Source: Thermococcus celericrescens
GTDB lineage: Archaea; Methanobacteriota_B; Thermococci; Thermococcales; Thermococcaceae
Direction: 5' to 3'
Length of the DNA: 42,160 bases
NCBI RefSeq assembly: GCF_001484195.1
Contig: NZ_LLYW01000031.1
Coordinates: forward strand, 1 to 42,160
The notes under the pieces were generated by a model. It searched no databases. It had not been told where the DNA came from and saw only the letters and a program-made list of their open reading frames with translations. Positions within the stretch are counted from its first letter, which is position 1, and the number at the start of each line of letters is the position of its first letter. The translations under genes and the position numbers were made by a program. Below, one piece after another: positions 1 through 42,160 of this stretch.

Positions 1-74
1 CCGTGGTCTAGCCTGGTTATGACGCCGCCCTCACACGGCGGAGGTCCGGGGTTCGAACCCCCGCGGGCCCACCA
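1..74 (+). tRNA. tRNA-Val (CAC), 5' end cut by window edge
   Basis: The anticodon arm is CCGCC-CTCACAC-GGCGG, giving anticodon CAC (Val). The T arm is CGGGG-TTCGAAC-CCCCG, and the 3' acceptor strand CGGGCCC is followed by an encoded ACCA. The matching 5' strand would be GGGCCCG, but only its last three bases are in the window, so about four bases are missing on the left. A perfect 9-bp hairpin (79-100) follows at once and may help end the transcript. Confidence 0.93.
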
Positions 75-78
75 TAAG

Positions 79-100
79 AAACTTTGCCTGCGCAAAGTTT
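79..100. repeat. Perfect 9-bp hairpin just after tRNA-Val
   Basis: AAACTTTGC (79-87), loop CTGC, GCAAAGTTT (92-100). It starts five bases after the tRNA CCA. It could be a 3' processing or termination hairpin of the tRNA transcript, or part of the degenerate repeat sequence that fills the spacer up to about 480. No T-tract follows, so the terminator reading is weak. Confidence 0.5.
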
Positions 101-165
101 CATCAAAGTTGGTAGCTCTTCTTGAAGTGCAAGTTCTCTAGAGGTGTTCTACTTGAAATCAATTG

Positions 166-410
166 TTTTGAGTGAGAACTCCTTTAGGGACTCCTTGTAA
201 AGGGGTTTACCCCTAAAAATACGCCCGTAGGGCGTCAAAAGAAAGCAAACCCATTCCAAGGGACTCCTTGCAATTTGTTCTCGCTCAAAAAGGAAGGCCT
301 TAATTTGAAAAACTGGCTTGTAATGACGCCTTTAGCGATGAGCTACGAACTTTTGGTGAAGCTTTTTCCAACTTTTTCCAAAAGCTTGTTTGCCTGCGCG
401 GGGTTTGACC
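166..410. repeat. Degenerate repeat-rich spacer (possible decayed small mobile element)
   Basis: This gene-poor stretch is built from nested repeats. A 14-bp inverted repeat with one mismatch lies at 166-179 and 277-290. A 12-bp exact direct repeat AGGGACTCCTTG lies at 186-197 and 259-270. There are hairpins AGGGG-TTTA-CCCCT (201-214) and CGCCC-GTA-GGGCG (222-234). The order CGCCCG-AGGGCG hairpin, CATTCCAAG, CTCAAA..GAAAGGC, TTTTCC is also found at about 6000-6100 inside the insertion of the pdh operon, which suggests one repeat family. Open frames across it (for example 275-490 plus) show no family and are not called as genes. Confidence 0.5.
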
Positions 411-482
411 AAGTTCGCGTGTTTCTTTGGCAGTACTTCACAAAAATGAAATGGGTTGGGGCGTTATGGTGGGAGCACTGCC

Positions 483-629
483 CTAACTGAGCATTGACCA
501 TCCCATTACCCCAATCAGAACCAGCGTCAATATCAGTACCAGGAGATAAAATATCAGCGCGGCCGTAAAAAATCCAAGTCCGAACTTGAATCCGTCTCCA
601 AACGACAGCCCCTTCTTCTCTTCTCCCAT
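483..629 (-). CDS. Small membrane protein, 48 aa, unknown function
   Basis: A short gene with start ATG at 627-629, an ideal ribosome-binding site (GGAGGTG, five bases before the start) and a TATA-like AAATAAACG about 50 bases upstream (around 674-682). The product begins with a charged, Gly-rich stretch (MGEEKKGLSFGDGFKFG) and then one hydrophobic helix of about 28 residues, ending in WSMLS. This looks like a single-pass membrane peptide with the N-terminus in the cytoplasm. I do not recognise a family. The promoter, ribosome-binding site and coherent transmembrane helix argue that it is real rather than chance. It stands alone between the tRNA-Val spacer and the tRNA-Phe/Gly unit. Confidence 0.6.
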   Translation of the reverse strand: MGEEKKGLSFGDGFKFGLGFFTAALIFYLLVLILTLVLIGVMGWSMLS

Positions 630-747
630 GGTGCACCTCCCCATTTCTCTGTGTGGCTACCCAGACACACATGCGTTTATTTCTTTTGAAGGATTACTTT
701 AATGGCTAATAAATCTTCCGCTTCAGGTTTAACGCGGAGAACGGTAC

Positions 748-894
748 CAATGGAAGTTAGATTGGATATCTTTGGGCTGACCCCAGAAGAGGCTGTAGAG
801 CCAAACCTGAAACTTCATGATGTGCTCCAGAGTCCGATCGCCCGAAAAGGATATTCTGGGTGAGGAAGTTCCAGAAATCATCGTAAACCCGGAA
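748..894 (+). pseudogene. Possible gene remnant ending at tRNA-Gly
   Basis: From the ATG at about 751 a short frame reads MEVRLDIFGLTPEEAVEP and so on, and stops after about 37 codons. Continuing in another frame gives a plausible acidic tail (GEEVPEIIVNPEW) that runs into the tRNA-Gly gene. This may be a decayed fragment of a small protein gene. No family is recognised, and 630-894 otherwise shows only the promoter of the small membrane protein. Confidence 0.22.
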
Positions 895-972
895 TGGTGC
901 GGTGGCCGGGATTTGAACCCGGGTCACCGGCTTGGAAGGCCGGTGTCCTAGACCAGGCTAGACTACCACCGC
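895..972 (-). tRNA. tRNA-Gly (TCC)
   Basis: Read on the minus strand the acceptor is GCGGTGG pairing CCACCGC, followed by A and an encoded CCA (895-897). The anticodon loop CTTCCAA gives TCC (Gly), closed by CCGGC/GCCGG. It lies 10 bp downstream of tRNA-Phe on the same strand and is probably co-transcribed with it. Confidence 0.95.
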
Positions 973-982
973 ACGCGAGAAG

Positions 983-1059
983 TGGTGGGGCGAGGGGGAT
1001 TTGAACCCCCGACACCCGGATCTTCAGTCCGGCGCTCTCCCAGGCTGAGCTACCGCCCC
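983..1059 (-). tRNA. tRNA-Phe (GAA)
   Basis: On the minus strand the acceptor is GGGGCGG (1053-1059) pairing TCGCCCC, with encoded ACCA at 983-986. The anticodon loop CTGAAGA gives GAA (Phe), closed by CCGGA/TCCGG. It is the first gene of a two-tRNA unit (Phe-Gly) with a clear TATA box upstream. Confidence 0.95.
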
Positions 1060-1085
1060 ACGCCCAAAGATAAGGGGCAGGCAGA

Positions 1086-1097
1086 GATTTATAAATC
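1086..1097 (-). promoter_or_regulatory. TATA box of the tRNA-Phe/tRNA-Gly unit
   Basis: GATTTATAAATC, centred about 32 bp upstream of the tRNA-Phe 5' end, which is the expected archaeal spacing. Confidence 0.8.
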
Positions 1098-1148
1098 TTG
1101 CGGTGGGCCGGGGCGACACTGCACTGCTGTGGGGATTTTGAGCGGACG

Positions 1149-1864
1149 TCATATCTTGGGCTTAACCGCGTAAACAGTCCTGTCCTCGCCGATGGCCTCA
1201 ATCAGACCACGATGGCGCCGCACACAGCTCTCACACTCGCCGCAGTGTATCGGCTTTCCGTCCTCGGTGAAGCCCTTCGGCATGTAGCAGGAGTTGGAGT
1301 ACTCGTACTTCGCGTCTAGCTCCTTCAAAAGCCTCGCTATTCCCTTCTTGTCGAGGTCTATGAGCGGTGCAACGACCCTCACATCGGCCATTGTGCCGTA
1401 CTTCAGCATCTCGTTCATCCTCTCCACGAACTCAGGGGTGTTGTCCGGGAAGGTGGCTCCCTCCTCGGCGTTGAATCCGACTATTATGTCCCCGCCGCCG
1501 AGCGCATCTAGGAGCGAGGCGGCAGCGCTTATGAGGACAACGTTTCTCGCCGGAACCCAGACGCTCTTGGCCGTCTCCTGCGCAACGCTCATGTCCTCAA
1601 GCTCCTCGGCGGTAACCTTCGGCGTTTCCCCTCCAACGAGGGTTGTTCCCCTCAGCTTCGAAAACTCCTCAAGGAAGTTGAGCCGTACCACCTTCAGCGG
1701 AACGTCCAGTTCCTTCGAGAAGAACTCTGCCACCCTGTTCGTGACCCTCTCCTCGTTGCTTCCGTAGTTCACGGTGAGCATTATGACCTCATCGTAGTTC
1801 CTCTTCGCCCAGTACAGGCAGGCGGTGCTATCAAGTCCGCCGCTGAAAAGAACTACCGCGCGCT

Positions 1865-1868
<4 letters not shown>
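1149..1868 (-). CDS. queC: 7-cyano-7-deazaguanine synthase QueC
   Basis: QueC turns 7-carboxy-7-deazaguanine into preQ0 using ATP and ammonia. In archaea preQ0 is the precursor of archaeosine in the tRNA D-loop. The 239-aa protein opens with the PP-loop ATPase motif ([17 protein letters not shown]) and ends with the family's zinc cysteine cluster (SCYMPKG, then HCGECESC). Length and domain order are normal. The ATG overlaps the vapC stop codon in an ATGA arrangement, so translation is probably coupled to the toxin-antitoxin pair upstream. That is an unusual partner for a tRNA-modification gene. The function follows from the motifs and the partner is seen directly; any functional link is inference. 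Confidence 0.96.
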
Positions 1869-2505
<637 letters not shown>

Positions 2506-2516
2506 TCACCATAGTA

Positions 2517-2534
2517 TAGTAGACTTTTCTACTA
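2517..2534. promoter_or_regulatory. Inverted repeat upstream of vapB, likely VapBC operator
   Basis: TAGTAGA-CTTT-TCTACTA, a perfect 7-bp inverted repeat with a 4-bp spacer, 18 bp before the vapB start. The ATAGTA word also recurs at 2498-2516. The position overlaps the expected transcription start, as in other autoregulated AbrB-type antitoxin operons. Binding by VapBC is inference. Confidence 0.6.
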
Positions 2535-2548
2535 GATAACTCTTTCGC

Positions 2549-3451
2549 TCACTCTAGGGCCATCCCCACTATCTCCTCCACGCTCGAAAACCCTTCTTCC
2601 TCTAGGTATCTCTCAATGCCCACACTTATCTCTCTGAAAACCTTCCAGCCGCGGATGGAGACTGTGGTCCCTATCTGAAGGGCTGAAGCCCCAGCTAGGA
2701 GGAACTCAACGGCGTCCTGCCATGTAGTTATTCCTCCGATACCAATCACCGGAATGTCAAGCGTCCTTGCGAGGTCGTACACAGCTCTTAACGCCACGGG
2801 CTTCACCCCAGGCCCCGAATAGCCGCCGACACGGTTGCTGAGGATGGGCCTCCTCGCGTATACGTCAATCGCCACAGCCTTCAGCGTGTTTATCGCCGAA
2901 ACCGCATCCGCCTCAGCTTTTTCCGCCGCTGCACCGAGCTTCGTTATGTCGTCTATGTTCGGGGTCAGCTTTGCTATGACTGGTTTGTCCGTTGCGTCTT
3001 TCACGGCTTTAACGACTTCATAGACGTTCTCCGGCTTCTGGCCGATCTCCATGCCGTAGCCCTTCGCGTGGGGACAGCTGAGGTTCAGCTCGAAGGCATC
3101 AGCAACCTCGCTCAGCTTCTCCGCGAGAAAGGCGAACTCCTCCGGCGTTCCTCCGAAGATGGAAACTATGAGCGGAAAGTCGAAGGTGTAACCCTCGACC
3201 ATCTCGAGGAAACCCCTCCAGCCTGGGTTCGGTAGGCCCATCGCGTTTACCAGGCCATAGGGAAGCTCTACGATTGTGGGGTTGTCGTAGCCCTTCCTCG
3301 GTTCGATTCCGATTGATTTGGTGACCACCCCTCCGGCGCCCTCCTCGTGCGCTCTAATCCATTGTTCGGGGACCTTGTCGTTTATTCCGGATGCGAGAAT
3401 GAGCGGGTTCTCAAATCTGATTCCGAAAAGCTCGACCTCAAGGCTCGCCAT
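2549..3451 (-). CDS. pyrD: Dihydroorotate dehydrogenase, catalytic subunit (class 1)
   Basis: A 300-aa flavoprotein of pyrimidine synthesis that oxidises dihydroorotate to orotate. It shows the FMN TIM-barrel features of class 1: LILASGINDK near the N-terminus, the substrate loop NAMGLPNPG, the Cys-active-site segment FELNLSCPH (class 1 enzymes use Cys as base) and the FMN phosphate motif GIGGITTWQDAVEFLLAGASA. Cytosolic. The ATG at 3449-3451 follows a GAGGTG ribosome-binding site. The SRP RNA gene lies directly upstream on the same strand. pyrH, another pyrimidine gene, is at 7639 on the opposite strand. Confidence 0.95.
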   Translation of the reverse strand: MASLEVELFGIRFENPLILASGINDKVPEQWIRAHEEGAGGVVTKSIGIEPRKGYDNPTIVELPYGLVNAMGLPNPGWRGFLEMVEGYTFDFPLIVSIFGGTPEEFAFLAEKLSEVADAFELNLSCPHAKGYGMEIGQKPENVYEVVKAVKDATDKPVIAKLTPNIDDITKLGAAAEKAEADAVSAINTLKAVAIDVYARRPILSNRVGGYSGPGVKPVALRAVYDLARTLDIPVIGIGGITTWQDAVEFLLAGASALQIGTTVSIRGWKVFREISVGIERYLEEEGFSSVEEIVGMALE

Positions 3452-3519
3452 ATAAACACCTCAAATGCAAAAAGAGCGATCTGGCTAATAAGGTTTTGCT
3501 TTCCAAGCATCAGGCTCTG

Positions 3520-3539
3520 TCAGAAAAGTTTCCTTTAGT
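3520..3539 (-). terminator. T-rich tract after SRP RNA
   Basis: On the minus strand the RNA end is followed by ACTAAAGGAAACTTTTCTGA. The short T-run just after the closing helix is the likely transcription end point. Confidence 0.45.
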
Positions 3540-3857
3540 GGCGGCGGGCGCGCCCGGGGGTGGGAACCCTCCACCGCCCGTTTCCACCGGGGCTCGCTCA
3601 CCCCCGCTACCCCACGAGCGCCGAACGTCCCGCCTACCGCTGCTCCCTTCCGGGCCTGGCGGGGTTCGGCGGGCAAAGGGCGTTAGTCCGGCCCTCCAGC
3701 CGGACCCCGCCCACCGCCGGCCCCGTGGGACGAGGGATCACCGTTGTGCCCCGGCTTCCGCGGGCGGCTTTGGGAACCGCCCCCCGGGCTTCGGCCCCGG
3801 CATATCGACGGTTTCCGGTTGCAGGGGACGCCGAACCCCCCGGCCTAGCCCGCCGCC
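3540..3857 (-). ncRNA. Signal recognition particle RNA (7S RNA)
   Basis: This very GC-rich stretch of about 318 bases carries the hallmark SRP54-binding helix 8 on the minus strand (CAGGCCCGGAAGGGAGCAGC, around 3640-3660). The 5' end GGCGGCGGGC pairs with the 3' end GCCCGCCGCC, closing the long helix 5 as in archaeal SRP RNAs. The 5' domain also resembles that of Pyrococcus 7S RNA. A TATA box lies 27 bp upstream of the 5' end and a T-rich tract follows the 3' end. Open frames in this stretch are by-products of GC content. Ends are placed by pairing and are good to a few bases. Confidence 0.95.
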
Positions 3858-3877
3858 AGCTAACTTATCCTCCACCT

Positions 3878-3889
3878 GATATATAAAGC
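3878..3889 (-). promoter_or_regulatory. TATA box of the SRP RNA gene
   Basis: On the minus strand GCTTTATATATC, about 27 bp upstream of the predicted RNA 5' end at 3857. Confidence 0.8.
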
Positions 3890-3929
3890 TTTGGTAATCC
3901 CTGAAACCAAAGGTGAAGAACCTTCGGAT

Positions 3930-3942
3930 TGAAAAATTTTCA
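3930..3942. promoter_or_regulatory. FL11-type (Lrp family) operator at the pdh promoter
   Basis: TGAAA-AAT-TTTCA is a perfect match to the 13-bp consensus TGAAA-WWW-TTTCA described for the Pyrococcus feast/famine regulator FL11. It abuts and partly overlaps the TATA element of the pdh operon (CATAAATGC, 3941-3949), a placement that would block TBP/TFB binding. A close FL11 homologue is encoded at 30429 in this window. The match is seen directly; regulation is inference. Confidence 0.7.
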
Positions 3943-3979
3943 TAAATGCATGAACGAATAGGTGCATGGGTGATACACC

Positions 3980-5424
3980 ATGCGCTTAACTGAGCATCCT
4001 GTTCTGCGTTTTGAGCGTGGCAGGGAGGTTACAATATACTTTGAAGGACGGCCGATCAAGGCATACGGGGGGGAAACGATAGCGACGGCCCTTCACGCCG
4101 CTGGAATCAGGGTTCTAAACTACTCCGCCAACGAGAGACGCCCAAGGGGTCTCTTCTGCGCCATCGGCAAATGCTCCTCGTGTCTGATGGTCGTGAACGG
4201 AATCCCGAACGTCAGAACCTGCATAACCCTCGTCGAGGACGGCATGAGGATCGAACCCCAGCGCGGAAAGGCCAAGTTGCCGAAGGAAGCAAAGCCGCCT
4301 GAGTTCAAGGACGCAAAGGTCGTCAGGGCGGACGTCGTTATAGTGGGCGGCGGTCCAGCCGGCCTAATGGCAGCTATCCACGCGGCTGACGCAGGAGCGA
4401 GCGTCGTTCTTCTTGATGAGAACCCCATGCTCGGCGGCCAGCTCGTCAAGCAGACCCACAAGTTCTTCGGCAAGCGCGAGCAGTTCGCGGGAGTCAGGGG
4501 CGTGGAGATAGCCAAAATTCTTGAGGATGAAGCCAGGAAGAGGGAGAACGTTGAAATCTTCCTTGAAACGTCCGCCGTTGGCATCTTTCAGGAGGGCGAC
4601 GAGAAGCTCGTCCTGGCCGTCAAGAACAACCGCGAGCTGATAGAGTTCCGCGGAAGGGCGGTTATCGTGGCAACCGGCGCGATGGAGAAGATGATACCAT
4701 TCGAGAACAACGATTTACCGGGGATCTACGGTGCCGGCGCGATTCAGACGCTCATGAACACTTACGGCGTCAAGCCCGGTGATAAGGTTCTAATCGTTGG
4801 AGCCGGAAACGTGGGACTTATTCTGGCGTATCAGCTCATTCAGGCCGGCGTTGAGGTGAAGGCGATAGTCGAGGCCATGCCGAAGGTCGGCGGCTACTTC
4901 GTCCACGCGGCCAAGGTTAGGCGCCTGGGCGTTCCGATACTCACGAGACACACCATCTGCGCGCCGAGGGCAGGGAGAAGGTCGAAAGGGCAATCGTTGC
5001 CCAGCTCGATGAGAACTGGCGGGTCATCCCCGGAACGGAGAGAACCTTTGAGGTTGACGTCATAGCACTCGCAGTCGGTCTGAGGCCCAGCATCGAGCTC
5101 CTCCACCAGGCCGGCTGTCAGATAATGTACGTCCGCGAGCTCAGCGGGCACGTGGCTGTCCGCGACGAGTGGATGGAGACTACCGTTAGGGGAATCTTTG
5201 TTGCCGGAGACTCGGCCGGGATAGAGGAGGCAACGACCGCAATGCTCGAGGGCAAGGTGGCCGGAATTGCAGCCGCGCTGCGGCTGGGCATAGCGGACGA
5301 GGGCTGGCTCAGGGAGATGGAGAAGGCCCAGAAAGACCTCCTGGAGTTCCGCTCCGGGCCCTTTGGCAGGCATGTGCTCGAGGGCATAAAGAAGGCCCTT
5401 ATTGGAGGTGTCGCCAGTGAGTGA
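3980..5424 (+). pseudogene. pdhA: L-proline dehydrogenase alpha subunit PdhA, one-base frameshift
   Basis: This is the alpha subunit of the four-subunit dye-linked L-proline dehydrogenase (pdhAFXB type): an FAD/NAD-binding protein that passes electrons from the proline-oxidising beta subunit. The N-terminus is a Fer2_4-type [2Fe-2S] domain with its cysteines (CAIGKCSSC, then a fourth Cys about 14 residues on). The FAD motif VVIVGGGPAGLMAA and a second Rossmann motif VLIVGAGNVG follow. The frame breaks after RRLGVPILTRHTI: at about 4958 one base is missing, and the rest (REKVERAIVAQ through EGKVAGIAAALR) continues in another frame to 5424. With the base restored it would be about 481 aa, the normal length. 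It may be a true inactivating mutation or a sequencing error. The start ATG follows GGTGAT. Confidence 0.85.
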
Positions 5425-5923
5425 AATCCCTGCCTACCTCAGAAACGGTTACATCACCCCTGAGGAGCTTGAAAAGTTCATCCCCCTGCCGAGCGAGGAG
5501 AGGCTCAGAAAAAGGCCCGTCGCCGTTCCGGAGTGCCCGCAGGAGATACCCTGCGCCCCGTGCAGGGAGATATGTCCTACGGGAGCTATAAGCATGCCCA
5601 CCCCGAACGATCTGCCGATAGTCGATTACGACAAGTGCATTGGCTGCTCCCTCTGCGTCCAGATCTGCCCCGGTTTGGCCTTCTTCATGGTGCACTACGT
5701 CGGCGGCAAGGCGAGGATAACGATGCCCCACGAACTCCTTCCGGTTCCCGAGAAGGGCGAAGAAGTCGTTCTTCTCAACAGGGTCGGCGAGCCTGTTGGA
5801 AAGGGGAAGGTGCTCACGATCGTGCCGAGGGAGAAGAGCAAGGGAGACACGCCGATAATCATCGTAGAGGTGCCGATAGAGCTGGCCTGGGACGTCAGGG
5901 CGGTTAGGGTGGTGAGAGAATGA
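5417..5923 (+). CDS. pdhF: Proline dehydrogenase gamma subunit PdhF (ferredoxin-like)
   Basis: A 168-aa iron-sulphur electron carrier, matching the roughly 19-kDa gamma subunit of the PdhAFXB complex. Two cysteine groups are visible: CPQEIPCAPCREICP, and a classic ferredoxin motif CIGCSLCVQICP. Together they can hold two [4Fe-4S] clusters. The C-terminal third has no cysteines. I place the start at GTG 5417 because GGAGGTG sits six bases before it; an in-frame TTG lies at 5402. It overlaps the end of pdhA. Its last codons have been altered: without the 206-bp insertion the protein would end VVRGD instead of VVRE. Confidence 0.85.
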   Translation: MSEIPAYLRNGYITPEELEKFIPLPSEERLRKRPVAVPECPQEIPCAPCREICPTGAISMPTPNDLPIVDYDKCIGCSLCVQICPGLAFFMVHYVGGKARITMPHELLPVPEKGEEVVLLNRVGEPVGKGKVLTIVPREKSKGDTPIIIVEVPIELAWDVRAVRVVRE

Positions 5924-6124
5924 AAATCCAGCGTATTTGGACCGGAGAGCCATTGGAAAGCGGAGATTTCAGAGAGGTTCGCAGTCTTACCGCGCCCGAA
6001 GGGCGCATTCCAAGTGCGAACACTCAAAGAAAGGCATTGAGTCACGCTCTCACACCTACCGGAGCGAGTTGTAGAGTAAAAACTTTTCCGCCAGCGCTTG
6101 CGCAAGCAAGGGCTGTGGTGAGAG
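5909..6124. mobile_element. 206-bp insertion with 10-bp direct repeat between pdhF and pdhX
   Basis: GTGGTGAGAG occurs exactly at 5909-5918 and 6115-6124. Removing one copy plus the 196 bp between them joins the flanks so that pdhF reads on in frame to a TGA at 6130-6132, two bases before the pdhX ATG. That is the tight spacing seen elsewhere in the operon. The segment has no convincing gene. It has two hairpins, GCGCCC-GAA-GGGCGC and the palindrome GCTTGCGCAAGC near its right end, plus words shared with the repeat spacer at 166-410. It looks like a small non-autonomous element with target-site duplication. Clear terminal inverted repeats are not visible. Confidence 0.65.
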
Positions 6125-6133
6125 GTGATTGAA

Positions 6134-6398
6134 ATGGGGGAAAAGAAAATCGTCTGTCGCTGTAACGACGTCACCGTTGAGGAAATTGAGGCGCTCATCG
6201 ATTCCGGCGTCACTGACATCGAGGAGCTCAAGAGGCTTCTCCGCATAGGAATGGGCCCCTGTCAGGGAAGGACTTGTATTCCTATAGTGCTGTCGATCCT
6301 CGCGAGGAAAACTGGAAAGAGGCAGGAGGAGATACCGCTTCCAAAGGCGAGGGTCCCCACGAGGCCCGTTCGCGTAGAGGTCATAGTGGGTGGTGCCG

Positions 6399-6406
<8 letters not shown>
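6134..6406 (+). CDS. pdhX: Proline dehydrogenase delta subunit PdhX (BFD-type [2Fe-2S])
   Basis: A 90-aa BFD-like protein with CRCNDVT near the start and GPCQGRTC about 40 residues later, the Cys-X-Cys and Cys-X4-Cys pairs that hold a [2Fe-2S] cluster. This is the small subunit of the four-subunit proline dehydrogenase. The start ATG 6134 has GAGGTG six bases before it; an in-frame GTG lies at 6125. It overlaps pdhB by eight bases. The insertion upstream separates it from pdhF by about 200 bp, so translational coupling with pdhF is probably lost. The same domain is fused to the C-terminus of the alpha subunit of the second locus (25045-26535). Confidence 0.86.
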
Positions 6407-8316
<1,910 letters not shown>

Positions 8317-8342
8317 GGTTTCTTTTTATCATCCCCTTCTCA

Positions 8343-9374
8343 TTAGGCGTCCTCTTCAGAAGATAGGGGCAATAATCGTGATGTCGATTTTAACAAATCT
8401 TCCACCGCGTTTACTGCGGTATTTAAATTACCCAGTTCCAAATCTTCTTCGGGTATACCCCATTCATCAGGGTATCTACTGCTAGCTTCATATTTGGACA
8501 AACATATATGCAAAGGAATCGCTAGTATTGGTTTGACAGAATCTATTACTGCCTGAAAAACTATATCAACATCCAGCTTAGAGAAGCTCTCAGGAAACAC
8601 TACCCCTGCCAAATTCTCGATATTTTCTGGGGTTAGATTAACGTCAGTCTTTAGTCTCTCAAACTCCCCCTCTAATTGTTTTGACAACCCAAGATACTCT
8701 TTTGATGTTGCTTTCAAACAGGGATACTTAGGGCTCCTTAAGTGTCTATTCTTCTCCTTTTTATCCTTCGTTATGTGGACTTGTTGCACATTACTTTCCG
8801 TTTCTGGAAGGTCAGAGGAGGGGTTATCTGATACGTCCTCGAATAATGAGATTATGATTTTAAAAGAGTCTTGGACAAATGCTTTCTCATTGTCGCTTAA
8901 ATGTACATTTCCATTTTCAATGGCATAATTAATATCCTCAGCCATTCGTTTAAACAAAAGTATCATGTATTCCTTCATTCGTCCATATGTATATTCTCTT
9001 GAGAGTTCTGCTATGTAATTAAAAAATCCCCCAAAGCCATGTCCAAATGCCTTGGGGCGGGTATAATTCCTAGAGCGCTTTAAAAGGGAAACACATTTTC
9101 CATATCCTGCCTTTCTGTCTTCTTGTTCCCTAATAAATGATGACAATCCGATCATTCCACTTATGAATGTTGAAAGGAAATAAGCTTTTAGTGTCTTCTC
9201 GCATGCCTGTTGCAGAGAGTAAATTACTCTAGCTCTCATCTCACTTTCCAATTCGGACGGCACATGTTCTAGGGTATTTAAGATAATCTTAGCCAGCTCT
9301 AGATCCGCATTCGCCTTATCAAGTAGCTTACTGGAGATTTCAATAGTGCTATATACAGATGGATTCTTACTCAT
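8343..9374 (-). CDS. HEPN-domain protein, AT-rich, possible toxin/defence gene
   Basis: A 343-aa protein of unknown role. The N-terminal region (residues about 18-70) reads as a HEPN helical domain: KANADLELAKIIL, then YSLQQACEKTLKAYFLS. An R-X5-H motif (R106-PKAFG-H112) fits the RX4-6H signature of HEPN ribonucleases, though it sits further on than usual. The second half is charged, with a Ser/Glu-rich linker around residues 180-200, and has no recognised domain. Base composition is much more AT-rich than the neighbours, and the gene has replaced most of an ion-channel-like gene whose end remains at 9470. That points to recent acquisition. No nucleotidyltransferase partner is adjacent. The TATA box lies about 22-34 bp before the ATG, so the transcript is probably leaderless. 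RNase activity is inference. Confidence 0.7.
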   Translation of the reverse strand: MSKNPSVYSTIEISSKLLDKANADLELAKIILNTLEHVPSELESEMRARVIYSLQQACEKTLKAYFLSTFISGMIGLSSFIREQEDRKAGYGKCVSLLKRSRNYTRPKAFGHGFGGFFNYIAELSREYTYGRMKEYMILLFKRMAEDINYAIENGNVHLSDNEKAFVQDSFKIIISLFEDVSDNPSSDLPETESNVQQVHITKDKKEKNRHLRSPKYPCLKATSKEYLGLSKQLEGEFERLKTDVNLTPENIENLAGVVFPESFSKLDVDIVFQAVIDSVKPILAIPLHICLSKYEASSRYPDEWGIPEEDLELGNLNTAVNAVEDLLKSTSRLLPLSSEEDA

Positions 9375-9395
9375 AGTGGGGTAATATGTTGCAAA

Positions 9396-9408
9396 TTATA
9401 TATTTAAA
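9396..9408 (-). promoter_or_regulatory. TATA box of the HEPN gene
   Basis: On the minus strand ATTTAAATATATAA, 22-34 bp upstream of the ATG, predicting a leaderless transcript. It lies between two copies of TGTTGCA, on the AT-rich side of the junction. Confidence 0.6.
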
Positions 9409-9460
9409 TGTTCTGTTGCACTATCAGTAGTTTCATTAGATGAGGATTTCTTGTACATAG

Positions 9461-9571
9461 TTGTATATACCCACCGGCTGGCTCAAAGCCCTCAGTGCAA
9501 TCGAAGCCCTAACCGGAGCCGTCTTCATGGCGCTCATCGTCGCGGTGATTGCCCGTAAATGGATGCGCTGA
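9461..9571 (+). pseudogene. C-terminal stump of an ion-channel-like membrane protein
   Basis: The frame reads PTGWLKALSAIEALTGAVFM and then ALIVAVIARKWMR to a TGA at 9569-9571. This is the characteristic last helix of two-TM potassium-channel/Ion_trans_2 proteins, where PTGW follows the pore and IEAL..G...MAL..A...RK the inner helix. No pore or earlier sequence is present: upstream the frame meets a stop at 9458-9460 in AT-rich DNA belonging to the HEPN gene region. The channel gene therefore lost all but about 34 codons when the AT-rich segment arrived, or through a linked deletion. Confidence 0.65.
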
Positions 9572-9590
9572 ACCTAAGGTTAAAGCCAAC

Positions 9591-9599
9591 TTTTTATAC
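9591..9599 (+). promoter_or_regulatory. TATA box of the disulfide reductase gene
   Basis: TTTTTATAC, 31 bp before the ATG at 9630. A perfect 11-bp palindrome AACCTAAGGTT (9571-9581) lies just upstream, starting on the last base of the channel stump, and could be a regulator site. Confidence 0.6.
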
Positions 9600-9629
9600 C
9601 TCCTCGCCCTTCTCCCTCCGGTGGTGCTC

Positions 9630-10949
9630 ATGAAAATCGTGGTCGTCGGTTCTGGAACTGCCGGAAGCAACTTCGCGCTGTTCATGCGCAAGCTCGACAG
9701 GAAGGCCGAGATAACCGTCATCGGAAAGGAGGAAACCATGCAGTACTCCCCCTGCGCCCTGCCGCACGTCATCAGCGGCACAATAGAGAAGCCGGAGGAC
9801 GTAATCGTCTTCCCAAACGAGTTCTACGAGAAGCAGAAAATCCAGCTCATGCTCGGAACGGAGGTCAAATCCATAGACCGCGAGAGGAAGGTCGTGATCA
9901 CCGACAAGGGTGAGGTTCCCTACGACAAGCTCGTTCTGGCTGTGGGCTCAAAGGCCTTCGTCCCGCCGGTAAAGGGCGTTGAGAACGAGGGAGTCTTCAC
10001 CCTCAAGAGTCTCGACGACTTGAGGAGGATAAAGGCCTACATCGCCGAGAGGAAGCCGAAGAAGGCCGTCGTCATCGGTGCCGGTTTAATCGGCCTCGAA
10101 GGGGCTGAAGCCTTCGCGAAGCTCGGCATGGAGGTTCTTGTGGTAGAGCTCATGGACAGGCTTATGCCGACCATGCTCGACAAAGACACCGCCAAGCTCG
10201 TACAGGCCGAGATGGAGAAGCACGGCGTTTCCTTCCGCTTCGGAGTTGGGGTCAGCGAGATAATCGGCAGTCCGGTTGAGGCCGTCAAAATCGGCGACGA
10301 GGAAGTTCCGGCCGAGCTGGTTCTCGTCGCTACTGGAGTTAGGGCAAACGTCGACCTCGCAAAGGCGGCAGGCCTCGACGTGCACTGGGGCATCGTTGTA
10401 AACGAGCACCTCCAGACGAGCGACCCGGACATCTATGCGATAGGCGACTGCGCCGAGGTGATCGACGCCGTTACTGGTCAGAGAACCCTTAGCCAGCTCG
10501 GAACGAGCGCGGTGAGGATGGCAAAGATAGCAGCGGAGCACATAGCCGGAAAGGACATCTCCTTCAGGCCGGTCTTCAACACCGCAATAACCGAACTCTT
10601 CGGCCTTGAGATAGGCACCTTCGGAATAACCGAGGAGAGGGCAAAGAAGGAGGGCATTGAGATAGCCGTCGGCAAGTTCAAGGGAAGCACAAAACCCGAA
10701 TACTACCCCGGTGGAAAGCCGATAACGGTTAAGGTAATCTTCAGGAAGTCCGACAGAAAGCTCATCGGCGCCCAGATAGTCGGCGGCGAGCGCGTCTGGG
10801 GCAGGATAATGACGCTCTCCGCCCTGGCTCAGAAGGATGCAACGGTTGATGACGTCGTTTACCTCGAAACGGCTTACGCCCCGCCGATAAGCCCGACGAT
10901 AGACCCGATAAGCGTTGCCGCCGAGATGGCCCTCAGGAGATTCCGCTGA
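9630..10949 (+). CDS. FAD/NAD(P)H-dependent disulfide reductase / NADH oxidase family
   Basis: A 439-aa flavoprotein of the NADH oxidase / CoA-disulfide reductase group. It has the N-terminal FAD motif MKIVVVGSGTAGSNFALF, a single redox Cys at residue 42 in MQYSPCALPHVI (the position used by CoA-disulfide reductases and Nox), the NAD-binding motif AVVIGAGLIGLEGAEAFAKLG, the second FAD motif DIYAIGDCAEV and a C-terminal dimerisation domain. Relatives in Thermococcales reduce oxygen, CoA-disulfide or sulfur with NAD(P)H, and the natural substrate cannot be fixed from sequence. The start ATG 9630 is preceded by GGTGGTG and a TATA box. It stands alone, followed by a GC hairpin and T-rich run. Confidence 0.88.
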   Translation: MKIVVVGSGTAGSNFALFMRKLDRKAEITVIGKEETMQYSPCALPHVISGTIEKPEDVIVFPNEFYEKQKIQLMLGTEVKSIDRERKVVITDKGEVPYDKLVLAVGSKAFVPPVKGVENEGVFTLKSLDDLRRIKAYIAERKPKKAVVIGAGLIGLEGAEAFAKLGMEVLVVELMDRLMPTMLDKDTAKLVQAEMEKHGVSFRFGVGVSEIIGSPVEAVKIGDEEVPAELVLVATGVRANVDLAKAAGLDVHWGIVVNEHLQTSDPDIYAIGDCAEVIDAVTGQRTLSQLGTSAVRMAKIAAEHIAGKDISFRPVFNTAITELFGLEIGTFGITEERAKKEGIEIAVGKFKGSTKPEYYPGGKPITVKVIFRKSDRKLIGAQIVGGERVWGRIMTLSALAQKDATVDDVVYLETAYAPPISPTIDPISVAAEMALRRFR

Positions 10950-10951
10950 GT

Positions 10952-10980
10952 GGAGCCCCGGGCTCTTTTCTCCCTTCTTC
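10952..10980 (+). terminator. Likely terminator of the disulfide reductase gene
   Basis: GAGCCCCGGGCTC forms a GC-rich hairpin, followed by TTTTCTCCCTTCTTC, a pyrimidine-rich tract. Confidence 0.5.
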
Positions 10981-11019
10981 GCCCCAAGTTTGCCCTCCCT
11001 TCAATCTTTCCCGGGTTAG

Positions 11020-11245
11020 TGGCCTTGCGATGCTCGTGGTGTTTCTCGTTCTCCTCCCCGCCGGCCACATGCTCCTGGCCATTCCCACGATAGAGAAGAC
11101 CTTTCGCTCGGTGCAAGGACTTCGGCGGCTTTACTTGGGCGGGAGATGGGGATAAAGACCGGAATGCTTCTCTTCGCGGTTCATGAAGATGGAAATTGCC
11201 CTTCTCCTTGGCGCGCTGGCGTTCCTGCTACCCTTCTTCCTTTGA
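11020..11245 (+). pseudogene. Possible decayed small membrane protein gene(s)
   Basis: The gap between 10950 and 11307 contains short hydrophobic frames. From 11029 one reads MLVVFLVLLPAGHMLLAIPT and continues to a stop after about 42 codons; from 11183 another reads MKMEIALLLGALAFLLPFFL and stops. They lie in different frames and may be pieces of one broken membrane-protein gene, or chance hydrophobic sequence in GC-rich DNA. No ribosome-binding site supports either one. Confidence 0.28.
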
Positions 11246-11307
11246 GCCGTTGGAACATCAACAAAGTTTAAGTGCTCTCCCAACAACTTGGGTTTTAGGT
11301 GATTGAT

Positions 11308-13053
11308 ATGAAGGTGGACGAGAGGGATAAAATACTGCTCGGTCTTGGAACGGGGGTGCTGTTGGCATCGTCCCTCAGGGTCTTTGTGGCCGGAGCGTAC
11401 TCGAGTCTGGAGAAGACCTTCTTTTATGGAATGAACTTTCCATCCGGGCTGGGAATTCTCCTGCTCCTCCTGGCGGCCTTCCTCGTGGGGAGAATTGGTC
11501 GGAAGGTCGGGGCGGCAATAATGGTCGCCTACGCCCTCGCACTCCTCGCCACCGATGCCACAGAGTACGTCCACCTCGTAGCGGCCTTTGCCCTGCCGGT
11601 GGCCCTTGCGCTCGTCAAGGAGCTTGACGTCAAGTACCTTGCCATGGGACTCGTTGCCGACCTTTCACTCCGTGTCCTGGCCGTTGGCGGCGAGCCTGCT
11701 GACTTCCCCCACACGAGGGTTGTCCTGGCGCTCTTCCTGCTCCTGGGGGCCTATGCTCTCTGGAAGGAACCGGGAACGCTCAAAAAGCCTGGTTTTGGCC
11801 TCTACGCCTTCGCGGCCCTGCTCGAGCTGGGGCTGATTTACCCCAACGTGGTGATGCGCTACTCCGGAATGACGGTCTATTATCTTCCGGAGTTTATCGG
11901 CTTCTCCCTGCTCCTTGCCCTTGCCCTGCTCCTTGGCCCGCACCTGGCGAGGAAGCCAACGGTCGCGATGGCGCTCCTGATAGTCGGCTCGGCGACGCTC
12001 TTCCTCAAGCCCCTCTCGCTGGTTGGTCTTCCCCTCGCCCTGGCATCGACCATTGCCCTCGTTGAAAGCGCGAAGGGCAGCAGAGGGGGAGTCATCGGGG
12101 CTGTTTACCTGTTCATTGTAGCCACGCTCGCCCTCGGGGCCTACGTCGGCAGGGATATAGGCCTGCCCTTCATGGAGGATCGGCTTGAGGCCCTTATCCT
12201 GGCCGCCTCGGTGGTCTACGCCCTCAGCGCCTACGGGAAGAGCGCCGAGGTAAGCCTTCCAAGCGCGAAGGAGATCGCCGGCCCGCTCATCGGTCTCGTC
12301 CTGGCCTCGGTCATCGTCCTGGCCATCTTCAACGCGGGTCCCACCTACGACGAGGCCAAGAGAGACGTCCTAATCTGGACATACAACGTCCACCAGGGGT
12401 TCGGGCCGTACGACGGAACGTTCAACGGCTACGAGCTTGTGAACCTTCTCGCCGAGCAGAAGCCCGACGTGTGGCTCGCCCAGGAAGTTGTTGGCGGAAT
12501 GATAGGCAACGGCTACCAGGACGTCCCCCTCTTCATCTCCGCCCACCTCGGCTATGCCTACGAGTACAAGCCGGCCGTTGAGGGGACCTACGGAATAGCG
12601 GTCTTCTCCCACTGGCACATGAAGACCGAGGCCGAGCTGAACCTCGAGAGCGTGGGCCAGGCGAGACCGGCTCAGAAGGTCTCCATCGAGGAGCTGGGCA
12701 TAACGGTGGTGAACGTCCACATGGGCCTCAGCGAGGAGGAGAGAGCCATGCAGGCGGAGGAGCTCTTGAAGTTTGCCGAGAACTCGCCGGTGGCCCAGAT
12801 AATAGCGGGCGACACCAACGCCGAGCCGGATGAGAGGGCGATAGGGATACTCACGCGCGACTACCGCGACGCCTTCCCCGAGAGGCCGCCCTACACGTTC
12901 CTCTGGGAGCGCAACGGTGTCAGGGACGAGGAGAACATCGACTACATCCTGCTCAAGAAGGACTGGCCGGCCGAGGTTAAGGACCACGGCTGCCTCTGCG
13001 ACGTGGAGGTTTCGGACCACAGGCCGGTGTGGGCGGTCATCGAGCTGCCGTGA
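11308..13053 (+). CDS. Multi-pass membrane protein with C-terminal endonuclease/exonuclease/phosphatase domain
   Basis: The 581-aa product has about ten hydrophobic helices (residues 8-350) and then an EEP-fold hydrolase domain from residue about 354. Domain motifs are TYNVHQGFG (metal and active-site start), LAQEVVGG (catalytic Glu), VVNVHMGL (His), IIAGDTNAEPDE (Asp/Asn) and NIDYILL..VSDHRPVWA (final Asp/His). All expected EEP catalytic residues are present. The layout resembles CWH43/PGAP2-interacting proteins, which remodel membrane lipid anchors in eukaryotes, so an extracytoplasmic lipid or polar-head phosphodiesterase is a reasonable guess. The start ATG 11308 follows AGGTGAT. Confidence 0.78.
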   Translation: MKVDERDKILLGLGTGVLLASSLRVFVAGAYSSLEKTFFYGMNFPSGLGILLLLLAAFLVGRIGRKVGAAIMVAYALALLATDATEYVHLVAAFALPVALALVKELDVKYLAMGLVADLSLRVLAVGGEPADFPHTRVVLALFLLLGAYALWKEPGTLKKPGFGLYAFAALLELGLIYPNVVMRYSGMTVYYLPEFIGFSLLLALALLLGPHLARKPTVAMALLIVGSATLFLKPLSLVGLPLALASTIALVESAKGSRGGVIGAVYLFIVATLALGAYVGRDIGLPFMEDRLEALILAASVVYALSAYGKSAEVSLPSAKEIAGPLIGLVLASVIVLAIFNAGPTYDEAKRDVLIWTYNVHQGFGPYDGTFNGYELVNLLAEQKPDVWLAQEVVGGMIGNGYQDVPLFISAHLGYAYEYKPAVEGTYGIAVFSHWHMKTEAELNLESVGQARPAQKVSIEELGITVVNVHMGLSEEERAMQAEELLKFAENSPVAQIIAGDTNAEPDERAIGILTRDYRDAFPERPPYTFLWERNGVRDEENIDYILLKKDWPAEVKDHGCLCDVEVSDHRPVWAVIELP

Positions 13054-13089
13054 GGTTTGGTTTTTAACTCCTTTCCCCAACTTTTCTCC

Positions 13090-13359
13090 ATGCCGTCGAG
13101 GGTGAGGGTCAGCAAGCTGATGGCATACATCCTGCGCCACTCGCCCGAGGAGTTCGGACTCAGGCCGAACGTTGAGGGCTTCGTCCCGCTCAACGAGCTT
13201 GTGAATGCACTCCGAACGGTTTATCCGGACGTGACTGAGGGGCTCGTGAGGGAGATAGTCGAGAGGGACGCGAAGGGGTGCTACGAAATACTGGGAGACA
13301 AAATCCGCGCCCGCTACGGCCACAGCTTCCCCGTCTCCTTAAACCACGAGGAGGATTAG
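13090..13359 (+). CDS. Truncated RNA 2'-phosphotransferase homologue (Tpt1/KptA N-terminal lobe only)
   Basis: The 89-aa product matches the N-terminal winged-helix lobe of Tpt1/KptA, which removes 2'-phosphates from RNA with NAD. It keeps the LRH motif (R16, H17) and IRARYGHS (R73), three of the four catalytic positions. It then stops at NHEED, exactly where the NAD-binding ART lobe with the HGT motif and last Arg should start. Full-length archaeal KptA is about twice this size. No continuation is visible in any frame before the next gene. It is either a pseudogene fragment or a free RNA-binding domain. It starts at ATG 13090, 36 bp after the previous gene. Confidence 0.8.
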
Positions 13360-13383
13360 TGGGAAGGCTCATATACTTCCCAC
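13359..13383. promoter_or_regulatory. 8-bp perfect inverted repeat enclosing the TATA box of the C69 peptidase gene
   Basis: GTGGGAAG (13359-13366), spacer GCTCATATA, CTTCCCAC (13376-13383). The spacer holds the TATA element for the gene starting at 13407. It may be an operator, or a hairpin ending the kptA fragment transcript; it begins on that gene's last base. Confidence 0.5.
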
Positions 13384-13406
13384 CCCTATTCTGGAAGGGT
13401 GGAACC

Positions 13407-14681
13407 ATGTGTGATATTCTCGTGGCCACTCCCGAGGCCACCAAGGAAGGAATAACTCTCTTCGCCAAGAACAGCGACCGCGAGCCGAACGAAGCTCAGA
13501 TCCTTGAGTTGATACCGAGAACCAAGCACGAGGAAGGGAAGGTCAGGCTGACCTACGTGGACTTTCCCCAGGTCAAGGAAACCTACGCGGTAATCCTCTC
13601 CCGCCCCTGGTGGATGTGGGGGGCGGAGATGGGCGTGAACGAGTTCGAGCTGGCGATAGGCAACACCGCCGTCTTCACGAAGGTCAAGGTGCCAGAGAAG
13701 GGAATAACCGGAATGGACATGATACGCCTCGCCCTTGAGAGGACCAAGAGTGCGAAAGAGGCTTTGGAGTTCATAACCGGCATCGTTGAGCAGGGTTTGC
13801 AGGGTGGAAACGGGAGCAAAAGCCACAAGCTCTACTACTTCAGCTCCTTCATGATATCCGACCCCAAGGAGGCGTGGGTTCTTGAGACGGTTGGGAAGGA
13901 GTGGGTTGCCAAGAGAATCGAGGGTGTTTATTCCATCTCCAATGCGCTGACGATTGAGAATGACTGGGACATGGCATCGGAGGGCGTCGAGAGGCTCGCG
14001 AGAAAGGGTTCTTTCAGCTTTGCGGGGCACTTCTCGGACCGCTTTTACACCCACTTCGCCCGCGGCAGGGAGAGGAGGGCCTTCACGCTGGCGAAGCTGA
14101 AGGAACGTGAGGGCGAGATAACGCTCGAATACATGATGTTCCTTCTGCGCTCCCACTCCTTTGAGCCCTACCGCCAGGAGAAGGGCTCGATGAGGGACAT
14201 CTGCATGCACTACGGCGGCTTAACGAGACCCTCTCAGACGGCTTCATCTCAAGTTTCCGAGCTTGGAAAGGGCCTCCACTGGTTCACAGGTACATCAAAC
14301 CCCTGCCTGAGCATCTTCAAGCCGGTGACCTTCGAGGGCGGCCTTCCGGACCTTGGGAGAACTCCAATGGACAAATACGACCCCGAGACCTATTGGTGGC
14401 GCTTTGAGGCATTTCACAGGAAGTTTCTGACGAACTACCTGAACTACATCGAGGACTTCGCCCGCGAGAGGGATAGACTGCAGGCCGAGATAATCGAGAA
14501 GGCGAGAGAGATTGAGAAGACGCCGGAGGATCTAAAGGCGCTGACGGAGTGGGCCTTCAGGGAAGAAGCCAAGCTCCTCGAAAGGTGGGAAAAGCTGGTG
14601 AAGCCCGGAAGGCTTCCCTTCCTCTTCGGGCGGAGCTGGAGAAAGGTCAACGAAGAGGCAGGACTCAAGCTGGAGGGTTGA
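13407..14681 (+). CDS. C69-family dipeptidase / acyl-transferase-like Ntn hydrolase
   Basis: A 424-aa protein beginning MCDILVATPEATKEGITLFA. Cys2 would become the N-terminal nucleophile after Met removal, as in C69 dipeptidases and secernins, where the next conserved elements are KNSDREPNE (seen at 22-30) and an N-rich segment (SISNALTI). The C-terminal 90 residues are helical and charged. Relatives cleave dipeptides; some are acylases. Cytosolic, no signal peptide. The start is fixed by the need for Cys2 and by GGAACC/GGGTGG upstream. The GH1 gene follows three bases later, so the two form an operon. Confidence 0.82.
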   Translation: MCDILVATPEATKEGITLFAKNSDREPNEAQILELIPRTKHEEGKVRLTYVDFPQVKETYAVILSRPWWMWGAEMGVNEFELAIGNTAVFTKVKVPEKGITGMDMIRLALERTKSAKEALEFITGIVEQGLQGGNGSKSHKLYYFSSFMISDPKEAWVLETVGKEWVAKRIEGVYSISNALTIENDWDMASEGVERLARKGSFSFAGHFSDRFYTHFARGRERRAFTLAKLKEREGEITLEYMMFLLRSHSFEPYRQEKGSMRDICMHYGGLTRPSQTASSQVSELGKGLHWFTGTSNPCLSIFKPVTFEGGLPDLGRTPMDKYDPETYWWRFEAFHRKFLTNYLNYIEDFARERDRLQAEIIEKAREIEKTPEDLKALTEWAFREEAKLLERWEKLVKPGRLPFLFGRSWRKVNEEAGLKLEG

Positions 14682-14683
14682 AG

Positions 14684-15946
14684 ATGCTCAGGTTTCCGGA
14701 TGGATTTCTCCTCGGAACGGCAACCTCGTCCTACCAGATAGAGGGCGGCAACGTCTGGAGCGACTGGTGGTACTGGGCGGAGAAAGGGAAACTTCCCCCA
14801 GCTGGAAAGGCCTGCAACTCCTGGGAGCTGTACGAGAGGGACATCGAGCTTATGGCCGAGTTGGGCTACAGGGCCTACCGCTTCTCCATCGAATGGGGCC
14901 GGGTCTTTCCGGAGGAGGGAAGGCCGAACGAAGAGGCCTTAATGCGGTACCAGGGGATAATAGACCTACTCAACGAGAACGGCATTGTCCCGATGCTCAC
15001 GCTCCACCACTTCACCCTGCCCACGTGGTTCGCCCTCAAGGGGGGCTTCGAAAGGGAGGAGAACCTGGAGCACTGGAGGAGCTACGTTGAGCTGATAGCT
15101 GACAACATCGAGGGCGTTGAGCTGGTGGCGACCTTCAACGAGCCGATGGTCTACGTCGTGGCTTCATACGTGGAAGGCATGTGGCCGCCCTTCAGAAGGA
15201 ACCCGCTGAAGGCTGAGAAAGTCGCGGCAAACCTGATCAAAGCCCATGCCATCGCCTACGAGATCCTCCGCGGGAAGTTCAGGGTCGGAATAGTGAAGAA
15301 CCGCCCGCACTTCATCCCGGCGAGCGATTCAGAGAGGGACAGAAAGGCGGCGGAGGAGATAGACTACACCTTCAACCGCTCGCTCCTGGACGGAATCCTG
15401 ACCGGGAAATTCAGAGGTTTTATGAGAACCTTCGACGTCCCCCCGAGCGGCCTCGACTGGCTCGGGATGAACTACTACAACATCATAAAGGTCAAAGCTG
15501 TGAGGAACCCGCTCAAACGCTTCGCCGTCGAGGACGCCAACGTGAGCAGGAAAACAGACATGGGCTGGAGCGTCTACCCGAGGGGCATCTACGAGGGGCT
15601 GAAGGCGTTCTCGGGGTATAACCTTCCGCTCTACGTCACCGAGAACGGGATAGCGACGCTCGACGACGAGTGGCGCATCGAGTTCATAGTCCAACACCTC
15701 CAGTATGTCCACAGAGCTTTGGAAGAGGGCATCGACGTGAGGGGCTACTTCTACTGGTCGCTCATAGACAACTACGAGTGGGCTGAGGGTTTTAGACCGC
15801 GCTTTGGACTCATAGAGGTCGACTACGATACGTTCGAGAGGAAGCCGAGGAGGAGCGCCCACGTCTACGGCGAAATCGCAAAGAAGGGAGAGATAAGCGA
15901 CGAGCTGCTTGGGCGGTACTCTATAAAATTCCTCCGACGTTTTTAG
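14684..15946 (+). CDS. GH1 beta-glycosidase (beta-glucosidase/beta-mannosidase type)
   Basis: A 420-aa family 1 glycoside hydrolase with the family start FPDGFLLGTATSSYQIEGG, acid/base Glu153 in TFNEP and nucleophile Glu320 in YVTENG. The segment SLIDNYEWAEGFRPRFGL is the usual GH1 end of barrel. It is shorter than the 470-510-aa Sulfolobus/P. furiosus CelB type and closer to the 423-aa P. horikoshii enzyme active on alkyl glucosides (comparison from memory). No signal peptide, so probably intracellular. Substrate (beta-glucoside, mannoside or galactoside) cannot be decided here. Translation probably depends on the C69 gene just upstream. Confidence 0.92.
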   Translation: MLRFPDGFLLGTATSSYQIEGGNVWSDWWYWAEKGKLPPAGKACNSWELYERDIELMAELGYRAYRFSIEWGRVFPEEGRPNEEALMRYQGIIDLLNENGIVPMLTLHHFTLPTWFALKGGFEREENLEHWRSYVELIADNIEGVELVATFNEPMVYVVASYVEGMWPPFRRNPLKAEKVAANLIKAHAIAYEILRGKFRVGIVKNRPHFIPASDSERDRKAAEEIDYTFNRSLLDGILTGKFRGFMRTFDVPPSGLDWLGMNYYNIIKVKAVRNPLKRFAVEDANVSRKTDMGWSVYPRGIYEGLKAFSGYNLPLYVTENGIATLDDEWRIEFIVQHLQYVHRALEEGIDVRGYFYWSLIDNYEWAEGFRPRFGLIEVDYDTFERKPRRSAHVYGEIAKKGEISDELLGRYSIKFLRRF

Positions 15947-15994
15947 TCTCCCCATATTTATATTTCTTATACAATGCAAAAAGAGAAAAGGAAG

Positions 15995-17386
15995 TCATCT
16001 CTCAGTGTTTGGATCAAGTGAGTTAGGACAGAAGTTTCCAATGCATGGTGGGGATGAATCCTGGCCGTCATCTATTGTGGTAAAGTACATTGCCACTTCT
16101 ACGTTGTTGTTATCCGCGAGTTCAAGAGTCCTATTTAGTATGGAGGCGTAATAGAGCTGATTAGGGGCTCCCCGTTCTATGTCAACGTTGTAAGTGGTAA
16201 CGGATTGTGAAGTTGATGAGTAGCTGAACGTTATTGACAATGCCCCAATCACCGGAAGCTTGCTCCAGAGCCAGTTAACGGCGGAACCTCCCAGGGGGGT
16301 TGAATAAAACTTATATCCCGAACTTCCCTGGAAATCGAAAATTATATTGTCGTAGATCCCTTCTTCTGAAGTCCTCACAGCCTCAAATTTCGTCCCAATG
16401 TTAATTGTGGGAAAGTGAGAACTCGAAAGGTAATCTGTCAGTAAGTGACCCCTGTTCAAATCGCTTTCCCTGACAGTACGATATCCGCTCATCATGATTT
16501 CCAGGGGATAAACTCCAGCAATGGGGATACTAGCGTACTCCTTCCTCCACTTATCGTACACTGGAACGTTGTAAATAACGACCACGTACTTCAGCGGGAG
16601 ATTCAAGTACCTATCAAGGTACCCATCCCCTGTTCTTACGTATGGCTTTGGCGCGTAGCTAACCTTCAGCGTTGAGCCTGAGTACGAAGTTCCAAAGTCT
16701 AGGACTGGTATCCCGTCCACACTCAAGCTCCACATTGATTTTGTGCTTGTTGTCAGCTGGATGCCCCATGCAATCCCAAGAATGGTAATTTTCTTAGATC
16801 CTCCGGTCCTGACTTTTAATCCCATGAAGGGGATCCATTCCGTGAAGGTTTTTGAGTCCGCATAATATGAGTCCTGGAGGTACTCCCAGTTTTCAATTAT
16901 GCAGTATCTGGCATTAAGCTCTTCATAGCCCTGAGGACAGGACGACGTTCCAAAAACCGAACGCAGTTTGTACTTCAACCTTGCCGTTACTGGGAGTCTC
17001 ATCCTTGGTTTGGTGGAGGGTTCAGCAACTTCCGCTATTGAGAACATGCCCTTCAGTTCAAGAGGTTTCCCTGGCTGGATGCTTTTTACGCCAATCTTCC
17101 CGTCTTTTGTGAAGTATATTGCCAGTGGAGTGGGTACAGTGTGCAGGTTTTCAGTAGCCCCTGCTTCACGCCACTTTTTGCTCTCTGTTCTCAGAGTCAC
17201 GAGACCGCTGAGGCGTCCCTGCTTGAGGAGCTTTACCCCTCCCTCTGGGGAAGGCTGGAATATGAAGACTTTAGCACCTCCCTGGAGGTAAGTTCTTTCG
17301 ACACTCAGAAAGTCCGTCGCTGCCATGCCAATGGCAGAGGTTAACAATATAGTTAGCAACAAAACTCCAACAATCTTAAGTTTCAT
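15995..17386 (-). CDS. Secreted protein of unknown function, 463 aa
   Basis: A signal peptide is clear (MKLKIVGVLLLTILLTSAIG, then MAA), and the mature part is rich in Ser, Thr, Tyr and beta-strand-like sequence without membrane helices. Two cysteine pairs (SSCPQGYEELNARYC; PPCIGNFC near the end) may form disulfides outside the cell. I recognise no catalytic family. The gene is noticeably more AT-rich than the operons on both sides and stands alone, hinting at transfer. A TATA-like CTATAAG lies close to the start (about 17396-17403). Similar AT-rich secreted genes occur at the right end of the window. Confidence 0.7.
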   Translation of the reverse strand: MKLKIVGVLLLTILLTSAIGMAATDFLSVERTYLQGGAKVFIFQPSPEGGVKLLKQGRLSGLVTLRTESKKWREAGATENLHTVPTPLAIYFTKDGKIGVKSIQPGKPLELKGMFSIAEVAEPSTKPRMRLPVTARLKYKLRSVFGTSSCPQGYEELNARYCIIENWEYLQDSYYADSKTFTEWIPFMGLKVRTGGSKKITILGIAWGIQLTTSTKSMWSLSVDGIPVLDFGTSYSGSTLKVSYAPKPYVRTGDGYLDRYLNLPLKYVVVIYNVPVYDKWRKEYASIPIAGVYPLEIMMSGYRTVRESDLNRGHLLTDYLSSSHFPTINIGTKFEAVRTSEEGIYDNIIFDFQGSSGYKFYSTPLGGSAVNWLWSKLPVIGALSITFSYSSTSQSVTTYNVDIERGAPNQLYYASILNRTLELADNNNVEVAMYFTTIDDGQDSSPPCIGNFCPNSLDPNTER

Positions 17387-17484
17387 AATCTCACCTTATA
17401 GAGTTCTCAATCATTTTTCTGAATTTATTTCTTATAAACTTTACTGCATAAAGTTGTTCAAATACCTGTCGACATAAGGATAAT

Positions 17485-18792
17485 TCACGAGAATGCCATT
17501 AGACGTAGTATCTCTATGTCACCCTCATCGAACTGGGGTAGGGCATCGAGGTGGGCCCTCATGAGCTCGGCCATCGCCCTCAGCCCTGCCTCAGCGTCGT
17601 GAACAACCGGGTCGAGGAGCACCGCCTTTATCACCTTCTCAACGTTTCCTTCGACTGCCCCCTCGCTTGAAAGCCTCTGTATCTCTGCCTGGACCCTGAG
17701 GGGAACCAGGGCTTCCCTCGGGAGCTCGACGTGGAGCGGTTTTATCCCCTTCGGCGAGACTTCGGCTGGAACCTCGACTATCGTGCCTTTCGGCAGGTCT
17801 ATGTAGCCTCTGTTGGGAACGTTTATGGCCTCCTGAAGCTTCTCGACCCCCTCAAGCCCTTCCACAACGTTCATAGCAACGTCCGGGAACTTAACGAAGC
17901 GGTTGAAGGCGAACTTCGGGACGAGACCCCTGAGGAACAACCTCAGCAGCCTTCTTACTTCTTCTCCCTCCTTCTTCGTCCGCTCTATCCATTTGAGCCC
18001 TTTCTTCTCCTCTGGAATTAGCGGCCAAGCAAAGCTCAGGTACTCCCCTATGTGGTTGTCGTCCGGTGAGGGGAAGAGGCCGTATGTTCGGTAGAGTAGC
18101 TGACTCAGCGGCTCGAAGTCTGGCCTTTTCTTTAAGGCCTCGTCAAGCCGTGGATAGGCGTCTTCGCCCTTCACGTGAAGCTCTCGTATCCAGGTGAAGT
18201 GGTTCAAGCCCCCCGCGATGAGACTTATCTCCCTCTCGTCGGCTTTTAGGATGGGAGCCAGCATCTCCTTCCTCTCAAGGTAGCCGGTGCAGAGGCCGTA
18301 GACGTTTTTGAGCCCCGTGTAGTTGAGGACCGCGTAGGTCACCCTCGGCTCGGGGTTGGAGTAGATGAAAACCCCCGCATCTCTGTTGATGTCCTCTATC
18401 CTTCTCGCGATTTCAAGAACCAGCGGGACGACGCGTAGGGTGTGCGCCAGGCCGCCTAAGCCCCCGTTCTCCCCGAGAACCTGTCTGATGCCGTGCCGAT
18501 GGGGAATTTTGAAATCCAGCTTCCAGCGTTCATATCGCTCCTTCTCGACCGAGATAACGGCGTAATCGAGGCCATGGCCTTCGAGCCCCTCGACGCTCTC
18601 AAGTGGAGTGACCCCGAACCCCGCCTTGAAGGTTTTCCTCATCTTTTCAGCCAGAGCGGTTATGAACTTCCTCCGCTCGTCGTCTATCTCGACGAGATAA
18701 ACCTCAGCGTTCCTAAGAACCTCGCTCGTGGCTATCGTGTAGATGCCCAGGGGAGTGAATATGCTTCCGGCTCCAATAAAGGCTATCCTCAC
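17485..18792 (-). CDS. Glycoside hydrolase family 4 protein
   Basis: A 435-aa NAD- and metal-dependent GH4 enzyme; family members hydrolyse alpha- or beta-glycosides, often of galactose, glucose or uronic acids, by a redox elimination route. Seen here are the NAD motif IAFIGAGSIFTP, the central LDFKIPHRHGIRQVLGENGG with LAHTLRVVP, the Asn-Pro segment YSNPEPRVTYA, the metal Cys in YGLCTGY and His in GGLNHFTWI. In most members the Cys is followed by His or Asn; here it is Thr. The start is GTG 18790-18792, joined to the stop of the deacetylase gene (TGAGTG), with GGGGGTG upstream. It is the last gene of the galK operon. Confidence 0.88.
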   Translation of the reverse strand: MRIAFIGAGSIFTPLGIYTIATSEVLRNAEVYLVEIDDERRKFITALAEKMRKTFKAGFGVTPLESVEGLEGHGLDYAVISVEKERYERWKLDFKIPHRHGIRQVLGENGGLGGLAHTLRVVPLVLEIARRIEDINRDAGVFIYSNPEPRVTYAVLNYTGLKNVYGLCTGYLERKEMLAPILKADEREISLIAGGLNHFTWIRELHVKGEDAYPRLDEALKKRPDFEPLSQLLYRTYGLFPSPDDNHIGEYLSFAWPLIPEEKKGLKWIERTKKEGEEVRRLLRLFLRGLVPKFAFNRFVKFPDVAMNVVEGLEGVEKLQEAINVPNRGYIDLPKGTIVEVPAEVSPKGIKPLHVELPREALVPLRVQAEIQRLSSEGAVEGNVEKVIKAVLLDPVVHDAEAGLRAMAELMRAHLDALPQFDEGDIEILRLMAFS

Positions 18793-19590
18793 TCACAACA
18801 CCCCCGCGAGCGGGTTGGCGTGGAAGAGAACCGTGGGGAGTATCCTCAGCCCCTCGCCGTATTTGAAGCCCGCCATCTCGCCGTAGAACCTGGCAACGCT
18901 CTTCACGAAGACCTCCCACGAGCTCCAATCCCCTCCGAACTGGCTTTCGTGGGCTTTCAGCGCCTTCAGCTTGAGCTTGAGGAAACCAGTAACATCCTCA
19001 ATGTAGTTCGAGTTGTCCGTGTAGTAGAAGCCGAGGAGCCTTACCTCCCACGGCTCTCCTTCCCCGACGCTCGGAAGGGCGGAGAAGAAAGCCGCCTCTC
19101 CGGCCAAGAGCCCCGCGTTCCTGTGGTCTGGATGAACGTCGTAGGGGAGCCAGGGGTCCGGGGCGAGGACGAGGTCAGGCTTTTCGGAGCGGATTATCCT
19201 CAGCAGTTCCCCCCGGACCTCTTCGCTGTAGGGGAGCCTTGTGTCCCGGTAGTCAAGCCAGAGGAGTTTTTTGACGCCTATTATCTCCGCCGCCCTCTCC
19301 TGCTCCCTCCGCCGGATTTTCTTCAGCTCATCGGGCGGAAGCTCCCTGCTCCCTGCTGAACCGTCCGTCAGTGTGAGGTAGGTTATCTCCTTCCCCTCCC
19401 GCGAGAGCTTCGCCAGCATCCCCCCGATGGCGAGCTCGCAATCATCCGGATGGGGCTGGACGCAGAGAATCCTTTCAACGCCCTCGAAGGGCCTCTCCAC
19501 GTCGAAGCCCAGCGTTTCCTTCAAAAGCGCCCTGAACTCATCGGGGGAAACTCCTCTGAGCTTGGCTTTGGCTAAAAGAATCGGCTTCAA
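18793..19590 (-). CDS. PIG-L/LmbE family deacetylase
   Basis: A 265-aa zinc-dependent deacetylase. HPDD (in CVQPHPDDCELAIGG) and VHPDHRN supply the zinc ligands and base. Thermococcal relatives include the diacetylchitobiose deacetylases, which are of similar length. This gene sits between a sugar transporter and a GH4 hydrolase, so the substrate is probably an N-acetylated saccharide that enters through the transporter. The start is TTG 19588-19590, overlapping the MFS stop (TTGA), with GGAGGTG seven bases upstream. Deacetylase class is well supported; exact substrate is inference. Confidence 0.87.
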   Translation of the reverse strand: MKPILLAKAKLRGVSPDEFRALLKETLGFDVERPFEGVERILCVQPHPDDCELAIGGMLAKLSREGKEITYLTLTDGSAGSRELPPDELKKIRRREQERAAEIIGVKKLLWLDYRDTRLPYSEEVRGELLRIIRSEKPDLVLAPDPWLPYDVHPDHRNAGLLAGEAAFFSALPSVGEGEPWEVRLLGFYYTDNSNYIEDVTGFLKLKLKALKAHESQFGGDWSSWEVFVKSVARFYGEMAGFKYGEGLRILPTVLFHANPLAGVL

Positions 19591-20921
19591 GGCACTTCAC
19601 CTCCCAGCAGTTCCTGGGCGCGCCTCCTGAGTATCTCCCTGACCTCCTCCCTGTCCCGTGGATACTGATGCCTTATCCAGAACCATACGAGGGCACAGAG
19701 CGTCCAGAAGAGCGAGCCTATTATGAGGGTGTACTCGTAGGCCTGGGCGTTGGTGTAGCCGGCAGCTCTAAGGGCCTCGATGAGGAATCCGCCGAAGAGC
19801 GGGCCGAGGGCCTTCCCGACGTTGTCTATGATGTTGAACACCCCGAAGACAGTCCCCCTGTCCTCGGGCAGGTTCACCTGGGAGATTATGGCCGTAACGT
19901 TCGGCCCCGCGAAGCTGACGAGCTGGAGGAAGAGTATCGAGTAAATCGTCAGTGCGAGCCAGCCCTCGAAGGAGAGCCTGGGCGGGAGCGGGTAAACTAT
20001 GACCCCAATCGCCGCTATCATTCCGAGAAAGACGGCTATTCCTGTTATCAGCGCCCTGCCGCCGGGGCTTCTCCTCTCGAAGTAGTCTCCGACGTAGCCT
20101 CCGACTAAGGTTCCTATGACCGTCGCTATTCCGAGGATCAGCAGAACGAAGGTTGCGGTGTCCTTCTCCATTCCCCTCGTCACTATGAGGAACGAGACCA
20201 GCCAGTACATGAGGACGCCCCAGGGAACCGTTCCGGCCAAGCCCTGGAGGAATATTAGAAGGTTCGTCTTGGTTCTGAAGGACTTTCTAACTGCCTCCCA
20301 GCTCAGCCTGTAGGTGTACTCCACACCGCGCTCGATGAGCTTTCTGACCTCCTCCTCTCCGGCCCCCCTCTTGGGCTCCTCCGCTATTACGTAGAAGAGG
20401 GGCGCGAGGATGAAGTTCGGAACCGAGGCGAGGATGAAGGGAAGCCTCCAGCTCTCTATCAGACCGGCCATTATCATTCCGAAGAGGGTTCCGAAGCCGA
20501 AGGCCGTCTGTATGAAAGCGTAGCCCTTTCCGCGCTCCTCGCTCGGGAACATGTCAGCTATCAGGGAGTAGCCTATCGGGATTATCGAACCGACTCCAAT
20601 CCCTGTGAAGAGCCTCATGAGAAGCAGCTCGTAGTAGCTGTTGACGAAGGCCGTCAGGAAGCAGGGTATCTCACCGAGGAGAACACCGACCACGAGGAGC
20701 TTCTTCCTCCCTTTGATATCTGAGAGAAAACCCCAGACTATCGTTATCAGCGCGCTCGTTGCGACGAATATCGTTGAGACGAGCCCCATCTGGGTCTCGC
20801 TTATCCCGAACTCGGCCATTATCTGCTGGTAGTTGGGGGGAAGCAGGTTCTGGTCGGCCATCAGGAAGGCCGCCATCAGGACGAGAAGGAGTATGGAGAG
20901 CTTATTTCTCAGGTTTCTCAT
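19587..20921 (-). CDS. MFS transporter, likely sugar uptake
   Basis: A 444-aa major facilitator protein with about 12 transmembrane helices. It has the loop 2-3 signature (GFLSDIKGRKKLLVVGVLLG) and the central loop (EEPKRGAGEEEVRKLIERG). Because it lies between the alpha-galactosidase and deacetylase genes with overlapping stops and starts (ATGA with galA, TTGA with the deacetylase), it probably imports the galactoside that the operon degrades. Most Thermococcales take up oligosaccharides by ABC systems, so an MFS carrier here is notable. Some relatives are spinster-like sphingolipid or drug carriers, so the substrate is inferred only. Confidence 0.85.
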   Translation of the reverse strand: MRNLRNKLSILLLVLMAAFLMADQNLLPPNYQQIMAEFGISETQMGLVSTIFVATSALITIVWGFLSDIKGRKKLLVVGVLLGEIPCFLTAFVNSYYELLLMRLFTGIGVGSIIPIGYSLIADMFPSEERGKGYAFIQTAFGFGTLFGMIMAGLIESWRLPFILASVPNFILAPLFYVIAEEPKRGAGEEEVRKLIERGVEYTYRLSWEAVRKSFRTKTNLLIFLQGLAGTVPWGVLMYWLVSFLIVTRGMEKDTATFVLLILGIATVIGTLVGGYVGDYFERRSPGGRALITGIAVFLGMIAAIGVIVYPLPPRLSFEGWLALTIYSILFLQLVSFAGPNVTAIISQVNLPEDRGTVFGVFNIIDNVGKALGPLFGGFLIEALRAAGYTNAQAYEYTLIIGSLFWTLCALVWFWIRHQYPRDREEVREILRRRAQELLGGEVP

Positions 20922-22003
20922 TCACCACCCCTCCAGGCTTCGTAGATGGACCTAAACGCGTCGAGCCTCCTCTCGGGCAGGGGCTCCCAGCCCCTCGCAT
21001 CGCTGTTCTCGGCAATGAAGGCCTTTTCTCCTCCCAGATCCCGTGAGAGAAAGTTCAGCCTGGCGTTGCCGTCGTCCAGCTTCCAGATGTCGAGGCTCTT
21101 ATCGGGCGCCCAGCTCGAAGTCCTCAGGTAGAGCCTCCTTCCGGAGTGGGGAAGCTCGCTTGGAGGCCTTACCTCCCTCCCGAGGGCGTTGAAGACTTCG
21201 AGGAAAGAATCGACGGTTATCAGGTAGTCCGCCAGGGGACGGTAGCCCAGGAACTCTATGTCCGTGCCGTAGAGGACGATATCCTCGAGGTCTCTCAGCC
21301 ATTTTGCCCCCTTCTTCGGGTTCATCAGCGGAAACCTCCCCGCTGAAAGCATCACGACGGTGTTCACGTTCACCCATACCGGTATCGCCTCGATTTCCTT
21401 AACCGCTTCGAGGGTTACTTTGCCGGAAAAGACCAGCCCCAGCGATTTCCTCAGCTCCCTCAGACCGAGGAGGTAGTTGACGTACCGGTTGCCCTCGCCC
21501 CGCTGGGCCTTAATGAGGTGGGGATAGAGTGGCTTCACAGGCTTTATTGCCCTGTTGAGGTGGTCGGAAAGGACGAGGGCTTCACCATCGACGAAAACTG
21601 TCTCGTAGCCGTTGTCCCTAAGTATAGCGGGCAGAATCGGGTCGTAGGCCAGCTCCGGTGGGAAGAAGAGCTTTGGAGAGACTTCAAGGAGGCTCTCCTT
21701 TACCTCCCTGTCCCTTCGTACCTGGGCCTCAACCCTGTCGAGGCTCAGGAGAGGCAGTATCGCGTGGCTGTAGGCGGTTCCGGTTATCTCTATCAGCCCC
21801 GATTCGATTCCCCCACGTATTAACTCTAGGACATCCTCCGGAAGGAGTTCGAGCGTGAAGCCCGTGATGTTGAGGGCGAAGGGGGTTTCCCTTTTGAGGA
21901 GCGCCGAGAGAACCGGTACGTAGGCCTTCTCGATGACCTTTTCTATCTCCGCCTTCGGTATCTCCGCGTACTGGAGGTTGCCGTGGAGGAGGAGAGCGAT
22001 CAA
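20918..22003 (-). CDS. galA: GH57 alpha-galactosidase
   Basis: A 361-aa protein of the P. furiosus GalA type, the short GH57 alpha-galactosidases. The first GH57 motif is HGNLQYAEIP at residues 7-16, and the nucleophile region KLFFPPELAY places Glu at 117, the same number I recall for the P. furiosus nucleophile. It releases terminal alpha-galactose and has no signal peptide, so it works inside the cell. It starts with TTG 22001-22003, one base after galK, with GGAGG upstream, and overlaps the MFS gene. Being next to galactokinase matches the P. furiosus arrangement. Confidence 0.9.
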   Translation of the reverse strand: MIALLLHGNLQYAEIPKAEIEKVIEKAYVPVLSALLKRETPFALNITGFTLELLPEDVLELIRGGIESGLIEITGTAYSHAILPLLSLDRVEAQVRRDREVKESLLEVSPKLFFPPELAYDPILPAILRDNGYETVFVDGEALVLSDHLNRAIKPVKPLYPHLIKAQRGEGNRYVNYLLGLRELRKSLGLVFSGKVTLEAVKEIEAIPVWVNVNTVVMLSAGRFPLMNPKKGAKWLRDLEDIVLYGTDIEFLGYRPLADYLITVDSFLEVFNALGREVRPPSELPHSGRRLYLRTSSWAPDKSLDIWKLDDGNARLNFLSRDLGGEKAFIAENSDARGWEPLPERRLDAFRSIYEAWRGGE

Positions 22004-22004
22004 C

Positions 22005-23066
22005 TCAGACCCTCCTCACGCTCACTCCGTCGCTCGGGCTCACGAGGTGGTAGTCAGGCTCCCAGTTGAAGTGCCTGACGTACTCGTCGGTGACCCTCAT
22101 CGCAACATCCGGGGCCAGCTCCTCGGGCACTATGGCCACCGCTGACCCGCCGAAGCCGGCACCGGTGAGTTTTGCCCCGTAGGCACCGAATTCAACCGCC
22201 TTCCTCACGAAGAAGTCTAACTCTTCGCTTGAAACCTCGTAGTTTCTGGCTAAATCCCAGTGCGAGGCAGTCATCAGCTCGCCGAAGGCCCGGACGTCGC
22301 CGCTCCGCAGGGCGTCCCTCGCCTCAAGGACGCGCCGGTTCTCCCTCACGATGTAGCCGAAGAAGCGTCTGTACAGGGAGGGAAGATTCCTCAGCTCCTC
22401 CTCTTCGACCTCCTTGGAGGTTCTCTTTCCGAGGAACCTGAGGGTCTCCTCGGCGACCGTCCTCCTCTCTGCGTAGGCTGAGCCGGAGAGTTCCCTCTTA
22501 ACCCCGGTGTAGAACACGAGAACCTGGACATCGTTCGGAAACCTGATGTACTCGTGCTCCAGCGTGTCCGTGTCGAGGAATATGGCGTGGTCTCTCTTTC
22601 CGTGAACGACAGCGAACTGGTCGAGTATCCCGCAGGGGACACCCACGAACTCGTTCTCCGCTTTCTGAGCCAGAAGGGCCATCTCTATCGGAAGGAGATT
22701 CAGCCTGTAGGCCTCGTTGAGGAAGGCCAAAACTGCCAGCTCAAGGCTTGCTGAAGAGCTTAATCCGGAACCGATCGGCAGATCTCCACCGAGGATTCCC
22801 TTCATTCCCCCGACGTCGTAGCCTTCCTCCCTAAGAACCCAGAAGATTCCCCTGACGTAGTCGGCCCAGTCGCTGGCTTTCCTGATTTCATCGAGGCCGA
22901 ACTCCTTCACCTCCCTGGATATCTGGGAGTAGACCCTCACCCTCTCATCGGTCTGGGCGTGCAGGACCGTGTAGAGGTCTATCGCCATCGGCATGACGTA
23001 GCCGAGCGCGTAGTCCGTGTGCTCCCCAATCAGGTTGACCCTTCCCGGAGAATCAACGCGGTACAC
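22005..23066 (-). CDS. galK: Galactokinase
   Basis: A 353-aa GHMP kinase that makes galactose 1-phosphate. The substrate-recognition motif is SPGRVNLIGEHTDYALGYVMPMA near the N-terminus, the ATP loop is GGDLPIGSGLSSSASLELAV, and the third motif KLTGAGFGGSAVAIV is close to the end. It is the first gene of the operon galK-galA-MFS-deacetylase-GH4. The start is GTG 23064-23066 with GGTGG upstream; a TATA box (TTAAATATT, around 23092-23100) lies at the edge of the tnpB element, so that element abuts the promoter. Confidence 0.96.
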   Translation of the reverse strand: MYRVDSPGRVNLIGEHTDYALGYVMPMAIDLYTVLHAQTDERVRVYSQISREVKEFGLDEIRKASDWADYVRGIFWVLREEGYDVGGMKGILGGDLPIGSGLSSSASLELAVLAFLNEAYRLNLLPIEMALLAQKAENEFVGVPCGILDQFAVVHGKRDHAIFLDTDTLEHEYIRFPNDVQVLVFYTGVKRELSGSAYAERRTVAEETLRFLGKRTSKEVEEEELRNLPSLYRRFFGYIVRENRRVLEARDALRSGDVRAFGELMTASHWDLARNYEVSSEELDFFVRKAVEFGAYGAKLTGAGFGGSAVAIVPEELAPDVAMRVTDEYVRHFNWEPDYHLVSPSDGVSVRRV

Positions 23067-23091
23067 GATTCCACCCGTGGGAGTTAGGCTC

Positions 23092-23101
23092 GAAAATATT
23101 T
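23092..23101 (-). promoter_or_regulatory. TATA box of the galK operon
   Basis: On the minus strand TTAAATATTT, about 30 bp upstream of the GTG. The 5' bases of the element overlap the end of the truncated tnpB frame (TTAA), so anything upstream of TATA, including the BRE, now comes from the insertion sequence. Confidence 0.6.
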
Positions 23102-23744
23102 AAGGCTGACCCCCTCCCCGCCAATGGCGGGGGGTTAAACCCCATGCGGAGAGGTTTCCCTTTGGAGTTCTCGGGAATTCAATCCACTCCCCGCCTTCGA
23201 GTTTTTCCTTCACCGTAACGCTGATGTGAGCGTACCATTTGCGTTTAACCTCGTCATAAGTTATTTCTAAACGCCCTCGCTTGCCTTTCAAATGAATTCT
23301 GCCCTTGAACTGGATTTCAAGGCGTTTGAATTTGCCAAGGCCTTTGAGAACCAGCTTGTTCCCCTCAATCCTGTACTGGTCGTTTCTGAGAACGATTAAG
23401 GCTTTTCTCCTCCCATCTTCTTTGAGATAGTTTGGTGGTTTTGGTTTGAACCAGTTGGGGAGTTCTCCATTCCGCTTCTTCCGCAGGAGGGAGAAAAACG
23501 AACGCCATGCCTCGGCGTTTTTGCGACAGATTTGTTGGACTGTGACTGAACCGATTTCCCGTTTAAACTCCTCATAAACGGTTTTCTGAGTTTTCAGGAA
23601 GTCAATGGGGTTTCCCTGAAAGTATTCCTGTCTCCTCAGGTGGTTTGCTCTGTTCCAAGCCTTAGCGCTAATATCTGATAACTCGAAAAGGGCTTTCTCT
23701 TGGGTTTTTGAGGGCTGGAGTTTGACTGTTACCGTCCGTTTCAT
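23100..23744 (-). pseudogene. Truncated TnpB (IS200/IS605 family), RuvC domain lost
   Basis: The 214-aa frame is the N-terminal half of TnpB: the HTH-OrfB segment (MKRTVTVKLQPSKTQEKALF, AWNRANHLRRQEYF) and the following beta domain up to PRTPKGNLSA. Intact TnpB would then continue with the RuvC nuclease core (GID-G-N). Here the frame passes straight into WGLTPRHWRGGGQP, encoded by the right-end hairpin of the element, and stops. So an internal deletion removed the whole nuclease part. No TnpA is present. The protein cannot cut DNA. Confidence 0.82.
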
Positions 23745-23775
23745 TCTGGTATATAGTATAAATTTTAAGCCTTAA
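23100..23775 (-). mobile_element. Remnant IS200/IS605-type element
   Basis: It holds the truncated tnpB. The right end has the stem CCCCGCC-A-TGGCGGGG region (23117-23133) typical of these elements, ending about GGGGTCAGCC|TTAA at 23104. The left end lies in the AT-rich stretch 23745-23775 before the tnpB start. It inserted between the galK promoter and the end of the second proline dehydrogenase locus. Boundaries are approximate because this family makes no target-site duplication. Confidence 0.6.
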
Positions 23776-23882
23776 AAAAGTATCGCTTTCCTGCTCAAAG
23801 GCTGGTTGAGTGGTTTACTGCATCCTAGCAGTGGACGGCAAGATTTTCAAAAGAGAGATACAACGAGGGAGAAAAGGAAAGC

Positions 23883-25043
23883 TCAGCCCATCTGAATCGC
23901 AGTCGTTCTCAGTTCTCCCCTTTCGAAGCGGTAGGGGTCGTACCACGCTGCCGGGAGGTCGGTTCTTCCCTTCGTCACCAGGTCCGCCACCATCTCGGCA
24001 ACCGCAGGCGCCATCATGAACCCGTGCCCGCTGAAGCCAGCCGCGATGTAGTAGTCGCTCAGCTCCTCTATCTTTCCTATGGCGGCGTTGCTGTCCGGCG
24101 TCTTCGCGTAGTAGCCGGCCCACGTCCTCAGTATGAGGAGCTCCCTTAGTGCCGGGATGATCTTGGTGAAGTAGTAGCTCACCTCGCGGAGGAACTCGTA
24201 GGTCGGGCTCAGGTCGTAGGTCGGGCCCAGCTCGTAGCCGACTCCTCCAACGACACCGCCGTGGGCGGTCTGGGTGAGGTAGGCGTGGCCGTACTTGAAG
24301 GAGATGACCATCGGGTTTATCGAGCCCTTCTTTATGGGCTGGGTGATGACAGCCTGGTGCTTGTAGGGCTCTATGGGTATCTTGGTCTTTATCCCTGCCA
24401 TCGCGTTTATGAGCTTGGCCCAAGCGTTGGTGGCGTTGATGACGGTGCCGGTCCTAATGACTCCCCTGTTCGTTTTCAGTCCCTTTATCTCGCCGTTCTC
24501 AATGAGGAAGTCCTTGACCTCTGTGTATTCGACGAGTTTGGCCCCAAAGCGTTCGGCGTTGAGGGCGAACTTGGCCGTGGAGTGGAAGGGGTCCGCCTTT
24601 CCGTCGGTCGGGTTCCAGGAGGCGGCTATGACCTCGCTGATGTCGAGGAGTGGGACTATATCCTTTGCCTCCTCCGGTGTTATGAGTCTCGTCGGGACGC
24701 CGAAGCGGTTCTGAATCGCTATGTTGCGCTTGAACTCCTCGACCTCATCGTCGTCGTAGAGCAGGAAGAGGTAGCCGGTCTGCTCGAAGGAGAAGCCGTA
24801 TTCCTCGCTGTATTTCTTCCAGAGCTCCACGGAGCGCTTCATGACCTGGACGTTCGATTCATCGTTGAACTGCTGTCTTATGCCCGTTCCACAGCGGAAG
24901 GTGGAACCGGAACCTATGAAGCGCTTCTCTATGACGGTGACCTCCTCCCCACGTTTGGCGAGCTCGTGCGCTATGGTGACTCCGATTATTCCCCCACCGA
25001 TGATGACGATTTCACTCCTCTCGGGAAGCTCTTTGCTCGGCAT
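23883..25043 (-). CDS. L-proline dehydrogenase beta subunit, second locus (FAD)
   Basis: A 386-aa DAO-family FAD enzyme, paralogue of pdhB at 6399. FAD motif EIVIIGGGIIGVTIAHELAKRG, then GSGSTFRCGTGIRQQF and DYYIAAGFSGHGFMMAPAVA. It corresponds to the catalytic beta subunit (PH1364 type) of the hetero-octameric proline dehydrogenase whose structure holds FAD, FMN and ATP. It sits one base after its alpha subunit, with a proline symporter further upstream, which supports proline as substrate. The ATG at 25041-25043 follows GAGGGATTGAA. A stretch without genes (23776-23882) separates it from the IS remnant. Confidence 0.9.
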   Translation of the reverse strand: MPSKELPERSEIVIIGGGIIGVTIAHELAKRGEEVTVIEKRFIGSGSTFRCGTGIRQQFNDESNVQVMKRSVELWKKYSEEYGFSFEQTGYLFLLYDDDEVEEFKRNIAIQNRFGVPTRLITPEEAKDIVPLLDISEVIAASWNPTDGKADPFHSTAKFALNAERFGAKLVEYTEVKDFLIENGEIKGLKTNRGVIRTGTVINATNAWAKLINAMAGIKTKIPIEPYKHQAVITQPIKKGSINPMVISFKYGHAYLTQTAHGGVVGGVGYELGPTYDLSPTYEFLREVSYYFTKIIPALRELLILRTWAGYYAKTPDSNAAIGKIEELSDYYIAAGFSGHGFMMAPAVAEMVADLVTKGRTDLPAAWYDPYRFERGELRTTAIQMG

Positions 25044-25044
25044 T

Positions 25045-26535
25045 TCAATCCCTCCCCGCGGTGACCTTCATCCTGACGTTCTTCAGCGGCGGTCTCGCGA
25101 CGGGTATGTCGAGCCTGTCCATCGGCGTTCCGGTTCTCTGGGAGACGACCACCGCGCCGTTGAACAGGCAGAAGCGGCCCTGACAGAAGCCCATCGCGAG
25201 GTGGGTCAGGCGCTTGATTATCTGCAGGTCGGTTATTCCACTCCTCACGACGTCGTCTACCTTCCTCAGGGAGACGTCGCAGCCGCATATCTGGACGTCC
25301 TCAAGGTTGAGGCTTCCGAAGTCTATACTCTGAACCTGCACCGCCTCCGGTTCGTACTCCTTCAGCCTCTCCGCGTGGATGCACGGCTCGGCGTCGAAGC
25401 CGAACTCCCGGAGGATGTAGGCCCCGACGAGCCTGCCCTCCAGGTAGTTTGCGTAGTGCGGCTTTATTGAAACGGCGCTACCGGCGACGTAGATTCCGTC
25501 GCGGATCCTGTGCTGGGAGTCGAGAACCGGGGTGTAGTAGCCGTGCTTGAAGACCAGCTTTCCACCTGCCTGGGTCGGCGGGTTGATGTCGGGTCTCCTT
25601 CCCTCGGCCATGATGACGGCATCAACCTCGTAGACGTTGCCGTTCGTGTCGATGAGCCTCTCGACCTTCTCATCTCCCTCAACGCGCTTGGGATTCGGGA
25701 CGACGATGTATTCGATGCTCCAGCGGTCGAGCTCCGCCGTTATCTCTTCCGGCTTGCTACCCACGACTGCGACCTTCCTTCCAGGCGCAACTCCCCAGAC
25801 GTTGAGAACCTCCAGGAGGTCGGAGCGCCTGAACACACCCGGCATGTCGTTGTTCTCGAAGAGATGGATGTTGTCAACGGCTCCAACGGCCAGAACGACG
25901 CGCTTGGCCATTATCTCGATGAGCTGGTTTTCCCCGGTAACTATTGGCACGAGGAAGTACTCGCCCTTGTCGAAGACGCCGAGGGCTATCGTGCCCTTGA
26001 AAACACTGACGTTCTCGTTGAACTTTCCGGTGAGCTCCCTAACGACTTCCTGGGGGGACTTCTCCCCAAAGCCCTTCTGGGGAAGGCCCTTGAGCCAGAG
26101 GTCGCCTCCGAGCCAGCCCTTCTCCTCCACCAGGGCGACAGTCAGGTGATCCTGAACCTTGAGAACGGTTCCGATTCCAGCCGGGCCGCCTCCGATGACG
26201 GCCACATCAACTACCAGCCTTTCAACCGGCTTGCCCTCGTCGATCTCCACGGTCTCCTGGAAGTCCCCGTACCCCTGTCTCTCCAGCCTCATACCGTCAC
26301 GAACCTTGGTCTTCCTGGCGTTGACGTTCCTTGTTCCGTTCACCACCATGGGGACCGGGCCGAAGGTGAAGGCGCCGCGCTTTCTGCCCTCGGTACTGGT
26401 TGTGAGCCAGTAAATCCCGTTTGCAAGAAGGGCGACGGTTATTTTTTCACCTTCATAGGCTTCGTAAGCCTTGCCTTCAAAATAAACTGTGACCTTCCTG
26501 GAAGGCTCCTTTTCGGTCAGGTCGAGCGGTCTCAT
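25045..26535 (-). CDS. L-proline dehydrogenase alpha subunit, second locus
   Basis: A 496-aa partner of the beta subunit at 23883, corresponding to PH1363. The N-terminal domain aligns with the Fer2_4 domain of PdhA, but all four cluster cysteines are gone: where PdhA has CAIGKCSSC this protein has FTFGPVP, and the fourth Cys is also replaced. An FAD/FMN Rossmann domain follows (VAVIGGGPAGIGTVLKV) and a second one (KVAVVGSKPEE). The C-terminus (residues about 405-490) is a BFD [2Fe-2S] domain (ICGCDV, FCQGRFC) that in the first locus is the separate PdhX. So this subunit equals PdhA without its own cluster plus PdhX. Its ATG is preceded by GGTGGGAGC. Confidence 0.9.
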   Translation of the reverse strand: MRPLDLTEKEPSRKVTVYFEGKAYEAYEGEKITVALLANGIYWLTTSTEGRKRGAFTFGPVPMVVNGTRNVNARKTKVRDGMRLERQGYGDFQETVEIDEGKPVERLVVDVAVIGGGPAGIGTVLKVQDHLTVALVEEKGWLGGDLWLKGLPQKGFGEKSPQEVVRELTGKFNENVSVFKGTIALGVFDKGEYFLVPIVTGENQLIEIMAKRVVLAVGAVDNIHLFENNDMPGVFRRSDLLEVLNVWGVAPGRKVAVVGSKPEEITAELDRWSIEYIVVPNPKRVEGDEKVERLIDTNGNVYEVDAVIMAEGRRPDINPPTQAGGKLVFKHGYYTPVLDSQHRIRDGIYVAGSAVSIKPHYANYLEGRLVGAYILREFGFDAEPCIHAERLKEYEPEAVQVQSIDFGSLNLEDVQICGCDVSLRKVDDVVRSGITDLQIIKRLTHLAMGFCQGRFCLFNGAVVVSQRTGTPMDRLDIPVARPPLKNVRMKVTAGRD

Positions 26536-26565
26536 GCTCCCACCTCTAGGATTTCACAATTGGCG

Positions 26566-26620
26566 CCCTTCTTTATACATTGATGCTTATAAACGTTAGG
26601 TTGACCAAAAATGGTGTAAA
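26566..26620 (-). promoter_or_regulatory. Promoter region of the second proline dehydrogenase genes
   Basis: On the minus strand a TATA element CGTTTATAAG (about 26585-26595) lies some 55 bp before the ATG, with a second possible one, ATGTATAAAG (26569-26578), nearer. An inverted repeat ACCA-AAAA-TGGT (26604-26615), inside a wider GGTT...AACC, sits just upstream and could bind a regulator. No FL11 consensus is seen here, unlike the first locus. Confidence 0.45.
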
Positions 26621-26684
26621 ACCACTAGTTAAATACTCCTGCGGACTGGGACGATAAGTACATGCAGAAAAGGAAAAAGGAAAC

Positions 26685-28304
26685 TCAGGCGGTCCCTTTG
26701 GTGAGAATGAAATCAACAACGTTCTCGACCTGGCTCTTGGCCCTGGCCTCGGTGATGCTCTTCTTGCCGGTTCTCTCGATGGAAACCTTCTTGAAGATGT
26801 CCTCGTGGAGCTTGACCACGTCCTCCGGCGGCCTGGTGAACATGCTGACTATCGCGATCACTATCAGGGTCACGAAGAAGTTGATGAAGAACACCGGTAT
26901 GCCGTTGAACCAGCCGCCGATGGTGCCGAAGAAGCCCGGAGCGTCCGGGTTGAAGGCCCAGCCGTATATCTTCGCCTCGAAGATGACCTCGCTGATGAGA
27001 CCGTAGGCCATTCCGACTATCGCTCCCTCCTTGGTCGTCCTCTTCCACCAGAGGCTCAGGACAAGGATCGGGCCGAAGCCGACCGCGAGACCGCCCCATG
27101 CGGTGGCGACCATCTGGTAGATGACCTTCGGGCCGCTTATGGCGAACCAGAGGCCGACGAGGGCAACCGCAGCGACGACGAGCCTCGATATGTTGACCAT
27201 CTGCTTCTTGCCGAGCTCCCTTCCGAGGACCTTGTGGTAGAAGTCCCTGGCTATGGCCGAGGACGCGACGAGGAGCTGGGAGTCCGCGGTGCTCATGACT
27301 GCTGAGATTATACCCGCGATGACGAAGCCCGCGAGCCAGCTGGGCATGAGTTCAACCGCCATGGCGGGGATGACCTTCTCGGGGTCGCTGACTTGGAGCA
27401 TTCCGGCGTGGTACATCGCGAAGCCCAGGAATCCTGCAAAGAACGCGCCCCAGAGGACGAGTATGGTCCAGGTACCGCTGATGAAGATACCCGGTCTCCT
27501 GAGCTTCCTCGGGTCCTCAACGCTCATGTAGCGGGTAACGATGTGGGGCTGGCCGAGGTAGCCGACTATCCAGGAGGCGTAGCCTATTGCGAAAACTATT
27601 GCCGCCATTCCGGTGGCGCCGCCGAATGGGTGCAGCAGATTGGGATCCGCGCTGGCTATTATCGCCGTGGCCTTATCGAAGCCGCCTATCTCCGAGAGCG
27701 CAAGGAACGGCACTATAATGAGCGTCAGCAGCATGAACATTGCCTGAACGACGTCAGTCCAGACGACCGCGAAGAATCCACCGGTGATAACGTATGCCGT
27801 CAGGATGATGACGGTTATGATGATTCCGGTGTTGTCGCTTATGCCGAAGCCCTCAGCGAAGGTCTTTCCTCCGGCCGTGAACTGAGCGGCAACGTAGGCG
27901 GTCATGAAGATGACGATTATCAGTGCGCTCAGAATTCTTATCAGCTTGGTGTCGTCCTTGAGCCTTGCCTCGAGGTAGTCGGGGACGGTTATTGCCCTAA
28001 ATTTACCTGCGTATATCCTCAATCTGGGCCCGATAAGGACGTAATCGGCGAGGGTACCAAAGAGACAGCCGATTCCGGCCCAGAAAGCACCGAGACCGCT
28101 GGAAAAGGCAGCACCCGGATAACCGAGCATCAGCCAGCCGGAGAAGTCGCTGGCCTTGTCCGAGAGGGTTGCGGCGAGGACGTGCACCTTCCTCCCGCCA
28201 ACGAAGTACTGGTCCTCCGTTTTGGTGTAGCGGTTGGCCCACCAGCCTATGTAGGCTAGGAGGGCGAGGTACACCAGGAATCCGAGGAGAATTCCGCTGT
28301 TCAT
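26685..28304 (-). CDS. putP: Sodium/proline symporter (SSS family, PutP-like)
   Basis: A 539-aa solute:sodium symporter with about 13 transmembrane helices. The segment DKASDFSGWLMLGYPGAAF matches the PutP signature ASDMSGWL that carries sodium- and proline-binding residues, and ITVPDYLEARLKDDTKLIRILSA matches the loop after TM3. Placement directly before the proline dehydrogenase genes on the same strand strongly suggests L-proline uptake for oxidation. The start ATG overlaps the stop of the small membrane protein (ATGA), so the two are made together. Confidence 0.9.
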   Translation of the reverse strand: MNSGILLGFLVYLALLAYIGWWANRYTKTEDQYFVGGRKVHVLAATLSDKASDFSGWLMLGYPGAAFSSGLGAFWAGIGCLFGTLADYVLIGPRLRIYAGKFRAITVPDYLEARLKDDTKLIRILSALIIVIFMTAYVAAQFTAGGKTFAEGFGISDNTGIIITVIILTAYVITGGFFAVVWTDVVQAMFMLLTLIIVPFLALSEIGGFDKATAIIASADPNLLHPFGGATGMAAIVFAIGYASWIVGYLGQPHIVTRYMSVEDPRKLRRPGIFISGTWTILVLWGAFFAGFLGFAMYHAGMLQVSDPEKVIPAMAVELMPSWLAGFVIAGIISAVMSTADSQLLVASSAIARDFYHKVLGRELGKKQMVNISRLVVAAVALVGLWFAISGPKVIYQMVATAWGGLAVGFGPILVLSLWWKRTTKEGAIVGMAYGLISEVIFEAKIYGWAFNPDAPGFFGTIGGWFNGIPVFFINFFVTLIVIAIVSMFTRPPEDVVKLHEDIFKKVSIERTGKKSITEARAKSQVENVVDFILTKGTA

Positions 28305-28480
28305 GCCTTACCCTCCTCCTTGAGCTGTTCTATAAGGTCCTCGTCGTAGGCCAGAATATCGTCGTCCACGTAGTACTCCTTGCCGGTTATTCTGTCCCAG
28401 TAGCCGTAGAGCAGCATTGTCAAAATTCCAAGAAACGTTGGCACAAGCAGCGTTGCCCAGGCTTCACCACTCAATCCCAT
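28301..28480 (-). CDS. Small accessory membrane protein of the symporter, 59 aa
   Basis: One transmembrane helix (about residues 8-27, TLLVPTFLGILTMLLYGYW) followed by an acidic cytoplasmic tail (VDDDILAYDEDLIEQLKEEG). Short proteins of this kind are found beside archaeal SSS transporters and are named symporter small accessory proteins. I choose ATG 28480 because GAGGTG lies seven bases before it; a TTG start at 28495 would lie upstream of that site. Its stop overlaps the symporter start, so one-to-one synthesis is likely. Its role (stability or gating of the carrier) is inference. Confidence 0.78.
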   Translation of the reverse strand: MGLSGEAWATLLVPTFLGILTMLLYGYWDRITGKEYYVDDDILAYDEDLIEQLKEEGKA

Positions 28481-28501
28481 TCTAACCCACCTCAATACAC
28501 C

Positions 28502-28557
28502 GATGTCGATTAAAGGACATCAGCTCACTAATATGTGATTGACGAATATAAATTTAT
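28502..28557 (-). promoter_or_regulatory. Promoter of the proline symporter operon with inverted repeat
   Basis: On the minus strand an AT-rich TATA element AAATTTATATTC (about 28546-28557) is followed about 25 bp downstream by a perfect inverted repeat GATGTC-N8-GACATC (28502-28521). The repeat lies at the expected transcription start, 22 bp before the small gene's ATG, a suitable place for a repressor site. Confidence 0.5.
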
Positions 28558-28660
28558 TGGTTTAATTATTCCGAATCATAGATGTGGCGTTCTGAAATTG
28601 TGACAAAAACCGGCGCAACTGTTAATAATATATCCAATGTATATTGAACGGTGCTGGAAT

Positions 28661-29146
28661 ATGAGGGTCAGCATAATGAGACCTATATTCAGGCCGGAGG
28701 ATGTCTTGAATCCCGGCTTTGTGCTGTATCCGTACCACATCTTCCACCTAAAGCTCTTCTACAAGCGTCTGGGCAGAAGCGACCGCGTTCTCGATTACTT
28801 TGCCTACGTGGACCTCTACCGTCTCGGGGCGGAGAGGGGGGACGGATTCATAGACCTCTACGAGTGGGACGTGGAGGAGAGGAGCGTCATGGAGCCGCTC
28901 GTTGATTACGGGGAGGCGAGGATGAAAGCCTTTGAAAGCGCGATAGCCTGGGGGAACTCGAGGATCGTCTCCTGGTGGCTTCCCAGAATAGAGATAGTGC
29001 GGGAGGCGCGGGCCTACAAGGTGTTCTGGCTCTACGAAAAGGAGGGGGAAAAGCTCATCATGGACAGCCTCGACGGAAAGGAGTTCAGCCTCGACGCGGT
29101 AACCGGAAAGGGCGGGAGGAAGTGCAGGGGGCCATTCTGCCGCTAA
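28661..29146 (+). CDS. Hypothetical protein, 161 aa
   Basis: I do not recognise the family. The protein is mixed alpha/beta, with many aromatic residues (PGFVLYPYHIFHLKLFYKRL; NSRIVSWWLPRIEIV) and a C-terminal Cys pair (RKCRGPFCR). No signal peptide or membrane segment. A TATA box (TTAATAATATAT, 28622-28633) supports transcription. ATG 28661 is taken as the start, but ATG 28676 has GAGGGT in a good position and is equally possible. It is divergent from the symporter operon, sharing the 28500-28660 intergenic region, so it might be regulated with it; that is inference. Confidence 0.68.
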   Translation: MRVSIMRPIFRPEDVLNPGFVLYPYHIFHLKLFYKRLGRSDRVLDYFAYVDLYRLGAERGDGFIDLYEWDVEERSVMEPLVDYGEARMKAFESAIAWGNSRIVSWWLPRIEIVREARAYKVFWLYEKEGEKLIMDSLDGKEFSLDAVTGKGGRKCRGPFCR

Positions 29147-30309
29147 CGGGCGTGAATCTCCACTATGTCCCCGTCCTCGAGCACGTGGTCGGCCCCAACG
29201 CGCTGGCCAGGGAACTTCACGCTCTTGCCCCAGACGCGGGCGTAGCGGAAGTTCTTGGCGAAGTCCTTGTGAATCCTCTCTGCCAGATCCATAACCGTTG
29301 AGCCCTTCTTCAGCGGCACCGGTGGATAGGCAGGCTCCTCGCCGGGACTCTTGGTGAAGACGCGAATAATCCCGGCCAGCTCGTAGAGTTCGTCCTTGAG
29401 TTTGTCCAGCTGTATCTTCCTCTTCGCCGAGACGGGGATTATTTTGAACCTGTCCCCGTAGGCTTCAACGAGTTTCTCGTAGTTCTCCTTACTCCCCGGG
29501 GCGTCGCCCTTGTTGGCGATGATTATAGCCCTCCTCCAGACGAGGCTCTCGTCGAGTGCGTCTGCGAAGTCCTCGAGCGTCACGGGTTCTTTCACCGTTA
29601 TCTCCGCGGAGTGAATCCTCTCCTCGCGGAGCATCTTCATGACTTCGCTTATATCGCCCTTGATGTTCTCCTGGCCGTTGATGACGATTCCGCCCATTGC
29701 GGTCCTCTTTATCTCAACCCTCGGGCGGCGTTTGTTGAGCTTTATTCCCGCCCTCTCAAACTCCTTGAGGAGGGTTTCCAGCTGCTTTACCGGATCCTGG
29801 GATAGGTCAACGACTATGGCCACGGCGTCGGCGTTTCGGATAACGCTGAGAAGCTGCGGCCCCATTCCCTTTCCGAGGGCGGCGCCCTCAACAAGGCCCG
29901 GGACCTCGACGAGCTGTATCTGAACGTCTTTGTGGTGCATCATTCCAGGGATGGGCTCGACGGTGGTGAAGGCGTAGTCTGCGACGTCGGCGTCGACGTT
30001 TGTGAGTGCCTTCATAAGGGAGCTCTTTCCAACGTTCGGGAGGCCAGCGAGGACTATCTGTGCCGCGCCCTCCTTCCTGACGCTCAGCGACGGGCCGCCA
30101 CCGCCCTTCTTCATCTGACGCTGCTTCTCCAGCTCCTTCCTCAGCTCGGCGAGCTTTCGCTTTATCTGGAGTCTGAGCTTTTCCGTTCCCTTGTGCTTGG
30201 GGACGGTGGCGTACATCTTCTCAAGGGCGCGTATCTTTTCGGGAATCGTCCTGGCGTTCCTGTACTCCTCCTCCGCCGCCAGATACTCCGCTGTGACGTT
30301 CGTTGGCAT
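29143..30309 (-). CDS. DRG/OBG-family GTP-binding protein with TGS domain
   Basis: A 388-aa GTPase. The N-terminal basic helical part (residues 1-75) is followed by the G domain: G1 GLPNVGKSSL, G2 region DYAFTTVEPIPG, G3 VEVPGLVEG, G4 NKGD and a G5-like SAKR. The last 70 residues are a TGS domain (VFTKSPGEEPAYPPVPLKKG, ending DGDIVEIHAR). Archaeal DRG homologues are thought to act with ribosomes or translation. The length and domain order are standard. It overlaps the end of the convergent hypothetical gene by four bases. The start is ATG 30309. Confidence 0.94.
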   Translation of the reverse strand: MPTNVTAEYLAAEEEYRNARTIPEKIRALEKMYATVPKHKGTEKLRLQIKRKLAELRKELEKQRQMKKGGGGPSLSVRKEGAAQIVLAGLPNVGKSSLMKALTNVDADVADYAFTTVEPIPGMMHHKDVQIQLVEVPGLVEGAALGKGMGPQLLSVIRNADAVAIVVDLSQDPVKQLETLLKEFERAGIKLNKRRPRVEIKRTAMGGIVINGQENIKGDISEVMKMLREERIHSAEITVKEPVTLEDFADALDESLVWRRAIIIANKGDAPGSKENYEKLVEAYGDRFKIIPVSAKRKIQLDKLKDELYELAGIIRVFTKSPGEEPAYPPVPLKKGSTVMDLAERIHKDFAKNFRYARVWGKSVKFPGQRVGADHVLEDGDIVEIHAR

Positions 30310-30385
30310 CGCTGACCCTCCCAGAACTTCTAGAGGTAAAAGGTGAGCGGCGTTTTATAAAAGTATGGTTCTCCAGAATCGGCAA

Positions 30386-30413
30386 GTTTATATAACCTTT
30401 CGAAAATTTTTTA
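30386..30413 (+). promoter_or_regulatory. Promoter of the FL11-like gene with near-consensus operator
   Basis: TATA element GTTTATATAA (30386-30395), followed at 30401-30413 by CGAAA-ATT-TTTTA, which matches 11 of 13 positions of the FL11 consensus. Placement just after TATA fits autorepression, which is known for FL11. Confidence 0.55.
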
Positions 30414-30428
30414 CCGGCGGTGATGCTC

Positions 30429-30881
30429 ATGCGAATGGGTTTGGACGATACTGACAAGAAAATCCTCTCCATCCTCCAGAAGAACAGCAGAACGCCCCTG
30501 AGGGAGATTTCCAAGGAGGTCGGGCTGGCGGAGTCAACGGTCTATGAGAGGATCAAGAAACTGAAGGATCGGGGCATAATAAAGAAGTTCACGGTCATGC
30601 TTGACCCCGACTCCCTCGGTTTCCAGATCCTGGCGTTCATCCTCATAAAATCCAAGGCCGGCATGTACGCTCACGTCGCCAACGAGCTCAAGCAACACCC
30701 CCAGATCGTCGAGATATATGAGACCACCGGCGACTACGACATGCTGGTCAAAATCAGAACCGGAGGGAGCGACGAGCTCAACGAGTTCCTTGACACCATA
30801 GGGGAAATAAACGGCGTTGAGGCCACCCACACCATGGTCGTCCTTAAGATACACAAGGAGACCACGGAGCTTCCTCTCTGA
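30429..30881 (+). CDS. Lrp/AsnC-family regulator, FL11-like feast/famine protein
   Basis: A 150-aa regulator. The N-terminal winged HTH has DDTDKKILSILQKNSRTPLR and the recognition helix region LAESTVYERIKKLKDRGIIK. The C-terminal RAM domain has the pattern ILIKSKAGMYAHVANELKQH, IYETTGDYDMLVKIRT and the end HKETTELPL. These segments closely resemble FL11 of P. horikoshii, which binds lysine and represses many genes when amino acids are plentiful, at TGAAAWWWTTTCA. A perfect site of this kind lies at 3930 before pdhA. The start is chosen at ATG 30429, after GGCGGTGAT; ATG 30423 and 30435 are also in frame. Confidence 0.9.
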   Translation: MRMGLDDTDKKILSILQKNSRTPLREISKEVGLAESTVYERIKKLKDRGIIKKFTVMLDPDSLGFQILAFILIKSKAGMYAHVANELKQHPQIVEIYETTGDYDMLVKIRTGGSDELNEFLDTIGEINGVEATHTMVVLKIHKETTELPL

Positions 30882-30897
30882 CTATTTCTGTCCAGAA

Positions 30898-30910
30898 AGG
30901 ATTATAAATA
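30898..30910 (+). promoter_or_regulatory. TATA box of pfpI
   Basis: AGGATTATAAATA, about 50 bp before the ATG; GGAGGTG (30944-30950) is the ribosome-binding site. Confidence 0.65.
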
Positions 30911-30955
30911 TCCCCTTTCTATTTCCCTCTAAGCGTTTGGATGGAGGTGTTCTGA

Positions 30956-31456
30956 ATGAGGGTACTGTTTCTGAGCGCCGACGGCTTCGAGGATCTTGAG
31001 CTTATATACCCCCTTCACAGGCTCAAGGAGGAGGGGCACGAGGTCTATGTGGCGAGCTTCGAGAGGGGCAAGATAACGGGTAAGCACGGCTATTCCGTCG
31101 AGGTTCAGCTGGCATTTGAGGAGGTCGATCCGGACGAGTTCGACGCTCTCGTCCTGCCCGGGGGAAAGGCGCCTGAGATAGTCCGGCTCAACGAGAAGGC
31201 AGTTGAGATAACCAGGAAGATGTTCGAGGCTGGTAAACCGGTCGCCAGCATCTGCCACGGCCCGCAGATACTCATCTCAGCCGGCGTACTGAGGGGCAGG
31301 AAGGGAACGAGCACGATAACCATCAGGGACGACGTGAGGAACGCCGGAGCCGAGTGGGTGAACGAGGAGGTAGTCGTTGACGGCAACTGGGTTAGCTCAA
31401 GGCACCCCGGCGACCTCTACGCCTGGATGAGGGAGTTCGTTAAGCTCCTTCGCTGA
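30956..31456 (+). CDS. pfpI: PfpI-type intracellular protease/glyoxalase (DJ-1 superfamily)
   Basis: A 166-aa protein, exactly the length of P. furiosus PfpI. The nucleophile Cys100 and His101 are in VASICHGPQI, and Glu74 in PGGKAPEIV completes the residue set used across subunits of the hexamer. The fold starts MRVLFLSADGFEDLELIYP. It is cytosolic. PfpI was described as an ATP-independent peptidase; relatives also act as deglycases or glyoxalases, so the natural substrate is open. It has its own TATA box and follows the FL11-like gene. Confidence 0.96.
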   Translation: MRVLFLSADGFEDLELIYPLHRLKEEGHEVYVASFERGKITGKHGYSVEVQLAFEEVDPDEFDALVLPGGKAPEIVRLNEKAVEITRKMFEAGKPVASICHGPQILISAGVLRGRKGTSTITIRDDVRNAGAEWVNEEVVVDGNWVSSRHPGDLYAWMREFVKLLR

Positions 31457-31533
31457 CCTTCAACTTTTCTTTGTAACTCTTGCCGGGCGTAAGCTTTATA
31501 CGGAAAATGAGGATATTTTCATTGGTGTGATGC

Positions 31534-32253
31534 ATGAGGCGAAAAGGTGGTGCCCTGGGTGTAGTGCTCGGCGTGGCCCTCGCGGTTCTCCTGATCGGTG
31601 CGGTTCTCACCGTCTTGGCCATCAGGGGAGACATCAGCATAGACGGGATAACCCCAAAGAAAGTGGCGGGAAAGGTCGTTGAGTTTGGGGAGTTCAATGC
31701 CCCCGCGCTAGAGGTCAGAGAGGTGGTCGGCGACGTCTCGATCGTCGGCGCCAACGTGAGCAAAATCACTGTTAAGAGCAACCTGCCGATAAACGTCAGC
31801 CTTGAGAACGGTGTTCTGACTGTTTATTGTCCAACGAAAAAGGTCGGTATCAGCCACAGAAACGTCTGCAACGATTACCGGAACGGTACCGTGGTAGTGG
31901 AGGTGCCGGAAAAACTGCTTGGCCTGAGAATTGATAACGTCGTCGGGGACGTTCTCGTGGCTGCGGAGTCCACCGGAGTGGACGTTACGGACGTTGTGGG
32001 TGAGGTTAGGGGCACTTCCCGGAACGATTACCACCTCTCGGACATCGTGGGCGATGTGTATCTCAACGTCGCGGAAGGGGCGACGATAAGCGACGTCGTC
32101 GGGGACGTTAAGATAGCCGTTCCGGAGGGCTTTGGTGCGGCGCTAACGGCCAAGGACATCGTTGGGGACGTAACGAACACCGCCGCAGGAAAGAACGGCA
32201 CCGTTGTGGTGATTGTGACGGACGTTGTTGGGGATGTGGAGATAAAGAGGTGA
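31534..32253 (+). CDS. Membrane-anchored beta-repeat protein (DUF4097-like adhesin domain)
   Basis: The 239-aa product has an N-terminal membrane anchor (VVLGVALAVLLIGAVLTVLA) and then a repeated motif VVGDV or IVGDV roughly every 15-20 residues (EVVGDVSIV, NVVGDVLVA, DVVGEV, DIVGDVYLN, DVVGDVKIA, DIVGDVTN, DVVGDVEIK). Such repeats build a right-handed beta-helix in DUF4097-type proteins. It is probably outside the membrane. It precedes a PspC-domain gene, a pairing common in bacterial and archaeal envelope-stress loci. A GAAAAT-N6-ATTTTC inverted repeat (31504-31521) lies just before the gene. Confidence 0.75.
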   Translation: MRRKGGALGVVLGVALAVLLIGAVLTVLAIRGDISIDGITPKKVAGKVVEFGEFNAPALEVREVVGDVSIVGANVSKITVKSNLPINVSLENGVLTVYCPTKKVGISHRNVCNDYRNGTVVVEVPEKLLGLRIDNVVGDVLVAAESTGVDVTDVVGEVRGTSRNDYHLSDIVGDVYLNVAEGATISDVVGDVKIAVPEGFGAALTAKDIVGDVTNTAAGKNGTVVVIVTDVVGDVEIKR

Positions 32254-32293
32254 CTTTTTAAGCCCCGGATTTTTCATTCCTCTGGTGATGACC

Positions 32294-32725
32294 ATGGCGA
32301 AGGAACTTACGCGCTCTAGGGAAGACAGAATCCTTCTAGGTGTCCTCGGTGGAATAGCCGAGCATCTCAACGTTGACCCCACCCTTGTAAGGCTGATATT
32401 CGTGGTTCTCCTGGTGTTCAATCCGGCAGCTATGACGCTGCTCTACTTCCTTGCGGCTCTCGTGATACCCGAGGAGGAAACGGACACGGAAGAATCCTTC
32501 TCCGAGAGAATCGACGACCTGATAGACGAGACAGGAGAAAGGCTGGGGGAAGTGTTCTCGGGCAACGAAAACTCCAAGGCAATAGCCCTCCTGCTGATAT
32601 TACTGGGTGCAATACTGCTGGCGGGGCCGTTCATGCCGTTCTTCCTACCGGCTGTTGACTTCAGAACATTGCTGGCGGTTATATTCCTGATAATCGGCAT
32701 AATCCTCCTCATGAGGGGTGATTGA
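32294..32725 (+). CDS. PspC-domain membrane protein
   Basis: A 143-aa protein with an N-terminal PspC domain (LTRSREDRILLGVLGGIAEH, then VDPTLVRLIFVVLLVF) and its first two membrane helices, an acidic middle (EEETDTEESFSERIDDLIDE), and two further helices at the C-terminus (AIALLLILLGAILLAG; LLAVIFLIIGIILLM). PspC proteins sense or respond to membrane stress in bacteria; the archaeal role is not defined. ATG 32294 is chosen since GGTG sits six bases upstream. Probably one operon with the genes on both sides. Confidence 0.85.
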   Translation: MAKELTRSREDRILLGVLGGIAEHLNVDPTLVRLIFVVLLVFNPAAMTLLYFLAALVIPEEETDTEESFSERIDDLIDETGERLGEVFSGNENSKAIALLLILLGAILLAGPFMPFFLPAVDFRTLLAVIFLIIGIILLMRGD

Positions 32726-32726
32726 G

Positions 32727-32954
32727 ATGAGAACCTTTGGCTGGATTCTCGTTTTCCTAGGCCTCCTTTTACTCCTAAGGGAGTTTCAGCCCGCTTTCCT
32801 GGACTGGCTCAGGCCGTACGCGCCGTACATAAAGGACGCCTTCTGGGGAATCACGCTTATGGCCTTCGGACTCTACGCTCTGACTAGGAGAACCGCCCGC
32901 AAGCTTGTGCTGCTCCTGTACCTACTCTATCTGCTCCTCTACTTGGTGGTCTGA
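32727..32954 (+). CDS. Small membrane protein, 75 aa
   Basis: Three hydrophobic helices (TFGWILVFLGLLLLLREF; FWGITLMAFGLYALT; KLVLLLYLLYLLLYLVV) resembling LiaI/LiaF-type or DUF5668-type transmembrane domains that often accompany PspC genes. ATG 32727 is chosen because GGGGTGA lies directly upstream. It follows pspC by one base and touches the citG-like gene (stop TGA immediately before its ATG), so all appear co-translated. Confidence 0.7.
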   Translation: MRTFGWILVFLGLLLLLREFQPAFLDWLRPYAPYIKDAFWGITLMAFGLYALTRRTARKLVLLLYLLYLLLYLVV

Positions 32955-33881
32955 ATGGAGAGATGGAGAATAGTCCGCGCCTTCACCCTCGGTTCGCTCC
33001 TCGAGGCCGCGGTTCCGAAACCGGGCAACGTGAGCCGCCTCAGGGACTTCGACGACCTTACCTTCTACCACTTCCTCTTCGCCGACACAGCCGTCACAGG
33101 GGTTTACTACGAGGCCGTGAAGACGGCGGAGCTTCTGAGGAAGGGCATCCTCGAGCCCCGGGAAGCGGGACTCGGGGAGCTGATAAAGCGGGCGGTTCAG
33201 GCATCGCGCGAGGCCCAGGACGCCAACCCCAACTTCGGGGTCGTGGCCCTCTCGCTTCCCCTCATCATGGGGATGACGATGGGGATGAACATGCTCGATG
33301 CAAGGAAAAAGGCGAGGCTGCTGATAGAGGAATCAACCGTCAGGGACACGATGGAGTTCTACCGGGCGATAAGGATAGCCAACCCCAAGGGAATTCCCAG
33401 CGGCGTCAAGTACGACGTTTATTCCGACGATTCCTTCAGGGAGCTTTTCCAGGACGGGATCAACCTCGCCAGGCTCGCCGAGATAAGCTGCGGGCGCGAG
33501 CTGATATTCTGCGAGTGGCTCAAGGAATACGAGCTGAGCTACTCCACCTTCGGAAGGCTCTACGAGCTGATAAAAGAGCTTCCGCTGGATGAGGCTGTGC
33601 TCAGGGCTTTTCTTGAGCTTTTGGCTGCCAATATGGACACGCTGATAGCCAGAAAGGCCGGCCTTGAGGAGGCTAAGCTCGTTCGGGAAAACGCCGGGAA
33701 AGTTCTCGCCGGGGAACTCAGCGTTGAGGAGTTCGATGCCTTTATGCGCGAGAGGGGCGACCTGAGAAACCCGGGCAGCCTGGCGGACGTCATGGCAGTA
33801 TCGCTCAGCCTGCTCGTTCTCAGGGGATTGAGGATAGAATTGAGAAACGGAAGGGTCTGGGGAGTTATAGGACGACCTTGA
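32955..33881 (+). CDS. CitG/MdcB-family protein (triphosphoribosyl-dephospho-CoA synthase-like)
   Basis: A 308-aa protein of the family that makes the prosthetic-group precursor 2'-(5''-triphosphoribosyl)-3'-dephospho-CoA for citrate or malonate enzymes. It has the family motif LEAAVPKPGNVSRLRDF, DANPNFGVVALSLPL and a C-terminal helix region with NPGSLADVMAVSLSLL. No citrate lyase or malonate decarboxylase genes are near, so a different product is likely in Thermococcales. The start ATG directly follows the stop of the small membrane gene. Its end overlaps the convergent DUF1884 gene by 17 bp. Confidence 0.82.
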   Translation: MERWRIVRAFTLGSLLEAAVPKPGNVSRLRDFDDLTFYHFLFADTAVTGVYYEAVKTAELLRKGILEPREAGLGELIKRAVQASREAQDANPNFGVVALSLPLIMGMTMGMNMLDARKKARLLIEESTVRDTMEFYRAIRIANPKGIPSGVKYDVYSDDSFRELFQDGINLARLAEISCGRELIFCEWLKEYELSYSTFGRLYELIKELPLDEAVLRAFLELLAANMDTLIARKAGLEEAKLVRENAGKVLAGELSVEEFDAFMRERGDLRNPGSLADVMAVSLSLLVLRGLRIELRNGRVWGVIGRP

Positions 33882-34146
33882 AGCGCTTTGCCCCGCCCAG
33901 ACCGAGGCCCAGCGCCTTGCTGTCAATGACGACGGCGTCGCCGCCGAGTTCGTCGAGCATGCGTATCTTTAGACCGGAGAGCTCGAAAACCTCCTCCTCG
34001 TCGCCGAACTCCTCGTTTATCTGCGCCTTTATGAACTCGTAGGCCTCTTTTCCTAGAAGGACCACGTCTGGCTCGTATCCGTCGAGCTTCAGCTCGTTTG
34101 CCTTCTCCTCCGCGGTGCTCAGAACACGGATCAGGTCGCCTCTCAT
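33865..34146 (-). CDS. DUF1884 (PF08967) protein, A-domain (family 4) encapsulin group
   Basis: A 93-aa protein that reads as the orthologue of P. furiosus PF0899: MRGDLIRVLSTAEEKANELK, then GYEPDVVLLGKEAYEFI, and the conserved end LDELGGDAVVIDSKALGLG. This family was grouped with encapsulins as the isolated A-domain of the HK97 capsid fold in a large computational survey, with metabolic enzymes as proposed cargo. Here the neighbours are a convergent CitG homologue and an unrelated secreted-protein gene, so no cargo enzyme is next to it. Family membership is strong; assembly into a shell is not shown by sequence. The start is ATG 34146 with GGTGT upstream. Confidence 0.82.
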   Translation of the reverse strand: MRGDLIRVLSTAEEKANELKLDGYEPDVVLLGKEAYEFIKAQINEEFGDEEEVFELSGLKIRMLDELGGDAVVIDSKALGLGLGGAKRFKVVL

Positions 34147-34194
34147 GGCTTACACCGGAAAGAGTTGTCGTGAGGGACTAAAAATGTGCCGGTT

Positions 34195-35049
34195 CTAACT
34201 TTCACCGGGACCGTTCTCCTCGACGGCGGTGAACGCTTTCACGTAGGCCTTCACGATGTCCTCGTCGCCCATTAGCATTAGAATCCTCGCCAGGTTCATT
34301 CTCCTTACCTCGGCGAACTCCACGTACAGGTACTCGTCACCCCTGCGGTAGAGCTTAGCAGAGACGCCCAGCAGAATGTCCCCCTTGAGAGGTTTCATCT
34401 CTGAAACCTCCCGAAAGCCCGCGTCCCTTATTCTTTCCTCGGTTGCCCTTATCACGTTCTCCAGACTGCAGTTGCACGTTCCGTTGAACCACTTGGGTAC
34501 AGGCGGGTGGCCGCAGACCTTTTCGAAGTCCGTCTCGTTGCCGCATAACAGGTACTCCCAGAGGTGCCATCTCCCCTCGCCCGTTGGAATGAGGTAGTAG
34601 GCTATTCTGACTTCTCCCGCCGGCACGCTGTCCCGGTGGGAGCTTTGGGATATGATTCCACACCTTGGTTCGCTGGAGTTTTCGCACTTCCAATTTAGCA
34701 TTCCAGTGTGCCAGGTGCTTCCTCTGCCGTTGAGCGTTACCTGGACCTCGCTTTTCTGTATTGCACACGGGGGGAAGATTCCCCTTTCCGTTGCCCAGGG
34801 GACTATCCTCATAGTCCCGTTTCCCTCAGCGGGCCATACCCCGGGCATTTCGGAGAATATCAGGATCGAACCGTTTTCTAGGTACCTCTCAACGTGACCT
34901 CCCTGTATTCCGGGAACGTACTTTACCGGGCTCGTGAGCGAGCAGTGATAATCTGAATTGGAGCTTTCGTCCTGCGTTAGCTTCCACGCCACCACTGCCA
35001 GGGTGAGCATCAAAAACAAGAGGAGGAACGCCCCCCGACTACCTTTCAA
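34195..35049 (-). CDS. Secreted/anchored Cys-rich protein, paralogue of the gene at 40626
   Basis: A 284-aa protein with an N-terminal membrane anchor (GAFLLLFLMLTLAVVAWKL) and several cysteines (HCSL, PPCAIQ, WKCENSSEPRCG, GTCNCSLE) fit for disulfides outside the cell. The C-terminal part LYRRGDEYLYVEFAEVRRMN and on is nearly identical to that of the 40626 protein, and the middle also aligns loosely (AYYLIPTGEG against AYYVVPTKEG). Function unknown. The start is TTG 35047-35049 with GGAGG about ten bases upstream. A promoter and a strong inverted repeat lie upstream (35073-35097). Confidence 0.72.
   Translation of the reverse strand: MKGSRGAFLLLFLMLTLAVVAWKLTQDESSNSDYHCSLTSPVKYVPGIQGGHVERYLENGSILIFSEMPGVWPAEGNGTMRIVPWATERGIFPPCAIQKSEVQVTLNGRGSTWHTGMLNWKCENSSEPRCGIISQSSHRDSVPAGEVRIAYYLIPTGEGRWHLWEYLLCGNETDFEKVCGHPPVPKWFNGTCNCSLENVIRATEERIRDAGFREVSEMKPLKGDILLGVSAKLYRRGDEYLYVEFAEVRRMNLARILMLMGDEDIVKAYVKAFTAVEENGPGES
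34259..34350. repeat. 92-bp block identical to 40678-40769
   Basis: The block covers the last conserved part of the coding sequence (YRRGDEYLYVEFAEVRRMNL to MLMGDE). It is base-for-base identical with 40678-40769 in the paralogue 6.4 kb away, while flanking sequence differs strongly. This is the pattern of recent gene conversion or strong nucleotide-level constraint. Confidence 0.9.
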
Positions 35050-35072
35050 TCACATCGCCTCCGATTGATAAT

Positions 35073-35097
35073 GGACATGCGTAATCTTGGCATGTCC
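35073..35097. promoter_or_regulatory. 8-bp perfect inverted repeat upstream of the 34195-35049 gene
   Basis: GGACATGC-GTAATCTTG-GCATGTCC. It lies 24-48 bp upstream of the TTG start, downstream of a TATA-like element (minus strand TTAAATAATCC, about 35128-35139). It may be an operator or a 5' UTR hairpin. Confidence 0.55.
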
Positions 35098-35221
35098 CAA
35101 GTGGGAATTGCATTACAAAATATGCCACTGGATTATTTAACTCTTTCTACCATCAAAAGTGAAAACCTAGCCAAAATCAAGTTATAAAAATTTAGGTCTC
35201 AAACAATAAAATCGTGAAACG

Positions 35222-35863
35222 TTAAAGCCCGAACGCCCCCTTGATGCCGTTGATTATCATCTGAACGGCCATCGAGGTCAGTATCAGACCCATCATTCTC
35301 GTCATGACCTTTATTCCCACCCTTCCGAGCTTCTTTTGTATCCCGTTCGAGGAGCAGAGGATCAGCCAGACGGTCAGGCCTATCGCGAGAATGCTCGCTA
35401 TCACTGTCGCCTTTTCCGGAACGCCGTGGCTCTTCGCCATGTAGAGCATCACGGTTGTTATCGCACCCGGGCCGGAGATTAGGGGTATGGCGAGCGGGAT
35501 TATGGCAACCTCCTCCAGCGTAACCACTTCCTCGCTGAACTCTTCCGTCTCCTCTTTGCTTATCTTGACCGTCGAGAGCCGGCCCGAGAGCATGTCCATT
35601 GCCATCTTGAAGAGGAGTATGCCGCCCGCTATGGCGAAGGCATCGATGCTCGAGCCGAAGAACTTGAATATCCACTCCCCTATGAGTGCGAAGACGACGA
35701 GGGTCACGATAACCGTGGTGGCGGTTTTTTGTGCTATCTCCCGTCTCTGGCTCCAGGAAAGGTCGTGGGTGACCCCGAGGAAGACTGGAACCGCTCCGAC
35801 CGGGTTCGTTATCGCGAACAGTCCGCCGTAGAGTATGACGAAGTACTTCAGGTACTCGAGCAA
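35222..35863 (-). CDS. MarC/SnatA-family transporter
   Basis: A 213-aa membrane protein with six helices and the MarC pattern ITNPVGAVPVFLG near the start and IPLAIPLISGPGAITTVM in the middle. A Thermococcus member (SnatA) was shown to carry small neutral amino acids with sodium, so amino-acid transport is the best guess. The start is TTG 35863, since GGGTGG lies just upstream and the protein then begins LEYLKYFVILYGG as in homologues; longer frames upstream are GC-rich read-through. T-rich sequence after the stop probably ends the transcript. Confidence 0.86.
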   Translation of the reverse strand: MLEYLKYFVILYGGLFAITNPVGAVPVFLGVTHDLSWSQRREIAQKTATTVIVTLVVFALIGEWIFKFFGSSIDAFAIAGGILLFKMAMDMLSGRLSTVKISKEETEEFSEEVVTLEEVAIIPLAIPLISGPGAITTVMLYMAKSHGVPEKATVIASILAIGLTVWLILCSSNGIQKKLGRVGIKVMTRMMGLILTSMAVQMIINGIKGAFGL

Positions 35864-35903
35864 GCTACCACCCTTCCGGGCCGGAGAAGAGGGGGTTAAA
35901 AAG

Positions 35904-36320
35904 TTAATCCTTCCCCCCGCGGATAATCTCGAAGGAGTACGTGACCTCAGCACCGCTCAGTTTAACGTGTGCGCTGGCCGAGCAGTATTTGTCCTGGCTC
36001 AGCTCTATCGCGCGCCTGGCCTTCTCCTCCTTCACGTCGCCGTATATCCTGTAGTGGAGGTGGATTTTCCGGTATATCTTCGGGTGCTCCTCCCTCCTCT
36101 CGCCGCTGATCTCGACCTCCAGCCCTTCGATCGGCTCGCGCATCTTCTGGAGAATCATGACGACGTCGTAGGCGGTGCAGCCGGCAACGCTCAGAAGGAG
36201 GAGCTTCATGGGGCTTATCCCGCCCTCCCCAAGTATGACGGAGCATTTGTCGCTCTCCACCCTGCCGATGAACTGATAGTCCTTGAACCACTCAACCTTT
36301 CCCTTCACAGGTTCGGTCAT
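35904..36320 (-). CDS. OsmC-family protein
   Basis: A 138-aa OsmC/Ohr-like protein. The first Cys is in LSVAGCTAYDVVMIL and the second in DKYCSASAH, the thiol pair used by this family to reduce peroxides. Between them is the typical EGLEVEISGERREEHPKIYRK strand region. Likely a cytosolic thiol peroxidase, though several archaeal members have no tested function. I choose ATG 36320 after GGTGAT; ATG 36326 and a TTG at 36347 are in frame. It is divergent from the radical SAM gene at 36380, and both promoters share about 60 bp. Confidence 0.86.
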   Translation of the reverse strand: MTEPVKGKVEWFKDYQFIGRVESDKCSVILGEGGISPMKLLLLSVAGCTAYDVVMILQKMREPIEGLEVEISGERREEHPKIYRKIHLHYRIYGDVKEEKARRAIELSQDKYCSASAHVKLSGAEVTYSFEIIRGGKD

Positions 36321-36379
36321 GAGCATCACCGGTTCCACCTCGGGCAAGGCCTTTAAAGGGGTTTCTGAAACTTGAGGTG

Positions 36380-37222
36380 ATGTACATACGTCCCTTTGAC
36401 CCCTGGAAGGCGAAGCTCTGCACCTGCCCCTTCAAGTACACGCTGAACGTCTATACCGGCTGCGACCACGCGTGCGTTTACTGCTACATAACGGGCTACA
36501 TCCCCAACGCCTTCCGCGTACGGACAAAGGATGGGCTTCTTCCAAAACTGGAGCGTGAGCTGAGGCGTTTTGACCGGCGCTGCATCATCGCCCTCTCCTA
36601 CTCCTCGGACCCGTATCCAACGATTGAGCGTGAGCTGGGCATAACCCGGAGCGTTCTCAAGCTCTTCAAACGCTACGACGTCCGCTGCCTGCTCCTCACG
36701 AAGTCGGAGGTCTTTGAGCGCGACCTGGACGTTCTGAGAGAGCTTAAGTGTGCCATCGGGATAACGGTAACCACGGTGGATAAACGGAAGGCGAAGCTGC
36801 TGGAGCCGAATGCTCCCTCCCCGAGGGCGAGAATCCGGGCGCTTGAGAGGGCCAAGGATGCTGGTATTCCAGTTTACGCCCGCATTGACCCCATAATACC
36901 GTTCTACACGTGGGAGGACTTCGAGGAGACGCTCGATGCCCTGAGCTTCGTGAACCATATAACGGTCTCGACCCTCAAGCTGAGGCCAGATTCAAAGGGG
37001 AGGATGTTCGCCAAGTTTCCGGAGCTGATGGAGAGGCTCTGGCCCCTCTACGAGAGGGGGGAGAAGATTGGGGGATACCACTACCTGCCTCGCGAGCTGA
37101 GGTTTGAGATCCTAAGGGAAGCGGAGAGAAGGATTCTGGAAAGGGGAATCACGTTTGGGTCGTGTCGGGAGGGCTATCGGTCGTTTCCGAGCTGTGATGG
37201 CTCTCACCTTGTTCCTCCGTAA
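36380..37222 (+). CDS. Radical SAM protein (SplB-like)
   Basis: A 280-aa radical SAM protein. The CX3CX2C cluster motif is GCDHACVYCYITGY at residues about 24-37, after KYTLNVYT. The pattern SYSSDPYPTIERELGITRSV and LLLTKSEVFERDLD matches the spore-photoproduct-lyase-like group that is common in archaea and not tied to spores. Function unknown. The transcript is probably leaderless, since a TATA-like CTTTAAAGG lies about 25 bp before the start; GTG 36377 is an alternative start. Its last 74 bp overlap the convergent C26 gene. Confidence 0.84.
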   Translation: MYIRPFDPWKAKLCTCPFKYTLNVYTGCDHACVYCYITGYIPNAFRVRTKDGLLPKLERELRRFDRRCIIALSYSSDPYPTIERELGITRSVLKLFKRYDVRCLLLTKSEVFERDLDVLRELKCAIGITVTTVDKRKAKLLEPNAPSPRARIRALERAKDAGIPVYARIDPIIPFYTWEDFEETLDALSFVNHITVSTLKLRPDSKGRMFAKFPELMERLWPLYERGEKIGGYHYLPRELRFEILREAERRILERGITFGSCREGYRSFPSCDGSHLVPP

Positions 37223-38036
37223 TGGATGGGGCTTCTTCGATTTCCGCCTTCCCGAGCTTTTCCTTGAGCTCCGCCTCTATCTCGACCCTCTCAAGCTCGA
37301 GCCTCTTCGCCCGGTACTCGGCCGCTGCCCTTACGAAGGCCTCGTACAGTCTCTCCATCTCCGGAAGGTATTCGGGCTGCCACTGGACCCCCATGATGAA
37401 GCCCTCTGCATCCTCGGCGCCCTCTATTGCCTCGATCAGCCCATCGACTGCATACGCAACCGGCCGGATTCCTTCGCCCACCCTCTTGACGGCCTGGTGG
37501 TGGAAGCTGTTCACCCGGAGATAGACCTCGTTGGTGCCCTCTATGTCCAGCTCGTCCTTGAGTATCCCGTAGAGCTTTGAGCTCATCTTTATCCTGACCC
37601 CGTGGACGCGCTGGCTTGGCCCTATGAGTTTGAGCTCCCAGTTGTGCTTTATTGCCTTGGGTATCTCGTTGAGGTCTTGGTAGAGGGTTCCGCCCAGGGC
37701 CACGTTTATGACCTGCATGCCCCTGCAGATACCGAGTATTGGAACACCCCTCTCAACGGCCTTTTTCACGAGGCTTATCTCAAACTCGTCCCGGTCAACA
37801 TCGACGTACTTGATGGCACTGGAGGGGTCCTCCCCGTAGAAGTGGGGGTGAACGTCGGGCCCCTCTATGAGGAGTATGCCATCGACGTGCTCCAGAACCT
37901 CGTCCGGTGAGGCGGCGGTGTTGAAAACCGCGGGGATTCCGCCGGCCGCCGCGATCTTCTCGATGTGAGTTTTGTCCAGAAACAGTCTGTTCCTCGTGTG
38001 GTCAATCTGACCGATTATACCGATCAGCGGTTTCAT
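37149..38036 (-). CDS. C26-family gamma-glutamyl hydrolase-like protein with His-to-Gln change
   Basis: A 295-aa class I glutamine amidotransferase-like protein similar to PuuD (gamma-glutamyl-GABA hydrolase). It has the GILLIEGPDVHPHFYG segment and the nucleophile Cys in ILGICRGMQVIN. The catalytic His-Glu motif, normally GVQWHPE, reads GVQWQPE here: the codon is CAG, so His is replaced by Gln. The C-terminus has an extra charged, Ser/Thr-rich tail of about 60 residues (ELERVEIEAELKEKLGKAEI and on), part of which overlaps the radical SAM gene on the other strand. Start ATG 38036 after GGTGAT. Either the enzyme is inactive or it uses another base. Confidence 0.84.
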   Translation of the reverse strand: MKPLIGIIGQIDHTRNRLFLDKTHIEKIAAAGGIPAVFNTAASPDEVLEHVDGILLIEGPDVHPHFYGEDPSSAIKYVDVDRDEFEISLVKKAVERGVPILGICRGMQVINVALGGTLYQDLNEIPKAIKHNWELKLIGPSQRVHGVRIKMSSKLYGILKDELDIEGTNEVYLRVNSFHHQAVKRVGEGIRPVAYAVDGLIEAIEGAEDAEGFIMGVQWQPEYLPEMERLYEAFVRAAAEYRAKRLELERVEIEAELKEKLGKAEIEEAPSITEEQGESHHSSETTDSPPDTTQT

Positions 38037-38102
38037 GACTATCACCTTAACTGCAGTTCTAAGAAGGGGATAAAAAGCTTTGCGAAAGGAAAAGAAGAGT
38101 GG

Positions 38103-39344
38103 TCAGCCCTTGAGGGCCTTCATCTCTTCCTCTATGACCTCGGCGAGCCTCTTGACGCCCTCGCGTATCTTCTCCTCGGGCACGTAGGTGAAGTTCAGGC
38201 GCATCGTGTTCTTGACGTCACGGTGAGCGAAGAATGCCTCACCGGGAACGTAGGCGACGCCCTTGGAGACGGCTTTCTCCATCATGAGCTTGGTGTCGAT
38301 GCCCTCAGGGAGGGTGACCCAGATGAACATTCCTCCCTCGGGCTTGGTCCACCTGACACCCTCGGGCATGTACTCCTCGAGGGCCTCGAGCATCGCGTCC
38401 CTGCGCGGCTTGTAGAACTCGATTATCTTCGGTATCTGCTCGTCGAGGTAGCCCTCCTCAACGTACTTCCAGGCGATGAGCTGCGCGAGCGTGTTGGCGC
38501 AGAGATCAACGGCCTGTTTGGCTATCTCCATCTTTCTTATGAAGTGCGGGTGGGCGGCTATCCATCCGAGCCTGAATCCTGGCGCGAGTATCTTTGAGAA
38601 GGTTCCGAGGTAGATGACCCTTCCCTCGTCGTCGAAGTGCTTGATCGGCGGGATGGGCTCTCCGGAGTAGCGAAGCTCCGCGTAGGGGCTGTCCTCAACG
38701 ATGAGGAAGTCGTATTCCCTCGCGAGCTCGATGAGCCTCTTCCTTCTGTCGAGGCTCATGGTGACGCCCATTGGGTTCTGGAAAGTTGAGACCGTATAAA
38801 CGAATTTGATCTTCTTGCCCTCGGCGTTGAGCTTTCTGAGCTTCTCCTCGAGGAGATCGACCATCATTCCGCTGTCGTCCATCGGGATGCTGATGAACTC
38901 GGGGTCGTAATACTTGAACGCATTGAGTGCTGCGAGGTAGGTCGGTCCCTCGACGACGACCATGTCTCCGGGGTTGATGAACGTCCTTCCGATGAGGTCG
39001 AGGGCCTGCTGGCTGCCGGCGACCATCATTATCTCAACCTTGCTGGTTGGAATGCCGTAGCGCTTCTCCATCCAGTCCGCGAGGGTAAGGCGGAGCGGGG
39101 TGAAGCCCTTGGTGGTACCGTACTGGAGCGCCTTGTCGGCGTGGTGGGTGAGAACGTCCTGGGCTATCTCCTTGATCTTCTCAACCGGGAAGGTCTCCGG
39201 GGCGGGGAGTCCCCCGGCGAGGGAGATAACGTCCGAGCTCTCGACGAGCTTGAGGAGCTCCCTGATCTCGGATGCCTTCATTGATTTGGCCTTGTCAGAG
39301 AAGTACGTTTCAAAGTCCAGTGAACCTGAACCCAGCTTGCGCAT
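38103..39344 (-). CDS. PLP-dependent aminotransferase (PH0207/LysN type)
   Basis: A 413-aa fold-type I aminotransferase very like P. horikoshii PH0207, of the 2-aminoadipate/aromatic aminotransferase group. Motifs include SLAGGLPAPETFPVEKI, ALQYGTTKGFTPLR, the Asn region TFQNPMGVTMS, VEDSPYAELRY and the PLP lysine in GTFSKILAPGFRLGW. It moves amino groups between 2-oxoglutarate and aromatic, branched or aminoadipate substrates. ATG 39344 follows GGAGG and gives the family N-terminus; a GTG frame runs back to 39413. A TATA element (39433-39443) lies upstream. Confidence 0.92.
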   Translation of the reverse strand: MRKLGSGSLDFETYFSDKAKSMKASEIRELLKLVESSDVISLAGGLPAPETFPVEKIKEIAQDVLTHHADKALQYGTTKGFTPLRLTLADWMEKRYGIPTSKVEIMMVAGSQQALDLIGRTFINPGDMVVVEGPTYLAALNAFKYYDPEFISIPMDDSGMMVDLLEEKLRKLNAEGKKIKFVYTVSTFQNPMGVTMSLDRRKRLIELAREYDFLIVEDSPYAELRYSGEPIPPIKHFDDEGRVIYLGTFSKILAPGFRLGWIAAHPHFIRKMEIAKQAVDLCANTLAQLIAWKYVEEGYLDEQIPKIIEFYKPRRDAMLEALEEYMPEGVRWTKPEGGMFIWVTLPEGIDTKLMMEKAVSKGVAYVPGEAFFAHRDVKNTMRLNFTYVPEEKIREGVKRLAEVIEEEMKALKG

Positions 39345-39466
39345 GAGTTTTTCCTCCACTTCCGTTCCCCCCATTAAATGCACACTTTTGAGCACGTCAC
39401 CAATTCTATACACTTAACGATGGCGGCGATTGGTTATAAATCTTTCTGCAATGGTCGTTAGGCCCA

Positions 39467-39480
39467 TTTACAAATGTAAA
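39467..39480. promoter_or_regulatory. 14-bp perfect palindrome between divergent genes
   Basis: TTTACAAATGTAAA (TTTACA-AA-TGTAAA on either strand) in the roughly 250-bp gap between the aminotransferase and ribose-bisphosphate isomerase genes. It lies upstream of both TATA boxes (39433-39443 for the minus gene, CTCTATAAAC at 39549-39558 for the plus gene). It is a candidate operator; the regulator is unknown. The rest of 39345-39597 holds only the two promoters. Confidence 0.45.
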
Positions 39481-39573
39481 GGATACCATCCTAGTATTTT
39501 TCCTTACATCAAGGAACTAAAATCTTCATCGATGAACATAAAAAGCTCTATAAACCCTCCCGACATAATATAG

Positions 39574-40566
<993 letters not shown>

Positions 40567-40625
40567 GTGTTTTCTCATTGTCCCCCTTATTCTCTGCCCT
40601 TTCGACCGTGAAAAATGAAAATGTC

Positions 40626-41468
40626 TTAACCCTCGATGCTTCCCGCGGTGAAGGCTTCCGCGTAGGCCTTCACGACTTCCTCGTCGCCCATTAGCATTAG
40701 AATCCTCGCCAGGTTCATTCTCCTTACCTCGGCGAACTCCACGTACAGGTACTCGTCACCCCTGCGGTAAAGGGTTGCCTTTAACGGTACGAGATGCTCA
40801 TTGCCACCAGATATATCCCACAAAGAGACGTGTACAAATCCTGCTGACTTTACGGCATCATCGACCTTGGCCATTAGTGTTTCAATTGAACATGTGCACC
40901 CCACTTTAACGTCTTCGAACTTCACAGGGCCGCCCCACGCTATTGACTTGTAAACCCTAAATTCCCCTTCTTTGGTTGGAACAACATAGTAAGCGAAGTA
41001 CACTTTGCCGGCGGGGGCCGGGGAGCTTTTTAGTTCCTGTGGGGTCACTTCACGCGGTTCGTTGCAGTCCACATGGTTGAGTACGGGCCACAGGAGTACG
41101 TATCCCGGTTCCATAAGCTCGACAAGCCCGCTTTGTCCCTGGAGCACACAGGGGGGTTTGATGCCCAGTTCCTCGGTCCAGTTGCTCTCTTCCGTGAATA
41201 TCTGGAGGCCTCCCTGGGGTGGGGTTTCGTTTATCACCATTCCCCTCAGGTACATCTCTGCGAAATGCACGGCCGTTCCGTTTTGGTTGTACTCGACGAT
41301 GTCCATTCCATCGTCCGCGAACATAACGTGAACTGCCGGACACTCGATTTTTGTCTCTGACTTCTCCAGAAGACAGCTTTTTTGACCCCGTTCCTCTCTT
41401 GCAAAATAAAAAAGCAACAAGATGATGAGGAATCCAGTAGAGAAAAGAACCAAGAGTTTAGATCTCAT
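40626..41468 (-). CDS. Secreted/anchored protein, paralogue of the gene at 34195
   Basis: A 280-aa protein with an N-terminal membrane anchor (LLVLFSTGFLIILLLFYFA), cysteines in the outer part (KSCLLEK, IECPAV, PPCVLQ, GCTCSIE), and the C-terminal LYRRGDEYLYVEFAEVRRMN shared with the paralogue. Function unknown. The ATG at 41466-41468 overlaps the stop of the gene upstream (TAATG) and GGAGGTG lies in that gene's last codons, so both are translated together. The 5' half is more AT-rich than the 3' end, which contains the identical 92-bp block. Confidence 0.72.
   Translation of the reverse strand: MRSKLLVLFSTGFLIILLLFYFAREERGQKSCLLEKSETKIECPAVHVMFADDGMDIVEYNQNGTAVHFAEMYLRGMVINETPPQGGLQIFTEESNWTEELGIKPPCVLQGQSGLVELMEPGYVLLWPVLNHVDCNEPREVTPQELKSSPAPAGKVYFAYYVVPTKEGEFRVYKSIAWGGPVKFEDVKVGCTCSIETLMAKVDDAVKSAGFVHVSLWDISGGNEHLVPLKATLYRRGDEYLYVEFAEVRRMNLARILMLMGDEEVVKAYAEAFTAGSIEG
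40678..40769. repeat. 92-bp block identical to 34259-34350
   Basis: Second copy of the block shared by the two secreted-protein paralogues, in the same orientation and the same reading frame. Confidence 0.9.
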
Positions 41469-42160
41469 TAAGGCACCTCCGGTACTGATTGCGGAGTTGG
41501 GCACTCTTCTCCTGAATCGCACATTTGTATTGGAGTTATGGTGACTACCCATGCAGAGACCATGTTCCCGACATCAAAAAGTATCCACGCGTAATACCCT
41601 ATTACCATAGAACCTGCAATGGGAGCACAACCGTCCCATTTAGCCCATGGGTCTATTGTTGGTCCTACGTTAGATGGATATTGCCAGGATCCATTACCAA
41701 GATCCGTTTCGGTCCACGCAGGGACGTCATAGATTATCTTCTCGGACGTTATGGTTGCCAGTGGGATAATTGGATATCCCGTTTTTGTAATTGTGAATAG
41801 TGTGGATTCTGTTGACCTCCATTCGTCTTGGTTTTTATTTACTTTGGCTTCTGGAGGAAGTTCGTATTTTTCTGGTTTTCTGTATTCCCTGCCCTTCATG
41901 TCCACAATCTTGTCTCCAGTTAAAATGCCGTAGTTCAGTCCGCTGAAGTATGCGGGGCGGTAGGTTTTTACTCCTTTTCTCGTGGCGAGTTCTTTCATTA
42001 GGTCGCTTGGGGTCTTCTCGCCAAAGCCTGCCTCCAGGATTGCCGGTGGTAGGTTCCTGTTGGCTGACACTATTATGTAGCCTATGGTTTTTCCATTCTT
42101 GACCATTCTGAATTCGTAAGCTGCTAATCTACCGTCGGGGAAGTAGAGGGGTGTTGGGTT
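41468..42160 (-). CDS. C39/C10-like cysteine peptidase domain protein, N-terminus outside window
   Basis: The frame is open to the window edge, so only the C-terminal 230 residues are seen. The first part (PDGRLAAYEFRMVKNGK, then IGYIIVSANRNLPPAILE) resembles the Spi/PepSY-like propeptide of streptopain-type and C39-like peptidases. Later WDGCAPIAGSMVIGYYAW matches the nucleophile helix of C39_2/C10 peptidases, with its Cys. The protein ends only about 45 residues further on (ECPTPQSVPEVP), and no plausible catalytic His follows. So it is a shortened or inactive peptidase-like protein, possibly an exported partner of the co-translated gene at 40626. AT-rich. Confidence 0.62.
   Translation of the reverse strand, partial: NPTPLYFPDGRLAAYEFRMVKNGKTIGYIIVSANRNLPPAILEAGFGEKTPSDLMKELATRKGVKTYRPAYFSGLNYGILTGDKIVDMKGREYRKPEKYELPPEAKVNKNQDEWRSTESTLFTITKTGYPIIPLATITSEKIIYDVPAWTETDLGNGSWQYPSNVGPTIDPWAKWDGCAPIAGSMVIGYYAWILFDVGNMVSAWVVTITPIQMCDSGEECPTPQSVPEVP

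Follow-up and report, generated by a model that had tools for sequence, protein, structure and literature searches.

What controls the proline dehydrogenase operon of Thermococcus celericrescens is the question raised by a short palindrome in front of its first gene, pdhA, which encodes the alpha subunit of a four-gene operon. A first-pass annotation of the DNA analysed here (the window; 42,160 nucleotides, forming contig C31 in a draft genome of 73 contigs) had read this palindrome as an operator of the Lrp-family regulator FL11 and proposed that proline oxidation is switched by that regulator. We compared this promoter with those of related genomes and with the promoters of the candidate regulator and of a second proline dehydrogenase locus (PDH1) encoded in the window. 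The features discussed are listed in Table 1; in addition, a tRNA at positions 1-71 is truncated by the contig end.

Table 1. Genes and promoter elements in the window
Feature	Position	Strand	Remarks
SRP RNA, divergent from pdhA	3542..3855	-	
SurR-type element AACCAAAGGTGAAGAAC	3905..3921	+	One mismatch to the SurR long site AACn5GTTn3AAC
FL11-type operator TGAAAAATTTTCA	3930..3942	.	Overlaps BRE/TATA of pdhA; motif shared with the operator of the FL11 gene
Putative TATA region TTTCATAAAT, the right-hand part of BRE/TATA	3938..3947	+	Position conserved ~35-40 bp before start
pdhA, alpha subunit of the four-gene proline dehydrogenase operon	3980..5065	+	Frameshifted near 4956; homology to ~5403
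pdhB-type FAD subunit (SoxB/ThiO-like)	6390..7565	+	
PDH1 alpha, orthologue of PH1363 (PDB 1y56)	25045..26535	-	
SurR-type element AACTAGTGGTTTTACAC upstream of PDH1 alpha	26614..26630	-	One mismatch; perfect in many relatives
putP-like sodium/proline symporter adjoining PDH1	26685..28304	-	Below PutP equivalog cut-off
Operator of the FL11 gene, TAAAAAATTTTCG	30401..30413	-	Between FL11 gene TATA and start
FL11 (PH1519) orthologue, Lrp/AsnC feast/famine regulator	30429..30881	+	PDB match PH1519/FL11

The 13-mer TGAAAAATTTTCA was found where the annotation had placed it, 37 bp upstream of the pdhA ATG, and is the sole exact match to the consensus TGAAANNNTTTCA in the window, where shuffled sequence would be expected to contain 0.03. 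The annotation had also set it against the TATA element, and it does overlap the conserved TTTTCATAA, which we took as BRE/TATA. The whole genome contained the strict TGAAANNNTTTCA at 2 places compared with 6 for a reversed control pattern, and across 61 genomes of the genus the strict pattern was rare and near control level. As this 13-mer showed no genome-wide enrichment, the consensus match alone is weak evidence, and counts of the strict pattern were rejected as support for FL11. The second exact copy in the genome (L001 1501-1513; G000:C27:35531) lies some 105 bp upstream of an ORF that begins with ATGAAAAAAATTTTG.

The missing enrichment would fit a simpler reading, that the 13-mer is just a BRE/TATA element (GAAAAA..TTTTCATAA) matching the FL11 palindrome by chance, with any regulation exerted through the upstream element. 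Part of the conservation across 3930-3947 must indeed stem from BRE/TATA, given the overlap, and AAAAA..TCATAA is retained in genera without the palindrome. What speaks against this reading came from the FL11 gene itself. The annotation's claim of a close FL11 homologue held up: the best PDB match of the encoded protein was PH1519/FL11 (2cyy; 1ri7, E 5e-63) at ~65% identity, and each genome carried one clear copy. The gene adjoins putP-PDH1 in the window, a neighbourhood that recurs in many relatives. Its promoter contains, on the minus strand just after the TATA, a conserved operator (TAAAAAATTTTCG or TGGAAAATTTTC[GA]), and T[AG][AG]AAAATTTTC[GA]-type operators occupied the gene's own promoter in ~30 genomes. 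The 13-mer at pdhA shares this motif and its register, with AAT at the centre. In a genome with an FL11 that shares 99% identity with PH1519, the FL11-gene operator reads TGAAAAATTTTCT and the pdhA promoter TAAAAAATTTTCA. The same-register 13-mer stands downstream of the TATA in the FL11 promoter, and it also occurs in the PDH1 leader of relatives, so that it is not tied to the BRE position.

Genome-wide statistics, obtained on a complete relative of 2.0 Mb (G013), pointed the same way. A matrix trained on FL11-gene promoter sites only, with pdhA sites left out, ranked the pdhA site 9 as built and 4 when made symmetric. With up to one mismatch allowed, the FL11 palindrome had 24 intergenic sites compared with a mean of 5.9, a stronger enrichment than for any other among 20 permutations of its arms. 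With the FL11-gene operator in hand we lowered our estimate of the pure BRE/TATA reading, which we now regard as quite unlikely. The best non-self match to the matrix was TGAAAAATTTTCG, before the gene for indolepyruvate ferredoxin oxidoreductase alpha (G013:C1:971670, L223). Other top promoter matches belonged to class III and class V aminotransferases, an M32 carboxypeptidase, aldehyde ferredoxin oxidoreductase, an OPT transporter and the translation factors IF-5A and IF-1A, these functions being read off the hit list rather than drawn from a formal enrichment test. In several relatives TGAAAAATTTTCG also occurs outside the FL11 and pdhA promoters. A refined motif, TRAAAAATTTTCR, was present at 122 places genus-wide, including 36 FL11 promoters and 39 pdhA promoters (9 of them assigned by the upstream element only), counts that serve as illustration and not as a test, the pattern having been composed after the pdhA and FL11 sites had been seen. 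Derived from the regulator's own promoter, it offers a usable regulon prediction for Thermococcus.

We then made the comparison that the annotation had proposed, with 62 promoters of pdhA drawn from six genera within the family. Sixty could be aligned over a block from ~75 to 33 bp before the start codon. One part of this block is an upstream element that reads either AACCAAAGGTG-nnn-AAC or AACCAAAGGTT-nnn-CAC; the other is AAAAA..TTTTCATAA, which includes the FL11 palindrome in some promoters and lacks it in others. Far from being absent in all relatives, the 13-mer was present in most of the genus. Perfect TGAAAAATTTTCA was typical of the window's genus and Pyrococcus-type genomes mostly had CAAAAAATTTTCA or TAAAAAATTTTCA; the palindrome core was kept in most of these genomes and missing in 23 of the 60 promoters, the 13-mer being lost at pdhA in genera g11, g13, g14 and some others. 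Judged from this alignment, the putative FL11 site at pdhA is lineage-restricted.

The same alignment bears on which gene the elements serve. The SRP RNA gene is divergent from pdhA and ends 125 bp before it in the window, an arrangement common to several relatives, and the elements might on that account belong to the SRP RNA promoter. Several promoters with unrelated sequence further upstream (L018, L023, L027, L030-L032), however, kept both elements, or at least the upstream one, at a fixed distance from pdhA. Because of this fixed spacing, assignment to the SRP RNA is disfavoured and we consider it highly improbable.

Two genomes were exceptions to the promoter block, G028 (L028, L347) and G029 (L281, L348), in which pdhA has a different promoter. 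In G028 the sequence upstream of pdhA resembles PDH1 promoters and FL11 lies nearby, as would be expected after a move of the pdhA operon into the PDH1 locus.

The upstream element, which the annotation had overlooked, resembles a binding site of the redox regulator SurR. It lies directly upstream of BRE/TATA, 8 bp before the FL11 13-mer, and contains the extended half AACn5GT(T) with a typical spacer. Sites described for SurR read GTTn3AAC or GTTn3AACn5GTT (PMC12162507, PMC8595942). At pdhA every one of the 60 alignable promoters departed from the core by exactly one base, in two mirror forms (41 GTG-nnn-AAC and 19 GTT-nnn-CAC), and none had a perfect GTTn3AAC core; we therefore call the element SurR-type and not a canonical SurR site. 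By this comparison the SurR-type element is more deeply conserved than the FL11 palindrome. We also considered a dyad, CCAAAGGT-N5-ACCTTTGG, as a description of this block and rejected it: its right arm was lost beyond close relatives and AACn5GTKn3MAC was kept.

The uniform departure from the SurR core would be accounted for if AACCAAAGGTKnnnMAC were the site of some other regulator. Yet the spacers CAAAG and CTTAG are the same as in real SurR-type sites, including the pdo promoter, the CAC/GTG variant is shared with hypF and other SurR-type promoters, and published targets of SurR likewise show single changes (PMC12162507); on balance we hold a different regulator to be unlikely. In G013, AACCNNNGGTTNNNAAC with up to one mismatch occurred at 44 intergenic sites compared with a mean of 1.8 and a maximum of 10 for 200 letter-permuted patterns, none of which reached 44. 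The enrichment extended to known SurR targets, with sites before hypD, hypF, CoA-disulfide reductase (Nsr type), ShyB, an Mrp subunit and genes of the NfnA type. A SurR matrix trained without pdh sites ranked pdhA 26 and PDH1 29 in the genome, ranks that are supportive only, its training set having been picked with the same pattern. The window's genome encodes a surR-like gene (ArsR-type, with CTEC as its CxxC), divergent beside pdo.

The pdhA element resembles the Thermococcales SurR regulon in its AACn5GTTn3AAC-type layout and its CAAAG/CTTAG spacer; it differs in that its GTTn3AAC core is always one mismatch off and in that it would control proline oxidation, not the metabolism of hydrogen or sulfur (PMC12162507, PMC8595942, PMC12401011). 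At ~60-75 bp before the start and upstream of BRE/TATA, it is placed as in SurR-activated hydrogenase operons. SurR bound upstream of BRE/TATA activates and SurR overlapping BRE/TATA represses (PMC12401011). The site at 3905-3921 has the position of those at SurR-activated promoters; reduced SurR, the form expected when elemental sulfur is absent, should therefore raise pdh expression.

For FL11, the described Pyrococcus horikoshii regulon is alike in several respects, namely the regulator family, of which the window encodes an orthologue, a 13-bp palindrome, the motif in the regulator's own promoter and targets in amino-acid catabolism, but pdhA is missing from the targets listed in the review (PMC2995911). 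FL11 responds to Lys, Arg and Gln; with lysine it forms octamers that bind long stretches, and the dimer binds single sites; amino-acid catabolism is derepressed in feast (PMC2995911). The window's orthologue most likely binds the single palindrome at 3930-3942. Because this overlaps BRE/TATA, bound FL11 should block TBP/TFB and repress pdhA. One isolated palindrome fits control by the FL11 dimer, with pdhA predicted to be repressed in amino-acid famine and released in feast.

Taken together, 3905-3947 would act as one composite region that controls the pdhA operon. Both motifs are present and conserved, each matches an independently defined motif, and the genome holds both regulator genes; from this we infer binding of FL11 and SurR at pdhA, the direction in which each acts and the effectors involved. 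SurR-type activation combined with FL11 repression of pdh is the best model and, in our estimate, somewhat more likely than not; the cell probably adjusts its proline use to food supply as well as to redox state. The proposal that an Lrp regulator switches proline oxidation stands in part. The FL11-gene operator motif at pdhA and its genome-wide matrix rank of 4 or 9, in the company of amino-acid catabolism promoters, support it well as a reading of the 13-mer; the palindrome is absent in several genera, and the SurR-type element is the more deeply conserved of the two, so that a switch by the Lrp regulator alone appears incomplete. Our literature search found no link of FL11 or SurR to pdh, and the main texts of the sulfur and pressure expression papers, consulted for pdh, contain no mention of proline. 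If the model is true, FL11 and SurR share a target, and a defined promoter amenable to genetics would connect amino-acid sensing with redox/sulfur sensing.

In bacteria, PutR-type Lrp regulators are proline-responsive activators encoded beside the proline dehydrogenase gene. Lrp/AsnC control of proline catabolism is common to those systems and to the one proposed here; unlike PutR-type activators, FL11 appears to act at pdhA as a repressor.

PDH1 and the PutP-like symporter span 23.9-28.3 kb, and the FL11-like site of PDH1 in the window is degenerate (TGTGAAATCCTAG). PDH1 promoters of relatives (e.g. L312, L318, L327) carry TGTAAAATTTTCG, or a sequence close to it, immediately ahead of the start codon and in the FL11-operator register, with perfect SurR-type sites further upstream. 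A tentative and rather doubtful extension of the model is that both Thermococcales proline dehydrogenase operons are under joint FL11 and SurR control, the pdhA SurR site being held one base off by selection so that it would respond weakly or only at high SurR activity.

More distant pdhA homologues in Thermoplasmatota-type archaea had neither promoter element. PdhA homologues of 72-77% identity occur in DHVE2/Aciduliprofundum-type archaea (L080-L093); since such similar proteins are encoded behind unrelated promoters, this suggests gene transfer. Within the window, pdhA is one base short near 4956 compared with G013: its reading frame is interrupted around residue 326, and the homology can be followed in a different frame to ~5403, which may reflect either a real mutation or an assembly error.

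Follow-up and report, generated by a model that had tools for sequence, protein, structure and literature searches.

We report that a 92-bp block identical between two otherwise diverged secreted-protein genes, here called A and B, very probably records a recent short-tract gene conversion among secreted-protein paralogs, likeliest from A at site 1 into B at site 2 (probability of about 0.87). The block seems to be one instance of a larger genus-wide pattern in which gene bodies, apparently together with a neighboring protease gene, are swapped among three sites.

A 92-bp block identical in two diverged genes

The window (the whole stretch of DNA analyzed, 42,160 nt) is contig C31 of genome G000, an assembly of 73 contigs and 2.34 Mb. 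The following features are used below.

34195..35049, minus strand: gene A, secreted-protein paralog at site 1 (open reading frame, start TTG; site from synteny)
40626..41468, minus strand: gene B, secreted-protein paralog at site 2 (open reading frame and synteny)
34259..34350, minus strand: 92-bp constant block, A copy (YRRGDEYLYVEFAEVRRMNLARILMLMGDE; string comparison and repeat search)
40678..40769, minus strand: 92-bp constant block, B copy, equal to the A copy and replaced relative to the G034 ortholog
34360..35133, minus strand: body cassette of A, with no DNA match to the G034 site-1 gene, whose flanks match on both sides; similar limits against G031
40770..41468, minus strand: body of B, orthologous to that at site 2 of G034 and related to that at site 2 of G037

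An earlier note on this DNA had claimed that 34259-34350 and 40678-40769 agree at every base while the remainder of the two genes is barely alignable. String comparison over the 92 bp confirms the first statement, and a DNA identity of 40.6% between the gene bodies bears out the second. Both copies are coding, on the minus strand and in the same frame, and they lie within a 128-nt direct repeat (34226-34353 and 40645-40772, 95% identical, 6419 bp apart) with abrupt edges. The ATG start of B, picked by eye (GGAGGTG, then TAATG), overlaps the stop codon of a C39-like peptidase open reading frame (TAATG).

Genome G000 encodes three members of the family: A, B, and one on contig C11. The family is present in 25 of the 101 genomes searched, all 25 of a single genus, presumably Thermococcus, and the C-terminal protein segment encoded by the block is conserved throughout. 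In a DNA search of the 101 genomes, the best match to the block outside G000 was 82% over 128 nt, and outside the family there were only short, weak matches that we take as chance. Neither A nor B matched a Pfam family at E values up to 1, their NCBIfam and PADLOC matches were all sub-threshold, and sequence searches found no relative of solved structure. A P-type family member had no match in plasmid and phage collections, which may omit near relatives.

Evidence for a probable gene conversion into B

The clearest evidence comes from the ortholog of B in G034. On the 5′ side of the block the two genes agree at 618 of 677 positions, but within it at only 68 of 92 (Fisher p 6.7e-6, block versus 5′ part); similarity then resumes, with 34/34 matches 3′ of the block and 64/66 in the last part of the following gene. 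Synonymous divergence follows the same course: dS is 0.285 for the body and 0.18-0.21 for two neighboring genes, against about 2.3 for the block. Since the block is diverged while both sides are close, it must have been replaced in at least one of the two genes. Between A and B the situation is reversed: identity in the block, silent sites included, is far above that of its flanks. The 22 bases directly 5′ of the block match G034 at only 12/22 positions, so the 5′ boundary of the tract is blurred.

The body tree, a quick tree that raised long-branch warnings, rejects a clade of A and B (AU p 1e-4); in it, B falls together with the site-2 genes of G034 and G037. On the block alone (90 columns), AU tests reject neither the grouping of window A and B with G034 B (p 0.137) nor that of G034 B with G037 B (p 0.147). 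The block of G034 B is itself 93-96% identical to site-1 genes whereas the bodies are 41-42% identical, and the G034 lineage therefore probably underwent an exchange of its own; the G037 relative of B carries yet another, P-like C-terminus. Taken together, the G034 comparison, the exact identity and the dS values lend good support to the earlier proposal of gene conversion over 6.4 kb between A and B, with A-to-B as the simplest direction. Visible recent conversion is uncommon in the family, exact runs of at least 40 bp being found in only 6 of 47 diverged within-genome pairs, as against 22 of 1197 between-genome pairs.

Other origins of the identity

The A block differs from the blocks of the site-1 relatives in G031, G034, G013 and G004, so that a third source may have supplied both genes, and A-to-B is no more than the likeliest direction of transfer. 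Such a donor, an unsampled strain or species giving the block to A and B separately, would also fit the best outside match among the 101 genomes being as low as 82% over 128 nt. We nevertheless consider this improbable: it requires two events, both recent enough to leave exact identity, where one copy from A to B is enough.

An assembly artifact, with the 92-bp repeat collapsed or misjoined, is very unlikely. The assembly is indeed fragmented, contigs C31 and C61 terminate within a repeat in the C39-like gene, and on contig C11 the upstream flank of site 2 is linked with the downstream flank of site 3; against this, A has site-1 flanks on both sides, B combines a G034-like body with a site-2 tail, and a collapse is unable to turn a 74% match into 100%.

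A nucleic-acid signal had also been put forward as a cause of the identity, with conserved silent sites across homologs as the mark of constraint. We found the opposite: among 103 ortholog-like pairs, third-position conservation is 0.787 in the block and 0.804 in the body (pair counts refer to the 55 of 63 aligned members with both body and block), and across 1197 between-genome pairs with bodies less than 50% identical the block third positions agree at 52.7% on average. As the silent sites of the block vary among relatives and are no more conserved than those of the body, the signal is unsupported, and we rejected it on third positions and dS. That the block was kept as a protein or nucleic-acid signal with no exchange at all is hardly credible, for although the encoded C-terminal segment is conserved across the family, silent sites are free to vary, the probability that 30/30 codons match given the same amino acids is 1.7e-9 (codon usage of eight window genes), and the B orthologs differ far more at silent sites in the block than in the body; in its strict form the idea is refuted by the silent sites.

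Bodies are replaced at three syntenic sites

Downstream flanks place the family members at three syntenic sites, represented in 12, 15 and 15 genomes, with an additional group of three and one singleton. In the window, sites 1 and 2 are marked by the following genes.

33865..34146, minus strand: family 4A encapsulin gene, downstream marker of site 1 (NCBIfam)
35222..35953, minus strand: gene that we take to be marC-like, upstream marker of site 1 (synteny)
39592..40566, plus strand: presumably a ribose-1,5-bisphosphate isomerase-like gene, marker of site 2, adjoining B (synteny)

The first of these, a 93-aa gene directly downstream of A, scores 161.9 bits against the NCBIfam model for family 4A encapsulin shell proteins, for which the cut-off is 90.

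Genes at one site keep their tails and 3′ flanks even where their bodies differ. Over the 80 nt that follow the stop codon, mean identity is 0.71 between genes at the same site with different bodies (n=199) and 0.53 between genes at different sites with the same body (n=40), compared with 0.73 when site and body are both the same (n=55) and 0.54 when neither is (n=487); these values cover 41 of the 42 genes of the three site clusters, with one 64-aa fragment excluded, and leave out pairs whose bodies are 50-70% identical in protein or too short to score. Gene A and the site-1 gene of G034 illustrate the pattern, with 88% identity over 316 bp in the upstream flank and 92% over 516 bp across the 3′ end and downstream flank, and no DNA match in between. 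Several body types are found at two sites each. On a tree of flanking genes for 19 genomes (G005, G040 and G057 left out), body type changes at least 4, 9 and 5 times at sites 1, 2 and 3, counts to be read in light of the possibility that flanking genes recombine too and of some weak forks. Body types were coded by hand from the tree, with one copy per site, that adjoining the 3′ flank, and with types K and K′ merged, as was an S group.

Bodies within a type are under purifying selection (omega about 0.1-0.4), which argues that body variation arises by replacement and not by drift; positive selection within types was not seen in these values. The earlier suggestion that variable N-terminal parts are shuffled on a constant C-terminus matches the genus-wide pattern. 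That conversion serves this end is conjecture; it could simply be a side effect of the homology that members share.

Several junctions in relatives fall at the 3′ block. Besides the probable block exchange in G034, the site-3 gene of G000 has a body matching the first tandem gene of G013 (96.8% over 1428 nt) and a tail matching the second (90% over 499 nt), with dS against G013 of 0.03 in the body and 1.26 in the block; this tail switch is what a deletion between direct-repeat blocks would give. Site 1 offers a further case: where G013 has two tandem genes, G031 has a single one, whose body is that of the first and whose tail is that of the second. At site 2 of G004 and G018, a remnant of a C39-like gene of a type otherwise found at site 3 (G000, G013) lies beside the matching body. 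Fusions of two family members into a single reading frame occur in three genomes (L070:2877-4529, L089:1550-3253 and L090:1265-2896; 551, 568 and 544 aa); that of G026 is at site 2, and those of G004 and G018 are at site 3.

A second constant block in the upstream C39-like gene

41468..42160, minus strand: C39-like peptidase open reading frame, running off the contig end with most of the catalytic domain missing (family from Pfam on relatives)
41873..42160, minus strand: the constant, N-terminal portion of the C39-like gene; all 288 bp match G000:C11:38677-38964

A C39-like gene lies upstream of B and of family members at 14 other loci. Two of four full-length relatives score above the 24-bit gathering cut-off for Peptidase_C39_2 (PF13529; L083 24.5, L102 28.7), while L086 falls below it (18.7 bits), L079 has no match, and the partial open reading frame in the window has no PF13529 match. 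In these genes the N-terminal half is constant and the catalytic half variable, and the catalytic half co-varies with the body that follows it (14 loci, Mantel r 0.95, p 0.0002, in a test that ignores kinship and in which some near-identical pairs come from near relatives). The truncated gene of the window was left out of this test, and the fused gene of G026 was entered by its N half. The C39-like genes share two traits with polymorphic toxins: a constant N-terminal part followed by a catalytic C-terminus that varies, and, within the same Mantel test, a neighbor that varies with type. The upstream gene also supplies a second constant block, which the earlier note does not mention.

This second block, too, is exact within G000: the window and C11 copies are identical over at least 288 bp, whereas 53 between-genome pairs have a mean identity of 0.849 and a maximum of 0.955. 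The window copy also agrees exactly with 181 bp at the end of contig C61, which in turn shares an exact 331 bp with C11; should C61 and C31 adjoin, the exact repeat would measure 438 bp. In G046, the other genome with two copies compared, these are 0.899 identical, so exact identity between copies is not the rule. Contigs C31 and C61 both end within the exact repeat, which C11 spans. The flank upstream of site 3 is on C61, whereas C11 has the upstream flank of site 2 on one side and the downstream flank of site 3 on the other. Either a true crossover within the C39 constant part or a chimeric assembly would account for C11. It seems that the variable unit comprises the peptidase catalytic half and the partner body, set between two homogenized constant blocks.

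Ordinary homologous recombination could make these exchanges. The block is often the one stretch with sufficient DNA identity between members, so recombination would be expected to fall there, and each conversion would in turn restore the identity of the block between members. The N-terminal half of the C39-like gene would provide a second homology arm upstream, through which the peptidase catalytic half and the partner body could be exchanged as one two-gene cassette.

More distant C39-like homologs, with 35-43% identity, occur at G034:C1:1144721 and G001:C1:903430 and in G007, G022, G030 and G035; no member of the partner family was detected anywhere in the last four genomes.

Possible functions of the peptidase-partner pair

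The pair might constitute a toxin and its immunity protein, a protease with an inhibitor or chaperone, or a system of surface variation. We tentatively consider a polymorphic conflict system, in which the C39-like protein would be a secreted toxin-like peptidase and the partner its cognate immunity protein, inhibitor or chaperone. Discrete types under purifying selection and the co-variation of peptidase and partner types fit this idea. Partners outnumber intact peptidase genes at the loci examined. They also occur singly or as tandem copies, and in G000, G004, G018, G012 and G037 they adjoin remnants of decayed peptidase genes. Orphan immunity genes are found in such settings, and these orphan partners are consistent with an immunity-like role.

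Predicted structures point loosely in the same direction. The models, built from five-row alignments and with pLDDT 70 for A and 63 for B, weakly resemble the EagT6/SciW/DcrB/PsbP/Mog1 group and, again weakly, Tli4. For a Mog1/PsbP/DUF1795-like fold, Foldseek gave probabilities of 0.97-0.98 with E values of 0.11 and 0.0057 on these models, and the VIA Z of the A model was at most 7.8, the tool's caution line being 8. In the A model, the block would form the strands leading into the final helix of a Mog1/PsbP-like domain. The toxin is putative; the fold matches are weak even at their best, and no PADLOC match was better than E 0.04.

It is equally conceivable, though again doubtful, that these are fast-turnover surface or secreted proteins varying for virus escape or substrate fit, with the peptidase as a processing enzyme. 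N-terminal hydrophobic segments (signal or anchor, seen by eye in the open reading frames), conserved cysteines and wholesale replacement of alleles favor this possibility, but positive selection within types was not seen, and surface variation alone does not explain the matched peptidase types. A tentative picture that joins the conflict proposal to the exchanges is a Thermococcus two-gene polymorphic conflict system, whose cassette of C39 catalytic half and body may move among three sites by homologous recombination between two arms kept by conversion, the 92-bp block on the right and the C39 N-terminal half on the left.

The uncharacterized peptidase-partner pair is a candidate conflict system, and the arrangement offers a concrete, testable way for an archaeon to reassort variable secreted proteins: junctions can be placed within a short constant block, the three syntenic sites act as controls, and Thermococcus includes genetically tractable species.

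Relation to known systems

The nearest published system in kind is VARTIG, a hypervariable Ig-domain module of Thermococcales that its authors liken to polymorphic toxin systems (PMC8416519), although the protein families differ. Both concern secreted proteins of Thermococcales whose genes are mosaic through recombination, but in VARTIG it is the C-terminal Ig domain of a large protein that varies (PMC8416519), whereas the A/B family varies the N-terminal body on a constant C-terminus. A VARTIG module would also have a large multi-Ig protein (arCOG07710) upstream. As described there, VARTIG exchange takes place between species and not between loci of one genome, as seen here within G000, and its recombination sites and mechanism are unclear according to its authors; a text search of that paper found no mention of C39 or peptidase (PMC8416519), while the A/B partner is C39-like. 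By description, arCOG10027, arCOG10028 and arCOG10066 are also similar, as Thermococcus-specific secreted paralogs in variable clusters near a peptidase, for which inter-microbial conflict has been suggested; the peptidase of those clusters is a zincin metallopeptidase with an Ig fold, and that of the A/B family is C39-like (PMC4158269). General variability data are also available (PMC9425974). In our searches of open-access full text we found no description of the C39-like/partner pair.

Polymorphic toxin-immunity systems combine a constant part with a variable catalytic part and have a variable neighbor that also occurs as orphan copies. The C39-partner pair, as a putative toxin and immunity protein, resembles them in all of these features and differs in that the C-terminus of the neighbor is constant too, leaving constant blocks on both sides. 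Short-tract gene conversion between paralogs leaves exact tracts with abrupt edges in diverged genes; the A/B block is very probably such a conversion, unusual only in that exchange recurs there and that entire bodies are switched at this block as well.
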